Shown one piece after another: positions 1-64,000 of a stretch of 64,000 nt of DNA. Positions within the stretch are counted from its first letter, which is position 1. Each line of letters starts with the position of its first letter. Origin of the DNA: Hellea balneolensis DSM 19091 (lineage in GTDB: Bacteria > Pseudomonadota > Alphaproteobacteria > Caulobacterales > Maricaulaceae); NCBI RefSeq assembly GCF_000428525.1, contig NZ_AUAC01000002.1:682001-746000 (forward strand), written 5' to 3'. The translations under genes and the position numbers were made by a program. The notes beneath the pieces are model-generated. The model did not search any database. It was not told the origin of the DNA and worked only from the letters and a program-made list of their open reading frames with translations.

Positions 1-615
1 AACGGTAACAGGCGTAAGCTCGCGGTCAAAGTCACCGCTCTCTTGTGCGGCTTTGGCACGGCGTACGGATTCTATGGCATAGGCGTCCTGTTGCTCGCGT
101 GTAAATTGATATTCTTTTGCAATCATATCAGCAAAGACACCCATAGCGTCCCCCTCATAGGCATCCGTCAAGCCATCATACATCATGCTATCAATCATCT
201 TAGCATCCCCCATGCGCGCTCCGGCCCTTGCGCTTGGCATCAGATACGGCGCGCGGGTCATATTCTCCATCCCGCCCGCAACTGCTACATCAATAGAACC
301 CGCCTTAATCGCATCGTGCGCCATAATAACTGCCTGCATACCACTGCCGCACATCTTATTGACGGTTGTGGCTTCGGCATGCTCACCAAGCCCCGCATAG
401 ATAGCGGCTTGACGCGCAGGCGCCTGCCCCTGGCCTGCCGGCAAAACACAGCCCATTATGGTTTGCTCAACTTTATCGGCAGACATGCCTGCCTCATCCA
501 TGGCGGCCTTAATAGCCACCGCGCCAAGTTTCGGGGCTGACACGGTTGAAAACGCTCCTTGAAAAGCGCCCATGGGTGTGCGGGCCATACCTACTATGAC
601 GACTGGATCAGACAT
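1..615 (-). CDS. acetyl-CoA acetyltransferase (thiolase), C-terminus outside window
   Basis: About 205 N-terminal residues are visible; the gene runs off the left edge. The start is the ATG at 615 and the protein opens MSDPVVIVGMARTPMGAFQG, the standard thiolase N-terminus. The acylated active-site cysteine lies in the segment VNKMCGSGMQAV near residue 88, followed by GGMENMTRAPY. Thiolases of this family cleave acetoacetyl-CoA to two acetyl-CoA, or run the reverse condensation. Nine bases separate it from the upstream CoA-transferase subunit B gene on the same strand, so it is probably co-transcribed. Together they would take free acetoacetate to acetyl-CoA, the last steps of leucine breakdown. 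Whether it is degradative or biosynthetic cannot be told from this fragment. Confidence 0.93.
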   Translation of the reverse strand, partial: MSDPVVIVGMARTPMGAFQGAFSTVSAPKLGAVAIKAAMDEAGMSADKVEQTIMGCVLPAGQGQAPARQAAIYAGLGEHAEATTVNKMCGSGMQAVIMAHDAIKAGSIDVAVAGGMENMTRAPYLMPSARAGARMGDAKMIDSMMYDGLTDAYEGDAMGVFADMIAKEYQFTREQQDAYAIESVRRAKAAQESGDFDRELTPVTV

Positions 616-624
616 TATATACCC

Positions 625-1263
625 CTATTCAAAAACAATATCGGCTTCGGTTTTAGACTTAACTTCATCAACGATCACATCCGGCGCAAGCTCTCGTAAT
701 CGAAAGCGCTTTTGACCATGCCCGCGATCAAACACGCCTAAATCTGTAATGACCATGTGGATGCAGTTTTTACCTGTCAGCGGCAAAGTACATTCTTTGA
801 GAAACTTACTCTCACCTCGTTTATTAGTATGGTCAAACAAAGCGATACAGCGCTTCACCCCTGCGACCAAATCCATAGCGCCACCCATGCCTTTGACCAT
901 CTTACCCGGTATCATCCAATTGGCGATGTCCCCATTTTCAGCCACTTCCATCGCGCCCAAAATCGACAAGTCTATATGCCCGCCGCGTATCATCGCAAAG
1001 CTGGTCGCGCTGTCAAAAAAGCTTGATTTAGGCAAAGTTGTAATCGTCTGCTTACCCGCATTAATAAGGTCAGCATCCTCTTCACCCGCATACGGAAAAG
1101 GCCCCATGCCGAGCATACCATTTTCGCTCTGCAAAGTGACATCCATCCCGTCCGGAATATGGTTTGCGACCAAAGTCGGAATCCCAATGCCGAGATTAAC
1201 ATAAAACCCGTCTTCAAGCTCCTGCGCCGCACGGGCAGCCATTTCATCGCGTGTCCAAGCCAT
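625..1263 (-). CDS. scoB: 3-oxoacid CoA-transferase subunit B
   Basis: A 212-residue protein of normal length for the B subunit of succinyl-CoA:3-ketoacid CoA-transferase. The catalytic glutamate is in the SENGMLGMGP motif near residue 47, the residue that forms the gamma-glutamyl-CoA intermediate in this family. The N-terminus (AARAAQELEDGFYVNLGIG) is the usual one. The start overlaps the stop of subunit A by one base, so the two are translationally coupled. The enzyme moves CoA from succinyl-CoA to a 3-oxoacid such as acetoacetate. Other 3-oxoacids, for example 3-oxoadipate (PcaIJ), cannot be excluded by sequence, but the neighbouring leucine genes favour acetoacetate. Confidence 0.93.
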   Translation of the reverse strand: MAWTRDEMAARAAQELEDGFYVNLGIGIPTLVANHIPDGMDVTLQSENGMLGMGPFPYAGEEDADLINAGKQTITTLPKSSFFDSATSFAMIRGGHIDLSILGAMEVAENGDIANWMIPGKMVKGMGGAMDLVAGVKRCIALFDHTNKRGESKFLKECTLPLTGKNCIHMVITDLGVFDRGHGQKRFRLRELAPDVIVDEVKSKTEADIVFE

Positions 1264-1964
1264 TATGTGCTCCTCTCGCGTGTCGTCAGCTGTTCAATAC
1301 GTTTCTCACATTCAGCTTCGATAATCCGCTGTACGAAAATACCGGGCGTGTGAATAAAGTTGGGATAAAGCGTGCCGACGGGGACAATCTCGTCCACTTC
1401 GGCCACCGTCACCTTACCAGCCATCGCCATCATGGGGGAGAAGTTTCGTGCGGTGGCTTTGAAAGTCAGGTTTCCTTCCGCATCTCCCTTCCAAGCTTTA
1501 ATAATGGAAAGATCTGCCTTTAGCCCTGTTTCCATGATATAAGCTTCACCCTCAAAGTCTTTATGTTCTTTGCCTTGCGCGATAAGCGTGCCGACACCTG
1601 TTTTGGTATAAAACCCCGGAATACCTGCCCCGCCTGCGCGGATTCGTTCAGCGAGAGTGCCTTGCGGATTGAATTCAAGCTCTAACTCTCCGCCCAGATA
1701 TTGGCGCTCAAATTCTTTATTCTCGCCAACATAAGAACTGACCATTTTTTTAATCTGCCGCGTTTCCAAAAGCTGCCCAAGGCCAAAACCGTCAACGCCC
1801 GCATTGTTGGAAATCACCGTGAGGTCTTTTGCGCCGCTATCGCGCAAGGCCACAATCAAGTTCTCTGCTATACCGCAAAGACCAAATCCGCCACTCATCA
1901 CCGTCATGCCATTTAGGGTTAAGCCCTCTAAAGCAGTACTAGCCGTTTTATAAATTTTACTCAC
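1263..1964 (-). CDS. scoA: 3-oxoacid CoA-transferase subunit A
   Basis: A 233-residue A subunit with the CoA-binding glycine motif GGFGLCGIAENLI near residues 26-38 and the segments GGAGIPGFYT and GEAYIMET seen throughout the family. The start is GTG at 1964, placed directly after the TAG stop of the TetR gene, so the order of translation is regulator, scoA, scoB, thiolase. There is no room for a separate promoter between regulator and scoA. The regulator is therefore likely to control its own transcription together with these enzymes, and this is an inference from layout. Confidence 0.93.
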   Translation of the reverse strand: MSKIYKTASTALEGLTLNGMTVMSGGFGLCGIAENLIVALRDSGAKDLTVISNNAGVDGFGLGQLLETRQIKKMVSSYVGENKEFERQYLGGELELEFNPQGTLAERIRAGGAGIPGFYTKTGVGTLIAQGKEHKDFEGEAYIMETGLKADLSIIKAWKGDAEGNLTFKATARNFSPMMAMAGKVTVAEVDEIVPVGTLYPNFIHTPGIFVQRIIEAECEKRIEQLTTRERST

Positions 1965-2582
1965 CTAACCCTCACCTAGTGCCGAAATTCCACTTCGCAG
2001 CTGCACAACAAAATGATCAGCAATATCTTGACCATCTAGGCGCCCATCGGCGTCGAACCATGCATTGAGCCAGTTTAAGGCTCCCATGAAAAAGAAAACG
2101 TGTAAGCGAGGATCGCCGCTACGAATGGACCCATCAATTTGACCGGACTTAACAATACGAATAATTCGCCGCTCAATCCTTGCCCGGCGAGCAAGTACTT
2201 CGGCTTGCCAATCACCCTTGAGGCTATCGACATCTGTTAATAAGGAAACACCAGATTGTGTGAGAAGGTTTACAAAACTTCTAAAAACCCCCGCCAAGTA
2301 GTCCAATGCAGTTTGGTTAGTCGCAGGCTTCAGTTGGAGAACATCATCCATAGAGGCATAGGTCATAAGATGCGACTCATACAAAATTTCCTCTTTATTC
2401 TTTACGTAATAATAGAGCGCCGCTTTAGTAAGACCCAACGTTTCAGCGATATCAACCATTGATGTATTGTGGTACCCGCGTCGCCTAAAAGCGCTTGCCG
2501 CGCTTACGATTACAGCTCTCTTCTTCGCCGCAAATTGAACATCTCTATCAAATGGAGAACTTATAAGTGTCGTTTTCGTCAT
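1965..2582 (-). CDS. TetR-family transcriptional regulator
   Basis: About 205 residues. A TetR N-terminal helix-turn-helix lies at roughly residues 22-68, with the recognition part VDIAETLGLTKAALYYYVKNK. The C-terminal half is an all-helical ligand domain (WLNAWFDADGRLDGQDIADHF). ATG at 2582 is preferred; an in-frame GTG lies two codons upstream at 2588. It is the first gene of the minus-strand unit with scoA-scoB-thiolase and is divergent from the carboxylase operon, with only about 70 bases between. TetR proteins in such positions usually repress both flanking units until an acyl-CoA ligand binds. The ligand here is unknown. Confidence 0.9.
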   Translation of the reverse strand: MTKTTLISSPFDRDVQFAAKKRAVIVSAASAFRRRGYHNTSMVDIAETLGLTKAALYYYVKNKEEILYESHLMTYASMDDVLQLKPATNQTALDYLAGVFRSFVNLLTQSGVSLLTDVDSLKGDWQAEVLARRARIERRIIRIVKSGQIDGSIRSGDPRLHVFFFMGALNWLNAWFDADGRLDGQDIADHFVVQLRSGISALGEG

Positions 2583-2661
2583 GCTCACGCATTATCACAA
2601 GAATAAATTTGACTCAAGAGTAGAATTTTATTACTTCAAATTTAATTAAGTGAAAGAAAAG
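2583..2661. promoter_or_regulatory. divergent promoter region, TetR gene / leucine operon
   Basis: This AT-rich gap holds the control signals for both directions. A possible plus-strand -35 TTGACT lies at 2609-2614, with a poor -10 about 17 bases on. No clean inverted repeat for TetR could be picked out by eye, so the operator is not assigned. Confidence 0.35.
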
Positions 2662-4245
2662 ATGATTATTTCGAAAATAAAACCTGATACTGATGCTTTT
2701 CGTGAGAATGAGAAAAGCATGAAAGCCCTCATTTCAGACCTACAAAAAAAAGTTGAGAAGATAGCTGAAGGTGGCCCCCTTCGCGCCCGTGAAAAGCACT
2801 TGGCCAGAGGCAAATTGTTGCCTCGCGAGAGAGTAGAGCGGCTGCTGGATCCCGGAACGCCATTTTTGGAGCTGTCTCAGCTAGCAGCATATGGCATGTA
2901 TAACGACCAAGTCCCCAGCGCTGGTCTCATAACAGGGATTGGACGTGTCTCAGACCGCGAAGTAATGATCATTTGCAATGATGCAACTGTAAAAGGTGGA
3001 ACCTATTATCCGATGACGTGCCAAAAGCAGGCACGAGCTCAGGAAATTGCAGAAAAAAACCACCTACCCTGCATTTACCTCGTCGATAGCGGCGGCGGTA
3101 ACTTACCTAACCAGGCAGAAATTTTCCCGGGAAAAGACGACTTCGGTCGGTGTTTTTATAATCAAGCCAATATGAGTGCTAAAGGCATAGCACAGATTGC
3201 TGTTGTCATGGGAAGCTGCACAGCTGGCGGTGCTTATGTTCCCGCTATGGCGGATGAAAGTATCATCGTTGCCAATCAAGGTACAATCTTCCTTGCAGGC
3301 CCCCCTCTAGTTGAAGCCGCTACAGGCGAAAAAATCGACGCGGAAAGCCTGGGCGGTGGTGCTTTGCACGCTAAAACATCCGGTGTTGTTGATCACCTCG
3401 CAAGCAATGATGCCCATGCTTTACAAATAGCGCGCAACTCGGTGGCGACGCTTGGTCCTGCAAACCTCAGCTATAAAGCGCAAACAATAGAGCCACCTGC
3501 ATATGATGAAGACGAACTGCTCGGCATTGTCCCTGACGATGCTCGCCAACCTTATGATTGCCGTGAAATTATTGCTCGTATTGTAGACGGATCTCATTTT
3601 GATGAATTTAAACAAAATTACGGTGAGACACTTGTGTGTGGATTTGCTAAAATTGAGGGGCATAGAGTTGGCATACTTGGCAATAACGGCGTATTATTTT
3701 CCGAGTCCGCCGTAAAGGGCGCGCATTTTGTTGAGCTTTGCTGCCAACGAAATATTCCCCTCGTTTTCTTACAAAATATAACAGGCTTCATGGTTGGTTC
3801 AAAAGCTGAAGCAGGCGGTATTGCCAAACACGGCGCAAAAATGGTCCATGCTGTTGCTTGTGCTAAAGTCCCCAAATTCACTATCATAGTCGGCGGTTCT
3901 TATGGGGCGGGCAACTATGGCATGTGCGGCCGAGCCTATGATCCGCGCCTGATGTTTATGTGGCCCAATGCGCGCATTTCCATAATGGGAGGTGAACAAG
4001 CCGCGAGCGTTTTAGCAACCGTCAACCGTGATGCACCTAACTGGTCGCCGGATGAACGCGAAGCTTTCATGCAGCCTATTCGTGAACGTTTTGAGCGTGA
4101 AGGCCATCCCTATTTTGCTAGCGCTAGAATATGGGATGACGGAATTATCGCGCCAACCGACACGAGAAGGGTTCTTGGTCTCGGATTGGCTATGGCGGCT
4201 AACGGACCGGTTCAATCGACCCAGTTTGGCGTGTTTAGGATGTAA
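2662..4245 (+). CDS. methylcrotonyl-CoA carboxylase, carboxyltransferase (beta) subunit
   Basis: About 527 residues from ATG 2662, which gives [13 protein letters not shown], the usual start of this subunit. A GTG four codons upstream at 2650 is an alternative. Crotonase-fold acyl-CoA carboxyltransferase features are present: the biotin/CoA site segment [16 protein letters not shown], the oxyanion glycines in [13 protein letters not shown], and the C-terminal [18 protein letters not shown]. It transfers carboxyl from biotin to 3-methylcrotonyl-CoA in leucine degradation. Geranyl-CoA carboxylase beta (AtuC) is a close relative. The isovaleryl-CoA dehydrogenase two genes downstream points to leucine. 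The stop overlaps the next start (TAATG). Confidence 0.92.
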
Positions 4246-6122
4246 TGATGACAAAAAAGATCAAAAAAATCCTAATCGCCAATCGCGGCGAAATCGCCTG
4301 CCGTGTTATCAAGACGGCCCGTAAAATGGGTATAGCAACGGTGGCCGTCTATTCTGATGCAGACAAAAATGCTGTGCATGTCAAAATGGCAGACGAAGCT
4401 GTTCACATAGGCCCACCTCCGGCGGCTGAAAGCTATTTGGTAGCTGACAAAATTATCAAGGCCTGCAACGCAACAAAAGCGGATGCTGTTCACCCCGGTT
4501 ATGGTTTTCTATCTGAAAACCCTTCTTTCGTTCGCGCTTGCGAAGCCGCCAACATCACCTTTATCGGCCCAAAAGCTGAAAGCATGGAATCGATGGGCCT
4601 GAAAGATGCGGCGAAGAAGCTCATGGATGCCGCGAATGTCCCCATCACGCCAGGCTATCACGGCGAAAACCAAGATCCACAACTCTTGCGCAAGGAAGCC
4701 AAAAATATTGGGTATCCTGTCCTCATCAAAGCCGTTGCGGGCGGCGGCGGCAAAGGCATGAGAAAAGTCGATAAAGATGCTGATTTTGAAGCTTCCCTCG
4801 CCTCCTGTCAGCGTGAAGCGACGTCTAGCTTTGGCGATGACCGCGTTTTAATTGAAAAATATATTACATCTCCCCGTCATATCGAAGTCCAAGTCTTTGG
4901 TGATAGTCATGGCAATGTCGTTCATATGTTTGAGCGAGATTGTTCGCTGCAACGTCGCCATCAAAAAGTGATTGAAGAAGCCCCTGCACCCGGCATGACC
5001 GATAAGGTCCGTAAGGCTATGACCGAGGCTGCTATTCAATCTGCCAAGGCCGTAAATTATATTGGCGCAGGCACTGTAGAATTTATTGTCGATGGATCTG
5101 GAGCCCTAAAAGAAGACGGGTTTTGGTTCATGGAAATGAACACCCGCCTTCAAGTCGAGCACCCAGTGACAGAGATGATTACAGGGCTTGATTTAGTAGA
5201 ATGGCAAATTCGCGTAGCTCAAGGCGAAAAGTTGCCGCCGCAAAACGAGATTACGCTTAGAGGTCACGCCCTTGAAGCTCGTCTTTACGCCGAAGACCCA
5301 GCCAATGACTTTCTACCAAGTGTAGGCAAACTTCACGTGCTTAAGTTTCCCGAAGACCACCGAATTGACACTGGCGTAGAAGAAGGCGGCGAGGTTTCAA
5401 TTTTTTATGACCCCATGATTTCTAAAATCATTGTGCATGAACAAGATCGAAATAGCGCCATTGCTACGTTGGAAAATCAATGTCGTGATACGCAAGTCTA
5501 TCCAGTGAAAACTAATGCGCGATTTCTTGCCAATTGCCTAGCTCACCCAGTTTTCATCGCAGGCGATGTATCGACCAATTTCATAAAAGACCAATCAGAC
5601 GTTCTTTTCTATAAAGACGCGCTTAGCCATGACCTTCCAAGTCTTTCATCGGCCCTCGCCCCAACAACTAACGGAACAGGTTTTAGTGAATGTGGGGCAT
5701 GGAGATTAAACCAACCCTCGAGAACAACTTTTAATAGAATCTTTGACGAGGAAGATATCCAGCTAAGCCTCACTCCAAAGCCCGAAAAAATGAAGGATTA
5801 TATTTCCTGTCATCCAAGACCTGAGGGGGATGTCGTCATTGTTGATGGCCTGAGCTACCTCATCCAATCACCCATGTCTGGCAGATTTGATTCAAGCGGC
5901 GGCAATTCAATTGCCTCGCCTATGCCTGGTTCAATTATCGCTGTGAACGCGGCGGCCGGTGATGTGGTCAAAGCCGGAGACCCCCTAATTGTGATGGAAG
6001 CCATGAAAATGGAAATGACACTGGAAGCCCCTCGTGACGGTAAAATTGAGATGCTTAACATTAAACCAAATGACCTTGTTGCAGATGGCGACATTTTACT
6101 CACATTAGAAGAAGACACATAA
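4245..6122 (+). CDS. methylcrotonyl-CoA carboxylase, biotin (alpha) subunit
   Basis: A 625-residue biotin-dependent carboxylase. Domain order: N-terminal biotin carboxylase ([15 protein letters not shown] at residues 6-20), ATP-grasp with the glycine loop [13 protein letters not shown], the metal and catalytic region [17 protein letters not shown], a degenerate BT region, then the biotin-carboxyl-carrier domain with biotin-accepting Lys588 in EAMKMEM. It carboxylates its own biotin with ATP and bicarbonate and works with the beta subunit encoded just upstream. The starts and stops of beta, alpha and the dehydrogenase overlap by single bases, which supports one operon with matched subunit output. 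Confidence 0.93.
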
Positions 6123-7291
6123 TGACGACAACTTACCCAACACTTCAATTTGGTCATTCAGAAGAAACGCAAATGATTCGCGAGACCGTACACGGCTTTG
6201 CACAAGAACATATTGCGCCTATAGCTGAAGCTGTCGATGCAGATAATAAATTTCCACGTCACCTATGGCCTTTAATGGGCAAGCTTGGCCTGCACGGAAT
6301 CACAGTGCCTGAAAAGGACGGCGGCACCGGCCTTGGTTATCTTCAGCACACAATAGCCCTAGAGGAAATCAGCCGTGCTTCTGCCTCTGTTGGTTTATCT
6401 TATGGCGCTCATTCTAACCTTTGCATCAACCAACTTAGGCGCTGGGGTAATGCGGAGCAAAGAGCTAAATATTTACCTAAACTCATGAGCGGAGAACATG
6501 TCGGTTCACTTGCAATGTCAGAGCCAAGTGCAGGTTCAGATGTAGTCTCAATGAAACTAAAAGCCGAAAGTGCTCAAGGCGGATATCTCCTTAACGGTAA
6601 TAAGATGTGGATTACAAACGGGCCAGAAGCCAATACACTTTTAGTCTATGCCAAGACCGACCCAAATGCTGGTTCTAAAGGCATCTCAGCCTTCATTATT
6701 ACGCCAGATATGGAAGGTTTTTCTACAGCTCAAAAACTCGACAAGCTTGGGATGCGCGGCTCTGATACTTGCGAGTTGGTTTTTGAAGATTGTTTTGTCT
6801 CTAAGGAGAACCTTGTTGGCGAAGTAGGGCAAGGTGCCGAGATATTGATGAGCGGCCTTGATTATGAACGTGTTGTCTTGTCAGGCATATCAGTAGGTAT
6901 CATGCAAGCGTGTTTGGATGTCGTTCTTCCTTTCATTCATGAGCGCAAACAATTTGGCAAACCCATTGGAACATTCCAGCTCATGCAAGGCAAGCTCGCA
7001 GACATGTATGTTACGCTCTCTACGGCTAGGTCTTATGTTTATGCCGTTGCGGCAGCCTGCGACCGCGGCGAGACTACCCGCAAAGATGCGGCGGGTTGCA
7101 TTCTCTATGCTGCCGAAAAATCTACGTTAATGGCAAGTGACGCTATTCAGATGTTAGGCGGCATGGGATATATCAATGAAAGCCCAACAGGTCGTCTTTG
7201 GCGAGATGCTAAACTAATGGAAATCGGTGCAGGTACATCCGAAATCCGCCGCTGGCTTATTGGCCGAGAACTCTTTGGCGAGACAGCGTAA
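6122..7291 (+). CDS. isovaleryl-CoA dehydrogenase
   Basis: A 389-residue FAD-dependent acyl-CoA dehydrogenase. The isovaleryl-type active site is recognisable. The catalytic base is Glu249 in [10 protein letters not shown], at the position used by isovaleryl-CoA dehydrogenase, while the position that carries the base in other family members reads GAGTSEIRR instead of the common YEGTSEI. FAD-contact segments [16 protein letters not shown] and QMLGGMGY are intact. It converts isovaleryl-CoA to 3-methylcrotonyl-CoA, the substrate of the carboxylase encoded upstream. It overlaps both neighbours by one base. Confidence 0.93.
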
Positions 7292-7749
7292 TGGCCGGTA
7301 AATGGTTTGATGAATTGGAAGTGGGTCAAGTCTTTCAACATGCGATCAGGCGAACATTAACGGAGACTGACAATATCCTTTTCACAAGCATGACCCATAA
7401 TCCCGCGCAACTTCATTTAGATTCTGATTATTGCGAAAAAGAAACTGAATTTGGCAAGCCACTCATCAATAGCTATTTTACATTAGGACTTGTTGTCGGC
7501 ATTTCTGTTGGGGATACGACACTCGGTACAGCAGTTGCCAATCTTGGAACAGATAAGGTTCGTTTTCCAAAACCTCTGTTTGCTGGTGATACTATCCATG
7601 TCGAAACGGAAATTATAGCATTACGCGAGTCTAAATCCAGGCCTATGCAGGGCATCGTCACTTTTGAACATCGGGCATACAATCAAAATGACGTTCTTAT
7701 CGCCACGCTTCAACGCAGCGGATTACAACATAAAAACCCTTTATCCTGA
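7291..7749 (+). CDS. MaoC-family (hotdog) dehydratase/hydratase
   Basis: A 152-residue single-hotdog protein. It opens GKWFDELEVGQVFQHAIRRT, the start typical of MaoC-like enoyl-CoA hydratases. The hydratase-2 type catalytic pair is plausible: an Asp in HLDSDYC and a following FGKPLINSYFTLGL helix. Its start overlaps the dehydrogenase stop, so it is part of the leucine operon. No crotonase-type 3-methylglutaconyl-CoA hydratase (LiuC) is seen in the window. This protein could supply that hydration step or act on a related branched substrate; this is inference. Confidence 0.85.
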   Translation: MAGKWFDELEVGQVFQHAIRRTLTETDNILFTSMTHNPAQLHLDSDYCEKETEFGKPLINSYFTLGLVVGISVGDTTLGTAVANLGTDKVRFPKPLFAGDTIHVETEIIALRESKSRPMQGIVTFEHRAYNQNDVLIATLQRSGLQHKNPLS

Positions 7750-7789
7750 AGTTTTTCAACCTACCCACATTTCAAGAAGACTATAAATA

Positions 7790-8023
7790 ATGACTAGAAC
7801 AGCTAAACATGTTGGCAAACCTGTGGCCGTCAAACGAGATGATAATGGAACACTGACTCATCTCTACTTTGAAAATAGAACACGCGCCACCACCCTCAAA
7901 AATGCAATACAATTTGTGGAACCTAATCTTGCTGAAAAATTGAAAGTCTCTCTTGGTAAGAATGGTCAAAAAATACTCATTCCAATTGAGGGGTTATATT
8001 TTGATGACCTTCCGGAAGAATAG
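7790..8023 (+). CDS. small conserved-looking protein of unknown function
   Basis: 77 residues, MTRTAKHVGKPVAVKRDDNG at the start, no membrane segment, mixed charge. I do not recognise the family. It sits between the MaoC gene (40 bases away) and the RraA gene (7 bases away) on the same strand, which suggests it is a translated member of the operon. The upstream ribosome site is weak. A protein-level search against leucine-operon neighbours would tell whether it is real. Confidence 0.5.
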   Translation: MTRTAKHVGKPVAVKRDDNGTLTHLYFENRTRATTLKNAIQFVEPNLAEKLKVSLGKNGQKILIPIEGLYFDDLPEE

Positions 8024-8030
8024 GAATGCT

Positions 8031-8507
8031 ATGAAAACGGCTGATATTGTAGATATGTATGATCAGGATGTAAAATTTTGTCATCTCCCCTTTTTAAAAA
8101 TTGGGAAAAAACGCGCCTTTTTTGGCCCCGTACAAACAGTTAAGTGTTATGAAGATAATGTTCTCCTAAAAGCTGAACTGGAAAAGCCGGGTAAAGGACG
8201 CGTCTTAATTGTAGACGGTGGCGGTTCCACACGACTAGCAATTTTAGGTGATGTTATTGCTGGACTTTCTCTCGAAAATCATTGGGCAGGCGTGATTTTA
8301 AATGCGGCGGTCCGTGATGTAGCGATGCTGAACCAGATGGATATAGGTATTCGCTGCTTAGGCACGTCGCCAAAGAAAAGTGCCAAATTAGGCAATGGAA
8401 CTGTCAGCACTATAATCGAATTTGGCGGCGTAGAATTTGCTCCCAATGATTTTGTCTATGTGGACGAGGACGGAATTCTGGTCTCCAAATTCAATGTTCT
8501 TGCCTAA
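8031..8507 (+). CDS. RraA / 4-hydroxy-4-methyl-2-oxoglutarate aldolase family protein
   Basis: 158 residues from ATG 8031; a longer reading from 7953 would overlap the preceding small gene and has no family support. Family signatures are clear: GRVLIVDGGGSTRLAILGD, NAAVRDVAMLNQMDIGIR and FVYVDEDGILVSK. The family holds RNase E inhibitors and metal-dependent aldolases that cleave tertiary alcohol dicarboxylates. Here the Arg-Asp pair of the aldolase motif is present, but the acidic residue three positions later is Met, so aldolase activity is uncertain. Being the last gene of a leucine operon without a visible HMG-CoA lyase makes a catabolic role worth testing. Confidence 0.82.
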   Translation: MKTADIVDMYDQDVKFCHLPFLKIGKKRAFFGPVQTVKCYEDNVLLKAELEKPGKGRVLIVDGGGSTRLAILGDVIAGLSLENHWAGVILNAAVRDVAMLNQMDIGIRCLGTSPKKSAKLGNGTVSTIIEFGGVEFAPNDFVYVDEDGILVSKFNVLA

Positions 8508-8552
8508 AGACACTCTCAAGAACAACTCCCAAATAGAAAATATAGATTTTCC

Positions 8553-10799
8553 ATGCCCTACGGACCGACTAAAATTTTTGGCATTCTTGCTATTCCATCG
8601 CTGGCATTAAGTCAGCCAAGTTTTGCTCTGGACGACACTTCCGCAATTATTGTAACGGCCACAAAAATAGAAAAAGATATCCAAGATTTAGGCCTAAGAG
8701 TTAGCGTTGTGGAGGGGGATGTCCTCTCTACATTTGACGGTGCAGAAGACCTTACCCAGCGTGTCTCGGGCCTACAGGCAGCTGTGGCCAATGGTAGTCA
8801 AGTCGCCTTTCAAATTCGTGGTATCGGCGCGGTCGATCACCAAGCCCTTACTCCAACAGCGGCGGCCGTCTATGTTGACGGCACATATCAAGCGACCAAT
8901 GTGCAAACCAGCCCACTCCTTTTTGATATAGACCGCGCTGAAGTCCTTAAGGGGCCGCAAGGCTCACTTTATGGTCGCAATTCTTCTAGCGGCGCCATCA
9001 ACTTTAATTCAGTTTTGCCCGGCGAGACGAAAACCGGATATATCGGCGCAGAATATGGAACATTTGACCGTATCAATATAGTAGGCGCAGCGACCTTACC
9101 TGTCAGCGATATTTTCTCTTTGCGCCTTTCAGGACGCTATTTGAATCAAGACGCGACTTTGGACAATGTTGTCACGAATGACACTGTAACCGCACCCAAA
9201 GAAGCCGGCGGCAAGCGTGATGAATTTGGCCTACGCGCCATTGGCCGCCTTCAAGCTTCGCCCAATACCGAAGTCTTCCTCAACGCCCATTACGCTGAAG
9301 ATAACGGAATTAATCAAGCGCCGCTCAATAGCAGCCGCGACGTTGACAAGCATGAAATTTCTATCGGGCCAGATGGCATTCAAGATACCGATAATGAATT
9401 TTACGGCACATCAGTTAATGTTACTCATGACTTTGGTGATTTCGCCCTTGTCTCGCACACCGCCTATACGGGCTATAATCAACAATATGGCTTTGACTTT
9501 GACGGTACTCCTGCCCCCTTTAATGTCGGTAGCCTGAACGCCAATCTCGCTTATGACAGAGACTTTACGCAAATCAGTGAAGAACTGCGCCTGAGCTTTA
9601 ACACGGATAAAGTAGAGCTTATGGGCGGGCTTTATTTAGAAGCCGAAGACTTTGACCAAGAGTACCTGATCTGGTGTGGCGTGTTAAACCCCGACACATT
9701 ATTGGGAACTTGCCGCTATGTCGGCGCGCCGGGCCGTGCTGGCCCAACACCAGCCTCCACTGGCACAGCGACAACGTTACAATCTCTTATTACGCAATCC
9801 CGTAAGACAGCAGCCTTGTTTACTTACAACACGATCGAGATTGCCCCTCAGCTTGATGTCGTTCTCGGCGGACGTCTCACCCATGAAATCATCAAAGGAC
9901 GCGGCGAAGGGCGGCATTATTTTGATGACGGCATTATCGCGCTCAATAATCGTGATGGTCTTGGTCTTGCGAAAGGTAGTAATAAAATCTCTGATACACG
10001 TTTTTCTGGTAATATCGGCTTGAATTACACCCTTATGGATAACACGCTTCTTTATGCCACTTATTCAAATGGGTTTAAGAGCGGCGGCTTTAACGGCGAA
10101 GTTATAAATAATGCAACGCATTTTTCTGATGAAGGCCTATTTGGCGGAGAAACTGTGGACGCGCTTGAAGCGGGAATTAAATTTTCGCGAGAGAATGTCG
10201 CTTTTAACCTTGCAGGCTTTTATCAATTTTATGACCGTCCGCAGGCGCGTATCTTTGTGCCTTTCGCGACAGAAAATGGCGGATCTTTTACGTCTAACTC
10301 GCTTTCCAATCTCGATGAAGCGACATCCTATGGCCTTGAGGGCGATATAAGCTGGACTCCGGTTGAAGGGCTTGATCTCTTTGCAGGCGCAACTTGGCTA
10401 GATACAGAAATCAACCAAGAAGAAAACCCAAACGTTCCGCAAAACGCAGCGACCTTTGACGGCAACCCCCTGCCCTTTGCGTCTAAATTTTCAGGCGTTG
10501 TCTCTGCTCGTTATGAATGGGCTTTGAGCGACGGCCTTAACGCCTCGGTTCAAGGCAATGGCAAATATCAAAGCGCCTTTTTCCTCGACGCCGAAGGCCT
10601 CGAGGACCGCCGCCAACATGGCTATGAAATCATTGACGGCAGTGCCAATCTACATTTCAACAGTGGCATTGATGTCGGCATTTGGGGACGTAACCTTAGC
10701 AATTCTGATTACGCTGTCTCAGGTTTTGGCTTTATCGGATATAACATGTTCAGAGGTGCACCGCGAAGTTACGGCGTCTCAGTCAAATATTCTTATTAA
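8553..10799 (+). CDS. TonB-dependent outer-membrane receptor
   Basis: 748 residues. An N-terminal signal peptide ends near QPSFA (residues 20-25). A TonB-box-like SAIIVTATK follows, then the plug domain with VSGLQAAVANGSQVAFQIRG and LKGPQGSLYGRNSSSGAINF, and a 22-strand type barrel ending in the aromatic SVKYSY. It would import a substrate too large for porins across the outer membrane with TonB energy. It is 45 bases after the RraA gene, so it may belong to the same transcript, suggesting that the substrate feeds this branched-chain pathway. The substrate is not readable from sequence. Confidence 0.93.
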   Translation: MPYGPTKIFGILAIPSLALSQPSFALDDTSAIIVTATKIEKDIQDLGLRVSVVEGDVLSTFDGAEDLTQRVSGLQAAVANGSQVAFQIRGIGAVDHQALTPTAAAVYVDGTYQATNVQTSPLLFDIDRAEVLKGPQGSLYGRNSSSGAINFNSVLPGETKTGYIGAEYGTFDRINIVGAATLPVSDIFSLRLSGRYLNQDATLDNVVTNDTVTAPKEAGGKRDEFGLRAIGRLQASPNTEVFLNAHYAEDNGINQAPLNSSRDVDKHEISIGPDGIQDTDNEFYGTSVNVTHDFGDFALVSHTAYTGYNQQYGFDFDGTPAPFNVGSLNANLAYDRDFTQISEELRLSFNTDKVELMGGLYLEAEDFDQEYLIWCGVLNPDTLLGTCRYVGAPGRAGPTPASTGTATTLQSLITQSRKTAALFTYNTIEIAPQLDVVLGGRLTHEIIKGRGEGRHYFDDGIIALNNRDGLGLAKGSNKISDTRFSGNIGLNYTLMDNTLLYATYSNGFKSGGFNGEVINNATHFSDEGLFGGETVDALEAGIKFSRENVAFNLAGFYQFYDRPQARIFVPFATENGGSFTSNSLSNLDEATSYGLEGDISWTPVEGLDLFAGATWLDTEINQEENPNVPQNAATFDGNPLPFASKFSGVVSARYEWALSDGLNASVQGNGKYQSAFFLDAEGLEDRRQHGYEIIDGSANLHFNSGIDVGIWGRNLSNSDYAVSGFGFIGYNMFRGAPRSYGVSVKYSY

Positions 10800-10850
10800 T
10801 ATCAACGGCAAATAGTTGCGGCCTGATGACCTTTTACTTGGAGAACTAGT

Positions 10851-11255
10851 ATGAAACCCTCCCATAAAACGCTACCAGACCTTCTTGCCGACGGTGAAAA
10901 GAAACGACGAAAAGTTCTTGGAGATGCGCATGTCGATAATGCCATGACCAATGCACACCCCTTTAACCAGCCTTTACAAGAAATCATTACAACATATGGA
11001 TGGGGTGATATTTGGACACGAGAAGGCCTATCTGACAAAACTCGTAGTTTGTTAAATGTTGCTTTGCTAACGGCGATGAGGCAAACAAATGAGTTGAAAG
11101 GCCATACACGAGGCGCAATCAATAACGGATGCACTCCCGAAGAGATTAGAGAAGTTATAATTCATACATGTCTCTATGCAGGCGCTCCAGCAGCCCTAAG
11201 TGCTATGAAAGTTGTTTCAGCAACATTGCAAGAACTTGATTGCATAAAGGAATGA
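10851..11255 (+). CDS. carboxymuconolactone decarboxylase family protein
   Basis: 134 residues, the size of 4-carboxymuconolactone decarboxylase. The AhpD/CMD core is seen in LSDKTRSLLNVALLTAMRQ, ELKGHTRGAINNGCTPEEI and REVIIHTCLYAGAPAA. It has a single Cys in NNGCTPEE and a second in HTCLYAG, and it is not the CxxC pair of AhpD peroxidases, so a decarboxylase-like rather than peroxidase role is likelier. It precedes the thioesterase by 12 bases. No other protocatechuate-pathway genes are nearby, so the true substrate is open. Confidence 0.82.
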   Translation: MKPSHKTLPDLLADGEKKRRKVLGDAHVDNAMTNAHPFNQPLQEIITTYGWGDIWTREGLSDKTRSLLNVALLTAMRQTNELKGHTRGAINNGCTPEEIREVIIHTCLYAGAPAALSAMKVVSATLQELDCIKE

Positions 11256-11267
11256 AAGGGTAAGCCT

Positions 11268-11687
11268 ATGTCACTAAAAATAGAATCAGAAGGTGAGTTT
11301 AAAGGCTGGAGCTTTTGGCCCTCAGAAACATTCGAATGTGAAACCGTCGGTCCGTTCTATTTCAAAAAATCAAAAGACGGATCTTATATCTCAAGATACC
11401 GATCTATTGAAAAACATATGAATGCCGGTGGCTATACTCACGGCGGATGCCTTATGTCGTTTGCAGATTTTTCTCTCTTTGCAATTGCATCAGATCACAT
11501 TCAGGACAATCAAGCCGTGACAGTTGCCTTCAATTGTGAGTTCTTAGCAGGATCAAAGGTCGGTCAACTTATGGAGGGTAGTGGTGAGGTATTACGGGCG
11601 GGTCGGTCTATTATCTTTGTGAGAGGTATGATTACAGCTGATAAAGAAGTTTGTTTAAATTTTTCAGGAGCTATAAAGAAAATTTAG
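11268..11687 (+). CDS. PaaI-like acyl-CoA thioesterase (hotdog fold)
   Basis: 139 residues with the PaaI-type hotdog signature HMNAGGYTHGGCLMSFADFSL followed by the strand VTVAFNCEFLAGSKVG. Such proteins hydrolyse aryl- or acyl-CoA thioesters, often to release trapped CoA in catabolic pathways. It is probably co-transcribed with the CMD-like gene 12 bases upstream and closes the plus-strand catabolic block. A short hairpin (CTAATC with GATTAG) about 10-30 bases after the stop may end the transcript, but the T-run is missing. Confidence 0.82.
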   Translation: MSLKIESEGEFKGWSFWPSETFECETVGPFYFKKSKDGSYISRYRSIEKHMNAGGYTHGGCLMSFADFSLFAIASDHIQDNQAVTVAFNCEFLAGSKVGQLMEGSGEVLRAGRSIIFVRGMITADKEVCLNFSGAIKKI

Positions 11688-12007
11688 TATATCCCTAATC
11701 TGAAATTAGTGATTAGCGGTTAAAAAAAATACCTAATCGGAGCTAGAAAAATTATAAATGTGTGTGGGTGAACCATTTTTAGAATTTCATCACTCAATAC
11801 AAGGTTCTATATGACGGTTTTCAAGTACCTCTGTAGCTGCCATTTTCAAAGAACAAAAATTAGTTGGAAATTATCCCTATTTAGCTGTTTTTTGTTGCTT
11901 GTAGATTCCAAATTAGTGTATTTGGCACAAATCTATTGAATCAGATGGTTGTAGCGACTGCTTTTGGTGATATATGTCGATGCCCTTGAGGGCTAAGTTA
12001 TTGAAAA
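11688..12007. other. intergenic stretch leading to a tRNA fragment
   Basis: About 320 AT-rich bases without a credible gene. Near its right end is a possible promoter for the tRNA fragment: TTGTAG at 11949-11954, then 16 bases, then TATATG at 11971-11976. Nothing else is recognisable. Confidence 0.4.
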
Positions 12008-12049
12008 GCCGCGGTAGCTCAGGGGTAGAGCGCATCATTGGTAATGATG
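12008..12049 (+). pseudogene. 5' half of tRNA-Thr(GGU), truncated at an integration junction
   Basis: These 42 bases give acceptor strand GCCGCGG, TA, a D-arm GCTC/GAGC with loop AGGGGTA, then anticodon stem CATCA/TGATG closing the loop TTGGTAA, with anticodon GGU for threonine. The match to a tRNA stops exactly after the anticodon stem. Variable loop, T-arm and the 3' acceptor strand are absent. The integrase stop codon begins 9 bases further on. P4-type integrases commonly use tRNA genes as attachment sites, so this is most simply one edge of the element (attL-like). Confidence 0.8.
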
Positions 12050-12057
12050 TTATAAAA

Positions 12058-13263
12058 TTAAGAGCGGCCACTACAAAAATTGTCCCAAGAAGTCATTATT
12101 TCACGACGCTTATCCAACATTTTATTACCGCGTATATAAGCTCTCTCTACAGTGTTCTTTGTTTCATGGGCGAGAGCAAACTCAACGGCCTGAGTCGGGA
12201 AGTTTGTGGCTTCAAGGGCCCAAGTTTTAAATGATGACCTAAATCCATGAGTGGTAATGTTATCATACCCTAATTTCCTTAAAGTCACCATTGGCGCATT
12301 GTAACTAAATGCCTTTTTGTTACTTGGGTTTTGAAAAACCAATGCTCGATCTTGAAATTCAGATTTTTCTATAACCATAGATTTTGCGACCCCCACTAGA
12401 GGAACAATATGCGGCCTTTTCATCTTCATTCTCTCAGCAGAGATCGACCAAATTTTATCTTCTAAGTTCACTTCTTCCCATAAAGCCCCCCTCGCCTCAC
12501 CAGATCTGCTGGCTGTTAAAATTATAAACTCAGTCAGATATGAAGCAGGTGTTTTCATAGTACGGAGCTTTCTCATCAGCTCAGGTACATCCTGCCAAGG
12601 CAATGCAGCATGATTTTTTGAAGGTTTCACCCTCTCCTTAGCCGTGAGTAGTTGATCCAAATTCCCCCGCCAAGTTGCAGGGTTAGGCCCATCCCGAAAC
12701 TGCATCGCGATAGCCCAAGCAAACACAGCTTCTGTATATAAGCGTGTTCGGCTAGCCGTTTCAGTCTTTGTTCCCCATATAGGAATCAGGGTTTCGTACA
12801 CATCGCGCGTCGATATTTTCTTTATTTCATGCTTGTGCAACGCAGCAGCATGAGTCGTCAGGCAAAAGTACCATCGCCTTCTGGTTTGCTCAGTCCTAAA
12901 GTATTTTGATTGGTCTTTAGATTCAAAGAATTTAACAATGATTTCTGAAAAGGTTAGTTTGGCTTCACGCTTTTCTACAACCAGCCCCTCATCTAAATCT
13001 CGTTGCTCAAGTGGATCGATACCGCTTTTGACAAGAGATCTGGCCTTTCCGGCATTTGTACGCGCTACTTCGATATGATTAGTTCGTGATACCGGACCCA
13101 ACCCCATATCACGCCTTCGGTCAAATATCTGATAACGGTAGACCCAAGATTTGACACCTGTCTTGCCAATCAATAGGTATAAACCACGCCCATCACCATA
13201 ACGACCAGGTGCATCAAGGGCCTTAACTACTGCTCGATTTAACTTATGCTTACCACCACTCAT
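12058..13263 (-). CDS. P4-type tyrosine integrase
   Basis: 401 residues. The N-terminal arm-binding DUF4102-like part reads KLNRAVVKALDAPGRYGDGRGLYLLI. A core-binding domain and a C-terminal catalytic domain follow. Catalytic residues appear as Arg in ASRSGEARGALW, His-x-x-Arg in TTHGFRSSFKTW, His in ALAHETKNT and the nucleophile Tyr in VERAYIRG, so the enzyme looks intact. It would insert and excise the element at a tRNA gene. It is transcribed toward the tRNA fragment and ends 9 bases from it. That differs from the common arrangement, where the integrase reads away from a restored tRNA. Confidence 0.92.
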   Translation of the reverse strand: MSGGKHKLNRAVVKALDAPGRYGDGRGLYLLIGKTGVKSWVYRYQIFDRRRDMGLGPVSRTNHIEVARTNAGKARSLVKSGIDPLEQRDLDEGLVVEKREAKLTFSEIIVKFFESKDQSKYFRTEQTRRRWYFCLTTHAAALHKHEIKKISTRDVYETLIPIWGTKTETASRTRLYTEAVFAWAIAMQFRDGPNPATWRGNLDQLLTAKERVKPSKNHAALPWQDVPELMRKLRTMKTPASYLTEFIILTASRSGEARGALWEEVNLEDKIWSISAERMKMKRPHIVPLVGVAKSMVIEKSEFQDRALVFQNPSNKKAFSYNAPMVTLRKLGYDNITTHGFRSSFKTWALEATNFPTQAVEFALAHETKNTVERAYIRGNKMLDKRREIMTSWDNFCSGRS

Positions 13264-13568
13264 ATAAATTCGCCCTACACTGCTCCCTCATTTGCTCCCT
13301 CATTTCGAAGGCAACTGTAGGAAACACTAAAATACATCGCCATACAAGTAATTTCATATGTTATTGTATTATATAAGTATTTTGAACATTAGGAAACGCA
13401 AGGAAACATTAGTTATTGTTCAGGTTCGGGCACCATTTCCCTGATAAAGTAAGTTGCGTAAGCCTCTGAAAAGTCTCGGGAAATCCCTCTTTCCTTTACT
13501 TTCCATACGGTAACTCGCGCAATTTGCTTCACTTTTTGCCTTACAATGGGCTGCACGGAGATGGCGAA
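13264..13568. other. integrase upstream region with short direct repeats
   Basis: About 305 bases, very AT-rich in the middle (13,320-13,410), between divergent integrase-type genes. It contains a tandem 12-base repeat (see next entry) and three copies of AGGAAAC at 13319-13325, 13391-13397 and 13401-13407. These may be arm-type integrase or excisionase sites. No convincing gene was found in it. Confidence 0.4.
13282..13305. repeat. tandem 12-bp direct repeat upstream of integrase
   Basis: GCTCCCTCATTT occurs twice head to tail just upstream of the integrase start codon. The position suits a protein-binding arm site or autoregulatory site; function is inferred only from place. Confidence 0.6.
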
Positions 13569-14948
13569 ATGAAAGCGATAAGACGGCTCGACCAATACTT
13601 ACGTTTACGCGGTGATACATGGCACTATGTGCGGCGCGTTCCCAAAGCGGTCAGACATATTGATGACAGAACTGTGATATACCGCTCTCTTGATACCGAT
13701 AGCCGCAAGATTGCGCGCCAACGACGGGATATTTGCGCCGACGAAGACAACCAACGTTGGAACGAAATAACGCCAAGCCGTTTTCAATCTTCCTCGAAAC
13801 ACGCGAGTTATCGCGATGCAAGTCATCGAGCACGCTCTCAAGGGTTTAACTATAAGCCGATGGAAAGCTTGGTTTCGCAAAACACTGTTACGAATTTACT
13901 GCACCGCCTAATCGCTTTGGAACCATTAAAAGACAGCCCTCAGCGCAAGGAAGAGCTAGACGCAGTTGCTCTGCTTGGGAGTGTTAAAACGCCCTCCGCG
14001 ACCATCACCGAGGCAATGGACTTATATCTCTCCGAGATCGTCGCGGACGAACTCGCCGGTAAATCACCGGAGCAAATACAGAACTTCTCTAAGATTAAGC
14101 GCCGCGCTGTTTCCAACTTCGTCAATCTAAACGGCGATATCGATATGCGGTGCATTACCCGCGAACATGCTCACACCGTGCGTAAATTCTGGCATGAGCG
14201 CATCCACCCAAAGGACGGCTCCAAGCCTATGAGCGGCAGTAGAAGTGCGGCCTATATGCGGGCGCACAGATTGCGGCTTGCCACACTCGCAAAAGCGGCT
14301 GTGGTGCAAGTCGCGAGCAAGGATAAGGACGGTAATCCCTTGGAGTGGCGGGTGCCAGAGGATTTTGAAGAACGGGCTATCTCGTTAGATTTGAAACAAG
14401 GCCGCGCGTCAGGCGTGAAGTTACTTTCGCGCCAAGACTTGAATGCACAGCTTGAGAGTCCCGGTGCGACTTGGCTTGACCGCGCACAGGTGAGTTGGGG
14501 TAGAGGTGGACTAGGAGGAATAAGCGTAAAATCTAGCGCCTTCGCAAAAGAATTGGACACGGCTTTCCAGCAGCGCCGCACATGGCTCATTGAGCGGGGC
14601 TATGCAGAGCTACGCCAAGACGAGCAGAAGACCTCTATCATCTATAAGCGCGGCTATTTGAAAGCCCTAGAGACGGAAGGGTTCAACGCCGCAACGGAGA
14701 AGCTAGAGAGCATGACGGGCAAGGCGCATGTTGCGGCGCAGTCAGGACGGTTGATTGAGGGCACCGTCTCACAGAAATATGAACTCCCCCACGGCCCCCA
14801 CGCGATGATTGAGACGCAGCGGGCTTTCTACCTCGTGCCGTGGGAAAGCACTCACGCGCAGAAGTGGGGCAAGCGCATTAAAGGCCGCGTGCTTAGCGGC
14901 GGCGGCATTGATTGGGACGCCGGGCGCAGCCGAGGGATTGGACGGTGA
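13569..14948 (+). CDS. chimeric ORF: integrase N-terminus fused to relaxase (DUF3363) C-terminus
   Basis: 459 residues from ATG 13569; an upstream in-frame ATG at 13524 is less likely. Residues 1 to about 215 read as the arm and core-binding domains of a tyrosine integrase (LRLRGDTWHYVRRVPKAVRH, then ISLE-type helices with TREHAHTVRKFWHERI). From about residue 225 the sequence becomes the C-terminal DUF3363 region of VirD2-like relaxases: EWRVPEDFEERAISLD, ATWLDRAQV, AMIETQRAFYLVPWE and the final WDAGRSRGIGR. Both the integrase catalytic domain and the relaxase nicking domain are missing. It is best read as a deletion fusion in a decaying conjugative element; the frame has stayed open for some 1.4 kb. 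Confidence 0.75.
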   Translation: MKAIRRLDQYLRLRGDTWHYVRRVPKAVRHIDDRTVIYRSLDTDSRKIARQRRDICADEDNQRWNEITPSRFQSSSKHASYRDASHRARSQGFNYKPMESLVSQNTVTNLLHRLIALEPLKDSPQRKEELDAVALLGSVKTPSATITEAMDLYLSEIVADELAGKSPEQIQNFSKIKRRAVSNFVNLNGDIDMRCITREHAHTVRKFWHERIHPKDGSKPMSGSRSAAYMRAHRLRLATLAKAAVVQVASKDKDGNPLEWRVPEDFEERAISLDLKQGRASGVKLLSRQDLNAQLESPGATWLDRAQVSWGRGGLGGISVKSSAFAKELDTAFQQRRTWLIERGYAELRQDEQKTSIIYKRGYLKALETEGFNAATEKLESMTGKAHVAAQSGRLIEGTVSQKYELPHGPHAMIETQRAFYLVPWESTHAQKWGKRIKGRVLSGGGIDWDAGRSRGIGR

Positions 14949-14985
14949 CTTTAGCTTGGGGGCAAAGGAGACATTGGAATTGGCG

Positions 14986-15879
14986 TTAAGAACGAAAGTT
15001 TTTGCCGGTTCTGTCTTCAATTAGTCGTACGATTGAAAGATGTGGTGCATCAGGGCCATAGTTTGAGACGGCGTCTTCATAGCTAGCCACAACATTATCT
15101 GCCAGTGGCATTTCAATATCGAGATGATCTCCGAGTTGCTTGACTAGCCGCATATCTTTTCTGGCAAGCCCTAAAGCAAAGCTGTTGTCATAGCTGCCGT
15201 CCAAGACTTTCGGAATGTAATTATCGACGACATAACTTTGCGCACAGCTATGGCTTAAAACGTCGCTTAATATGGTCAGGTCTAATCCGCCTTTTGCGCC
15301 CAACATCAGAGCTTCGCCAATGCCTTGCGCCACAAGGTAATTAAGGTGAAGCTGACTGAGTTTAGTAATATAACCCGCGCCTGAAGGGCCCATGATTATA
15401 ACTTTTTTTGCGACAGCATTTAGTAAGTTGGAGTGAGTATCAGAAAGTGGATTATCCAGCCCTAGAAGCATCGTCAATGTGCCCGCAGCAGCCCCTTCTG
15501 TTCCGCCTGTGACAGGGGCGTCAATTAAGGTGAGATAATCAGGCGCGGCCTCGCGAACCTTTTGCCATTCCGATAAATCGCTTGTGCTTGTTTCAAACCA
15601 TATAGCGCCTTCGGGCAGGTTTTTTAACAAACCGTCTTCACCCAAGGCTATCTCATTCACTTGTTTTGAGCTTGGAAGTGAGGTGAAGATTATATCTGAC
15701 TGTTTGGCAATTTCAGAGATTGTCTCTGCGGCCATAGCGCCATCGTCGGCGAAGGACTGAACAGCGTCCTTGTTAATATCGAAAACGCTAAAGTTAATCT
15801 TATTAGCCGTGCAATATCGATGCAAATTCGCCGCCATGCCGTTACCCATATTCCCAAGTCCGATAAACCCAACGCGCAT
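14986..15879 (-). CDS. NAD(P)-dependent beta-hydroxyacid dehydrogenase (3-hydroxyisobutyrate dehydrogenase type)
   Basis: 297 residues. The Rossmann motif GFIGLGNMGNGMAANL is at residues 4-19, the substrate segment DAPVTGGTEGAAAGTL in the middle, and the family lysine lies in GAGYITKLSQLHLNY. Members oxidise 3-hydroxyisobutyrate, tartronate semialdehyde or related beta-hydroxyacids. It is the last gene of a tightly spaced minus-strand operon (11 bases after the oxygenase gene). The operon context suggests a hydroxyacid or semialdehyde product of the upstream aldolase and dehydratase; the exact substrate is unknown. Confidence 0.88.
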   Translation of the reverse strand: MRVGFIGLGNMGNGMAANLHRYCTANKINFSVFDINKDAVQSFADDGAMAAETISEIAKQSDIIFTSLPSSKQVNEIALGEDGLLKNLPEGAIWFETSTSDLSEWQKVREAAPDYLTLIDAPVTGGTEGAAAGTLTMLLGLDNPLSDTHSNLLNAVAKKVIIMGPSGAGYITKLSQLHLNYLVAQGIGEALMLGAKGGLDLTILSDVLSHSCAQSYVVDNYIPKVLDGSYDNSFALGLARKDMRLVKQLGDHLDIEMPLADNVVASYEDAVSNYGPDAPHLSIVRLIEDRTGKNFRS

Positions 15880-15890
15880 AGGCCGCTACT

Positions 15891-16799
15891 TTAATCTGTT
15901 AAACCGTCAAGGCGTGTGCGTTCCCGTTCGACATGAATGGGCATAGCGCGGCCATAAAAGGCTTTGGCGTGGTGCGGACGGTTCACATGATAAGGGTCGG
16001 TGACATAAGTCGGCAGCGCAATGATCCGGGGGGTATTACCGCCTGTCGGCGTTACACGGTGCAGGGAATTACGGCCTCGAAAAATTTGAAGATCACCTTC
16101 TTTAAGCTTAAGGACTTTGACTTGGGAGCGGTCCCCTTTGAGGGCAGCCTTCACATCATCAAAGTTCTCATTTGCGGCGGTGCGGATATTCGGGCAATAT
16201 TCAAAGTCACCCCCCGTTTCTGCTTCTTGAACCAACAGGCTGACAGTAAAATCATTGCCGTCAAAGTGCCACGGAAAGTAATCTCCATTCTTCATAACGC
16301 TATAGGGGTTGCGTCCCAAAGGGTCTGCCCATCTATAGATAGGCCCAACATTTAGGCACTCGCTGATGAAATGCACCATAATATCCGAGTCATAAATTTT
16401 CCGCAAAAGTGAGTCGGCTTCAAGCTCATCTGAATTGATAAAAGAACTGGTTCGGCGAGAGAAAATCCTTTTAGGATGATCTTCGGCTAAGGTTTCATCA
16501 TCTGCTGTTAGATAGGGATTGATTTTGGCATCCGCAGGACGGGCTTTGTCTATGATGCGCGTCGCTTCCTCTCGCATAGCTTTAACAGCTGCGGGAGTCA
16601 GAAAATTTGGCACATGCGCACAGCCAAAAGCTTCAAGACCTTCTCTGGCATGCTTGATTAAGGCTTGGCGCTTGGGATTGCCGATTTCATGAATAGGAAA
16701 CTCAACCAAATCTATACATTCATGAAGGTCGATTTCGGCGGCCGCATAAGCGCTGGGACCAGAGGGTTTGTCATGAGGGTCGATTGCAAGAGAGGACAT
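15891..16799 (-). CDS. Fe(II)/2-oxoglutarate-dependent oxygenase, HalD/BesD-like
   Basis: 302 residues with a cupin-type oxygenase core. The iron triad reads His178-x-Asp180 (WHFDGNDF) and His247 (SLHRVTPTGG), with Arg258 as the likely 2-oxoglutarate anchor. The Asp is present where amino-acid halogenases of this group have Gly, so hydroxylation or oxidative cleavage is expected rather than chlorination. The substrate is probably a small amino acid or betaine-like compound, judging from the group and from the enolase-superfamily neighbours; that is inference. It starts 13 bases after the aldolase gene. Confidence 0.82.
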   Translation of the reverse strand: MSSLAIDPHDKPSGPSAYAAAEIDLHECIDLVEFPIHEIGNPKRQALIKHAREGLEAFGCAHVPNFLTPAAVKAMREEATRIIDKARPADAKINPYLTADDETLAEDHPKRIFSRRTSSFINSDELEADSLLRKIYDSDIMVHFISECLNVGPIYRWADPLGRNPYSVMKNGDYFPWHFDGNDFTVSLLVQEAETGGDFEYCPNIRTAANENFDDVKAALKGDRSQVKVLKLKEGDLQIFRGRNSLHRVTPTGGNTPRIIALPTYVTDPYHVNRPHHAKAFYGRAMPIHVERERTRLDGLTD

Positions 16800-16812
16800 G
16801 GCTACCTTCCAG

Positions 16813-17544
16813 TTAGTGCTTATACGAGGGGTCTAGTCGGTCAATTTGCCGCTTCAGCGCCGGCCATTCATACTTGCCGGGTGGGAAGGCCGCATATTGG
16901 TCGGAGGCTTTCTGCCACATAGCGGCGGGTTGGTTGCAGGTTTTGAGCCCGCTGGCCCCGACCTGAATGGCCACCTCGCACATGCGAATAAGATAATACA
17001 TATTCATGAAACACTCACCCGCCGTCGCTCCGACCGTCAGGAAACCATGATTGCGCATAACGAGACAGCTATTACCCTCAAGACGCTCTGCAATTCTGTG
17101 TCTTTCGTCGGGATCAACAGACAGCCCTTCCCAGTCATGATAGCCGACTTTGCCGTAAAGCATGGAGCTGTCTTGTACAAGGAAGGGTATTTCCTCAAAA
17201 GCTGTCGCAGCTATGGCTGTCGGCGGATGTGCGTGAAAAACGAATTTACTGTCAGCGTGATTTAGATGAACGGCGCTGTGGATGATAAATCCCGCCGTAT
17301 TCACATCTTCCGGGCCTTCGATAACTTTGCCCTCTTCATCTACCTTGATGAGGTTCGACGCTGATACTTCCGAATAGTGTAAGCCGAAACGATGCATATA
17401 GAAATGATGTTCACTGCCCGGTACGCGCGCCGTAATATGGTTCCAAACCGTGTCGTCCCATCCGAAATGCGCGGTCAGACGGAACATGGCGGCAAGGTCT
17501 ATGCGAACCTGTTCCTGTTGTTGCTCAAGTGTTAGATTACTCAT
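16813..17544 (-). CDS. class II aldolase/adducin-domain protein
   Basis: 243 residues from ATG 17544, which has an AGGGA ribosome site. A TTG 24 bases earlier would overlap the stop of the preceding gene. Zinc ligands of the class II aldolase fold are visible as His104-x-His106 (VFHAHPPTA) and His166 (MRNHGFLTVG). Members cleave phosphorylated sugars, or serve as decarboxylases or aldolases on non-phosphorylated acids. It lies in the middle of the catabolic operon between an enolase-superfamily dehydratase/epimerase and an oxygenase. Confidence 0.88.
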   Translation of the reverse strand: MSNLTLEQQQEQVRIDLAAMFRLTAHFGWDDTVWNHITARVPGSEHHFYMHRFGLHYSEVSASNLIKVDEEGKVIEGPEDVNTAGFIIHSAVHLNHADSKFVFHAHPPTAIAATAFEEIPFLVQDSSMLYGKVGYHDWEGLSVDPDERHRIAERLEGNSCLVMRNHGFLTVGATAGECFMNMYYLIRMCEVAIQVGASGLKTCNQPAAMWQKASDQYAAFPPGKYEWPALKRQIDRLDPSYKH

Positions 17545-17555
17545 AAATAAATTCC

Positions 17556-18662
17556 CTAATTTTCCCAAACGCGTTGAGGTGTTCCTAATATATCAAGATT
17601 TGGTGATACGCCGAGACCAACGGCATCACTGGGTTCTATATACCCATCATGGCGTGATGGGCTATTCGGGTCGAGTCTTGGCCCGACATAGTTTGAAAGG
17701 TCACATACATTGAGTAAAAACTTAGGCTCTGTCGAGGCTGCCAGATGGAGCGCAGCCGCAGTAACAATGTCGCCGCCCCATGTATCTTCGACACACATTT
17801 TTACGCCAAGCGTGACGCAAAGATCCCGAGCCCTCCTTGCCGCCGAGAGCCCGCCAAATTTTGAAATCTTTAACGCTGTCGCATCGAGACAGTCGGCTTC
17901 ATAGGCTTCGAGTACATCAGCGGGAGTCTTAGTGCTTTCGTCTAATTTCATCGGCAGCCCTGTGGAGCGTTTCACCGTCGCGCAGTCGGCAATTGTTTCG
18001 CAAGGTTGCTCTAACATAATATCAATATCTGCTACTGCCCGCGCCGTTCTAATAGCGTCCAGTTTGCTAGATCCGCAATTCCAGTCAGCATAAACAAAAT
18101 GTGCAGTCTCTACAGTTTCTCGAACAAGGCGCATGCGAGCAACATCCGCTTCCCAATTTTTATCAGCGCCCAGTTTAACTTGAAATTGGGTCACCCCGCG
18201 TTCCATGGCATCTTTTGCTATAACGGCCATCTCATTCGGCTCGACGCATGTAATGGAATGATAGACTGGCATAGCCTTTGAACGGCGACCGCCTAGTAAG
18301 TTATAAAGCGCTTGGCCTGAAGCTTTTGCCGTTAAGTCCCAAAACGCCATATCGAGGATAGATTTCGCGTAATTATGGCCAAGTAAAAACCGATCCAAAG
18401 CCGCCATTAACGCTTCTGCGCCGATAGGGTTAGCACCTAATATCTGTGGCATCATATAATCCAATGCGGCCTCTACTCCGCTAGCATAGGCTGGCAGGTA
18501 ATGGGGGATAGGGCAGTTCTCGCCCCAACCGCTAAGCCCTGTATCGGTTTCGACCCGCGCAATCATACTATCAGTACTGACACAACTTTTACCTTCGGCC
18601 ATATGATAGGGTTCATGGCTGATCAGTGGCAGCTTCCATAGCGAAACGCGTTTAATTTTCAT
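17556..18662 (-). CDS. enolase-superfamily (MLE/MR type) dehydratase, epimerase or racemase
   Basis: 368 residues. The capping domain carries GWGENCPIPHYLPAYASG, resembling hydroxyproline-betaine epimerase and cis-3-hydroxyproline dehydratase relatives. The barrel has Lys163 (FQVKLG), metal ligands Asp193 (YADWN), Glu218 (LEQP) and Asp241 (LDES), and Lys268 in KISKFGG. This two-lysine layout belongs to the muconate-lactonizing group and suits 1,1-proton transfer or syn-elimination. Its start overlaps the 2-hydroxyacid dehydrogenase stop by four bases (ATGA), so the two are co-translated. Exact substrate not assignable. Confidence 0.85.
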   Translation of the reverse strand: MKIKRVSLWKLPLISHEPYHMAEGKSCVSTDSMIARVETDTGLSGWGENCPIPHYLPAYASGVEAALDYMMPQILGANPIGAEALMAALDRFLLGHNYAKSILDMAFWDLTAKASGQALYNLLGGRRSKAMPVYHSITCVEPNEMAVIAKDAMERGVTQFQVKLGADKNWEADVARMRLVRETVETAHFVYADWNCGSSKLDAIRTARAVADIDIMLEQPCETIADCATVKRSTGLPMKLDESTKTPADVLEAYEADCLDATALKISKFGGLSAARRARDLCVTLGVKMCVEDTWGGDIVTAAALHLAASTEPKFLLNVCDLSNYVGPRLDPNSPSRHDGYIEPSDAVGLGVSPNLDILGTPQRVWEN

Positions 18663-19603
18663 GCCTTCACCTCACGCGAACATGTGGCCTCACGCATATA
18701 GGGGTAAGGCGGCATAATGCCGTTTTCAAAATCAGTTATTTCTTTGGAGATAATTTGCACCGCCGTATCCGGATTAGTTGCCCCGGACATATGTGGCGTA
18801 ACGTGGACATCTGGATGGCTCCAAAAGGGTGAGTTTTCCGGTAGAGGTTCTGCGTGGAAAACGTCAAGTGCTGCGCCGCCAATATGGCCGCTATCAAGAA
18901 GAGTGAGCAGGTCGGCTTCATTAACAACAGCGCCGCGACTAATATTTATAAAAGCTCCCCCCTTTTTCATCTTGGATAAAACAGCAAGATCAAGCGACAT
19001 ATAGGTCGCTTTTGTAAAAGGCAGGCAGCAGATAAGTACATCAGCTTTTGGCAATATTGTCTCCAGCGCGTCTTTGCCGTAGACGCACTTTACGCCAGTA
19101 ATATCTTTAGGGCTACGGGCCCAGCCCGAAACGTCAAATCCATTTCTAGCTAACGCCTTTGCGATATGTGAGCCAATCGCGCCAAGTCCTAAAATGGAAA
19201 CTTTAAAATCTGGCGCGAGAGGTGTTGGATAGCGCGCCCATTTAGCTTGTTTTTGTTGCGTCTGATAAGTGCCAAATAAACGCTGAAAATGGATTGTCCA
19301 ATAGAGCGTATAGAGCGCCATATCTTCTGCCATATTTGTATCAATAAGGCGAAATATTGGGGCCTCTGGCAGGGTTGGGAATGCATCAAGGTAATCGACC
19401 CCTGAGCCCAGAGAAAAAACCGCTTTCAAATTTGGATATTTCTCCAGATCGCCGGGGGGATGTTTCCAAATCAAAGCATAGTCAATCGAGGCTCGATTTG
19501 TAATGTCTGGAAACTCAACGACGGCACGGCCTGGCATATGAGTCTCTATCGCCGCACGCCAACGCGCATGCCAATGCCCATCATTATTAAGTAAGATCGT
19601 CAT
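18659..19603 (-). CDS. D-2-hydroxyacid dehydrogenase (glyoxylate/hydroxypyruvate reductase A type)
   Basis: 314 residues. The NAD(P)-binding motif is VSILGLGAIGSHIAKAL. The active-site Arg lies in INISRGAVVNEADLL, Glu in the FHAEPLPENSPFW region and His in HVTPHMSGATNPD. Family members reduce glyoxylate, hydroxypyruvate or other 2-oxoacids. It is the first gene of the minus-strand operon and diverges from the LysR gene across a 135-base promoter region. Confidence 0.88.
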   Translation of the reverse strand: MTILLNNDGHWHARWRAAIETHMPGRAVVEFPDITNRASIDYALIWKHPPGDLEKYPNLKAVFSLGSGVDYLDAFPTLPEAPIFRLIDTNMAEDMALYTLYWTIHFQRLFGTYQTQQKQAKWARYPTPLAPDFKVSILGLGAIGSHIAKALARNGFDVSGWARSPKDITGVKCVYGKDALETILPKADVLICCLPFTKATYMSLDLAVLSKMKKGGAFINISRGAVVNEADLLTLLDSGHIGGAALDVFHAEPLPENSPFWSHPDVHVTPHMSGATNPDTAVQIISKEITDFENGIMPPYPYMREATCSREVKA

Positions 19604-19690
19604 TCAACAACTTTGCTTGTCTTTTGGACATGAAAATCTCCGTATTGACTCGAATATCGCAAAGTTCTTTAATTAAATAAAGCGAATATA

Positions 19691-19723
19691 ATTTGACATT
19701 AATATCAAATAAATCGATATAAT
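19691..19723 (+). promoter_or_regulatory. LysR promoter with overlapping inverted-repeat operator
   Basis: A perfect 6-bp inverted repeat, ATTTGA (19691-19696) and TCAAAT (19705-19710) with 8 bases between, overlaps TTGACA at 19693-19698. The -10 TATAAT lies at 19718-19723, 15 bases before the LysR start codon. The -35/-10 spacing is 19, longer than ideal. The repeat has the T-N11-A character of LysR binding sites and would suit autoregulation and control of the divergent operon. Confidence 0.55.
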
Positions 19724-19738
19724 GGGATTACATGCAAT

Positions 19739-20593
19739 ATGAATATCGAAAACATAAGAGCCTTTTTAGAGGTCAGCCAGACAGGGAGTTTTCAGCAAGC
19801 GGCCCGTAATCTTAATATTACGCAATCGGCCATGAGTGCGCGTATCAAAGCGCTAGAGAATGGACTTAATCGAATTTTATTCCTGCGCAGGCGTAATGGC
19901 ACTGTCTTAACACCTGGCGGGCAGAGATTTTTCAGACACGCAACATCTCTTATCCGAAACTGGGAATTAGCGCGGCAGGAAAGTGCATTATCCGAGGACT
20001 TTAATTCAGTCGTCGGCCTTGGTGTTCAGTTAAATCATTGGCATTCCGTTGTTACACCTTGGTTACAATGGATGGAAGACCGCAATCCTGACCTCGCGAC
20101 CCATATACAATCTGACTATAGTAGCCGTTTAATGGAACTTCTAAGGGACGGAGCTATTGATGTGGCTATTCTTTACGAGCCGCAACAGATACCCGGTGTT
20201 ACCATAGAGAAGTTTTCTGATGAACAATTGGTTCTGGTCTCTAGTAAGCCCAGACATGTAGAGGATGACGCCGTATCCGGATATATTTTCGTCGATTGGG
20301 GGCAAAGTTTTCGCATAGCCCATAGCCGCCTCTTCCCGGGTATTGCGACACACCGAATTACGGTAGGCTTGGCCGATGTTGGATTAGGGCATATCCAATC
20401 TCATGGTGGGTCCGCTTATTTGTTGCAGTCTTCAATTGAAGATAAATTGGCAAAGAAGGAACTGTTCTTGGTTGAGAATGCTCCCGAAATGATGATTTCT
20501 ACATATATGGTTCATGTTGATGAGCCCGAGCGTCAAGATGTATTAAACAAGGCCATAGACGGCCTCAGGGCTATTAAGGACGCGCAATCATGA
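19739..20593 (+). CDS. LysR-family transcriptional regulator
   Basis: 284 residues. The N-terminal winged helix-turn-helix is MNIENIRAFLEVSQTGSFQQ followed by AARNLNITQSAMSARIKALE, then a periplasmic-binding-like effector domain. It is divergent from the five-gene operon at 14,986-19,603 and overlaps the downstream enolase-superfamily gene by four bases (ATGA). It therefore probably controls both arms of the cluster. The effector is likely an intermediate of the pathway. Confidence 0.92.
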   Translation: MNIENIRAFLEVSQTGSFQQAARNLNITQSAMSARIKALENGLNRILFLRRRNGTVLTPGGQRFFRHATSLIRNWELARQESALSEDFNSVVGLGVQLNHWHSVVTPWLQWMEDRNPDLATHIQSDYSSRLMELLRDGAIDVAILYEPQQIPGVTIEKFSDEQLVLVSSKPRHVEDDAVSGYIFVDWGQSFRIAHSRLFPGIATHRITVGLADVGLGHIQSHGGSAYLLQSSIEDKLAKKELFLVENAPEMMISTYMVHVDEPERQDVLNKAIDGLRAIKDAQS

Positions 20594-21663
20594 AGATTAC
20601 AAAGTTAGAAACACAGCTGGTGAATTTACCGCTGCCCAGACCGATAAAAACGGCTATTCATGATATGCGCTCAGTAGGCTGTGTCCTTCTGCGTTTGCGC
20701 ACTGATCAAGGCCTAACAGGTGAAGCCTATCTCTTCACGCTAAACGGCGTTCGGCTCAAAGCCTTTGACGAAATGGTAAGAGGCTTTGAAGGTTTAGTCG
20801 TTGGACAAGACCCTCATCATGTCACAGCCATATGGGAGGATATATGGGCCGAAATAAATCCAACAGGACATAAGGGCGTTACTATTTCCGCGCTCTCAAC
20901 GATTGATACGGCGTGTTGGGATTTAATTGGCAAGGCTGCAGAGAAACCCCTTCATCACATTTTCGGTGCCTGCCGCGAGAAAATCTCGACATATGCCAGT
21001 AGTGGCCTTTGGCTATCTTATTCTCTGGATAAATTACAAGCCGAGGCTCAAAGTTTTCTCGGTCAAGGTTTCACCGCCATGAAAATTCGTTTGGGCTCGC
21101 AGAAGCCTTCCGACGATATAGTGCGGGTGCAAGCCGTGCGAGATGTAGTGGGTCCAGAGACAGGGCTACTTGTAGATATCAATCAGGGCCTTACGCCCAA
21201 AGACGCTATTCGATTAGGCCGTGAACTCGAACCGTTTAACCTCATTTGGATTGAAGAACCGGTTGCGGCCTATGATCTGGCAGGTCACGCACGCGTCACG
21301 GCCGCCCTGGATACGCCGATAGCCTCTGGCGAGACAGAGTATACCCGCTTTGGGATACAGGCTATGATTGAGAAAAAAGCCTGTGACATTCTCATGCCGG
21401 ATTTGCAGCGTATAGGCGGACTGACAGAGATGCGCCGCGTTGCGGCTCTGGCGCACGCTCACAACCTTCCCATATCAACACATTTTTTCACCCATGAAAG
21501 TCTCACCATCGCAGGGTCCGCTGCCAATTGTATGAGCGTAGAGCATATTGACTGGTTCGCGCCGTTATTTAATGAACCCCTCGAAATTTCTAAAGGCGAG
21601 ATATTGATACCGCAAAGACCCGGAACAGGGTTTTCATTTCGAGCTGATTTGGCAAAGTTTTAA
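20590..21663 (+). CDS. enolase-superfamily protein, mandelate racemase subgroup
   Basis: 357 residues. The catalytic layout fits the mandelate racemase subgroup: Lys165-x-Arg167 (AMKIRLG), metal ligands Asp196 (VDINQG), Glu222 (IEEPV) and Glu248 (SGETEY), and the Asp271/His298 dyad (MPDLQRIGG, STHFFTH). Such enzymes abstract an alpha-proton from a carboxylate, giving racemisation or dehydration of acid sugars. Together with the first enolase-superfamily gene on the other side of LysR, it gives the cluster two distinct alpha-proton enzymes. It is coupled to LysR by overlap. Confidence 0.87.
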   Translation: MKITKLETQLVNLPLPRPIKTAIHDMRSVGCVLLRLRTDQGLTGEAYLFTLNGVRLKAFDEMVRGFEGLVVGQDPHHVTAIWEDIWAEINPTGHKGVTISALSTIDTACWDLIGKAAEKPLHHIFGACREKISTYASSGLWLSYSLDKLQAEAQSFLGQGFTAMKIRLGSQKPSDDIVRVQAVRDVVGPETGLLVDINQGLTPKDAIRLGRELEPFNLIWIEEPVAAYDLAGHARVTAALDTPIASGETEYTRFGIQAMIEKKACDILMPDLQRIGGLTEMRRVAALAHAHNLPISTHFFTHESLTIAGSAANCMSVEHIDWFAPLFNEPLEISKGEILIPQRPGTGFSFRADLAKF

Positions 21664-21793
21664 AAACTTCTTATGTCCGCTAAGAGGAGTTACACACCAA
21701 AATCAATCCTTACTAAAAACCGCTATTTTCCCGCTCTTATCGCTCATTTAAAAACCTCAATCCTCATTATCCTTCAATCTGTGCTATATTGCA

Positions 21794-22168
21794 CCTGTTC
21801 TCGCTAATTCGTGTGATTTTGCTGACGCAAATTCACACTAGGACAGGCAAAACGCGTAGCTTTGTTATTAGCGGGACAGTGAGGTTGTGCATTACGTGTT
21901 ACGCGCCCGACTGTGCCGGGCCTCTGTGGAGGCGAAGATAAGATGCCCAAGCGGCGTAGTCTGGTAGCGACAGCTATCGTACAGGCTATGACTTCGCGAT
22001 TACAATGCCGTTACAGAAAAATCACTGCCGCAGGGCTGATGTTCTGTAAAACTTTAAAAAATACTTTGGTGTCCATCAGGGCATCACCCTGCGGGCCGTC
22101 CACTTTATGTGGCGCACATCCATTCGGATAAAGTGGGATATGTTTAGTGGCTTTCATTTAAAAAAGCC
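21794..22168 (+). ncRNA. candidate structured RNA in a gene-free region
   Basis: No coding sense was found here on either strand, but hairpins are packed along some 375 bases. They include a 12-bp stem with one mismatch, loop TGAC (21811-21838); GCCTC/GAGGC, loop TGTG (21920-21933); GGTAGC/GCTATC (21963-21978); an 8-bp TTACAGAA/TTCTGTAA stem (22011-22049) enclosing ATCA-CTGC/GCAG; CAGGG/CCCTG (22077-22091); and a 9-bp CCACTTTAT/ATAAAGTGG stem (22100-22136). A long-range pair CGCTAAT (21802-21808)/ATTAGCG (21867-21873) crosses the pair CCTGTTC/GGACAGG, so a pseudoknot or a switch between folds is possible. I could not match it to tmRNA, RNase P, 6S or SRP RNA. The strand is assumed from the absence of a downstream minus-strand gene start. 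Confidence 0.45.
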
Positions 22169-22232
22169 GAGTCAAGCGGCAGGGGTGGTGTAACTTATGA
22201 TTCAGACAGGCGGCGTAATCACACATGCAGAG

Positions 22233-24161
22233 CTATCGCGCATATTTAGAGAGCAGCCTGATATAAGCGGTCTGATAGCTATTGCTGTTCTCTGTGACGG
22301 ACCAGCTATTGATCGGCCACCCGTCATTAAACTCGGCATAAGATTTCATAGGGGGCTGCCCTGTTGGGGGGGACAAAACAGGACGTTTACACATTTTTGC
22401 GCCATATCCTCCGCATGTCGTCTTACAACATTCAGCGCGTTCATAACCAGGATTAGGGCCGCCTACGAGAAAGCCGGGTGCAGGGCCGTAGGTGGACGTC
22501 TTTGTGCTGTCATAATCGGCGCTGCCATTGACGAACCAGTTATGATAAAACTCGCTGACAGAGCTTTCCGCGCCGTAGCGCTCCATATTGGACAGATAGA
22601 CAAGGCCTTGCGGATTAACGCCGTGGAGATAGTTGAGATAGCCTAACCCTGCATTTTTAAACTCCGCCTCTGACGCGCCGCGCATTTGGGCTTGGGCAGC
22701 TTGGGTGAAGACCGAACCGCGGCGGGCGGCGGCGGCGTTAGAGCCCCAATAATAACCGCCCATCGGCGCAGCATAGGCATGGGATTTCTCTTTCACGCTA
22801 ATAAGCACTCCATTCTCTCCTGTAAGTGCGTTTTGGTAATCACGGCGAATGCGTGTTTTGAACGCGGACGGCACGCCTCGCATCCGCGAAAAATAGAGAA
22901 GCGTTGGCGCGATATCGCCCTCAAAGCCATCTCCGGCCCAAGGCGTGATGGGATTGATCTGCTTATAGATCGCCTCCACTTGCCGCGCATATTTTCGCTC
23001 GCCTGTGATTTTGAACATGTAAATGGCGGAGATCAGAATTTTCTTTTGCAGGCGCTCGCCCTCCACTTCCTGCTGCCCTGCTGCGAGGCCTTCCGACCCA
23101 TATTCCGCATCGTTATTTTTAAAGACAACATTGGGGTTAGCTTCGGCCCAATTCCACGCGCGGGCGGCGCGGGACTTGTAGCGCATAGCGTCTTCGCGGT
23201 ATGTGGGCGTTTTCGCATAAACATCTGCCGCCATCGCAAAAGCGCCTGCGGAACTGTAACTGGCAGAGGTATTAGCCGGCCCGTAATAGCTCGGCCCGTC
23301 AGCGGCGGAAGGCGGCGAGGCTTCGGACAGGCTCATGACGGAGAGCGTAGAGCCGTCTTCATTTTGCATCCGCTCAAGCCAGTCCAAGCCCCATTTCACT
23401 TCGTCGAGGATATCGGGAACGCCATTTCCGCTCTCAGGGATACCAAAATCATCTGTCCAGACGCTAGGATTTTCAATATAGCTATGCAGAAGCGTTCGAA
23501 TGTAATTCGCCGTCCAGCTCGTATATTTATTATAATCTCCCGCATCATACCATCCGCCGCGCAAATCACGCTCGGTGCTGGCATCCTCTTTGGCGCTGAA
23601 TAAACGCGCCTGTGGGTCTTGCCCCGACCCCAAATGGCTCGCTCCATCCGCGTAACCCGGCAAGGCATAGGGCGCGCGCTTTTCAAAGCCTGCGCGTTGA
23701 TAATAGAGAGTCTTAAAAGCGGCTTTCAGAACCGGGGTATAAACATCGAGAGCAATGTCGAAAGGGTGGCTGTCCACTCTGCGCTCCATATCGCGGATGA
23801 GGTAAGTGCCCTCCTCTGATACGGCGCTAAAATCAAACCACCAGATCTTATCGCCTGATTGCTCATGAACGCGGCCTTCGTTCCAAATGTCAGGGGCGCC
23901 CTCAAAGACGGCCTCATCTGTCGCGGTGTTGATAACAGCATAGCGCGAACTGGGAGTGAAGCTTTCACCCGCATCATAGCCAGTTTCAGGGCTACGAATG
24001 ACCGCGCGCTTTTCAAGCTCGGGCAGATAGCCGAATTGGTCGATGACTATCTGGGGTGCACGATCACTTGCAGTCTCAGTTTGAGAGCTACAGGCTAGAA
24101 GACAAAGAGCAAAGCTGAAGACCAAAATCCGAAACATGCCCACTATAGGCATGTTCAGCAT
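22233..24161 (-). CDS. glycoside hydrolase family 9 endoglucanase, lipoprotein
   Basis: Up to 642 residues. A lipobox LCLLACSS near residues 19-26 predicts membrane anchoring. An N-terminal Ig-like CelD_N domain (IVIDQFGYLPELEKRAVI) is followed by the GH9 barrel. The catalytic Asp pair is in GGWYDAGDYNKYTSW, the conserved His in NYLHGVNPQG and the acid Glu in WSVTENSNSYQ. It would hydrolyse beta-1,4-glucans. The start could be ATG 24161 or the in-frame ATG 24137, which leaves a typical 18-residue signal; neither has a strong ribosome site. It follows ettA by 15 bases. Cys-rich loop residues AECCKTTCGGYGAKMC near the C-terminus may form disulfides or bind metal. Confidence 0.9.
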   Translation of the reverse strand: MLNMPIVGMFRILVFSFALCLLACSSQTETASDRAPQIVIDQFGYLPELEKRAVIRSPETGYDAGESFTPSSRYAVINTATDEAVFEGAPDIWNEGRVHEQSGDKIWWFDFSAVSEEGTYLIRDMERRVDSHPFDIALDVYTPVLKAAFKTLYYQRAGFEKRAPYALPGYADGASHLGSGQDPQARLFSAKEDASTERDLRGGWYDAGDYNKYTSWTANYIRTLLHSYIENPSVWTDDFGIPESGNGVPDILDEVKWGLDWLERMQNEDGSTLSVMSLSEASPPSAADGPSYYGPANTSASYSSAGAFAMAADVYAKTPTYREDAMRYKSRAARAWNWAEANPNVVFKNNDAEYGSEGLAAGQQEVEGERLQKKILISAIYMFKITGERKYARQVEAIYKQINPITPWAGDGFEGDIAPTLLYFSRMRGVPSAFKTRIRRDYQNALTGENGVLISVKEKSHAYAAPMGGYYWGSNAAAARRGSVFTQAAQAQMRGASEAEFKNAGLGYLNYLHGVNPQGLVYLSNMERYGAESSVSEFYHNWFVNGSADYDSTKTSTYGPAPGFLVGGPNPGYERAECCKTTCGGYGAKMCKRPVLSPPTGQPPMKSYAEFNDGWPINSWSVTENSNSYQTAYIRLLSKYAR

Positions 24162-24176
24162 TAGGATAAAAGAGGA

Positions 24177-25835
24177 CTATCTCTCAAATTTCACAAATTT
24201 CAGCTTCTTTGGCATGTCGGCATCGTCACCTAAGCGGCGTTTTTTATCTTCTATATAATCCGCGAAGTTACCTTCAAACCATTCAACATGGCTATCGCCT
24301 TCATAGGCGAGGATGTGTGTGGCGACGCGGTCGAGGAAGAATCTATCATGGGAAATGACCACGGCGCAGCCTGGGAATTTCTCTAGGGCGACTTCAAGTG
24401 AGGCCAGTGTTTCGCGGTCCAAATCGTTGGTCGGTTCATCGAGCAAAAGCAAGTTGGCGGGACGCGTCAGCATCTTAGCGAGATTGACGCGGTTACGCTC
24501 ACCACCCGAAAGTTGTCCGACATTTTTCTGCTGATCCGTGCCTTTAAAGTTAAAAGCCCCAAGATAAGCACGGGACGGAACCTCACGTTTGCCCAGAACA
24601 AGAATATCTAATTTATCCGAAACAGCTTCCCAGACGTTGAGGCTGTTATCCAGCGCGTCACGGTTCTGATCGACATAGCCAAGCTCAACTGTTTCGCCGA
24701 CTTTAAACGTGCCTTCATCGGGCTGTTCTTGACCTGTAATCATCTTAAACAGCGTTGTCTTACCAGCGCCGTTCGGGCCGATAACGCCGACAATACCGCC
24801 GCGCGGCAAGCGGAATGACAAATCTTTAATCAAGAGCTTATCACCGAAACCTTTACTCACATTATTGGCTTCCACCACAACATTTCCAAGACGCTCACCC
24901 ATCGGGATACGTATATCCGCATGAGACACAACCTCGGCAGACGCTTCATCGCGCAACTTTTCATAAGCCGACAAACGCGCCTTAGATTTGGTTTGACGCG
25001 CTTTGGGATTAGAGCGGATCCATTCTAATTCGCGTTTCAACGCTTTGGATTTACTATCGCTCTCACGGCCCTCTTGCATGTTGCGTTTGTCTTTAGCTTC
25101 TAGCCATGACGAGTAATTGCCTTCATGCGGATAGGCTTTGCCGCGATCAATTTCGAGCGTCCAATTTGTGATATTATCGAGAAAGTAGCGATCATGGGTA
25201 ATGAGGATAATCGCGCCTGAATATTTGACGAGGTAATTCTCTAGCCAATTCACAGTTTCCGCATCCAAATGGTTGGTCGGTTCATCGAGAAGTAGTAGGT
25301 CAGGCTTTGACAAGAGCAAGCGGCAGAGCGCAACGCGTCGCGCCTCACCGCCTGAGAGATTATTGACCGGGCTATCTTTGGGCGGGCAGCGCAGCGCCTG
25401 CATGGCCATTTCAATTTTGGAGTCAATGTCCCACGCATCACGTCCATCAACTTCGTCCTGAAGCTTGGTCATCTCTTCCATGATTTCGTCAGAATAATCT
25501 TCGGCCATTTTCATGGCGACTTCGTTATATCGGTCAAAGATCTGCTTATCTTCACAGCCCTCAATGACATTTCCCCAAACGTCTTTGTCATTATCCAGCT
25601 TAGGCTCTTGCGGAAGATAGCCAACGCGCGTGCCTTCAGCGGCCCAATGCTCGCCGGTCACTTCGGTATCAACGCCCGCCATAACTTTCATCAGGGTCGA
25701 TTTACCCGCGCCGTTGACCCCGATGAGACCAATTTTGGCATCAGGATAAAAGGACAGATGCACATTATCGAGGATAGTCTTATTGCCGAATTTCTTCGTC
25801 AGACCTTGCATATGATAACAGAATTGACGGGCCAC
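24177..25835 (-). CDS. ettA: energy-dependent translational throttle protein EttA (ABC-F)
   Basis: 552 residues with two ATP-binding cassettes. Walker A motifs are GVNGAGKST and GPNGAGKTT, signature motifs NLSGGEARRVAL and QLSGGERNRVNL, and Walker B LLLLDEPTNHLDAE and LLLLDEPTNDLDRE. The linker between them carries the long charged ABC-F helix pair (ALKRELEWIRSNPKARQTKS). No membrane segments. ABC-F EttA binds the ribosomal E site and gates elongation according to ATP/ADP ratio. The length and both cassettes are complete. Confidence 0.94.
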   Translation of the reverse strand: MARQFCYHMQGLTKKFGNKTILDNVHLSFYPDAKIGLIGVNGAGKSTLMKVMAGVDTEVTGEHWAAEGTRVGYLPQEPKLDNDKDVWGNVIEGCEDKQIFDRYNEVAMKMAEDYSDEIMEEMTKLQDEVDGRDAWDIDSKIEMAMQALRCPPKDSPVNNLSGGEARRVALCRLLLSKPDLLLLDEPTNHLDAETVNWLENYLVKYSGAIILITHDRYFLDNITNWTLEIDRGKAYPHEGNYSSWLEAKDKRNMQEGRESDSKSKALKRELEWIRSNPKARQTKSKARLSAYEKLRDEASAEVVSHADIRIPMGERLGNVVVEANNVSKGFGDKLLIKDLSFRLPRGGIVGVIGPNGAGKTTLFKMITGQEQPDEGTFKVGETVELGYVDQNRDALDNSLNVWEAVSDKLDILVLGKREVPSRAYLGAFNFKGTDQQKNVGQLSGGERNRVNLAKMLTRPANLLLLDEPTNDLDRETLASLEVALEKFPGCAVVISHDRFFLDRVATHILAYEGDSHVEWFEGNFADYIEDKKRRLGDDADMPKKLKFVKFER

Positions 25836-25904
25836 GGGGCGCTCCTGAGTCGAGGGGTGATTTCAAGAGCGCGATATGGAACGGGAAAGCCTGTTTTGCA
25901 AGGG

Positions 25905-26389
25905 TTAGTCTGCGCTGGACGGCGGCGTCATTGTCCATGCCGTACGGGTGATGGGGATTAAGCCTATCGCTGCTATAATAAGTGGTAAGCCGAAAGAGAG
26001 CAGGACGGGGTTAACCGCCCAATCAGACACAGCATCAGAAACCGTTTCTAGATAATCAAATCCGATTAGGAACAAAAAAAGTACCCTAAAAGCACCACGA
26101 GCTTCAATGCCTTCGGTGGAGCACCACAAAGGGGGTGAATGCTGATGGCACCCCACAAACCAAATAAAATAAACACAATGACTATACCCGTAACCATTTG
26201 CAACTTCTGCAATGGCATGGGCCAACTGAATACATCAAACAAACCTGTCAGAAGTAAGACAAAATATGCAGTCCCTATAAAAAACGCGGTCGTCATTATC
26301 CGTAATAATATAAGGCTAAAGCGAGACGTGCCATCATCACCCGTCACGTCCCAGAGCGTCATAATGTCATGATTAACAGACGTTTTCAT
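25905..26389 (-). pseudogene. small membrane protein, frame broken at an A7 run
   Basis: From ATG 26389 a reading of 107 residues with hydrophobic helices (ILLRIMTTAFFIGTAYFVLL, VTGIVIVFILFGLWG) ends at a TAA just after a run of seven A on the plus strand (26074-26080). Adding one base in the run lets the frame continue as GYFFLFLIGFDYLETVSD and on through another helix to a stop at 25905, for about 161 residues with four membrane spans. The continuation is rich in hydrophobic helix sequence, so the two parts belong together. This may be a sequencing indel, a true mutation or a phase-variable tract. Family not recognised. Confidence 0.65.
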
Positions 26390-26463
26390 TACTGGCCTCT
26401 AGTACTACCCTAACAGGAAAAGTTAGAGATGTCATCTACTTCACCATATCTTAGCTAATGAGT

Positions 26464-26901
26464 CTATTTGCGCGGCACAGCAATCGGAATACAACTATCT
26501 CCGCCATAGCCCAAAATACTACCTTCTGGACAAGCGATCGGGTCAGGGTTTGAGGGCATAGTAGGATAAGGCTCGGATATTACAGGCGGCACGTATGGCG
26601 GGTCTGTGACGATCGGAGGCGAAGGCTCCACAGGTTTGGTAATAGTAGGAATAGGCAGCGTTTCGCATGCCCCAGGAAAACAAGGCACTGGGGCTGAATA
26701 TATGGGCGATGAAACAGGAACGGCAGGATATTGCAGAATCGGTCCGCAAGGCACCATAACTGTGCCGCAAACTTCTCCATGATTTACGGCGGTCTCATCA
26801 CCGTAACGAGACGCCCCCTGAGTCGAACATGCCGCAAGTAAAACACCCCCAAATGTCAGCCCCAGTAATATATGATGAATTCTATTTTGATGCCTTGTCA
26901 T
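26464..26901 (-). CDS. proline-rich lipoprotein, unknown function
   Basis: 145 residues. The signal and lipobox GVLLAACSTQ are at about residues 18-27. A Pro-rich middle (KPVEPSPPIVTDPPYVPPV) and six or more Cys residues in the mature part suggest an extended, disulfide-linked periplasmic or surface protein. No family recognised. It lies after the TadG-like gene but is separated from it by a strong terminator. Confidence 0.6.
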   Translation of the reverse strand: MTRHQNRIHHILLGLTFGGVLLAACSTQGASRYGDETAVNHGEVCGTVMVPCGPILQYPAVPVSSPIYSAPVPCFPGACETLPIPTITKPVEPSPPIVTDPPYVPPVISEPYPTMPSNPDPIACPEGSILGYGGDSCIPIAVPRK

Positions 26902-26974
26902 AACTTTCCATAGACAGATTCTCTATAATTTGGCCACTAAAGAGTTTTCCGACGACATTGGTCCTAACAATGAA

Positions 26975-27023
26975 CAAAAAAGCCCCGCACCGAGCGTTTT
27001 CTTCAAAACGCAAGAGCGAGGCT
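26975..27023 (-). terminator. Rho-independent terminator after the TadG-like gene
   Basis: Two stacked stems, AGCCCCGC/GCGAGGCT (one mismatch) and GCGTTTT/AAAACGC with loop CTTC. On the minus strand a run of T (plus-strand A, 26975-26981) follows. Confidence 0.85.
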
Positions 27024-27045
27024 AAAATTGTATTTTGTAAACTGA

Positions 27046-28284
27046 CTAAGCTGTTAGGCGCAACTCAGTTAGGCTCGCAGCGATGACATCAAAAGCTGCT
27101 TTTAGGTCTGCAGAATTTGTTGCATCGAAATACTTATCCGTATCAGAGGCACAATCACGCAAGAGGTTTTCAGTCTTTGTATCACCGACTTCATAAGCAA
27201 TTGTGTAAACTGTGATGTCTTCGTCTTTGATTTTCAAGCAGATATCCTCAGCTGTATTATCCGCATTTGCTTGTGACCAAGCTTCGTGGAACTGTCCATT
27301 CTTGGAACGCGTATTCGCGCCATCTGTCATCACAATCATAACCTTATCTGTTTTGGTATCACTTTTCGCAGCTGCTTCCTGAAAAGGTGCGCGGCTGTCT
27401 AGAGTTCTCCACCCCCACATCAAACCTGATGGGAGATAAGTCCACCCCGCAGCATTCAATCCAGAGATGGCTGACTTTGTTTCGTTCAGATTATTTGTAA
27501 GAGACGAAATAGGCGTGCCGCAATTAATATTTGTTGTCGCAGGAACCGCAGAACCACCAACAACATCCACGCGCTGCTCTAGTCTTCCAGTACGCGACCC
27601 AACGCAGCCATTCCAATCATTTACGGATTGGCCTCGCGCCGGCATAACGTCAAGCCAATTGGCATTTACATTATTAGGGCCAACATTGACATATTGCGCA
27701 AATGGCACAACGGACATTTTGATGTTGCCGCGATCATTATTAGACGCAAGTTGGTCAACAAGATTATTACCCGCAATCTTAAGCGTCGCCATTTTATTGC
27801 CTCTCATAGACCCTGTTGTATCGAGGACTAAAGCGATCTCAAGCTTCGTATCAGCATATAGAGCTTGTGATGTTGCGCCAATATCAAGACCGGATTTTCC
27901 GAAGATACCCGTAAAATATGTTGGGATTTTATTTTTCGCTTCAACAGTAACAAGATCGCCATCGCGTCTGATATCTTCGAGTTTGATATTAACCCCCTCA
28001 GAGCCTGGATAAACTGACTGCAAATACTCATTCGCCGCTTGGTCAAGCTCAGCTTGCGTCTTGAACTGACCTTTCGCCGCCATAAGCGCAATCGCATCCG
28101 TTGTATCTTGCAAGCGCTGTTTAGCAAAATAACCGTTAGACGCATCAACAGAAACAGCCAATCCGCCGATTAAGATAGCTATCGAGACAGCTGCCATAAC
28201 GGCGAAATTGCCTTTTTCATCTTTTTTAAATTGCGCCGCTGTATTGGCTAATTTTGTCTTAAGTGTCTTAGTTGCATTTAACAT
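27046..28284 (-). CDS. TadG-like pilus-assembly protein with von Willebrand A domain
   Basis: About 412 residues from ATG 28284, which has the ribosome site GAGGA; a longer start at 28347 is less likely. The N-terminal TadE/G part has one membrane helix (GNFAVMAAVSIAILIGGLAV) after a basic segment. A vWA domain follows with MIDAS motif DTTGS and later VMIVMTDGANT. TadG-type proteins are inner-membrane or periplasmic factors of Flp/Tad pilus systems. No other tad gene is nearby, so it may work with a distant tad locus or be a free-standing relative. Confidence 0.85.
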   Translation of the reverse strand: MLNATKTLKTKLANTAAQFKKDEKGNFAVMAAVSIAILIGGLAVSVDASNGYFAKQRLQDTTDAIALMAAKGQFKTQAELDQAANEYLQSVYPGSEGVNIKLEDIRRDGDLVTVEAKNKIPTYFTGIFGKSGLDIGATSQALYADTKLEIALVLDTTGSMRGNKMATLKIAGNNLVDQLASNNDRGNIKMSVVPFAQYVNVGPNNVNANWLDVMPARGQSVNDWNGCVGSRTGRLEQRVDVVGGSAVPATTNINCGTPISSLTNNLNETKSAISGLNAAGWTYLPSGLMWGWRTLDSRAPFQEAAAKSDTKTDKVMIVMTDGANTRSKNGQFHEAWSQANADNTAEDICLKIKDEDITVYTIAYEVGDTKTENLLRDCASDTDKYFDATNSADLKAAFDVIAASLTELRLTA

Positions 28285-28466
28285 AGTCTTATTCCTCACA
28301 ATATCCGAACCCACATGTTCGGGATTTGCGAGAAGCGTTGCAGACACTCTGCCAATAGGGGAATTTTGTTCGAAAATAACTCAGCCGAGCTAAATTATGG
28401 TAAACAAACCGTTAAATCTTAGGTTTTCACGACCCATCTAAGATAACAATAGGTCAAGAAACAAAG

Positions 28467-31289
28467 TTACCTCTCAGGTAAGACTTGAATGCGGTAAGCT
28501 TGTTTTGGATCAAAGAGTGTCTTGGCGAGCGGTTTTAGATCATCCACTGTCATGTTTTGATACGCCTCGAACCGGCTGCGGTGGCGCTCAAGACTTTCCG
28601 GGTCGGATTGAGACTCAGAAATGATGTTCATCCAATAGCCATTACTCTCAAGGCTTGTTTCGATACGCTCACGTGCGGGCTTTATGGCCCGTTCAAATAA
28701 TGCCGCGTCAAAGTCTCCCGCACGGAATTCTGCGGCGATCTCATCAACTTTCGCACTGATACGATCAATATCATTGGGGTTTAGCTCTAAAGATGCACCT
28801 ATATAGCCAAAGCCGGGATAAATGCGCGGGTTGTAGGAAAAGGCGGATGGTGAATAACTTGCCCCCTCCTCTTCTCGCATAACCTCTGTCAGCCGTAATT
28901 GAAACATTTCTGAAATCATACTCACGCGTCTTGAGGTCGTAATATTAGTACCGTCGGGCGCAGGCCAATAGCTTCGCAAAAGAGCTGTCTCCGCCTCGCC
29001 AGCATGAGACAATTTTATAGGGCGCGGGGACCCTTTGGCAAATTTCAGCTCTGTATCAACGCTTTCGAGCGATGGAATATCGGCTTTAAACTTTGGCAGA
29101 GCTCCGAAAGTTCGAGCCACTTGGTCTATAACAGCCTCAACATCAACATCTCCGACAACCCCAATTTCAACGGCTTCCGATGTCAACTTTGGATCGAGCC
29201 ATTTTTGTAATTCAGACATCTCAATTTCAATTAACTCATCTTCATCAGGAATTCCAAAACGTCTGTCTCCGGACCGAAGCAAGCGCTCGACATCACGTGC
29301 GGCCACCCCTCCGGGTGTACTGTCTAGCGTGGGATAAAAAGACTGTATGTAATTATCATAACGTGACTTAACTTCAGCGCGATATCCTGGAGCTGTGGCA
29401 TAAGCGGCCATAAGATTGAGTTGATCGCTTATATTATCAGGTACAGTCGCACCTGACATATACATACGCCGGGATCCAAAATTAATTGATGCGCCAACTG
29501 TTTTCCCAGCCATCAATGTCTGAATATCATCAGCGCTATGCGCCTTGAGCCCGGCCAAGCTGAGCATATTCGGGGCAAACCACTTAAATCCTGGATATTC
29601 TTCTGGAAAAAAAAGCTCTCCCTTACCGAGCGCGACGCTAATTGATATGACGTCTTTCTGATAAGGCGTCTTCTTTATATTTAAGCGCACATTATTTTCG
29701 AAAATGATTTGCTCAAATTCGATATCCTCAACTGTTTTTCTGGAGACCACTTTACCGGGAACACCAAATTCCGTGTAAGCAAATTCTGTCTTCTTCGTCT
29801 CGGCCAAAGGCTGGACTTTCACAGCGCGGCTATCTTCCAGTGCCTTTAGCATTACGTTTTCAGCGTCTTCGATAACTCTATTCGTGGAGAGATAAAGTTG
29901 AGCCGTGTCCAACCCCTCCCATTTTGCTTTAAAGGCCTGATGCACTTGTTCGGGCGTGATAGTGTCCGCGTAAGCTTCAAAGCGCTCCAGATTGGCCTTC
30001 GCATCGGTCAGCACTTGATTTGACGAAAAGCTGCTCATGATCTGACGCGCCAAAGAAGATGTACGGCGGGTCGGAGATGTCTGCACGGCAACCTCTAATG
30101 CTTTGCGCGTATTGGCAATTTGTTCGCTCAGCTCATCTTGGGAGAATCCAAACTCATAGGCTTGGCGCAAAGCCTGCTCACCTTGCGCCAAGGCCTTATC
30201 CCATGTTTCAGCTTGCGTGCTCATAGATAATGAAGATAATCCACGAACATCATAAATAGAGGAACTCGAAGCAGAGGCATTTATAAAAGCCGCCTCATCG
30301 CTTCGCGCTATTTTAGCAAGTCGTCGGGACAGGATTCTGTTACCCAGACTCTCAATAAAAGCCGCCTTGCGATTTTCCGCCGTATCTTTGCGCAAATCCG
30401 GGGGCCCCATCACAGTTAAAGAAATTGAGGTTTGAATCTCTGGATCTACATAATATTCCGCTTCGATACCACGCTCGCCGAGCGGTTTAATATCGACGTC
30501 AGATTTGCTTTCACCGACAGACGCCCAGTCGCCGAAAAACTCTTCTATCTTTTCAGACGCATAGTCAGTTTCAAAATCCCCCACCAAGACAATGAAAGTA
30601 TCTTCAGGTCTGTAATATCCTTGATAAAATTCACGAAAATTCTCAGGCGTTACTGACCGGATAGCCTCTTCAGTTCCAATTGGAATACGGTTTGGATAAG
30701 GAGAACCGTCTAAGTAAAATTTCAGTGACGCAATCGATGCTTTATAAGCGGGACTAATGCGTGCGCGCTTTTCTGCCAGAATAACGCCGCGCTCTCGGTC
30801 AATTGCATCCGGGTCAAGCGTGAGATTACTTGCAGTTTCCCGCATTATCATGAGTGTCTCGTTCAAAATATCATCATTCACTTCTGGAAGCTCAAGCTGA
30901 TAAATCGTTTCGTCAAAACTTGTAGAGGCATTGGTGTCCGCGCCAAAAGCTAACCCGTATTTTTCGAGCCGCTTGATCATCTCGCCCTCAGCTATGTTTT
31001 TGGATCCGTTAAACGCCATATGCTCAAGGAAGTGCGCCAGTCCTTCCTGGCCATCTGGTTCGTTTATGGAACCCGTATCAAAGCGCATTAATAATGACGC
31101 TGTGTTTGAGGGAGTCTCATTGGCCATAACAGCATAACGTAGACCATTTTGCAGGCGCCCATACTCAATCTTAGCTTCAGCGGTCAGGTCGCTACGCTCA
31201 TGCTCAAAATATGTTTCGCCAGGAGCTTCTCCGCATGAGATAAGTAATATTGCCGTTGCGGCGGACATGAATAAGTGCTTTCCAAGCAT
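28467..31289 (-). CDS. M16 family zinc metallopeptidase, lipoprotein
   Basis: 940 residues. The lipobox AILLISCGE is at residues 13-21. The inverted zinc motif H86FLEH90 (GLAHFLEHMAFNGS) is followed by zinc-ligand Glu166 in DRERGVILAEKR at the correct distance. The C-terminal half is a second, non-catalytic M16 domain with LRSYWPAPDG and the R/Y region GFGYIGASLELN. It resembles PqqL-type periplasmic peptidases that degrade peptides imported through the outer membrane. It stands alone on the minus strand and diverges from the HAD gene. Confidence 0.92.
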   Translation of the reverse strand: MLGKHLFMSAATAILLISCGEAPGETYFEHERSDLTAEAKIEYGRLQNGLRYAVMANETPSNTASLLMRFDTGSINEPDGQEGLAHFLEHMAFNGSKNIAEGEMIKRLEKYGLAFGADTNASTSFDETIYQLELPEVNDDILNETLMIMRETASNLTLDPDAIDRERGVILAEKRARISPAYKASIASLKFYLDGSPYPNRIPIGTEEAIRSVTPENFREFYQGYYRPEDTFIVLVGDFETDYASEKIEEFFGDWASVGESKSDVDIKPLGERGIEAEYYVDPEIQTSISLTVMGPPDLRKDTAENRKAAFIESLGNRILSRRLAKIARSDEAAFINASASSSSIYDVRGLSSLSMSTQAETWDKALAQGEQALRQAYEFGFSQDELSEQIANTRKALEVAVQTSPTRRTSSLARQIMSSFSSNQVLTDAKANLERFEAYADTITPEQVHQAFKAKWEGLDTAQLYLSTNRVIEDAENVMLKALEDSRAVKVQPLAETKKTEFAYTEFGVPGKVVSRKTVEDIEFEQIIFENNVRLNIKKTPYQKDVISISVALGKGELFFPEEYPGFKWFAPNMLSLAGLKAHSADDIQTLMAGKTVGASINFGSRRMYMSGATVPDNISDQLNLMAAYATAPGYRAEVKSRYDNYIQSFYPTLDSTPGGVAARDVERLLRSGDRRFGIPDEDELIEIEMSELQKWLDPKLTSEAVEIGVVGDVDVEAVIDQVARTFGALPKFKADIPSLESVDTELKFAKGSPRPIKLSHAGEAETALLRSYWPAPDGTNITTSRRVSMISEMFQLRLTEVMREEEGASYSPSAFSYNPRIYPGFGYIGASLELNPNDIDRISAKVDEIAAEFRAGDFDAALFERAIKPARERIETSLESNGYWMNIISESQSDPESLERHRSRFEAYQNMTVDDLKPLAKTLFDPKQAYRIQVLPER

Positions 31290-31591
31290 AAGAACCTCTA
31301 AAGTCGCATTTTCAAAGCTATCGATTTATAGCTGTGGGTATTCGCCTCAACAGGCAAGATTTTTATACGATATGCGTCAAAGAGAGCACTGTTTTTGTCA
31401 TAAATACTGCAGTTTGCGTAAATACTAGCTAGGCGTCCACTTAGGCTTAAAACCATCATTCATATTGCATTCAGTTCCGCTACACTAACCCACCGTTAAC
31501 TTAGTCGCAGGGAGCTCTTGCATTGTTGTTATCTTTGGCTCAATACGCGCAAAATCGGGAGATTCGTCCCGAAAACGTAGGAATGAACTTA
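31290..31591. other. divergent intergenic region, peptidase / HAD phosphatase
   Basis: About 300 bases carrying the promoters for the M16 peptidase (minus) and the HAD gene (plus). No repeat, RNA or clear -35/-10 pair could be assigned by eye. Confidence 0.35.
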
Positions 31592-32206
31592 ATGACCGTG
31601 AGTCCCTCACCTGTTGAGATTGTCGTCTTTGATTTTGATGGCACAATTACAACAGATGATACATTTCGCCTCTTTTTGCGTTACTATGCAGGAGTTGCCA
31701 AATGGGCCCTTAACATATTGTTATTGCTGCCCGTTTTTGTTGGCTATGCACTAAAAATTGTGGATCGCAATCAAGCAAAAATCTATGTGATCCGCAGGTT
31801 CTTCAAGAACGCGCCTGTTGAACGCCTGAATGCGCGCGCAGCATCATTTGCCGAAGAGATTATTCCAAGCTTGATTCGCCCTCAAGCACAGAGCTGTTTG
31901 GACGACAAAAAAAGCGACTTAGAGTCATTATATATATGCAGCGCATCTATTGCCCCTTATTTGCGGGCTTGGGGTGAGTCGCAAAACATTCACAACATCC
32001 TAGCCACCGAGCTTGAAACGGACGGCAATCGCTATACTGGCGAGATAAAAGGATGGAATATTTGGGGAGAAGGCAAAGTTCGCCGTATTTTGGCCGAATT
32101 TGCGCCACACCCTGTAAAAATTATTGAAGCTTATGGTGACAGCAGAGGAGATCGAGAGATGTTACACGCCGCAGAAGCGTCTTACTTCCGACCTTTTCGC
32201 CTATGA
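31592..32206 (+). CDS. HAD-IB family phosphatase
   Basis: About 204 residues from ATG 31592, which has a GTAGGA ribosome site. An in-frame TTG at 31523 would add 23 residues with no family support. HAD motif I is VVFDFDGTITTDD, motif II lies in SLYICSASIAPYL, and motif III/IV in AYGDSRGDREML, all in order. A hydrophobic cap segment (WALNILLLLPVFVGYALKI) is typical of the IB subclass that includes phosphoserine-phosphatase-like lipid or amino-acid phosphatases. Substrate unknown. A CCCTCT/AGAGGG hairpin after the stop (about 32228-32249) may be a weak terminator. Confidence 0.85.
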   Translation: MTVSPSPVEIVVFDFDGTITTDDTFRLFLRYYAGVAKWALNILLLLPVFVGYALKIVDRNQAKIYVIRRFFKNAPVERLNARAASFAEEIIPSLIRPQAQSCLDDKKSDLESLYICSASIAPYLRAWGESQNIHNILATELETDGNRYTGEIKGWNIWGEGKVRRILAEFAPHPVKIIEAYGDSRGDREMLHAAEASYFRPFRL

Positions 32207-32343
32207 CCATTTTAGCCATTGAATTTCCCTCTCAACCTATTAAGAGGGGATTAACGCCTGATCAGTCCGTCAAGGATTGGTTAAGCTATGAGGTATCTGC
32301 ATGTCGCAGGTAATTGTTACTAAGAGTTTGGGGGTTTTATAAA

Positions 32344-35300
32344 ATGAAACGCACTCTATTATTGGCCGCATCGGCCGCGGTATTAGCCGCACCAACTATA
32401 GCTCAGGAGTTACCGCCAGGTAACCCACTTCCGGGCGAATGCTTCGCACGTGTCATCGTGCCGGCAACTTATGAAACGTCAACGGAACAGGTTGTTCTGC
32501 GCCAAGCTGGCGAGGAGATCGTTAAGATCCCTGGTCGCATGGAAACCGTAACAGAGCGTGTTCTTGTTCAAGAAGAAAGCTATGAGCTTGTCATCGCTGG
32601 TTCAGGCGGCGGTATTGTTCCTGGCCGCGGCGCGGTTACTGTCACAGTCGGCGGAACGTCATACAACATTGACTCTGCAAGAACTGTCACAGACTCAAAC
32701 GGCCGTAGAATTGGTACTGTCGATAGCGACGGAAACATCGTTGGTACAAACGGTTCCGTTTTAGCCGCTAACGCTGTCAACCCACTAACGCTCATCGGCA
32801 GAGGCTCCAACGCCACGTCACTTCGTGTAGGCGGAACAACTTATCGTGTCGCTTCAGACGGAACTGTTCGCAATGCTTCAGGTTCTGCAATCGGAAGCCT
32901 CGGCGCGAATGGTAGCATTATGCGTTCAAATGGAAGTGTACTCGTCAGAAATGCTGTTAATTCCTATGGCGCTAGCACTGGTACACGTTCAGGTCAGCCA
33001 AGCTTCAGCACAGTGACTGAAACTGTTGTTGTTCAAGAGGCCTCAACAGAACTCGTTTCTATCCCGCCTGTTTATGAAACAGTTACTGAAACAGTTGTTG
33101 TTCAGCCTGAGTCGGTTGAATATGTGACTGTCCCTGCGGTTTATGAAAATTATACAGACACAGTCGTTGTGCAAGAAGCCTCGACTGAGCTCGTAACAAT
33201 TCCCCCAGTGTTCGAGACAGTCACAGACACTGTTGTGGTTCAAGAAGCTTCAACAGAACTGGTAACAATTCCTGCAACTTTCGAAACCGTCTCTGAAACC
33301 GTCGTCGTCCAGCCTGCTGGCGTCGAATATGTTTCTGTTCCTGCAACATATGAAACAGTCTCTGAAACAGTTGTGGTCCAAGAGGCCTCAACAGAGCTTG
33401 TCACTATTCCGGCAACATTCGAGACCGTTACTGAAAACGTTGTTGTTCAGGAAGCGTCAACTGAGCTTGTTACGTCACCGCCTGTTTTTGAGACAGTTAC
33501 TGACACTGTTGTGGTTCAAGAAGCGTCAACTGAGCTTGTCACTATCCCGGCAACGTTTGAGAGTGTTTCTGAAACTGTTGTCGTAACGCCAGCTTCATCT
33601 ACATATGAAACTGTTCCTGCTGTTTACGAAACAGTATCTGAGCCTGTTGTTGTTCAAGAAGCGTCAACAGAAATGATTTCTATCCCAGCGACTTATGAAA
33701 CAGTGACTGAAACTGTTGTTGTTCAAGAAGCTTCAACTGAGCTTGTGACTATTCCTGCTGAGTTTGGGACTGTAACTGAAACTGTTGTTGTTCAAGACGC
33801 AACAACCGAGCTTGTGACTATTCCCGCCACATACGAAACAGTAACTGACGTTGTCGTTGTGCAGCCAGCATCTGTTGATTATGCAGTTGTGCCTGCTGAG
33901 TATGAAACATACACAGATACAGTGGTCGTACAGGAAGCGTCAACTGAGCTCGTGACAATACCGGCAACATTCGAAACAGTTTCAGAAACTGTTGTCGTTC
34001 AGCCGCAATCCGTTGAATATGTTGTGGTTCCTCCGCAATATGAAACAATCCAAGAACCTGTAGTGGTTCAGGAAGCCTCAACTGAGCTTGTCACAATACC
34101 GGCAACATATGAAACAGTGACTGACACGGTCGTCGTTCAGCCTGCATCTGTTGAGTATGTCAGCGTTCCTGCTGTATATGAAACAATCCAAGAGCCTGTC
34201 GTTGTTCAAGAAGCATCAACAGAGCTTGTCACTATCCCGGCAACATTTGAAACAGTGACTGAAACAGTCGTTGTTCAACCTGCTGGCGTTGAATATGTGA
34301 CCGTTCCGGCGACATATGAAACAGTTCAAGAATCTGTTGTTGTTCAAGAAGCGTCAACAGAGATGGTCTCTATTCCGGCGACATTCGAAACAGTTACTGA
34401 GACCGTTGTTGTTCAGCCGCAATCTGTCGAATATGTCAGCGTTCCTGCTGTTTATGAAACAATCCAAGAGCCTGTTGTTGTTCAGGAAGCGTCGACCGAA
34501 ATGGTGACAATCCCTGCAACATTCGAAACAGTGACTGAAACTGTTGTCGTAACGCCGCAAACTGTTGACTATGTCAGCATTCCAGCGACTTATGAGACTG
34601 TTCAAGAAGCTGTCGTTGTTCAAGAAGCCTCAACTGAGCTTGTCACTATCCCGGCAACATTTGAAACAGTGACTGAAACAGTCGTTGTTCAGCCTTCTGG
34701 CGTTGAATACGTCTCTGTTCCGGCCGTTTATGAAACAGTTACTGAAACAGTTGTTGTTCAAGAAGCCTCAACTGAGCTTGTCACTATCCCGGCAACATTC
34801 GAAACAGTTACTGAAACTGTTGTCGTAACGCCGCAAACTGTAACGTATCAGTCTGTTCCGGCTGTCTATGAAACAGTATCCGAAGCCGTTGTGGTTCAAG
34901 AAGCCTCAACTGAACTTGTGACAATTCCAGCTACGTTCGAAACAGTCTCTGAAACTGTCGTCGTAACGCCTGCTTCTGTCACTTACGAGACAGTTCCAGC
35001 TGTTTATGAGACAATTCAAGAGCCTGTTGTTGTTCAAGAAGCGTCAACTGAGCTTGTAACGATCCCTGCAACATTCAAAACTGTTACAGAAACTGTTGTT
35101 GTTCAAGAAGCCTCAACTGAGCTTGTCACTATCCCGGCAACTTATGAGACTGTTTCTGAGACATATGTTGTTCAAGAAGCAGCTAGTGAAATGGTCACAA
35201 TCCCAGCGACGTTCGAAACAGTCACTGAGACTGTTGTGGTTCAGCCGCAATCTGTGGATTACGTCTCTGTTCCAGCTCAATACGAAACATATCAGGAAGC

Positions 35301-38300
35301 TGTTGTGGTCCAAGAAGCCTCGACTGAGCTCGTAACAATCCCCGCGACTTTTGAAACGGTTACTGAGACTGTTGTTGTTCAAGAAGCTTCAACTGAGCTT
35401 GTCACTATTCCGGCAACTTACGAGACTGTTTCTGAAACAGTTGTCGCCAGAGAAGCGACGACAGAGCTTGTGACTATTCCTGCTACATTTAAAACTGTCA
35501 CTGACACTGTCGTAGTTCAGCCGCAAACAGTGGAATATGTATCTATCCCTGCCGAATATGAAACTTATCAAGAGACAATTGTTGTCCAAGAAGCGTCAAC
35601 TGAGCTCGTAACAATTCCTGCAACATTTAAAAATGTTACAGAGACTGTCGTTGTTCAAGAAGCCTCAACTGAGCTTGTGACTATTCCGGCCACTTTTGAG
35701 ACTGTCACTGAAACAATCGTTGTTCAGCCTGAAACAGTCGAATATGTTGCTGTTCCGGCGAAATTCCGCACAGAGCAACAAACATACGTTCAGCAAGAAG
35801 CAGCTAATCAGCTAAGAATCATCCCTGCAACTTATGAAACAGTTACAGAGACAATTGTTGTTCAAGAAGCCACCACACGTCTTGAAGTCGTTCCTGCGAC
35901 TTATAAAACAGTGACTGAAACAGTTGTTGTTCAACCAGCACGTGTTGATATTGACGTTATTCCGGCGAAATATGAAACACGCTCCGAGCGCGTTCTCATT
36001 GAACCTGCTCGTGAAGAGTGGAAGCCAGGTAGCCAAGCTATCAATGCAGGTCAACTTGGTGCGGGTGGTCGTATTAATACGAACACACAAGGCCAGTTTA
36101 CTGTCTTTAACGGCGTCTCTGAGCAAGTTGTTCAATCCACACAAACAATCGTGTCACAGACAGGTGAAATTCTCTGTCGTGTCTTGATCCCTGCGAAATA
36201 CAAAACAATCACTAAGCAGGTTGTTGTGTCTCCGGCCCGTACAGTCGAACGTACTATTCCGGCTGTAACGAAGCAGATCACGAAGCGTGTTGTTGACCGT
36301 GAAGCGACGACTCGTGAAATCCCTGTTCCTGCACAGACACAAACAGTAACGCGCCGCATCGTTAAGACACCGGCCCGTGTTGTTGATGGCGGATCTACAG
36401 GTTCATTTGGCGGCGGAAGTTATTCCGGTTTTGTCGATAGCAATAGCGATGGCCGTGATGACCGTGACGGTCTCTCACGTACAGCAGCTGCAGCTGCGGA
36501 TCGTGCCGGCGGTGGACGCCGCGGCGGTGGTTCAGGCCTTAATGCTAACGCTCAAGGCGGAAACTTCAGCCAGAGAATGGGCACAGTTTCAACACGTGTT
36601 GTTGCTGAAGAAGCTAAAGTTGTTGAACGCCGTATTCCAGCTGTCACGAAAACAGTGTCGCGCCGTGTTGTGAAAACTCCAGCCCGCACACAAGAGCGTG
36701 TCATCCCAGCGAAAACATCAACTGTAACGCGCCGCGTTGTTGACCGTCCTGCATCTACGCAAGAACGTGTCATCCCGGCTGTCACAAAAGTCGAAACACG
36801 TCGCCGCGTCAAAAATCCGGCCCGCACAGCTGAGAAGGTCATTCCGGCCATCACGAAAACTGTATCTCGCCGTGTTGTTGACCGTCCTGCGTCAACACAA
36901 GAGCGCGTCATTCCTGCTGTCACTAAGACACAGACGCGCCGCGTTGTGAAAACTCCGGCTTCAACACAAGAGCGTGTTATTCCAGCTCGTACACAACAGG
37001 TTACACGCCGCGTTGTGAAAACTCCGGCATCAACGCAAGAGCGCGTTATTCCGGCTATCACCAAGATGGAAACACGTCGCCGCATTAAGACACCTGCGTC
37101 TACAGCTGAGAGAGTTATCCCCGCTGTAACTAAGACTGTGTCTCGCCGTGTCGTTAAGACACCGGCTCGCACACAGGAACGTGTCATTCCGGCTGTCACA
37201 AAAACACGCACTCGCCGTGTTGTTAAGACACCTGCTGCGACTCAAGAGCGGACAATTCCAGCTGTAACGAAGCAAGTTACTCGCCGTGTTGTTGACCGCC
37301 CTGCGTCTACGCAAGAGCGTGTTATTCCAGCTGTCACTAAGATGGAAACACGTCGTGTTATCAAGACACCGGCTGCGACTGTTGAACGTGCTGTTCCAGC
37401 AGTGACAAAAACTGTGTCTCGCCGCGTTGTCAAAACACCGGCGGCTACGCAGGAACGTGTTGTTCCGGCTATCACGAAGATGGAAACACGCCGTGTCATT
37501 AAGACACCCGCGTCAACTGTCGAACGTGTTGTTCCCGCTGTAACGAAGCAAGTGTCACGCCGTGTTGTGAAAACTCCGGCTCGTGTCACTGAGCGTTCTA
37601 TCCCAGCTGTCACAAAGCAGGAAACTCGCCGCGTCATCAAGACACCAGCAAGCACAATCGAACGTGCTACGCCGGCTGTTACGAAGACTGTGTCTCGCCG
37701 CGTCGTTAAGACACCGGCCCGCACACAAGAGCGTGTTGTTCCGGCTATCACGAAGATGGAAACTCGCCGCGTCGTTAAGACACCGGCTGCGACATCTGAG
37801 CGCGTTATCCCGGCAGTTACAAAGCAGGTCACACGCCGTGTTGTTAAAACACCGGCCCGCACACAAGAGCGCGTTATTCCGGCTGTCACGAAGATGGAAA
37901 CACGCCGTGTCATTAAGACACCCGCGTCAACTGTCGAACGTGTTATCCCGGCTGTAACAAAAACATTGTCTCGCCGTGTTGTGAAGACACCTGCTGCGAC
38001 ACAAGAACGTGTCATTCCGGCTATCACGAAGATGGAAACACGCCGTGTTGTTAAAACACCCGCGTCAACTATCGAACGTGCTACTCCGGCTGTGACAAAG
38101 ACTGTGTCCCGCCGCGTCGTCAAAACACCTGCTCAAACACAAGAGCGCGTTATTCCGGCTGTTACTAAGATGGAAACACGCCGCGTTGTGAAGACACCTG
38201 CGTCTACTGTCGAGCGGACTGTCCCAGCGATAACGAAGCAAGTGTCCCGCCGTGTTGTGAAGACGCCAGCGTCAACACAAGAACGTGTCATTCCGGCTAT

Positions 38301-40257
38301 CACTAAAATGGAAGCACGTCGTATCGTTAAAACTCCGGCACAAACAGTCGAGAAGGTCATACCGGCCGTCACGAAGACTCTTACGCGCCGTGTTGTTAAG
38401 ACACCGGCTCAAACACAAGAGCGTGTTGTACCGGCTATCACGAAGCAAGAAACACGTCGCCGCATCAAAACTCCGGCTCGCACTGTCGAGCGGACAATTC
38501 CTGCGGTCACAAAGACTGTGTCTCGTCGCGTCGTTAAAACTCCGGCTTCAACACAAGAACGCACTATTCCGGCTCGTACGGAACAAGTGACACGCCGTGT
38601 CGTTAAGACACCGGCCCGTTCAGTTGAGCGTGCTGTTCCGGCTATCACAAAGCAGGAAACACGCCGTGTTGTGAAGACGCCAGCGTCAACACAAGAGCGC
38701 GTCATCCCTGCCGTTACTAAGATGGAAACACGCCGTGTCATTAAGACACCGGCTGCGACTATCGAACGTGCGGTACCGGCTGTCACGAAAACGGTCTCTC
38801 GCCGCGTCGTTAAGACACCGGCTCGTACACAAGAGCGGGTTATCCCGGCCGTGTCCAAGCAGGTTCAGCGCCGCGTCATGCGTACACCAGCGTCAACTAC
38901 TGAGCGCGTTATCCCGGCTGTTGTTAAGCCTGTAACTCGTCAGGTCGTTAAGACACCGGCCCGTACACAAGAGCGCGTTATTCCGGCTGTCACGAAAACA
39001 GAAACACGCCGCGTCGTTAAAACACCAGCGTCAACTGTTGAACGTGCCATCCCGGCAATCACGAAGACTGTTTCACGCCGCGTCGTTAAAACACCAGCCC
39101 GGACACAAGAGCGGGTCATCCCGGCTGTGTCTAAGCAGGTGACACGCCGTGTCATGCGCACACCAGCCTCGACACAAGAGCGGGTTATCCCGGCTGTGAC
39201 GAAAACGGAAACACGTCGCCGCATCAAAACTCCGGCTGCAACGCAAGAGCGTCGTATCCCGGCTGTGACGAAGCAAGTGACACGCCGCGTCGTTAAGACA
39301 CCAGCCACAACGCAAGAGCGCGTTATCCCGGCTGTGACGAAAACGATTACACGCCGCGTGCCAAATGCAGCACCTCGTGTAGAGCGCCGCGTAATCCCGG
39401 CCCGTTATGACACTATCACTGTTCAAAGAGTGGCTGAACCAGCCCGGACAGAGACACGCGTCATTCCGGCTCAGTACGGCACAATCGAACGTCGCACACA
39501 GACCTCTCCTGAGCGTGCTGAGTGGCGTCAGGTTCTCTGCGAAGCGAACGCGAACAGCACTGTTATCTCCGCTATCCAGCGGGCTCTGAAAACTCAGGGT
39601 TACTATACAGGTGCCATAGACGGACGCTTAGGCCGTGCTACTTACGCAGCGGTTGAGCAATTCCAGACACAAAAAGGTCTTTCAACAGGCGGCCTAACGC
39701 TAACAACAGTTGAAGCCCTTGGTGTAAACTGGCGCTCAATGGTCTCTGGTACATCAGGCGTGACTACTGGCGGCTTTACGTCTGGCGGAACTGTTTCCGG
39801 TGGATCGACCGGCTTCACAACCGGTACGTCTGTTAGCGGTTCAACTGGCTTCTCATCAGGCGCGATAAGCGGCGGTGCGGCTAGTGGTTACACAGTCGGA
39901 GCAGACGGTTCTGTCCGCGATGCGTCCGGTGCTATGATTGGCCGTGTTGATGCCTCAGGCAATGTTGTGAACTCAGCAGGCCAGATCATCATGCGCGGCG
40001 TATCAGGCTCATCTGTGGGCGGCGCGGTAAGCGGTGCAGCAGGTTCAATGTCCGGTGGTTCAGTCGGTTCTGCTATCAGCGGCGCTGCAGGCTCAATGTC
40101 TGGCGGTTCTGTAGGCGGAGCTTCCGCAGGCGGCTTTACAGTTCGCGCTGACGGTTCAGTGACTAACGCCTCAGGTGTTGTAATTGGACGCGTCGATGCG
40201 AATGGTAACATCATTGATGCGGCTGGCCGCGTCATTGGCCGCGCAACTCGCGGCTAA
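32344..40257 (+). CDS. giant secreted 23-residue-repeat protein with peptidoglycan-binding domain
   Basis: 2,637 residues from ATG 32344, which starts a clean signal peptide MKRTLLLAASAAVLAAPTIA. An ATG ten codons earlier would add a non-signal leader. Domain order: a pair of about 36-residue glycine-turn motifs (about 103-206), an acidic 23-residue repeat array (about 221-1226, 44 copies), a glycine-rich linker with a calcium-loop-like DSNSDGRDDRDG (about 1366-1377), a basic array of the same period (about 1278-2396), a peptidoglycan-binding domain (about 2404-2465, IQRALKTQGYYTGAIDGRLG) and a Gly/Ser-rich tail ending in two more glycine-turn motifs. Short relatives that I recall from other Proteobacteria have only a few acidic and a few basic copies before the same domain. 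The product is probably periplasmic or envelope-spanning and bound to the wall. The function is unknown. Confidence 0.9.
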   Translation: MKRTLLLAASAAVLAAPTIAQELPPGNPLPGECFARVIVPATYETSTEQVVLRQAGEEIVKIPGRMETVTERVLVQEESYELVIAGSGGGIVPGRGAVTVTVGGTSYNIDSARTVTDSNGRRIGTVDSDGNIVGTNGSVLAANAVNPLTLIGRGSNATSLRVGGTTYRVASDGTVRNASGSAIGSLGANGSIMRSNGSVLVRNAVNSYGASTGTRSGQPSFSTVTETVVVQEASTELVSIPPVYETVTETVVVQPESVEYVTVPAVYENYTDTVVVQEASTELVTIPPVFETVTDTVVVQEASTELVTIPATFETVSETVVVQPAGVEYVSVPATYETVSETVVVQEASTELVTIPATFETVTENVVVQEASTELVTSPPVFETVTDTVVVQEASTELVTIPATFESVSETVVVTPASSTYETVPAVYETVSEPVVVQEASTEMISIPATYETVTETVVVQEASTELVTIPAEFGTVTETVVVQDATTELVTIPATYETVTDVVVVQPASVDYAVVPAEYETYTDTVVVQEASTELVTIPATFETVSETVVVQPQSVEYVVVPPQYETIQEPVVVQEASTELVTIPATYETVTDTVVVQPASVEYVSVPAVYETIQEPVVVQEASTELVTIPATFETVTETVVVQPAGVEYVTVPATYETVQESVVVQEASTEMVSIPATFETVTETVVVQPQSVEYVSVPAVYETIQEPVVVQEASTEMVTIPATFETVTETVVVTPQTVDYVSIPATYETVQEAVVVQEASTELVTIPATFETVTETVVVQPSGVEYVSVPAVYETVTETVVVQEASTELVTIPATFETVTETVVVTPQTVTYQSVPAVYETVSEAVVVQEASTELVTIPATFETVSETVVVTPASVTYETVPAVYETIQEPVVVQEASTELVTIPATFKTVTETVVVQEASTELVTIPATYETVSETYVVQEAASEMVTIPATFETVTETVVVQPQSVDYVSVPAQYETYQEAVVVQEASTELVTIPATFETVTETVVVQEASTELVTIPATYETVSETVVAREATTELVTIPATFKTVTDTVVVQPQTVEYVSIPAEYETYQETIVVQEASTELVTIPATFKNVTETVVVQEASTELVTIPATFETVTETIVVQPETVEYVAVPAKFRTEQQTYVQQEAANQLRIIPATYETVTETIVVQEATTRLEVVPATYKTVTETVVVQPARVDIDVIPAKYETRSERVLIEPAREEWKPGSQAINAGQLGAGGRINTNTQGQFTVFNGVSEQVVQSTQTIVSQTGEILCRVLIPAKYKTITKQVVVSPARTVERTIPAVTKQITKRVVDREATTREIPVPAQTQTVTRRIVKTPARVVDGGSTGSFGGGSYSGFVDSNSDGRDDRDGLSRTAAAAADRAGGGRRGGGSGLNANAQGGNFSQRMGTVSTRVVAEEAKVVERRIPAVTKTVSRRVVKTPARTQERVIPAKTSTVTRRVVDRPASTQERVIPAVTKVETRRRVKNPARTAEKVIPAITKTVSRRVVDRPASTQERVIPAVTKTQTRRVVKTPASTQERVIPARTQQVTRRVVKTPASTQERVIPAITKMETRRRIKTPASTAERVIPAVTKTVSRRVVKTPARTQERVIPAVTKTRTRRVVKTPAATQERTIPAVTKQVTRRVVDRPASTQERVIPAVTKMETRRVIKTPAATVERAVPAVTKTVSRRVVKTPAATQERVVPAITKMETRRVIKTPASTVERVVPAVTKQVSRRVVKTPARVTERSIPAVTKQETRRVIKTPASTIERATPAVTKTVSRRVVKTPARTQERVVPAITKMETRRVVKTPAATSERVIPAVTKQVTRRVVKTPARTQERVIPAVTKMETRRVIKTPASTVERVIPAVTKTLSRRVVKTPAATQERVIPAITKMETRRVVKTPASTIERATPAVTKTVSRRVVKTPAQTQERVIPAVTKMETRRVVKTPASTVERTVPAITKQVSRRVVKTPASTQERVIPAITKMEARRIVKTPAQTVEKVIPAVTKTLTRRVVKTPAQTQERVVPAITKQETRRRIKTPARTVERTIPAVTKTVSRRVVKTPASTQERTIPARTEQVTRRVVKTPARSVERAVPAITKQETRRVVKTPASTQERVIPAVTKMETRRVIKTPAATIERAVPAVTKTVSRRVVKTPARTQERVIPAVSKQVQRRVMRTPASTTERVIPAVVKPVTRQVVKTPARTQERVIPAVTKTETRRVVKTPASTVERAIPAITKTVSRRVVKTPARTQERVIPAVSKQVTRRVMRTPASTQERVIPAVTKTETRRRIKTPAATQERRIPAVTKQVTRRVVKTPATTQERVIPAVTKTITRRVPNAAPRVERRVIPARYDTITVQRVAEPARTETRVIPAQYGTIERRTQTSPERAEWRQVLCEANANSTVISAIQRALKTQGYYTGAIDGRLGRATYAAVEQFQTQKGLSTGGLTLTTVEALGVNWRSMVSGTSGVTTGGFTSGGTVSGGSTGFTTGTSVSGSTGFSSGAISGGAASGYTVGADGSVRDASGAMIGRVDASGNVVNSAGQIIMRGVSGSSVGGAVSGAAGSMSGGSVGSAISGAAGSMSGGSVGGASAGGFTVRADGSVTNASGVVIGRVDANGNIIDAAGRVIGRATRG
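32650..32960 (+). repeat. N-terminal pair of glycine-turn motifs
   Basis: Two copies of a motif of the form aromatic, ..., DG-V, NASG, IG-V, D-NG-IV, NGSV. The second carries YRVASDGTVRNASGSAIGSL. They match the pair at the extreme C-terminus, so the repeat arms are bracketed by the same module. Confidence 0.75.
33004..36021 (+). repeat. acidic 69-bp (23-residue) repeat array, 44 copies
   Basis: Each unit has a half such as PATFETVTETVVV and a half such as QEASTELVTI, with no Lys or Arg and three to four Glu, so each unit carries about -3 to -4. A 46-residue alternation is common, QEASTEL units followed by QPxxVEY units. The array closes with an Arg-rich transition and EEW at 36013-36021. 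Some neighbouring 138-bp blocks are almost identical in DNA (for example around 34,225 and 34,640), pointing to recent unequal recombination. Confidence 0.9.
36175..39530 (+). repeat. basic 69-bp (23-residue) repeat array, about 46 copies
   Basis: Three leading copies (36,175-36,390), a glycine-rich spacer, then about 43 copies. A unit has a half such as PAVTKTVSRRVVK and a half such as TPASTQERVI, about +4 net. Position by position it aligns with the acidic unit (Pro-Ala start, Thr-Val in the middle, Ala-Ser-Thr near the end, Ile last). Units alternate TKTVSRR and TKMETRR, giving a 138-bp higher-order period. The array ends with AEW just before a Cys, as the acidic one ends with EEW. Confidence 0.9.
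39882..40254 (+). repeat. C-terminal pair of glycine-turn motifs
   Basis: Two copies (YTVGADGSVRDASGAMIGRV and FTVRADGSVTNASGVVIGRV, each followed by DA-GN-V), separated by a Gly/Ser-rich stretch with two GAAGSMSGGSVG units. Same module as at 32,650-32,960. Confidence 0.75.
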
Positions 40258-40280
40258 GCCTAAACCTATAAAGTTTGATC

Positions 40281-40310
40281 AGCCCCGCTTTCGTAGCGGG
40301 GCTTTTCTTT
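40281..40310 (+). terminator. Rho-independent terminator of the giant repeat gene
   Basis: A perfect 9-bp stem AGCCCCGCT/AGCGGGGCT with loop TTCGT, followed by TTTCTTT. It begins 23 bases after the stop codon. Confidence 0.93.
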
Positions 40311-40358
40311 TGGGGATAAACCTCAGTCAGTCAGCTTTCCTTATTACGGAAAACCGCG

Positions 40359-40386
40359 TTGACACCGGGCCAAGCGCCTGTATATA
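40359..40386 (+). promoter_or_regulatory. sigma70-type promoter of rplU-rpmA
   Basis: TTGACA at 40359-40364, 16 bases, TATATA at 40381-40386. About 95 bases of leader follow before rplU, containing GGCCG/CGGCC-type pairing (40,399-40,427) that could be an autoregulatory leader. Confidence 0.75.
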
Positions 40387-40485
40387 GAGCCACAAAATGG
40401 CCGTGAGTCTTAAGGACAGTGCGGCCTCGATTATTTTAGGGACGGCGCGACTTCAGTTAAGCCGTTCAATTTAAGGATTAAGATC

Positions 40486-40797
40486 ATGTTTGCAGTCATA
40501 AAGACAGGCGGTAAGCAGTATAAAGTTGCTAAAGACGATATTATTATCGTTGAAAAACTCGACGCTGAAGCCGGAAAAAAAGTCTCATTTGACGACGTTT
40601 TGCTTGCGGGTAAAGACGGCGATATCAAAGTCGGAGAGCCTCTCCTTAAAGGTGCTAAGGTTGAAGCTGAAGTTTTAGAGCAGCGCAAAGCTGCTAAAGT
40701 TCTGGTATTCAAGAAAAAACGTCGCCAGACTTACCGCCGCAAGCGCGGTCATCGTCAAAACGAAACGGTCGTGAAAATCACGTCCATCAAAGCATAA
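40486..40797 (+). CDS. rplU: 50S ribosomal protein L21
   Basis: 103 residues, full length. [20 protein letters not shown] at the start and the basic C-terminal tail [18 protein letters not shown] are diagnostic. L21 binds 23S rRNA in the large subunit. It is followed by rpmA after 22 bases, as in most bacteria, and has its own strong promoter. Confidence 0.98.
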
Positions 40798-40819
40798 TTG
40801 TAAGGCCCGGGAGACTCTC

Positions 40820-41089
40820 ATGGCACATAAAAAAGCAGGTGGTTCATCCAATAACGGTCGCGATAGTGCGGGCCGTCGTCTTGGCGTGAAAAAATCAGGC
40901 GGCCAAGCTGTCATCCCTGGTAACATCATCATTCGTCAGCGCGGCACCAAATATTATCCCGGCACGAATGTTGGTATGGGTAAAGATCATACGTTATTCG
41001 CTCTTACTGAAGGCCGCGTAGAGTTCACAACAAAACGCAATCAGCGCACCTTCGTCTCTGTAGAGCCGATGGCGAAAGCCGCAGAATAG
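40820..41089 (+). CDS. rpmA: 50S ribosomal protein L27
   Basis: 89 residues. The N-terminus [20 protein letters not shown] lacks the cleavable extension of Firmicutes L27, so the tail that reaches the peptidyl-transferase centre is made directly. A hairpin GCGACCAT/ATGGTCGC overlaps the stop codon, and a second, T-rich terminator follows about 50 bases on. Confidence 0.98.
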
Positions 41090-41140
41090 CGACCATCAAA
41101 TAAATGGTCGCCCCTTAATCAAGGCGACCCGATAAATGCA

Positions 41141-41170
41141 GGGAAATCGGTTCGCCGCTTTCCCTTTTTT
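41141..41170 (+). terminator. Rho-independent terminator of rplU-rpmA
   Basis: Stem GGGAAA/TTTCCC with inner CGG/CCG and a TTCG loop, then six T. A strong signal separating the ribosomal pair from the GNAT-obgE unit. Confidence 0.92.
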
Positions 41171-41214
41171 ATTGGGATAATTACAGCCCTGCCGCCCATT
41201 AGATGGAGGCGAAT

Positions 41215-41796
41215 ATGAGAGATAAAATTGAAACAAAAAGCCTGGTTCTTCGAGAGCTACAATTGGAAGACGCACAAGCCTTTTCAACGCTTGCAGGTGA
41301 TTACGACATTGCCAAAATGACGGGCTCTCTCCCTCACCCTATACCTCTCTATTCAGCTGAGTTTAAAATTATGTCTCTGCGTCGTCAAAAACAGCGCGGC
41401 CTAGCCTATCCTTATGCCATTACAATAGATGGTGGAGAGCTTATAGGCGTGATGGATCTTTTCCGTAGCGCCCCTGATGCAGCGCTTGAATTAGGGTATT
41501 GGATCGGAAAACCTTATTGGGGCCGAGGCTACTCAACAGAGGCAGCCAAGGCTATAATAACGGAAGCGCGGAAAACCCTCGGCGTGAAAGCCCTTATGGC
41601 TGGAGCTTTTGCCGATAACCCAGCCAGTCTGCGTGTTTTAGAGAAACTTGGCTTTAAGCCCACAGGCGAAGAAGAAATGTATTTTTCAATGGGCCGTATG
41701 AAAAAAGCACGAAGTATAAGTTTTCGGCTTGATTTTCAAACCGCAGAACGTGCCCTACCCTTGCAGTCAGACCTAAAACTGGTCATGAGTGCTTAA
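41215..41796 (+). CDS. GNAT-family N-acetyltransferase (RimJ/RimL type)
   Basis: About 193 residues from ATG 41215, which has GGAGG five bases upstream; an ATG at 41203 lies inside that ribosome site. GNAT core: TKSLVLRELQLEDAQAFSTL, acetyl-CoA loop ELGYWIGKPYWGRGYSTEAA and the NPASLRVLEKLGFKPTGEE end. RimJ/L-like enzymes acetylate N-termini of ribosomal proteins or small amines. Its place between rpmA and obgE is common in Alphaproteobacteria; the target is not known. Confidence 0.87.
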   Translation: MRDKIETKSLVLRELQLEDAQAFSTLAGDYDIAKMTGSLPHPIPLYSAEFKIMSLRRQKQRGLAYPYAITIDGGELIGVMDLFRSAPDAALELGYWIGKPYWGRGYSTEAAKAIITEARKTLGVKALMAGAFADNPASLRVLEKLGFKPTGEEEMYFSMGRMKKARSISFRLDFQTAERALPLQSDLKLVMSA

Positions 41797-41803
41797 AATA
41801 TAA

Positions 41804-44000
<2,197 letters not shown>

Positions 44001-44001
<1 letters not shown>

Positions 44002-45290
44002 TGCACACCCAAACACAAACCCCCGAAAATGACCTGACAGCTTATATGGAGCAGCTTGGCCATAATGCCCGCGAAGCCGCCGCAAGTTTGCGTCTCGCCT
44101 CAACAGATCAAAAAACTCAGGCCTTAAAAAATATGGCTGCAGAAATTCGGATGGCGCAATCTGATATTCTGGGTGCAAATACACAAGATATGGAAGCCGC
44201 AGAACGTAAAGGTATATCTGGCTCTTTTCTCGACCGATTAAAGTTAAATGAAAGCCGTATCGAAGCTATGGCCATAGGCCTCGAAGAGATAGCCGCCCTG
44301 CCCGATCCTGTCGGCTCTGTTGATGAAACATGGACACAGCCCAATGGCCTAAAGTTCTCCAAGGTCCGGGTGCCCATTGGCGTTATCGGTATGATATATG
44401 AAAGCAGGCCCAATGTGACCGCTGATGCCGGAGCGCTTTGCGTGAAATCCGGTAATGCCTGTATTCTGCGGGGCGGGTCTGAGAGCGCCCAATCAAGCCG
44501 CGCCATACACCTAGCCCTGATAAAAGGATTGGACGCCGCAGGATTACCTGCAACTGCGATACAGCTTATCGCGACAACGGACCGTGCGGCTGTAGGGCAT
44601 CTTTTGGGCGGCTTAAATGGAAGCGTCGATTTAATTATTCCGCGCGGCGGTAAAAGTCTGATTTCGCGCGTTCAATCAGATGCCCGCATACCTGTTCTCG
44701 CCCATCTCGAAGGATTGTGTCATACCTATATTCATCAGGGTGCTGATTTACAGAAAGCTGAGGCGATCATATTAAACGCAAAACTGCGCAGAACTGGCGT
44801 TTGCGGCTCTACTGAGACGATGCTTTTGGATGGTGCCATAGCTTCAACGGCGCTCCCGAAATTAGCTGGGGCTTTGTTGAAAAAAGGTTGCGAATTACGA
44901 GGCGATAAGGCCAGTCAGTTATTACACCCCGAGATTAAACCTGCTGCAGATAATGACTATTTTACGGAACATCTTGCACCAGTTCTAAATATTCGGATCG
45001 TTAAAAATATAGATATGGCCCTCACCCATATTGCCCATTATGGGAGCGGTCATACAGATAGTATCGTGACAGAAGACAAAGACGCTGCCGCCCGTTTTCT
45101 CAAAGATGTCGATAGCGCAATTTGTATGCATAACACCTCAACTCAATTTGCGGATGGTGGCCAATTTGGATTTGGCGCTGAAATCGGAATCGCGACAGGA
45201 CGGTTACATGCCCGCGGACCTGTCGGGGCGCAGCATTTGACAACCTATAAATATTGCGTCGAAGGTGACGGACAGGTTCGGCCCCTATAA
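44001..45290 (+). CDS. proA: glutamate-5-semialdehyde dehydrogenase (gamma-glutamyl phosphate reductase)
   Basis: 429 residues of the aldehyde-dehydrogenase fold. IGVIGMIYESRPNVTADA, CILRGGSESAQSS and the catalytic-cysteine region RRTGVCGSTETML are intact, and it ends near HARGPVGAQHLTTYKY. It reduces the product of ProB with NADPH for proline synthesis. It overlaps nadD by one base. Confidence 0.97.
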
Positions 45291-45877
45291 TGCTTTATGA
45301 CGGTCTTTCGGTAGGACTTTTTGGCGGGTCTTTTAACCCCGCTCACGCGGGGCATCTACATGTCGCTCAGTGCGGTCTTAGGGAACTCGCTCTTGACAGA
45401 GTCTGGTGGATGGTAAGTCCGCAAAACCCATTAAAGCCAAAACAGCCAAGCTATGACAGCCGCGTCCAAACTGTTGAAGCATTAGGTTTAAATAACCGTA
45501 TGGATATTAGTCATATGGAGAGAGATTTTGGAACTCAATATACCATAGATATGATCCGTATGGCTCAGACGCGCCATCCTCGCACGCGCTTCGTTTTTTT
45601 GATGGGAGCGGATAATTTTTCTCAATTCCCAAAATGGAAAAACTGGCAGGAAATTGCTGCGCGTGTCCCAATAGCAGTGATTGCAAGACCGGGTGATGGT
45701 GTAAAACCGCGCTTATCAAAAACGGCCCGTTTTTTTGCAGATAAGCGCCTTCCCGAAGAACGGTCACATATATTGCAGTATTTACAGCCCCCGCTATGGA
45801 CATTCCTCACGCCGCCGCTAAATAACCTATCTTCTACGGCTATTCGCAAAGACATGGCCTATTCGCGAAAAACGTGA
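45290..45877 (+). CDS. nadD: nicotinate-nucleotide adenylyltransferase
   Basis: 195 residues. The nucleotidyltransferase motif GLFGGSFNPAHAGHLHVA holds the H-x-G-H, and the C-terminal SSTAIRKDM is the ISSTxIR signature. It makes deamido-NAD from nicotinate mononucleotide and ATP. The start overlaps the proA stop, part of a run of coupled genes from obgE onward. Confidence 0.95.
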   Translation: MLYDGLSVGLFGGSFNPAHAGHLHVAQCGLRELALDRVWWMVSPQNPLKPKQPSYDSRVQTVEALGLNNRMDISHMERDFGTQYTIDMIRMAQTRHPRTRFVFLMGADNFSQFPKWKNWQEIAARVPIAVIARPGDGVKPRLSKTARFFADKRLPEERSHILQYLQPPLWTFLTPPLNNLSSTAIRKDMAYSRKT

Positions 45878-45905
45878 TAAAGAGTAATCGTTAGCCCCAT
45901 AGGAG

Positions 45906-46334
45906 ATGAAACTGACTGAAGCAGCACCTGTGAGCATGCCCTCACCCGAAGACGCACAAGACTCCCGCGCCCTGTCAGATCATGTCTTGGCCGTGCTTGA
46001 TGAACATTCCGCCCAAGATACAATAGAAATTGATATTCGCGGAAAATCCTCTGTTGCGGATTATATGATCGTGACGTCGGGGCGTTCAAATCGCCATGTA
46101 GGCGCCTTAGCCGATTACGTATTGCGGTCTCTTAAAGAACGCGGCTTAAAAGATATAGGCGTGGAAGGCTTGGAGAGCTGTGACTGGGTGTTGGTTGATG
46201 CGGGTGATGTTATTATCCATCTCTTCCGTCCTGAAGTTCGCGTTTTTTACAATTTAGAGAAAATTTGGTCAGTCCCCCTGCCCGAGGGTTTGCAGGGCAT
46301 TGCTGAAATGGCCCCTGAAGACTCCGACAGCTAA
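45906..46334 (+). CDS. rsfS: ribosomal silencing factor RsfS
   Basis: 142 residues. The core DIRGKSSVADYMIVTSGRSN and EGLESCDWVLVDAGDVIIH are characteristic. RsfS binds L14 and blocks subunit joining in starvation. The N-terminal 25 residues are extra and weakly conserved. It abuts rlmH with no gap. Confidence 0.95.
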   Translation: MKLTEAAPVSMPSPEDAQDSRALSDHVLAVLDEHSAQDTIEIDIRGKSSVADYMIVTSGRSNRHVGALADYVLRSLKERGLKDIGVEGLESCDWVLVDAGDVIIHLFRPEVRVFYNLEKIWSVPLPEGLQGIAEMAPEDSDS

Positions 46335-46805
46335 GTGAAAATTATTCTGCGTGCAGGCGGTATTATCCGCTCCGGTCCCGAACGTGAGATGATTGATGAC
46401 TATATGCGCCGGGCACAGGGATTAGCGCGCGGCACCGGATTTCTAGGGATTGAAGAACAGCAAGTCGATTTAAGAAATGCAAAATCCCGCGAGCGCGAAA
46501 CGCAGATGCTTTTAAAAGACAGTCCCGCAGGAGCCAAATTGATTATCTTTGACGAGCGCGGAAAAACACCAACATCGCGTCAAATCTCCGAGCGCTTTGA
46601 AAACTGGCGCAATGAAGCTATCCCTCAACTGATATTGACCATAGGCGGTGCGGACGGGTTCGAACCTTCTGCTATCCCTTCTGGCGCTACGAAATGGGCC
46701 TTTGGCCCGCAGACCTGGCCACATAAAATGGTACGCCTGATGGCAGCAGAACAGATTTACCGCGCACTGTCAATTTTGGCCCGTACCCCCTATCACCGCG
46801 ATTAA
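46335..46805 (+). CDS. rlmH: 23S rRNA pseudouridine-1915 N3-methyltransferase
   Basis: 156 residues with a GTG start directly after the rsfS stop. SPOUT-class knot: FDERGKTPTSRQISERFENW, LTIGGADGF and the C-terminal TWPHKMVRLMAAEQIYRALS. It methylates the pseudouridine in helix 69 of 23S rRNA. Pairing with rsfS is typical. Confidence 0.95.
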   Translation: MKIILRAGGIIRSGPEREMIDDYMRRAQGLARGTGFLGIEEQQVDLRNAKSRERETQMLLKDSPAGAKLIIFDERGKTPTSRQISERFENWRNEAIPQLILTIGGADGFEPSAIPSGATKWAFGPQTWPHKMVRLMAAEQIYRALSILARTPYHRD

Positions 46806-46825
46806 AGCTGTTTTAGAGTCTTTAC

Positions 46826-48004
46826 ATGCGCGCTCTATTCATAGCTCTGATTCTGGGATTGGCTACAGCTCATCCCCATGCACAGACGGCTGATCCGCAA
46901 AAACTTGAAAGCCTCACAAAGGCGGAAGAGGACGCCCGAAAAAAAGAAGCTGAGCTTACCAAGAAACAAAAGACTATCGCTGCTGAACTTTCAAAATTAA
47001 AGAAAGATCTTGTTCGCACGGCCACAGAAGCGGAAAAATATGAGCGTCAAGGGCGCTCATTAGAATCCCAACTCTCGGAACTGGACACAGATGCCGCCGC
47101 TTTAAATCAGGCTATCTATGGCGACAGGCAAAAGCTGACACAATTACTGGCAGCGCTCCAACGTATTGAGAGCAACCCTCCTCCAGCCTTGGCAAGCCAA
47201 CCTAAAGATGCTGCCGAAGCCGCGAGAGCGGCACGCCTGATGTCATCACTGAGTGCGGATTTAAGAAAACGCGCTGAACTATTAACATCACAACTAGAAA
47301 TCTCTCAGACACTCCGTGAAGATATCAAGGACAAACGAACCAAGTTATCCGCTAACGAGACAAGACTTAAGAAGCGCCGCTCTAATATTAATAAACTGGT
47401 CGGACAAAAATCTGATCTCAAAGAGTCTGTCACAAAAGACAGAGAGGCTGCTTTGCAAGAAGTCTCCAAATTAGCCTCTGAGGCTAAATCCCTGCGAGAG
47501 CTCATAGAATCTTTCGAAGCCGCTACAGCAAATATCGGCCCCCGAATTAAACCGGGAAAAAACGCGACTAAACCCAAAAAATCCATTTCAACCAAGCCAG
47601 TAAAATTACCCAAAGGCGTGAAAAGATTTGCAAGTGCAAAAGGGACACTACGGGCCCCAGTGCCAGGGCGCATGACCCGAAATTACGGAAGCGGAGAAAA
47701 AGGTATGACAGTCGCAGCCCGTTCAAAGGCGTCGGTCATTGCACCCTATGCTGGACGAATCGAATTTGCGGGCGCGTTTAAAAACTACGATAATGTTGTG
47801 ATTTTAAACGTGGGTGATGGTTATTTTATCCTCATGACAGGGATGGGAGAGACTTATGTCGAAACAGGAGAAAATGTACGTATTGGGGAGCCGTTAGGCT
47901 TAATGCCTTTTAATGCAAAAGACAGCAACAAGCTATATATAGAACTTAGAAAGAATGGCGGCACTATAAATCCAAAACCTTGGTTGGGAAAAGCTTATGG
48001 TTAG
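46826..48004 (+). CDS. EnvC-like murein hydrolase activator (degenerate LytM/M23)
   Basis: 392 residues. A signal peptide (MRALFIALILGLATAHPHAQ) and two long coiled-coil segments (about 25-235) precede a C-terminal LytM fold. In the LytM part the zinc ligands of active M23 peptidases are absent: the HxH position reads NKLYIEL and the first His/Asp site reads GEKGMTV. That is expected of an activator of amidases rather than an enzyme. It would act at the division site in the periplasm. Its place before ctpA is classical. Confidence 0.88.
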   Translation: MRALFIALILGLATAHPHAQTADPQKLESLTKAEEDARKKEAELTKKQKTIAAELSKLKKDLVRTATEAEKYERQGRSLESQLSELDTDAAALNQAIYGDRQKLTQLLAALQRIESNPPPALASQPKDAAEAARAARLMSSLSADLRKRAELLTSQLEISQTLREDIKDKRTKLSANETRLKKRRSNINKLVGQKSDLKESVTKDREAALQEVSKLASEAKSLRELIESFEAATANIGPRIKPGKNATKPKKSISTKPVKLPKGVKRFASAKGTLRAPVPGRMTRNYGSGEKGMTVAARSKASVIAPYAGRIEFAGAFKNYDNVVILNVGDGYFILMTGMGETYVETGENVRIGEPLGLMPFNAKDSNKLYIELRKNGGTINPKPWLGKAYG

Positions 48005-48143
48005 GAACAAAGTTTGCAACGCTGCTGTGAGAAGATGTTACTTGCCGCTGGATTTATACATTTTTAAGCTAGTAAGCCTGTAAAAGCCGCGATAGTAAAA
48101 TATCAGACCCAATACGGGGAAATGGAATGGACCGGAGAGCCGA

Positions 48144-49469
48144 ATGAAATATGTACTTCCCACCTTAGGCACAATTGCTGCAATCTCGCTCTTTGCCTTT
48201 TCCAGCTCAAACCAAACAGCCATCGCTGTTGAGCGCCCCTCATATGACGAAACCTTCCAACAATTAGAATTATTTGCTGATGTTCTGGCACGAGTACGCA
48301 GTGACTATGTTGTCGATGTCAATGACGGTGAACTTATAGAAGATGCGATTAACGGCATGTTGCAATCTCTTGACCCTCACTCCTCCTATGTCAGCCCTGA
48401 TGATTTTAGAGACCTACAAGTCTCAACATCCGGTGAATATGGCGGCCTTGGCATGGAAGTTACGACAGAAGAGGGCTTTGTAAAAGTTATCGCGCCTATT
48501 GACGATACGCCCGCGAAACGGGCTGGTGTTAAAGCTGGCGATTACATTACTGAAATCGAGGGCGAAACGATTATGGGTGTCTCCCTGAATGATGCAGTGA
48601 AGCGTATGAGGGGTAAGCCTGGCGAGCCCATCACAATTACTGTGGCCAGAGAAAATGAAGAGCCGCTTGAAATCACTATGGTACGTGAAGTCATCAAACG
48701 CCAAGTCGTCAAATATGAAATCAAGGACGGCATCGGCTATATCAGAATTTCACAGTTCAATGAAAAAGCCAGTGAAGGCCTAGCCGAAGCTGTGGCCGGC
48801 CTTAAAAAAGAAATTGGCGGAAAAATCCCTGGTATAGTTCTCGACTTACGCGGCAATCCCGGCGGGTTACTTGATCAATCTATCAAAGTGAGTTCAGCTT
48901 TTCTGGATGGCGGCGAAGTCGTCTCAACGCGTGGCCGCACGTCATCTGACACAGAGCGCTATAATGGCGAGCGCGGCGAACTGGCTAAAGGCATTCCTCT
49001 TATCGTTTTGATTGACGGCGCCTCTGCCTCAGCCTCTGAAATTGTGGCAGGTGCGGTACAGGATCGTGGCCGCGGCTTGGTTATGGGCATGACTTCATTT
49101 GGTAAGGGCTCTGTCCAATCCGTTATTCCTTTGCGCGGAGGCCGAGATGGAGCTCTTCGTCTCACGACGCAACGCTATTATACACCTTCTGGTCGTTCCA
49201 TACAGGGTACTGGTATCGACCCTGACATTTATGTCTCGGCTGTCCCTGATGATGGAAAAGAGCAAAAGATGCGCCGCGAGGCAGATTTACCAAACACAAT
49301 CCCCAACGAAAATGAGGATGGTGAGGACGCTTCTGAAGACACAAAAGCTGAAATCGTAATGGATTACCCACCCGAAGGCTTTGAAATTGAAGATGATTAC
49401 CAACTGCAAAAGGCTATTGAGCTTTTGAAGAATGGAAATTATTCGCAAAAACTCGCCGAGGCAGGTTAA
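48144..49469 (+). CDS. ctpA: S41 family C-terminal processing peptidase (CtpA type)
   Basis: 441 residues. An N-terminal hydrophobic export segment, a PDZ domain (about 88-170, GGLGMEVTTEEGFVKV) and a tail-specific protease domain with Ser296 (DGASASASEI) and Lys321 (TSFGKGSVQ), the 25-residue spacing of the catalytic dyad. Ends with a charged acidic tail. It processes envelope proteins from their C-termini. It lies 7 bases before a second S41 gene. Confidence 0.93.
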   Translation: MKYVLPTLGTIAAISLFAFSSSNQTAIAVERPSYDETFQQLELFADVLARVRSDYVVDVNDGELIEDAINGMLQSLDPHSSYVSPDDFRDLQVSTSGEYGGLGMEVTTEEGFVKVIAPIDDTPAKRAGVKAGDYITEIEGETIMGVSLNDAVKRMRGKPGEPITITVARENEEPLEITMVREVIKRQVVKYEIKDGIGYIRISQFNEKASEGLAEAVAGLKKEIGGKIPGIVLDLRGNPGGLLDQSIKVSSAFLDGGEVVSTRGRTSSDTERYNGERGELAKGIPLIVLIDGASASASEIVAGAVQDRGRGLVMGMTSFGKGSVQSVIPLRGGRDGALRLTTQRYYTPSGRSIQGTGIDPDIYVSAVPDDGKEQKMRREADLPNTIPNENEDGEDASEDTKAEIVMDYPPEGFEIEDDYQLQKAIELLKNGNYSQKLAEAG

Positions 49470-49476
49470 AGGTTAA

Positions 49477-50817
49477 ATGAATTCAGCTCTGACATCATAT
49501 TTGAAGCGCGGCATAACAATTGCACTTCTGGCTTCGGGCTTTGCCTTATGGTCACCGACCCTGTCTGCCAAAAGCCAGCCCGAAGAAGATAAAGCCGCTC
49601 TTGAAAAGTTGGAGCTTTTCGCTGATATTTTTGCGCGGGTACGGGATAATTACGTTGAAGATGTCAGTGATAAAGAGCTTATAGAAGCCGCCCTCAACGG
49701 CGCGTTATCTGCACTTGACCCGCATTCATCATATAGTCCACCGGCTGAATTTGAAGAACAGCGCGAAGCTGTCAAACGGGAATATGGCGGATTAGGCATC
49801 GAAGTTACATCTGAGGCGGGACTTGTAAAAGTCAATCACGCGATAGAGGACGGCCCCGCTTATGCGGCAGGCATCAGAGGCGGAGATTATATAACCGCTG
49901 TTGCCGGTGAGAAGACAAGGGGTAAAACTTTGGATGACGCCGTCAAGGGCATGAGAGGTTTGGCAGGGGATCCCATCACTGTAACGGTCTTGAGCCCAAA
50001 TATGGCTCCGCGTGATGTTGTTGTTGTCCGAGAGGTTGTGCGCGGACGCGCGGTACGTCACCGCATCGAAAGCGGCCTTGGTTATGTTTTCATCGAAACC
50101 TTCAACAACACACGACTAACAGAAGATTTGACAAAAGCCCTAAAGTCTCTTGAAAGAGACTTAGGCGGCAAGTTGCCAGGCCTTGTTATTGATGTGCGCA
50201 GTAATCGCGGCGGACTTCTGGATCAGTCCGTAAGTGTATCAGGCTTGTTTTTAGATGGCGGAGAAGTGCTGTCCTCCCGAGGCCGCACAGCCGAGGACAC
50301 GGAACGCTATCATGCAGAACCGACTGAACTATATCCAAACATGCCTATAGTGGTCTTAGTGAATTCCGGCTCGGCATCAGCTGCTGAAATTCTCGCAGGA
50401 GCTTTGCAAGACCGAGGCCGCGCTGTTGTTATTGGACGACGGACTTTCGGCAAAGGATCTGTTCAATCCGTTATACCGCTCGTCAAACATGGCGGCGCGC
50501 TTCGCATGACGACTCAACGCTACTACACGCCTTCTGGCTCCTCTATTCAAGGCCGTGGTATTATGCCAGACATGTTGGTGGCTGTTGCGCCAGATACGGG
50601 CGAAATTCGCAAACGCTTCCGCGAAGACAGCCTACCTAACTCGCTTTTAAATCCGGATGATACAGATTACGAAGAAGATCACGACGAGGTAATTTACCCG
50701 CCAGAAGATTGGGCCGAGACAAAAGACTTCCAACTAGAAAAAGCTATAGAAGTTTTAAAAACCTCGAAACATAAGACATTGTTGGCCGAACAATCAGCAC
50801 GTTATAAATTTCCTTAA
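49477..50817 (+). CDS. second S41 family peptidase, tandem paralogue
   Basis: 446 residues with the same layout as its neighbour: export segment, PDZ (GGLGIEVTSEAGLVKV) and dyad Ser301 (NSGSASAAEI) with Lys326 (RTFGKGSVQ). Many segments match (SRGRTAEDTERYHAEP against STRGRTSSDTERYNGER), so the pair arose by duplication but has diverged well. Both look active. They may have separate substrates. Confidence 0.92.
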   Translation: MNSALTSYLKRGITIALLASGFALWSPTLSAKSQPEEDKAALEKLELFADIFARVRDNYVEDVSDKELIEAALNGALSALDPHSSYSPPAEFEEQREAVKREYGGLGIEVTSEAGLVKVNHAIEDGPAYAAGIRGGDYITAVAGEKTRGKTLDDAVKGMRGLAGDPITVTVLSPNMAPRDVVVVREVVRGRAVRHRIESGLGYVFIETFNNTRLTEDLTKALKSLERDLGGKLPGLVIDVRSNRGGLLDQSVSVSGLFLDGGEVLSSRGRTAEDTERYHAEPTELYPNMPIVVLVNSGSASAAEILAGALQDRGRAVVIGRRTFGKGSVQSVIPLVKHGGALRMTTQRYYTPSGSSIQGRGIMPDMLVAVAPDTGEIRKRFREDSLPNSLLNPDDTDYEEDHDEVIYPPEDWAETKDFQLEKAIEVLKTSKHKTLLAEQSARYKFP

Positions 50818-50870
50818 AGCAATACATCGCCCCATAGACCTGCAGACCGAATTGCCTTAGACGCGAAACC

Positions 50871-52097
50871 ATGAGTGGTTTTTCGCCTAATACAAGACGT
50901 CGTGTGATGGAGCCCCTTCCTTCACGCAAGAAGCATGCTTTGCTCGTAATCTCTTTTCTTACGGTCATTATCGCACTGGGTTACTTTCTAACGAGCTTTG
51001 TCGGAAACGCCAATGATGCAAAAGTGAAAGGCACAGTTTCTATTACACCTATGCCGCTTCCACCCTCATCTGATACGCTTGGTGGTGAGAGTGATACACT
51101 TCCTGATCTCTTGGCCGGTGAAGTTCCCGAAAATGTAAATCCAACGGCGATTATCACCCCTTCTGTTGATGCATTAGGGAACCCTGTAGGAAGCTCTTTT
51201 TCCCAAAACACGGCGCCCATTTCAGCTACGCCTCAAAATCCATCTAGAACAGGACTTCGCACAATCACCATTGATGGTGCGCCCATTAATGGCGATAGGT
51301 CTCCTCTGGTTCCGGCCCCTATTTCAGGACTTACAACACCCGGCACTTATGGCCGCATACCCGCAATTAGCTCTACAGGAATAACTCCTCTGTCAGCCTA
51401 TAAAAGACCTTACAATGCAATATCTAGCCAACGCTCTGTTTCGTTAATTATTGGCGGCTTAGGCGTTAATCGCAGCCTGACACGCCAAGCCATTAATGAG
51501 CTGCCGGCCGAAGTGACCCTTGCCTTTGCGGCCCACGCACCCGGATTACAAAACTGGATCAATCAAGCTCGCGCCAAAGGACATGAAGTTCTCATTGAGC
51601 TTCCAATGGAGTCGGCTGAATTCAACCCAGCAGAACCCGGCGCGGACAGGGCTTTGATGGCGAGCCGCAACAGCGCCTCGAATATCCGCAATCTGGACTG
51701 GCTATTATCACGTGCCCAAGGATATTTTGGCGTTACAAATTATAATGGTGACATTTTCCTAACCCGTATGGATGTAGCGGCGCCTATATTGGATAAGATT
51801 TCAAAGTCTGGGTTAGGCTTTGTCTTTGACGGTTCTATAAATGCCCCAAGCTTGTCGGCTCTTTCAACAAGTGCGAAGCTACCATTTGCCCGAGGATATA
51901 ACATTATTGACCCGCAGCAGAATACGGCCTTGATAGAAAGCGAACTTTCCCGTCTAGCAACACAAGCCAAATCCGCAAATGGCACCATAGGTGTCGGTTT
52001 TGCTTATCCTGAAACCATCACAGCCGTTAATAGATGGACCCTTGGTTTGGGAGCCCAAGGGCTTACACTTGCACCTGCGTCGAGTGCATTACGTTAA
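50871..52097 (+). CDS. divergent polysaccharide deacetylase family protein (YibQ type)
   Basis: 408 residues. One N-terminal membrane segment (ALLVISFLTVIIALGYFLTS), a long low-complexity Pro/Ser/Thr linker (about 45-180), and a deacetylase-like barrel (SLIIGGLGVNRSLTRQAI, VLIELPMESAEFNPAEPG, GFVFDGSINAP). The usual family position next to envC and ctpA supports a cell-wall role. The deacetylase metal triad is incomplete, as usual in the divergent group. Confidence 0.88.
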   Translation: MSGFSPNTRRRVMEPLPSRKKHALLVISFLTVIIALGYFLTSFVGNANDAKVKGTVSITPMPLPPSSDTLGGESDTLPDLLAGEVPENVNPTAIITPSVDALGNPVGSSFSQNTAPISATPQNPSRTGLRTITIDGAPINGDRSPLVPAPISGLTTPGTYGRIPAISSTGITPLSAYKRPYNAISSQRSVSLIIGGLGVNRSLTRQAINELPAEVTLAFAAHAPGLQNWINQARAKGHEVLIELPMESAEFNPAEPGADRALMASRNSASNIRNLDWLLSRAQGYFGVTNYNGDIFLTRMDVAAPILDKISKSGLGFVFDGSINAPSLSALSTSAKLPFARGYNIIDPQQNTALIESELSRLATQAKSANGTIGVGFAYPETITAVNRWTLGLGAQGLTLAPASSALR

Positions 52098-52597
52098 TGC
52101 CGCGGCCAACAACAAAGATTTCAAACTACCGCCCTGCTGTGGGTATTGCCGTTTTTAATTCGCAGGGCCAAGTCTGGCTTGGCAAACGCTTTGGTGAAAA
52201 AGGCCCGCACACATGGCAAATGCCCCAAGGAGGCATTGATAAAGGCGAAGCTACTGAGACCGCAGCGGCACGGGAATTATGGGAAGAAACAGGTATACGC
52301 CTTCACGATGTGACCCCCCTTGGAGAGGTTCAAGATTGGCTTTTTTATGATTTTCCGCTTGAATATCGAGGTGCAAAAGCGACCAAGGGGTGGTCGGGGC
52401 AACGCCAAAAATGGTATGCATTTCGCTTTCATGGTAATGAAAAGACAATTGACCTTAAGTCGCATGGCCCCCAAGAGTTTTCAAAATGGAAATGGGCAGA
52501 GCTTTCCGAAGCCCCGTCTCTGATTGTTCCTTTTAAACGTAAAGTCTATGAACGGCTAGTATCCGAATTTGAACACTTTGCGCGGCCCATAAGATAG
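52097..52597 (+). CDS. rppH: RNA pyrophosphohydrolase
   Basis: 166 residues from ATG 52097, whose A is the last base of the preceding TAA. A longer upstream reading would run inside the deacetylase gene. The Nudix box GGIDKGEATETAAARELWEE continues with TGI, and RQKWYAFRFHG is the usual RppH follow-up. It removes pyrophosphate from mRNA 5' ends to trigger RNase E decay, or hydrolyses dinucleoside polyphosphates. Confidence 0.94.
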   Translation: MPRPTTKISNYRPAVGIAVFNSQGQVWLGKRFGEKGPHTWQMPQGGIDKGEATETAAARELWEETGIRLHDVTPLGEVQDWLFYDFPLEYRGAKATKGWSGQRQKWYAFRFHGNEKTIDLKSHGPQEFSKWKWAELSEAPSLIVPFKRKVYERLVSEFEHFARPIR

Positions 52598-52610
52598 CGT
52601 AAGCGAAGCT

Positions 52611-53945
52611 ATGGCTGAGCTCCCCAAAAATGGCAAAAATGCAATGCTCTTTGTTTTGATCACTGTGATGATCAACTCAATCGGCTTTGGCATTATGATC
52701 CCGGTTTTGCCGGATTTGCTTAAGGAACTCACGAACCTTCCGAATAATGAAGCCGCGCTTTATGGTATGTGGCTGACTTTTGTCTTTGCGCTCTTCCAAT
52801 TTATCTGCATGCCGATTGTCGGCGGCCTATCTGATCGGTTTGGACGCAGACCTATCATGCTATTATCGCTCTTTGGTTTGGGTATAGATTATTTTATTAT
52901 GGGTTTCGCACCGACCGTCGCCTTTCTCTTTTTAGGACGGATAATTGCTGGTGCATTCGGTGCCACATTTTCCACTGCAAACGCTTATATCGCGGATATA
53001 AGCCCTCCTGAGACACGCGCACAGAACTTTGGTCTAGTCGGGGCCTCCTTTGGTGTCGGCTTTATGCTCGGCCCCGTAGTTGGCGGACTTATTGGAGATA
53101 GCCTTGGGCCGCGCGCCCCTTTCATAGCTGCGGGTATCCTATCACTGCTCAATGTGGTTTACGGGATAATATTTCTTCCCGAAACACTCTCTAAAGATAA
53201 ACGCCGTCCTTTTGATTGGCGGCGCGCGAACCCGCTCGGGTCGTTGAAATCGTTAGGCCGTATTAAAGGGGTCAAGAGCCTTATCTTTGTATTGTTTCTA
53301 TTGGCAACAGCTCACACTGTTTATCCGACAACATTTGCCTTCTCAACGCAAGAGGGCCTTGGATGGACGCCAGGAGATATTGGCTATTCACTCGGGGCAT
53401 TTGGGATAGCCAGTATGATTGTGCAAGGCGGACTTATACGCATTATTATTCCTAAAGTTGGCCTTTTCTGGGCCGGAACAATTGGAATGGTCTCCGCTAT
53501 TATTGCATACACAATGATGGGCAGCGCTGATAAGGGGTGGATTATCTACGCCGCTGGTCCCTTTGCAGCCTTTGCAGGTCTCTACGGCCCTGCCCTAACG
53601 AATATGATGAGCAGCCGCGTATCTGAGTCTGAACAAGGTGAACTTCAAGGCGCTATTGGGGCCGCTCAAGGGCTCGCATTAATGATTGGCCCTTTCTTAA
53701 TGGCAGGTATGTTTTGGTACTTCGGTAGTGAGGACAATAAATTAGCAAATGGCCTTGAGACGTTTCCAGGCAATATTGTGCGAATAGCTGAGCATATTTT
53801 CACGAAGGTCACAATTCCTTATATTCCTGGTGCGCCATTCTTGATGGCGTCATTATTAGCAACCATCGCTTTTGTTACATTTCTCTTGATCACTAATAAA
53901 GTTGATAGACAGGCTAGATATAGGGCTGAAAATGATAGTGGCTAG
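52611..53945 (+). CDS. major facilitator superfamily transporter (TetA-like)
   Basis: 444 residues and about 12 membrane helices. Motif A is [16 protein letters not shown] between helices 2 and 3, and motif C-like [20 protein letters not shown] in helix 5 marks an antiporter of the DHA1 group that includes tetracycline exporters. It probably exports a drug or metabolite in exchange for protons. It starts 13 bases after rppH; the substrate is not defined. Confidence 0.88.
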
Positions 53946-54003
53946 ATCTGACTTAAATAGAGAGTCTCTTGTTATTTTACAAATTCGGAGTTTATAATTA
54001 GCA

Positions 54004-54705
54004 ATGCCTCAGGAAACTTCGTTGAAATCAGAACAAAATTCTAACACAATTAGTTGGAAGAAAACTTTCTTTGAGATTTTCGCCGTAACTTTTGGAGTAC
54101 TTTTAGCCTTTCTTCTGAATGAATGGCGACTCACTGTTAAACAAAATACATTCATAGAAAAAAGCTTGGTCTCCATTCAAGATGAACTGCGTGAAAATTA
54201 TGAAAGGGTAATGACAGCTCGCAATTACCATTTGGACCTATATCCGGACATCCAAGCGATTTTAAAAGATGAGGGTGACATGGGTGAATTCCAGCAGAAA
54301 AAATTTCGAGGCACTCGCCCCCCACAAATTCAAACAGCTGCATACGAGATAGGAATTCAGCGTGCTGTTCTATCAGATATACCGCTTAATGATGCTAAAA
54401 AAATTGTCTCTGCTTACACTTCTCTTAAAGGACTTGAAGACTTGCATCGTCGATACTCTTCCACAGCTTTCACTGCTGTTCTTGATGACAACATGGGTGA
54501 TAAAAAATTTGCAAGATTTCTATCAGTATCCTTCATGGATTTTCTTTATGCTGAAGAAGAAACTATGATTGATATTTCGAGAGTTATTGAAAGAGAAACA
54601 TTTCCGCGCTGGTGGGACATTGTTTATAGAGACAAAAATAAATATCGTCCGAAAATAGACTCAAAACAACCTCATGCGAAAATCGATAGCGCACCGAAAG
54701 AATAA
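54004..54705 (+). CDS. unknown membrane-anchored protein
   Basis: 233 residues. One N-terminal membrane helix (FEIFAVTFGVLLAFLLNEW, about residues 22-40) is followed by a largely helical soluble part with Glu/Lys-rich coil character. This layout is common in a family of uncharacterised proteins that I cannot name with certainty. Its stop codon directly abuts the stop of the convergent MOSC gene, with no space for a terminator. Confidence 0.65.
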   Translation: MPQETSLKSEQNSNTISWKKTFFEIFAVTFGVLLAFLLNEWRLTVKQNTFIEKSLVSIQDELRENYERVMTARNYHLDLYPDIQAILKDEGDMGEFQQKKFRGTRPPQIQTAAYEIGIQRAVLSDIPLNDAKKIVSAYTSLKGLEDLHRRYSSTAFTAVLDDNMGDKKFARFLSVSFMDFLYAEEETMIDISRVIERETFPRWWDIVYRDKNKYRPKIDSKQPHAKIDSAPKE

Positions 54706-55251
54706 TCAAACACATTCCAGAGGTTTATGTGCACCTTGGGGCAGAACAACTTTAATGTTATCGCCTTCATAAACCCCGCCTCCGGCAAGGACTATTGACA
54801 TAACACCTGTCTTCTTATTCACGCTGCCATCAGCTCGCTTTTCAACAACCGCTTTTAGAAGGTCAGGGTGAATAGTATTGAGCTTCTTGCAGGGACTCCG
54901 CAGACCTGTAATTTGAATAATCGCACCGCTCGGGAAATGAAATTCCGCGCCATGAGGTAAATTCAAAACATCAATACCGCGCGTCACAATATTCTCACCC
55001 ATTTGACCCGCGAGTACATTAATACCCTGCTCACCGAGTTCATCAAATAGCTCAGCATGCATAAGATGGACTTGGCGTAGATTTAGAGCTTTTGGGTTTT
55101 TCTTTTTGTCAGAAAGATGCTGCACGGTTTTACCGCCATGCGCGTCACCCTCAACACCAAAATCCGCAATCAAAGTGATTACGGGTCGAGTTATTTTAGA
55201 AAAATTATGATTGGAGTCTGAAGCAACCGCGATGACGGTTGCTGTGCTCAT
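54706..55251 (-). CDS. MOSC domain-containing protein
   Basis: 181 residues. The MOSC fold with its conserved cysteine in ITGLRSPCKKLN and the entry FGVEGDAHGGKTVQHLSD is recognisable. MOSC proteins carry or deliver sulfur to the molybdenum cofactor. It begins two bases after the atpC stop and so is likely read through from the ATP synthase operon, though it has no known link to the ATPase. Confidence 0.85.
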   Translation of the reverse strand: MSTATVIAVASDSNHNFSKITRPVITLIADFGVEGDAHGGKTVQHLSDKKKNPKALNLRQVHLMHAELFDELGEQGINVLAGQMGENIVTRGIDVLNLPHGAEFHFPSGAIIQITGLRSPCKKLNTIHPDLLKAVVEKRADGSVNKKTGVMSIVLAGGGVYEGDNIKVVLPQGAHKPLECV

Positions 55252-55253
55252 TT

Positions 55254-55643
55254 CTAAGCGCCTGCTACGGCTTTAAGGCCGTCTAGATTTTGTTGCATCG
55301 CTAGAGCCGCTTCGCCTTCTAAGCTTTCAAGGGCTTGTGTTGCAGCGTCAATGTCACCTTGCAGCGCATCTGGCGTCACCTCAGATAATAAAGCCGCCCT
55401 TTCCGCCAATACTGTTAGGCCAGCAGGTGTCACATCTGCAAAACCGCCTTGAACGAAATATTGTGTCTCGGCACCATCAGCATAGACCGTAATTGCGCCT
55501 GTGCGTATAGCCGCCATAAGCGGGCTGTGGTTTGGCAAAATACCTAAATCACCTTCTGAACCCGGAATATCAACTTGATCAACTTCACCCGTGAAGAGTT
55601 CAACTTCGGGAGACACGAGTGAAAACTGTAATTTATCAGCCAT
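55254..55643 (-). CDS. atpC: ATP synthase epsilon subunit
   Basis: 129 residues: N-terminal beta-sandwich (LQFSLVSPEVELFTGEVDQV, EGDLGILPNHSPLMAAIRTG) and a C-terminal helical part that is shorter and less conserved, as in other Alphaproteobacteria. It joins the central stalk and restrains ATP hydrolysis. Its start overlaps the preceding small Cys-rich gene by 8 bases. Confidence 0.95.
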   Translation of the reverse strand: MADKLQFSLVSPEVELFTGEVDQVDIPGSEGDLGILPNHSPLMAAIRTGAITVYADGAETQYFVQGGFADVTPAGLTVLAERAALLSEVTPDALQGDIDAATQALESLEGEAALAMQQNLDGLKAVAGA

Positions 55644-55824
55644 GAGAGGCTCCTAAACTCTTTTCAAAAAGCTTCGTCGCTTTTTCAAACTTGTCGCGAC
55701 AGCCTGTATTACAGAAGCCAACAACATTTCCGTTATAAATCGTTAGCGCATCTGCACTAACCGCATCACCCGACCAAGGACATATATCATTGATACAGTC
55801 CTTGATATCAAGTGTACTAACCAA
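55636..55824 (-). CDS. small Cys-rich YHS/TRASH-like peptide inside the atp operon
   Basis: 62 residues with a TTG start set directly after the atpD stop and a GAGG ribosome site eight bases upstream, inside the atpD end. The core CPWSGDAVSADALTIYNG and VVGFCNTGCRDKFEKA carries four cysteines and the aromatic/Asp pattern of metal-binding YHS/TRASH modules. I recall similar small alphaproteobacterial proteins labelled loosely as glutathione S-transferase, which this is not. It could bind copper or zinc; no role in ATP synthase is known to me. Confidence 0.75.
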   Translation of the reverse strand: MVSTLDIKDCINDICPWSGDAVSADALTIYNGNVVGFCNTGCRDKFEKATKLFEKSLGASHG

Positions 55825-57351
<1,527 letters not shown>

Positions 57352-57366
57352 CTAGCTTCTTGGCCC

Positions 57367-57756
57367 TTAGGCCGCTTTACAAGTTATTTCTCGGTTATTC
57401 ATATCTATCCGAGTTTTAGTTTCAGTTTTAATATAGTACGAGCCACTTAAGTCCCAAAGGTGAGCCATGACAGGCTCATTGAAAATTACGGAGCATTTCT
57501 TTAAGGAACAACTCGCACCATCAACAGCGGCCAGAACGCTTTTGGACTTATAATATACAGTTCGCTTATTCAGGTGAATTGCTTCCATTCTCAACCTAGA
57601 CTTGGCATATTCCCTACGATTAATCATATCGCACCCGCTCACAGGTTTTTGATTAGGCTTCTCAAATGTATATTCAGGCGTTTCGTAATTGATGCCTGCG
57701 TCTGAGCAACCGGATATGATTGAAGTTAATGCCACTATTACCATTACCCTGCGCAC
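57367..57756 (-). CDS. unknown lipoprotein between atpG and atpD
   Basis: About 129 residues from GTG 57756, which overlaps the atpG stop, or 125 from ATG 57744. A lipobox is visible in VALTSIISGCSD. The mature part has five or so Cys residues and no recognised domain. It splits atpG from atpD, genes that are normally adjacent, and its codon and base composition is more AT-rich than the flanking ATPase genes. An insertion into the operon is the simplest reading. Confidence 0.75.
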   Translation of the reverse strand: MRRVMVIVALTSIISGCSDAGINYETPEYTFEKPNQKPVSGCDMINRREYAKSRLRMEAIHLNKRTVYYKSKSVLAAVDGASCSLKKCSVIFNEPVMAHLWDLSGSYYIKTETKTRIDMNNREITCKAA

Positions 57757-58676
57757 TAAAGCGCTTCCGCGCCTGAAATAATTTCAATCAGTTCAGATGT
57801 AATCTGCGCCTGACGTGTTCTGTTAAATGTGAGTGTTAGCTTATCAATCATATCGCCAGCATTTCGTGTGGCGTTATCCATCGCTGTCATTTTAGAACCC
57901 ATCTCGCCTGCTTGATTTTCAAGCAGAGCGGTGAAGACTTGAGTATTGATATTGCGCGGAAGGAGCACTCGCAGAATACCCGCCTCATCTGGCTCATAAG
58001 TGTAAATCGCGCCATTTAAGTCTGGTGCAAAAACTTTATCAGCAGCGTGTTCGCCCGGCGTATCGTCTTCGACGCCCATACCTGCAATGGCAGGAATAAG
58101 CGTGCGAGAGACGGCATTTTGCGTCATAACATTTTCAAATTCTGAAAAGACCAGCTTGCAAACGTCAAATTCGCCGCGCTCAAACATGCCTGTGATTTGC
58201 TCACCAATGCGTTGCGCGATACCCGCGTGAAGCTTACGCTCTTCTTTGAGCGAGATATATTCAACAACCTGATCATCATAAAGTCGGTTCAGCTGATCAT
58301 AGCCCTTCTTCCCGATCAGGAAGAGTTTGACTGTCTTACCGGCTTTTTCGAGCGCTACAATTTCTTCACGCGCTTTACGGACGATATTGGTATTAAAACC
58401 GCCGCAAAGACCACGATCTGCAGTTGCTACTACGAGTAAGACTGTGTCGGACTTGCCATTACCCACCAAGAGCTCAGGCGCATCACCCGCGCCTGACATT
58501 GAATTGGCGAGGTTCTGAATCACCGCGCCAATACGGTCGGAATAAGGACGTGACTTTTCAGCTGCTTCTTGCGCCTTACGCAATTTAGCCGCTGCCACCA
58601 TCTGCATGGCTTTGGTGATCTTCTGCGTATTTTTAACGCTTTTGATCCTGTTCTGGAGCTCTTTTAAAGACGCCAT
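57756..58676 (-). CDS. atpG: ATP synthase gamma subunit
   Basis: 306 residues with the two long coiled-coil ends (SLKELQNRIKSVKNTQKITK at the start, ATRNAGDMIDKLTLTFNRTR at the end) and the central Rossmann-like part ATADRGLCGGFNTN. It forms the rotating shaft of F1. It lies 12 bases after atpA. Confidence 0.96.
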   Translation of the reverse strand: MASLKELQNRIKSVKNTQKITKAMQMVAAAKLRKAQEAAEKSRPYSDRIGAVIQNLANSMSGAGDAPELLVGNGKSDTVLLVVATADRGLCGGFNTNIVRKAREEIVALEKAGKTVKLFLIGKKGYDQLNRLYDDQVVEYISLKEERKLHAGIAQRIGEQITGMFERGEFDVCKLVFSEFENVMTQNAVSRTLIPAIAGMGVEDDTPGEHAADKVFAPDLNGAIYTYEPDEAGILRVLLPRNINTQVFTALLENQAGEMGSKMTAMDNATRNAGDMIDKLTLTFNRTRQAQITSELIEIISGAEAL

Positions 58677-58688
58677 CGGTCTAAATCC

Positions 58689-60221
58689 TTAAGCCGCGAA
58701 ATTCTTCGTGAAATTATCCAGCGCAGATTTCAAGCGGCCTTCAATGTCGTCTGTCAACTTCTTTTCAGACGCGATGTCAGAGAGGATAGAGCTGTGATCG
58801 GCGTGAAGATGCGCGAGAAATTCTTTCTCATATTTCTGAACCGCTTTGACGTCTACGCCATCAAGATAGCCGCGCGTACCGGCATAGATAACGGCTACTT
58901 GCTCTTCCACTTGTAGCGGAGAGAATTGTGGTTGCTTAAGAAGTTCTGTGAGGCGCTCACCACGCGCTAGAAGTGCTTGTGTTGATGCGTCAAGATCTGA
59001 ACCGAACTGCGCAAAGGCCGCCATTTCGCGATATTGAGCCAATTCTCCTTTAATCGGGCCCGCAACCTGTTTCATCGCTTTAATTTGAGCAGATGACCCA
59101 ACACGTGACACTGAGAGGCCAACGTTTAGAGCAGGACGAATACCCTGGAAGAACAAATCAGTTTCCAAGAAAATTTGGCCATCTGTAATCGAAATAACGT
59201 TGGTCGGAATAAAGGCCGACACGTCATTGCCTTGGGTTTCAATAATCGGAAGCGCTGTTAGCGATCCGCTGCCATTCTCTTCATTGAGTTTCGCCGCGCG
59301 TTCGAGCAAACGAGAGTGAAGATAGAAAACATCACCTGGATAAGCTTCGCGGCCCGGAGGACGACGCAACAACAGTGACATTTGGCGATAAGCCACAGCT
59401 TGCTTAGACAAGTCATCATATATGATCAGGCCGTGCATGCCATTGTCGCGGAAGTACTCACCCATTGCGCAACCTGCAAACGGGGCTAAGAACTGAAGAG
59501 GCGCAGGTTCTGAAGCTGTCGCGGCGACAATGATGGAATAGTCCATCGCGCCATTTTCTTCGAGTGTCTTAACAAGCTGCGCCACAGTTGAGCGCTTTTG
59601 GCCGACAACAACATAAATACAGTATAATTTGTCGTTTTCACGATCTTCGTCGAAAGCCGCTTTTTGGTTCAGGATCGCATCAACGGCGACGGCTGTTTTA
59701 CCTGTTTGGCGGTCACCAATGATAAGCTCACGCTGACCACGGCCTACAGGGATAAGCGCATCAATCGCTTTGATACCGGTCTGCACAGGCTCGTGAACGC
59801 CTTTACGCGGCATGATGCCTGGCGCTTTCACGTCAACGCGGCGGCGCTCAGAGGACTTAATCGGCCCCTTCCCGTCAATCGGCTCGCCCAGCGGGTTTAC
59901 AACGCGGCCCAGAAGACCTTTGCCAACAGGCACGTCAACGATTTCACCAAGACGCTTAACGGTGTCGCCTTCTTTAATGCCGCGGTCATCACCAAAGATA
60001 ACGGCACCGACATTATCGCTCTCAAGGTTCAGCGCCATGCCTTTGATGCCGCCCGGGAATTCAACCATTTCACCAGCGCCGACATTGTCGAGACCGTAAA
60101 TACGGGCGATACCGTCACCAACGGACAAAACCTGGCCGACATCGGAGACCTTGGCTTCGGTGCCAAAGCCTTTGATCTGCTTCTTGAGAATATTGGAAAT
60201 TTCCGCAGCACGAATATCCAT
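58689..60221 (-). CDS. atpA: ATP synthase alpha subunit
   Basis: 510 residues. P-loop [13 protein letters not shown], the alpha signature [20 protein letters not shown] and the N-terminal helix [18 protein letters not shown] are all present. It forms the non-catalytic nucleotide sites of F1. It is 12 bases after atpH. Confidence 0.97.
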
Positions 60222-60233
60222 GAGATGTTCCTT

Positions 60234-60791
60234 CTATGCTTCTTTGAGCGCTATTTTAAGATCCTCAAGTTTGGTCTTGAGGGAGCTATCATAAAGTCGG
60301 GACCCGATACGCACGATGAAGCCACCGAGCAGGTCAGGATCGACACTTGTTTCAACATCGACCGGACGGCCGAGATTTTTCTTTAAATTTGATTTCAGCG
60401 AGGCCAACTGCGCCGCTGTGAGCTTTTTCGCACTTGTGACCCTCGCGACCTGAGAGCCTTTACGTCGCGCGACCATACCTTCAAATGAGGCGAGCATTGC
60501 CGGAATTTCATGGGCACGGCGATTCTGCGCCACCGTGCCGATGAACTGAGTCGAAAGCTTGCTGACTTTAGCCTTTGTCGCAACCGCCGTAAGCGCTGCA
60601 ACTTTGTCTTCCAGAGAAATCACAGGGCTGCTGACCATGCGGTCCATATCGTCTGTTTTTGCGAAAATGCTCTTAAGGGTTTTCACGTCTTTTTCGACTG
60701 TTTTCAGAGATTTAGCCCCTTCCGCAAGCTCAAGCAGGGCCTGCGCATAACGCTTTGGCGCTTCACCGGTAATGACGTCTGGTTTTGACAC
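60234..60791 (-). CDS. atpH: ATP synthase delta subunit
   Basis: 185 residues from GTG 60791, giving VSKPDVITGEAPKRYAQALL, the normal delta beginning. The open frame extends 58 codons further upstream, but that part has no family similarity. Delta connects F1 to the peripheral stalk. It is the first gene of the operon, which is atpHAGDC without F0 genes, the split arrangement typical of Alphaproteobacteria. A TATATAG sequence overlaps the GTG, so either the message is leaderless or the promoter is further up; start confidence is moderate. Confidence 0.88.
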   Translation of the reverse strand: MSKPDVITGEAPKRYAQALLELAEGAKSLKTVEKDVKTLKSIFAKTDDMDRMVSSPVISLEDKVAALTAVATKAKVSKLSTQFIGTVAQNRRAHEIPAMLASFEGMVARRKGSQVARVTSAKKLTAAQLASLKSNLKKNLGRPVDVETSVDPDLLGGFIVRIGSRLYDSSLKTKLEDLKIALKEA

Positions 60792-61097
60792 TATATAGAG
60801 CCCGTATTTGCGCAGACTAATTTTGAAAAATAGCCGCTTAAACATGCAGAAAGCGAAAGCAGACACAGGTCTATTTCCGCCAATTCCCGCGGGCTTTAAC
60901 ACGCGCATTTTCAAAAGCCAAGCCTCAATAGACTGCGGCAATGTGGCAAGGTGATTTCGAACCAAAAAAGCCCGTCATACCACAACACTATAGCTATGAA
61001 TAACTTTACAGTTTCGAATAGTTATGCATGTTAAACTGTTGCAGACTTTCAAAGTAAACAAAAACATCTTATCATTATGATATAAATAGAGGTAGTC

Positions 61098-61652
61098 ATG
61101 AAACGTAATCTAAAAACAACCTGCATTACTGTGGTTTTGGCGTCACTTTTTTGTGCTCCCTCAGTCTCTTTTGCTCAGAATGATGAAATGTCGAGTACAG
61201 CTAACGAGAGTCTGTCTGCCCTTTTTAATTGCACTGATATCATATTAGATGCGGAACGACTTACCTGCCAAGATGCTGAAATTTTAAAACTTAAAGATGC
61301 CACTGAGTCAAAATCACTTGTCGTTTTTGATGAAAAATCCGCCAAAGATTTTAAGAGAAAATCTTTTGGGCTTTCGCTTCCAAAAATCGACTTGTTAGGC
61401 TCAGCGAACCCCTCTGATGAAACTAAGAACGTTTTACTAACCGTAAAATCAATTAAAACTTCAGGGAGAAAGTTAACAGTAGTTATGGAAAATGGTCAAA
61501 TATGGCAATCCCTAGATTCAAATTACGGTTACATACCGAAAAAGGGCACTATTGAAGCCAGAATAAAAACCGCTGCATTTGGAAGTTTTTTAATGAAACT
61601 TTCCACTGATAAAGCAAGGTCAAAAATGATACGCGTAAGGCGTATCAAATAA
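61098..61652 (+). CDS. secreted protein of unknown function
   Basis: 184 residues. The signal peptide (TTCITVVLASLFCAPSVSFA) ends near residue 26. The mature part has a Cys pair (LFNCTD, RLTCQDAEI), a Lys/Ser-rich central segment and a C-terminal beta-like region (VLLTVKSIKTSGRKLTVVME, NGQIWQSLDSN) that looks like a small beta-barrel. Such Cys-pair plus barrel proteins occur in many Alphaproteobacteria, but I cannot name the family. Confidence 0.7.
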   Translation: MKRNLKTTCITVVLASLFCAPSVSFAQNDEMSSTANESLSALFNCTDIILDAERLTCQDAEILKLKDATESKSLVVFDEKSAKDFKRKSFGLSLPKIDLLGSANPSDETKNVLLTVKSIKTSGRKLTVVMENGQIWQSLDSNYGYIPKKGTIEARIKTAAFGSFLMKLSTDKARSKMIRVRRIK

Positions 61653-61743
61653 CATATTCCTCGGCAAACATCATATAGATTTACTTTAGTAAAACATCTG
61701 CTTGAGAGATATGGTGAACAACTTCACAATCACAAAATAGGAT

Positions 61744-62751
61744 GTGTCTTTTGTGACGAATACAAATGCAAAAAATTGGGATAATTATTGGCAAGGCCGT
61801 GCTTCTCAACAAAGCGGCAATGCACTTATTGAAGTCGGCATTGAGCGCAATCACGAATTAAAAAAATTCTGGACCAAAGTATTCTCAAATGAAGTTAAAT
61901 CAACCAAGGTAATAGACTTTGCCTGCGGCGCAGGGTCGGTTTTGGAACACGCAAATAATCTTGGGTTTTCAGATTTGTCAGGCTTAGATGTTTCGGAAAA
62001 AGCCTTAGAGGTGATGAGTCAAAAAATTGCAGGTGCCAAGACAATATGTGCTCCTGTCAACCTGACAGGTCTGGAATCAGAGGCATATGATTTGGCAGTG
62101 AGTCAATTCGGAATTGAGTATGCGGGTGACAAAGATAGCCTTTTCAAAGCTTTCAAAGAAATATATCGAACATTAAGGTTTGGAGGCAAAATTGTTATAA
62201 TTGCGCACACAACAGATGGCGTAATTATGGAAGGGTGCCTTGCTTCCTTAAAGCAAATCAATTTGATTAAAGAAAGTGGGTTTATAGAAAGATCGCAGCA
62301 GGTCTTCACAGCACTTAAAGAACCATCCGAAAAAACTAATGGTGAAGCATTTTATGAGCTCACCCAAAAACTTAACGATACTGCACAACCTATTATGGAA
62401 TGGCTTAAGTCATACCCAGAATTAGAGGCTGAAAAAACAAAGAACGAATTCATGAGGTTTGCTTATCACCTTCTAGAATCTTCGCATCGCCTTATAACAC
62501 ATCATACAAATTATTCAGAAACAGATGCGCTGAATTGGTTCGAGGGCATGAAAGAAGAATTAGAAGCATATAAGGGCCGCATGTTAAGCATGACAAAAGC
62601 TGCGCTTTCATCTCAGGATATTTCAGACTTGAAAGAAAAGCTTGCCGCAGAATACGGCCCTTCGAAATTAGACTTTGAGGAATTAAAAACACTGCATTTT
62701 AATTCAAATACAAAACCGGCGGCCTGGGTTATTCGCGCTTCTAAGCCTTAG
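61744..62751 (+). CDS. SAM-dependent class I methyltransferase
   Basis: 335 residues with a GTG start. The SAM-binding motif is VIDFACGAGSVLEHA, followed by LSGLDVSEKALEVM and VSQFGIEYAGDKDSLFKAF, and a post-core RTLRFGGKIVIIAH. The C-terminal 150 residues are helical and without recognised domain. Substrate unknown. It stands alone, downstream of the secreted protein and convergent with a TonB receptor gene. Confidence 0.82.
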   Translation: MSFVTNTNAKNWDNYWQGRASQQSGNALIEVGIERNHELKKFWTKVFSNEVKSTKVIDFACGAGSVLEHANNLGFSDLSGLDVSEKALEVMSQKIAGAKTICAPVNLTGLESEAYDLAVSQFGIEYAGDKDSLFKAFKEIYRTLRFGGKIVIIAHTTDGVIMEGCLASLKQINLIKESGFIERSQQVFTALKEPSEKTNGEAFYELTQKLNDTAQPIMEWLKSYPELEAEKTKNEFMRFAYHLLESSHRLITHHTNYSETDALNWFEGMKEELEAYKGRMLSMTKAALSSQDISDLKEKLAAEYGPSKLDFEELKTLHFNSNTKPAAWVIRASKP

Positions 62752-62842
62752 CAATTTAATGAATTTGATTCGCGAGTAAAAACTCTTTTTTAAAGTTAAA
62801 TGCTATATCAAGTGTCATTTAAGACACACATCAAATTTCCAT

Positions 62843-62870
62843 AAAAAAACCGACCCCAAATAGGGTCGGT
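62843..62870 (-). terminator. Rho-independent terminator of the TonB receptor gene
   Basis: A perfect 8-bp stem ACCGACCC/GGGTCGGT with six bases of loop. On the minus strand it is followed by a run of seven T. It lies just after the receptor stop codon. Confidence 0.9.
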
Positions 62871-62894
62871 TCCTTAGTGAATTCAAGTTTGTTT

Positions 62895-64000
62895 TTAGAA
62901 GTTGATCTTCGCGTTTGCAAAGAATGTACGTCCAAAGACATCATATGTAGCAGGATATGTGTTCGCCTGTTCATCATTATCACCAATTACGGGTGGTCCT
63001 GAGTTCAAGAGATTGTTGGCACCTAATGTTAGGGTCAAATTATCATTGAATGAACGAGAGACAGAACCATTGAAGTAATGCTTCGTTCCGATTTCATCAA
63101 CAAAGTTACCAGGTGCTGTATACTCACCATCAACTTCGTTTCCGTTTCTTACAGAGCCGATTAACTGCCATGTAAGCTGACCATTCCACTCATTCTTAGC
63201 AAGACCAGCCGTTACGCGGTGACGATATGTCGGATCTGGTTCGCCACAACCACTAAAGTAGCCAGCACAGCCTAGAACAGGCGCATCTGCGGAAACTTGG
63301 AAATCGTTAGCGATAGTATAAGTACCAAGATAGTTCAAAGAGAGTTGTCCTATATCAAAACCAAGATCAGATGTATCGAAGCTGTATTGTGCAGCAATGT
63401 CGATACCTTCATTGTCTAATGCAGACAAGTTAGCTGATTGTGTTGATACAGACAAGATTGTTCCATCTGCACGACGAACTACAGCGCCACAGAAATTACT
63501 TCCCGCACCACGTGTGTCCGCAGTGATGTAACAATTATTTAGGATTGTCTGGGCACCAATTGCTCCGATAGCGTCTTCAATCGAGATATCGAAGTAGTCA
63601 ACAGAAAGAGTCAATCCCTCAATAAAGCTTGGGTTCAGAACGGCACCAATTGTAAAGGTGTCTGCTTTCTCAACATTCAAAGCATCGTTACCACCGCTAA
63701 GAGCGCGAACTTGTCCTGAAGCCGTATCAAGAGCAGCCGTACCAATCACACCTGCCGGAGCTCCAGTTGCCTGACAAATCGAGACTGCCGTACTGTCAAT
63801 AGCGCCGAACTGACTTGCATATGCAGCAGAACATGGGTCCTGACCACCAGGGAAACCCTCATTAACTGGTGAGAAAAGCTCACCAATATTAGGAGCACGA
63901 ACCGCTGTGTTATAGTTACCACGAATACGAATTTGGTCGTTTATCGCCCAGTCACCACCAATTTTATAGTTGTAATGTGTTCCGGCGGTGCTGAAATCAG
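62895..64000 (-). CDS. TonB-dependent receptor, N-terminus outside window
   Basis: The visible 367 or so residues are the C-terminal barrel of a TonB-dependent receptor. The frame runs open to the right edge, so the gene continues. Segments RIRGNYNTAVRAPNIGELFS, TFTIGAVLNPSFIEGLTLSV, DYFDISIEDAIGAIGAQTI and a final aromatic-rich strand ending in KINF are typical. Surface loops contain paired Cys (NNCYITADTRGAGSNFC, LGCAGYFSGCGE), frequent in the Oar/sphingomonad-like receptors of marine Alphaproteobacteria. Substrate unknown. Confidence 0.92.
   Translation of the reverse strand, partial: DFSTAGTHYNYKIGGDWAINDQIRIRGNYNTAVRAPNIGELFSPVNEGFPGGQDPCSAAYASQFGAIDSTAVSICQATGAPAGVIGTAALDTASGQVRALSGGNDALNVEKADTFTIGAVLNPSFIEGLTLSVDYFDISIEDAIGAIGAQTILNNCYITADTRGAGSNFCGAVVRRADGTILSVSTQSANLSALDNEGIDIAAQYSFDTSDLGFDIGQLSLNYLGTYTIANDFQVSADAPVLGCAGYFSGCGEPDPTYRHRVTAGLAKNEWNGQLTWQLIGSVRNGNEVDGEYTAPGNFVDEIGTKHYFNGSVSRSFNDNLTLTLGANNLLNSGPPVIGDNDEQANTYPATYDVFGRTFFANAKINF

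Follow-up and report, generated by a model that had tools for sequence, protein, structure and literature searches.

A single gene in the 64,000-nucleotide stretch of DNA analysed here (the window) encodes a 2,637-residue protein that carries an acidic and a basic array of 23-residue units, and covariation among its relatives gives good support to an antiparallel pairing of these two arms. In our preferred reading, to which we assign a probability of roughly two in three (0.68), the protein would be a giant charge-complementary hairpin whose arms zip together antiparallel, anchored in the wall and acting as a passive strut or tether of set length. We infer that the arms pair within one chain, that a disulfide forms, and that the protein sits in the periplasm as a strut or tether; a beta secondary structure of the arms is predicted from the model of a short homologue.

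Gene layout and arm lengths

The giant gene forms a single open frame on the forward strand (32344..40257, ATG to stop) with no internal stops, and the frame is also open upstream, from a TTG at 32314. All features given here lie on this strand. The translation begins with a Sec-type signal peptide (MKRTLLLAASAAVLAAPTIAQ; 32344..32406), recognised by eye and showing no lipobox. Cys1 (residue 33; 32440..32442) starts the acidic arm (32443..36018), which comprises 46 units of 23 residues and ends at Trp1 of an EEW motif (residue 1226; 36019..36021). A hinge linker of 51 residues (36022..36174) leads to Cys2 of a GEILC motif (residue 1278; 36175..36177), where the basic arm of 46 units begins (36178..39522). 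This arm ends in a WRQVLC motif (39523..39540) that contains Trp2 (residue 2394) and Cys3 (residue 2399). The C-terminal part contains a PG_binding_1 domain (PF01471; residues 2408-2459; 39565..39720; E 5.8e-10; 39.6 bits against a curated cut-off of 23) and, preceded by a Gly/Ser-rich stretch, a DUF3659 match at the C-terminus (PF12396; residues 2597-2636; 40132..40251; 27.7 bits against 24.8). The preliminary description had reported an uninterrupted gene with a signal-peptide-like start, two arrays and a peptidoglycan-binding domain, and the open frame and the Pfam match bear this out; the beta-flower-like insert described next and the DUF3659 match are additions to it.

Both arms are interrupted by an insert. 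Acidic unit 3 contains two beta-flower-like copies (32593..33003, approximately residues 84-220, limits approximate), over which Bflower_2 (PF21785) matched at about residues 98-186 with 33.4 bits, below its cut-off of 38; this insert is missing from the giants L056, L060, L061 and L065. Basic unit 4 carries a Gly-rich insert (36385..36576, limits approximate). With inserts included, the net charge was -142 for the acidic and +171 for the basic arm. Self-identity at a period of 23 was 0.57 in the acidic and 0.67 in the basic arm and was higher at a period of 92 (0.73 and 0.76), and the 23-residue phase was free of insertions and deletions across residues 229-1217 and 1420-2385. No Pfam or NCBIfam model reached its cut-off over the units of the window's arms; sub-cut-off matches included Caudo_bapla_N (23.1 against 26.7 bits) and PRK14069 (20.7 against 123). 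A PDB sequence search with the window protein gave significant matches confined to the wall domain. Exactly three Cys residues, counted from Cys1 onward, were present in 24 of the 26 complete giants, the exceptions being L057, with two additional ECNC motifs in its basic arm and seven Cys, and L066, with one additional Cys.

We counted units from Cys1 to the EEW Trp and from Cys2 to the EWRxVLC Trp, including end half-units and insert-bearing units; for the giants, script-printed pieces were summed by hand. The window protein has 46 acidic and 46 basic units between its bounding Cys and Trp residues, 92 in total; the single repeat of the preliminary description is in fact two related unit types, acidic and basic. 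Of the 26 complete giants, 23 had the same number of units in both arms: 18 at 54:54 and five, including the window, at 46:46. The three others (42:41, 54:50 and 52:48) may be genuinely unequal or may stem from collapsed draft assemblies. Compared across genomes of the family, 18 of the 26 giants share 54:54 and the others range from 42 to 54 units; the recurrence of 54:54 across genera points to a length favoured by selection. On a 31-row tree, the 46:46 state appeared at two places, in the window lineage and in another genus, with moderate support (91/98) for the branch separating them, and the 42:41 giant was sister to a 54:54 form.

Short relatives and the spread of the giants

Short relatives with 3-12 units per arm were found in Hirschia, Hyphomonas, Henriciella, Robiginitomaculum, Saprospiraceae, Thiotrichales and other records. 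Arms were equal in 74 of 80 named relatives (65 by script alone, nine by hand reading); one was unequal (L194, whose first acidic module is shortened), and five were not judged (L162 and L205, in which the gene start is missing, and L176-L178). The equal forms comprised 52 at 4:4, two at 5:5 (L135, L174), one at 7:7 (L192), two at 12:12 (L185, L187), six at 3:3 and eleven with four modules of three units. Records with equal arms were labelled Alphaproteobacteria, Gammaproteobacteria, Bacteroidia/Saprospiraceae, Nitrospirota and Gemmatimonadetes. In a separate set of 20 loci, partly overlapping the 80 records, 14 were recognised by script and six were not; 12 of the 14 were 4:4, L115 was 5:5 and L121 was uncounted. 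Short forms counted within the window's family included six at 4:4 and one at 6:6, the latter with an insert and counted by hand. The window protein fits the frame of these relatives, Cys-arm-Trp followed by Cys-arm-Trp-xxxx-Cys, and shares with them the EEW and EWRxVLC joints and the C-terminal domain. It is an expanded form of a small architecture, as the preliminary description had proposed, but the arms of that small architecture are equal in number (in most cases 4:4) rather than three acidic and four basic copies.

In the four-module form, acidic and basic modules number two of each kind, and every module has three units (L181, L184, L186, L190, L191, L195, L196, L197, L198, L201 and L202), in records labelled Gammaproteobacteria, Thiotrichales, Desulfobacula and Nitrospirae. 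The two Saprospiraceae proteins with 12:12 arms, in a frame of 712 residues, represent an expansion outside Proteobacteria. PG_binding_1 was present in all 41 aligned short homologues, and Pfam models other than wall-binding ones matched at most three of the 41 each. The NCBIfam matches listed for the first short homologue were all far below cut-off and lay in its C-terminal part, and a PDB profile search with the aligned short homologues hit wall-binding domains, with no significant match across the arms. Gene neighbours at 33 short-form loci were, by eye, ordinary families and gave no clue to function.

The window genome also encodes two paralogues. A short one (G000:C5:49866-50822; L002 1270-2514) has 414 residues and, by eye, 4:4 arms; it had no Pfam match at E 0.001 and thus no recognisable wall-binding domain. 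The other is a vWA protein of 905 residues (G000:C2:321793-324507; L004 145-2862), which was found at E 1e-60 in one of 59 family genomes, its own. It carries both unit types, joined once as basic unit-RDKDGSF-acidic unit and once as basic units-LTEHGTY-acidic unit.

A giant-type C-terminus (66-100% identity across the full 137-residue query) was detected in 38 of 137 genomes searched of the window's family, the window included. Besides the window, 33 of these genomes were taken, and G001, G048, G053 and G104 were left out, their frames being short; eight of the 34 loci lacked an arm or part of one at contig ends or gaps (L042, L044, L063, L067, L068, L076, L077 and L078). Among the 26 complete giants, open frames were between 2,465 and 3,052 residues long. 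In wider searches, 105 of 398 genomes of the order matched at E 1e-15 and nine of 385 genomes of the class at E 1e-20; the matches listed from outside the family were short, every frame longer than 1,500 residues belonging to the window's family. The "extreme expansion" of the preliminary description is thus a real expansion but no lone outlier, given the 38 giant-type genomes and the 18 giants at 54:54. That description had named equally long arrays in many related genomes, already described, as counting against it; arrays of such length proved common, and no description of them turned up in the literature searched, preprints excluded. Two further observations were made in these searches. A 1,087-residue frame in another family genome (G054:C36:28952-29089) showed 54% identity to basic units over 46 residues and is possibly another host protein of 23-residue units, and three viral contigs from IMG/VR (L209, L210 and L211) encoded a protein related to the C-terminal region, with 41% identity.

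The array itself appears sound. The longest exact direct repeat inside the window gene is 59 bases, and mean DNA identity was 59% and 64% between neighbouring units of the two arms and 0.64 and 0.67 between units, short of the "highly identical tandem repeats" by which periscope proteins are recognised. Two giants lie on single-contig genomes, both at 54:54 (G005, 3,036 residues; G045, 2,958 residues). Because of the short exact repeats and these two genomes, assembly collapse or artefact is an unlikely source of the window array. Units at the same position in different genomes were more alike than shifted ones (in the acidic arm, 0.66-0.86 compared with 0.55-0.63 over all other positions), which held for both arms in 10 of 11 compared genome pairs; the exception was L051-L052, where the basic arm did not comply, apparently because one of its units was dropped in the scripted comparison. 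The arrays are therefore old and without recent homogenisation. Of the 25 other complete giants, 19 lay between a homologue of the window's HAD phosphatase and one of rplU. L048 and L054 retained the HAD gene only, and L053 (at a contig end), L057 and L066 rplU only; near L051, none of the six neighbour genes sought was found. Upstream of the HAD gene, the window encodes a TadG-like vWA protein and an M16 peptidase, assigned by Pfam (27046-28347 and 28467-31289, both on the reverse strand).

Covariation and unit types along the arms

Covariation was computed for the 18 giants with 54:54 arms after removal of the per-residue mean over genomes, which cancels fixed patterns. With all residues considered at the level of units, the antiparallel register i+j=56 gave the peak (z 4.6; runner-up 1.8), and the correlation of unit charge in this register was -0.38 (n = 864), whereas none of the other 60 registers fell below -0.10. 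At the residue level, a single antiparallel diagonal stood out among about 3,340 registers with a z of -17.3; its neighbours at ±2 reached -4.7 and -3.8, and parallel pairing of the arms was rejected, the best parallel diagonal reaching -4.3. When genome labels were shuffled 200 times, the minimum was -3.2 compared with -7.0 observed. The diagonal adjoining the main one showed like-charge covariation (z +7.2), probably because the basic swap from K-T to D-R brings in an Arg next to the Asp as well.

The main diagonal rested almost wholly on one pair, acidic position 17 with basic position 2. When position 17 was omitted, the main diagonal left the ten lowest, and its ±2 neighbours became the lowest (-5.6 and -4.2). 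Across the 26 giants, acidic Lys/Arg17 stood opposite basic Asp/Glu2 in 123 of 138 cases, compared with 18.8 expected at random places (maximum 36 in 5,000), 53 in the next best antiparallel register and 57 in the best parallel one. In the 54-unit forms, the swaps fell on 16 different pairs of units. Those of the three unequal giants lie near the hinge and kept the hinge register at 4/5, 4/5 and 4/4 acidic sites, whereas the register counted from the base matched only 0, 1 and 1 of them.

In the window, the register i+j=N+2 matched all four basic Asp2 and four of the five acidic Lys/Arg17 residues, the unmatched site being in acidic unit 43. The matched pairs are Lys17 of acidic unit 33 (35077..35079) opposite Asp of basic unit 15 (37294-37296), unit 39 (35491..35493) opposite unit 9 (36880-36882), unit 41 (35629..35631) opposite unit 7 (36742-36744) and unit 45 (35905..35907) opposite unit 3 (36295-36297). 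The short 4:4 forms (70 rows, 48 non-redundant, effective number 16) gave their charge peak in an antiparallel register as well (x+y=96, z -5.4), followed by 97 and 95, with the best parallel register at -2.0; the giants predict x+y=97, so that the observed peak is one residue off. Non-charge covariation in these forms was weak (antiparallel 3.8, best parallel 2.6). Acidic-acidic and basic-basic scans yielded mainly short-range signals and no long-range peak comparable to the acidic-basic one.

The arms also resemble each other in the order of unit types. In the 54:54 giants, Pro4 occurs in acidic units 5, 8, 12, 16, every second unit to 40, and then 44, 48, 51 and 54, and Glu19 in basic units 7, 9, 11, 15, every second unit to 39, and then 43 and 50; in the window, the middle stretch of this pattern is shortened in both arms. 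Types matched between the arms at i+j=N+1 with r 0.95 in the window and 0.91 in the 54-unit consensus, a level not attained in any of 20,000 interval shuffles. A parallel register nearly equalled this when it was shifted by one unit (r 0.90 and 0.87). In the 54-, 46- and 42-unit forms, the order of acidic types shows mirror symmetry with unit (N+2)/2 at its centre (33028-35994 in the window; p 0.002 by interval shuffle, the pattern having been noticed before the test), and no covariation accounts for this symmetry. Because the acidic pattern is mirror-symmetric, the types cannot tell a parallel register shifted by one from an antiparallel one. In single genomes, N+1 was not the best antiparallel type register in 12 of 26 (L050, L053, L055, L064, L054, L046, L049, L039, L052, L058, L062 and L065); in L046 and L049, the best was the basic arm's number plus one. 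The best parallel type register exceeded N+1 in L057 and L061, and all type correlations were weak in L056, L058 and L059. The type correlation peaks at N+1 and the charge covariation at N+2, different positions of the unit being concerned.

Shape, rival readings and known systems

We modelled the mature Hirschia maritima 4:4 protein with AlphaFold2 from an alignment of 41 rows (pLDDT 75.8, pTM 0.35; the other four models had pLDDT 66-68). Both arms were modelled as alternating strands of 12 and 7 residues, with two-residue breaks mostly at Pro-Ala-like sites, and the covariation register, derived onto this model, would set long strands against long strands and breaks against breaks. In that register, Cys1 faces the residue before Cys3; since Cys1 thus lies within one residue of facing Cys3, a disulfide is expected at the wall-bound end. 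A Foldseek search with the model gave good matches for the wall domain only (6tci, 4xxt, 5tv7) and no fold for the arms. The best 50 arm matches were mostly long beta-hairpin pore and phage tail proteins with TM ≤0.13, which we did not take as evidence of kinship.

Under the hairpin reading, the protein would be exported via its Sec signal peptide, and the 46 acidic and 46 basic units would align antiparallel and pair residue by residue over their full length, each unit contributing a 12-residue and a 7-residue strand with a break at Pro-Ala. The linker between Trp1 and Cys2 would serve as the hinge, at the tip remote from the wall. A predicted Cys1-Cys3 disulfide clasp at the opposite end would adjoin the peptidoglycan-binding domain, which would anchor the rod to the wall, and the rod itself would be a passive structural element, an envelope strut or tether of set length. 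A wall-anchored fibre, as the preliminary description had suggested, is the likeliest role; the pairing of the arms had been overlooked. An extended strand rises 0.33 nm per residue, so a straight ribbon of 46 units would measure about 350 nm and one of four units about 30 nm, and Pro-Ala kinks may shorten it. The short form could span the periplasm; the giant would be too long to stand upright there and would need to run along the wall or be coiled.

The pairing could also be intermolecular, with the acidic arm of one chain and the basic arm of another forming an antiparallel swapped dimer or polymer; we regard this as unlikely, though it is the likeliest of the alternatives. Covariation gives the same signal for pairing within and between chains, Cys2 at the hinge seems to be without an obvious partner, and the mirror-symmetric acidic types are as a two-fold dimer might need. 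However, the acidic-acidic and basic-basic scans contain no long-range peak of the acidic-basic kind, and an antiparallel two-fold dimer proposed from the mirror pattern, for want of a matching peak there, is retained only within this alternative and the ruler reading below. Hinge linkers measure 50-58 residues in the 26 giants and 18-83 in 54 readings of short 4:4 forms, and even the shortest should still permit a hairpin. The tight DGS and HGT turns of the vWA paralogue also suit pairing within the chain in that protein; the giants' register predicts the hairpin apex on the Gly of both turns, exactly as found.

Two readings of the rod's role appear improbable to a similar degree. The first is a molecular ruler, in which a single-chain, charge-zippered beta hairpin of selected, fixed length (54 unit pairs, about 0.4 µm if fully extended) would define how far apart things lie along the envelope; it might do so as an antiparallel dimer that carries a wall-binding domain at each end. 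The second is a fibre exposed outside the cell, serving as a surface adhesin or in biofilms, in place of a periplasmic strut. Long rods of repeats are characteristic of proteins at the cell surface (PMC9704523), and the NCBIfam adhesin HupY (NF047961) gave matches in two parts of the acidic arm, which at 37.4 bits fall a long way short of its cut-off of 1250. Set against this, neither an adhesive head nor an outer-membrane export domain exceeded its Pfam cut-off, a wall-binding domain is present, and six short kin within one genus of the same family have, by eye, a lipobox-like start.

It is very unlikely that each arm folds alone, as a solenoid or fibre, and that the arms are equal through duplication of one whole array. 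The units of both arms have, by eye, a common ancestor, and the parallel type register shifted by one agrees well, better still in L057 and L061. The residue-level covariation is nevertheless antiparallel and limited to one register, arms of matching length turn up repeatedly, at many sizes and in several phyla, where the acidic arm can already be told from the basic one, and the 46:46 state arose in both arms. An assembly artefact or neutral expansion deserves almost no credence: repeats are a classic source of assembly errors and three giants have odd counts, but the short exact repeats, the two single-contig genomes, the conserved neighbours and the position-specific likeness of units all stand against it.

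We found no family, fold or publication describing the repeat in Pfam, in NCBIfam above cut-off, among PDB sequences or in the searched literature. If the hairpin reading is true, its fold principle is absent from these sources: two separated arrays in one chain would evolve in step, by number and by residue, since they are zipped. The code of acidic position 17 against basic position 2 at i+j=N+2 would then predict contacts over arms of more than 1,000 residues, envelope-length control would become testable in giant-bearing bacteria, and the zipper would suggest beta-ribbon rods of chosen length.

SMC and Rad50 have two equal antiparallel coiled-coil arms in one chain, with a hinge and a domain at opposite ends. 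The proposed zipper resembles them in its equal, antiparallel arms of one chain and in a hinge opposite the domain, whereas it would be beta rather than alpha, extracytoplasmic, charge-complementary in its arms and without an ATPase. Lpp, a short helical trimer, tethers the outer membrane to the wall; such tethers share with the zipper model a set-length spacer between wall and envelope, and we know of no relation between Lpp and the zipper protein. The short peptidoglycan-binding relatives share with the window giant the order Cys-arm-Trp, hinge, Cys-arm-Trp-Cys, the equal arms and, in the 4:4 forms, antiparallel covariation; they differ in having 3-12 units per arm compared with 42-54 in the giants, and some have, by eye, a lipobox start. 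Periscope proteins (SasG, Aap, Rib) are, like the giant, single-chain repeat rods anchored at one end; each of their repeats folds by itself and the copy number varies between strains (PMC9704523). The giants differ in that two complementary arrays seem to pair with each other and that the count of 54:54 is shared by different genera.
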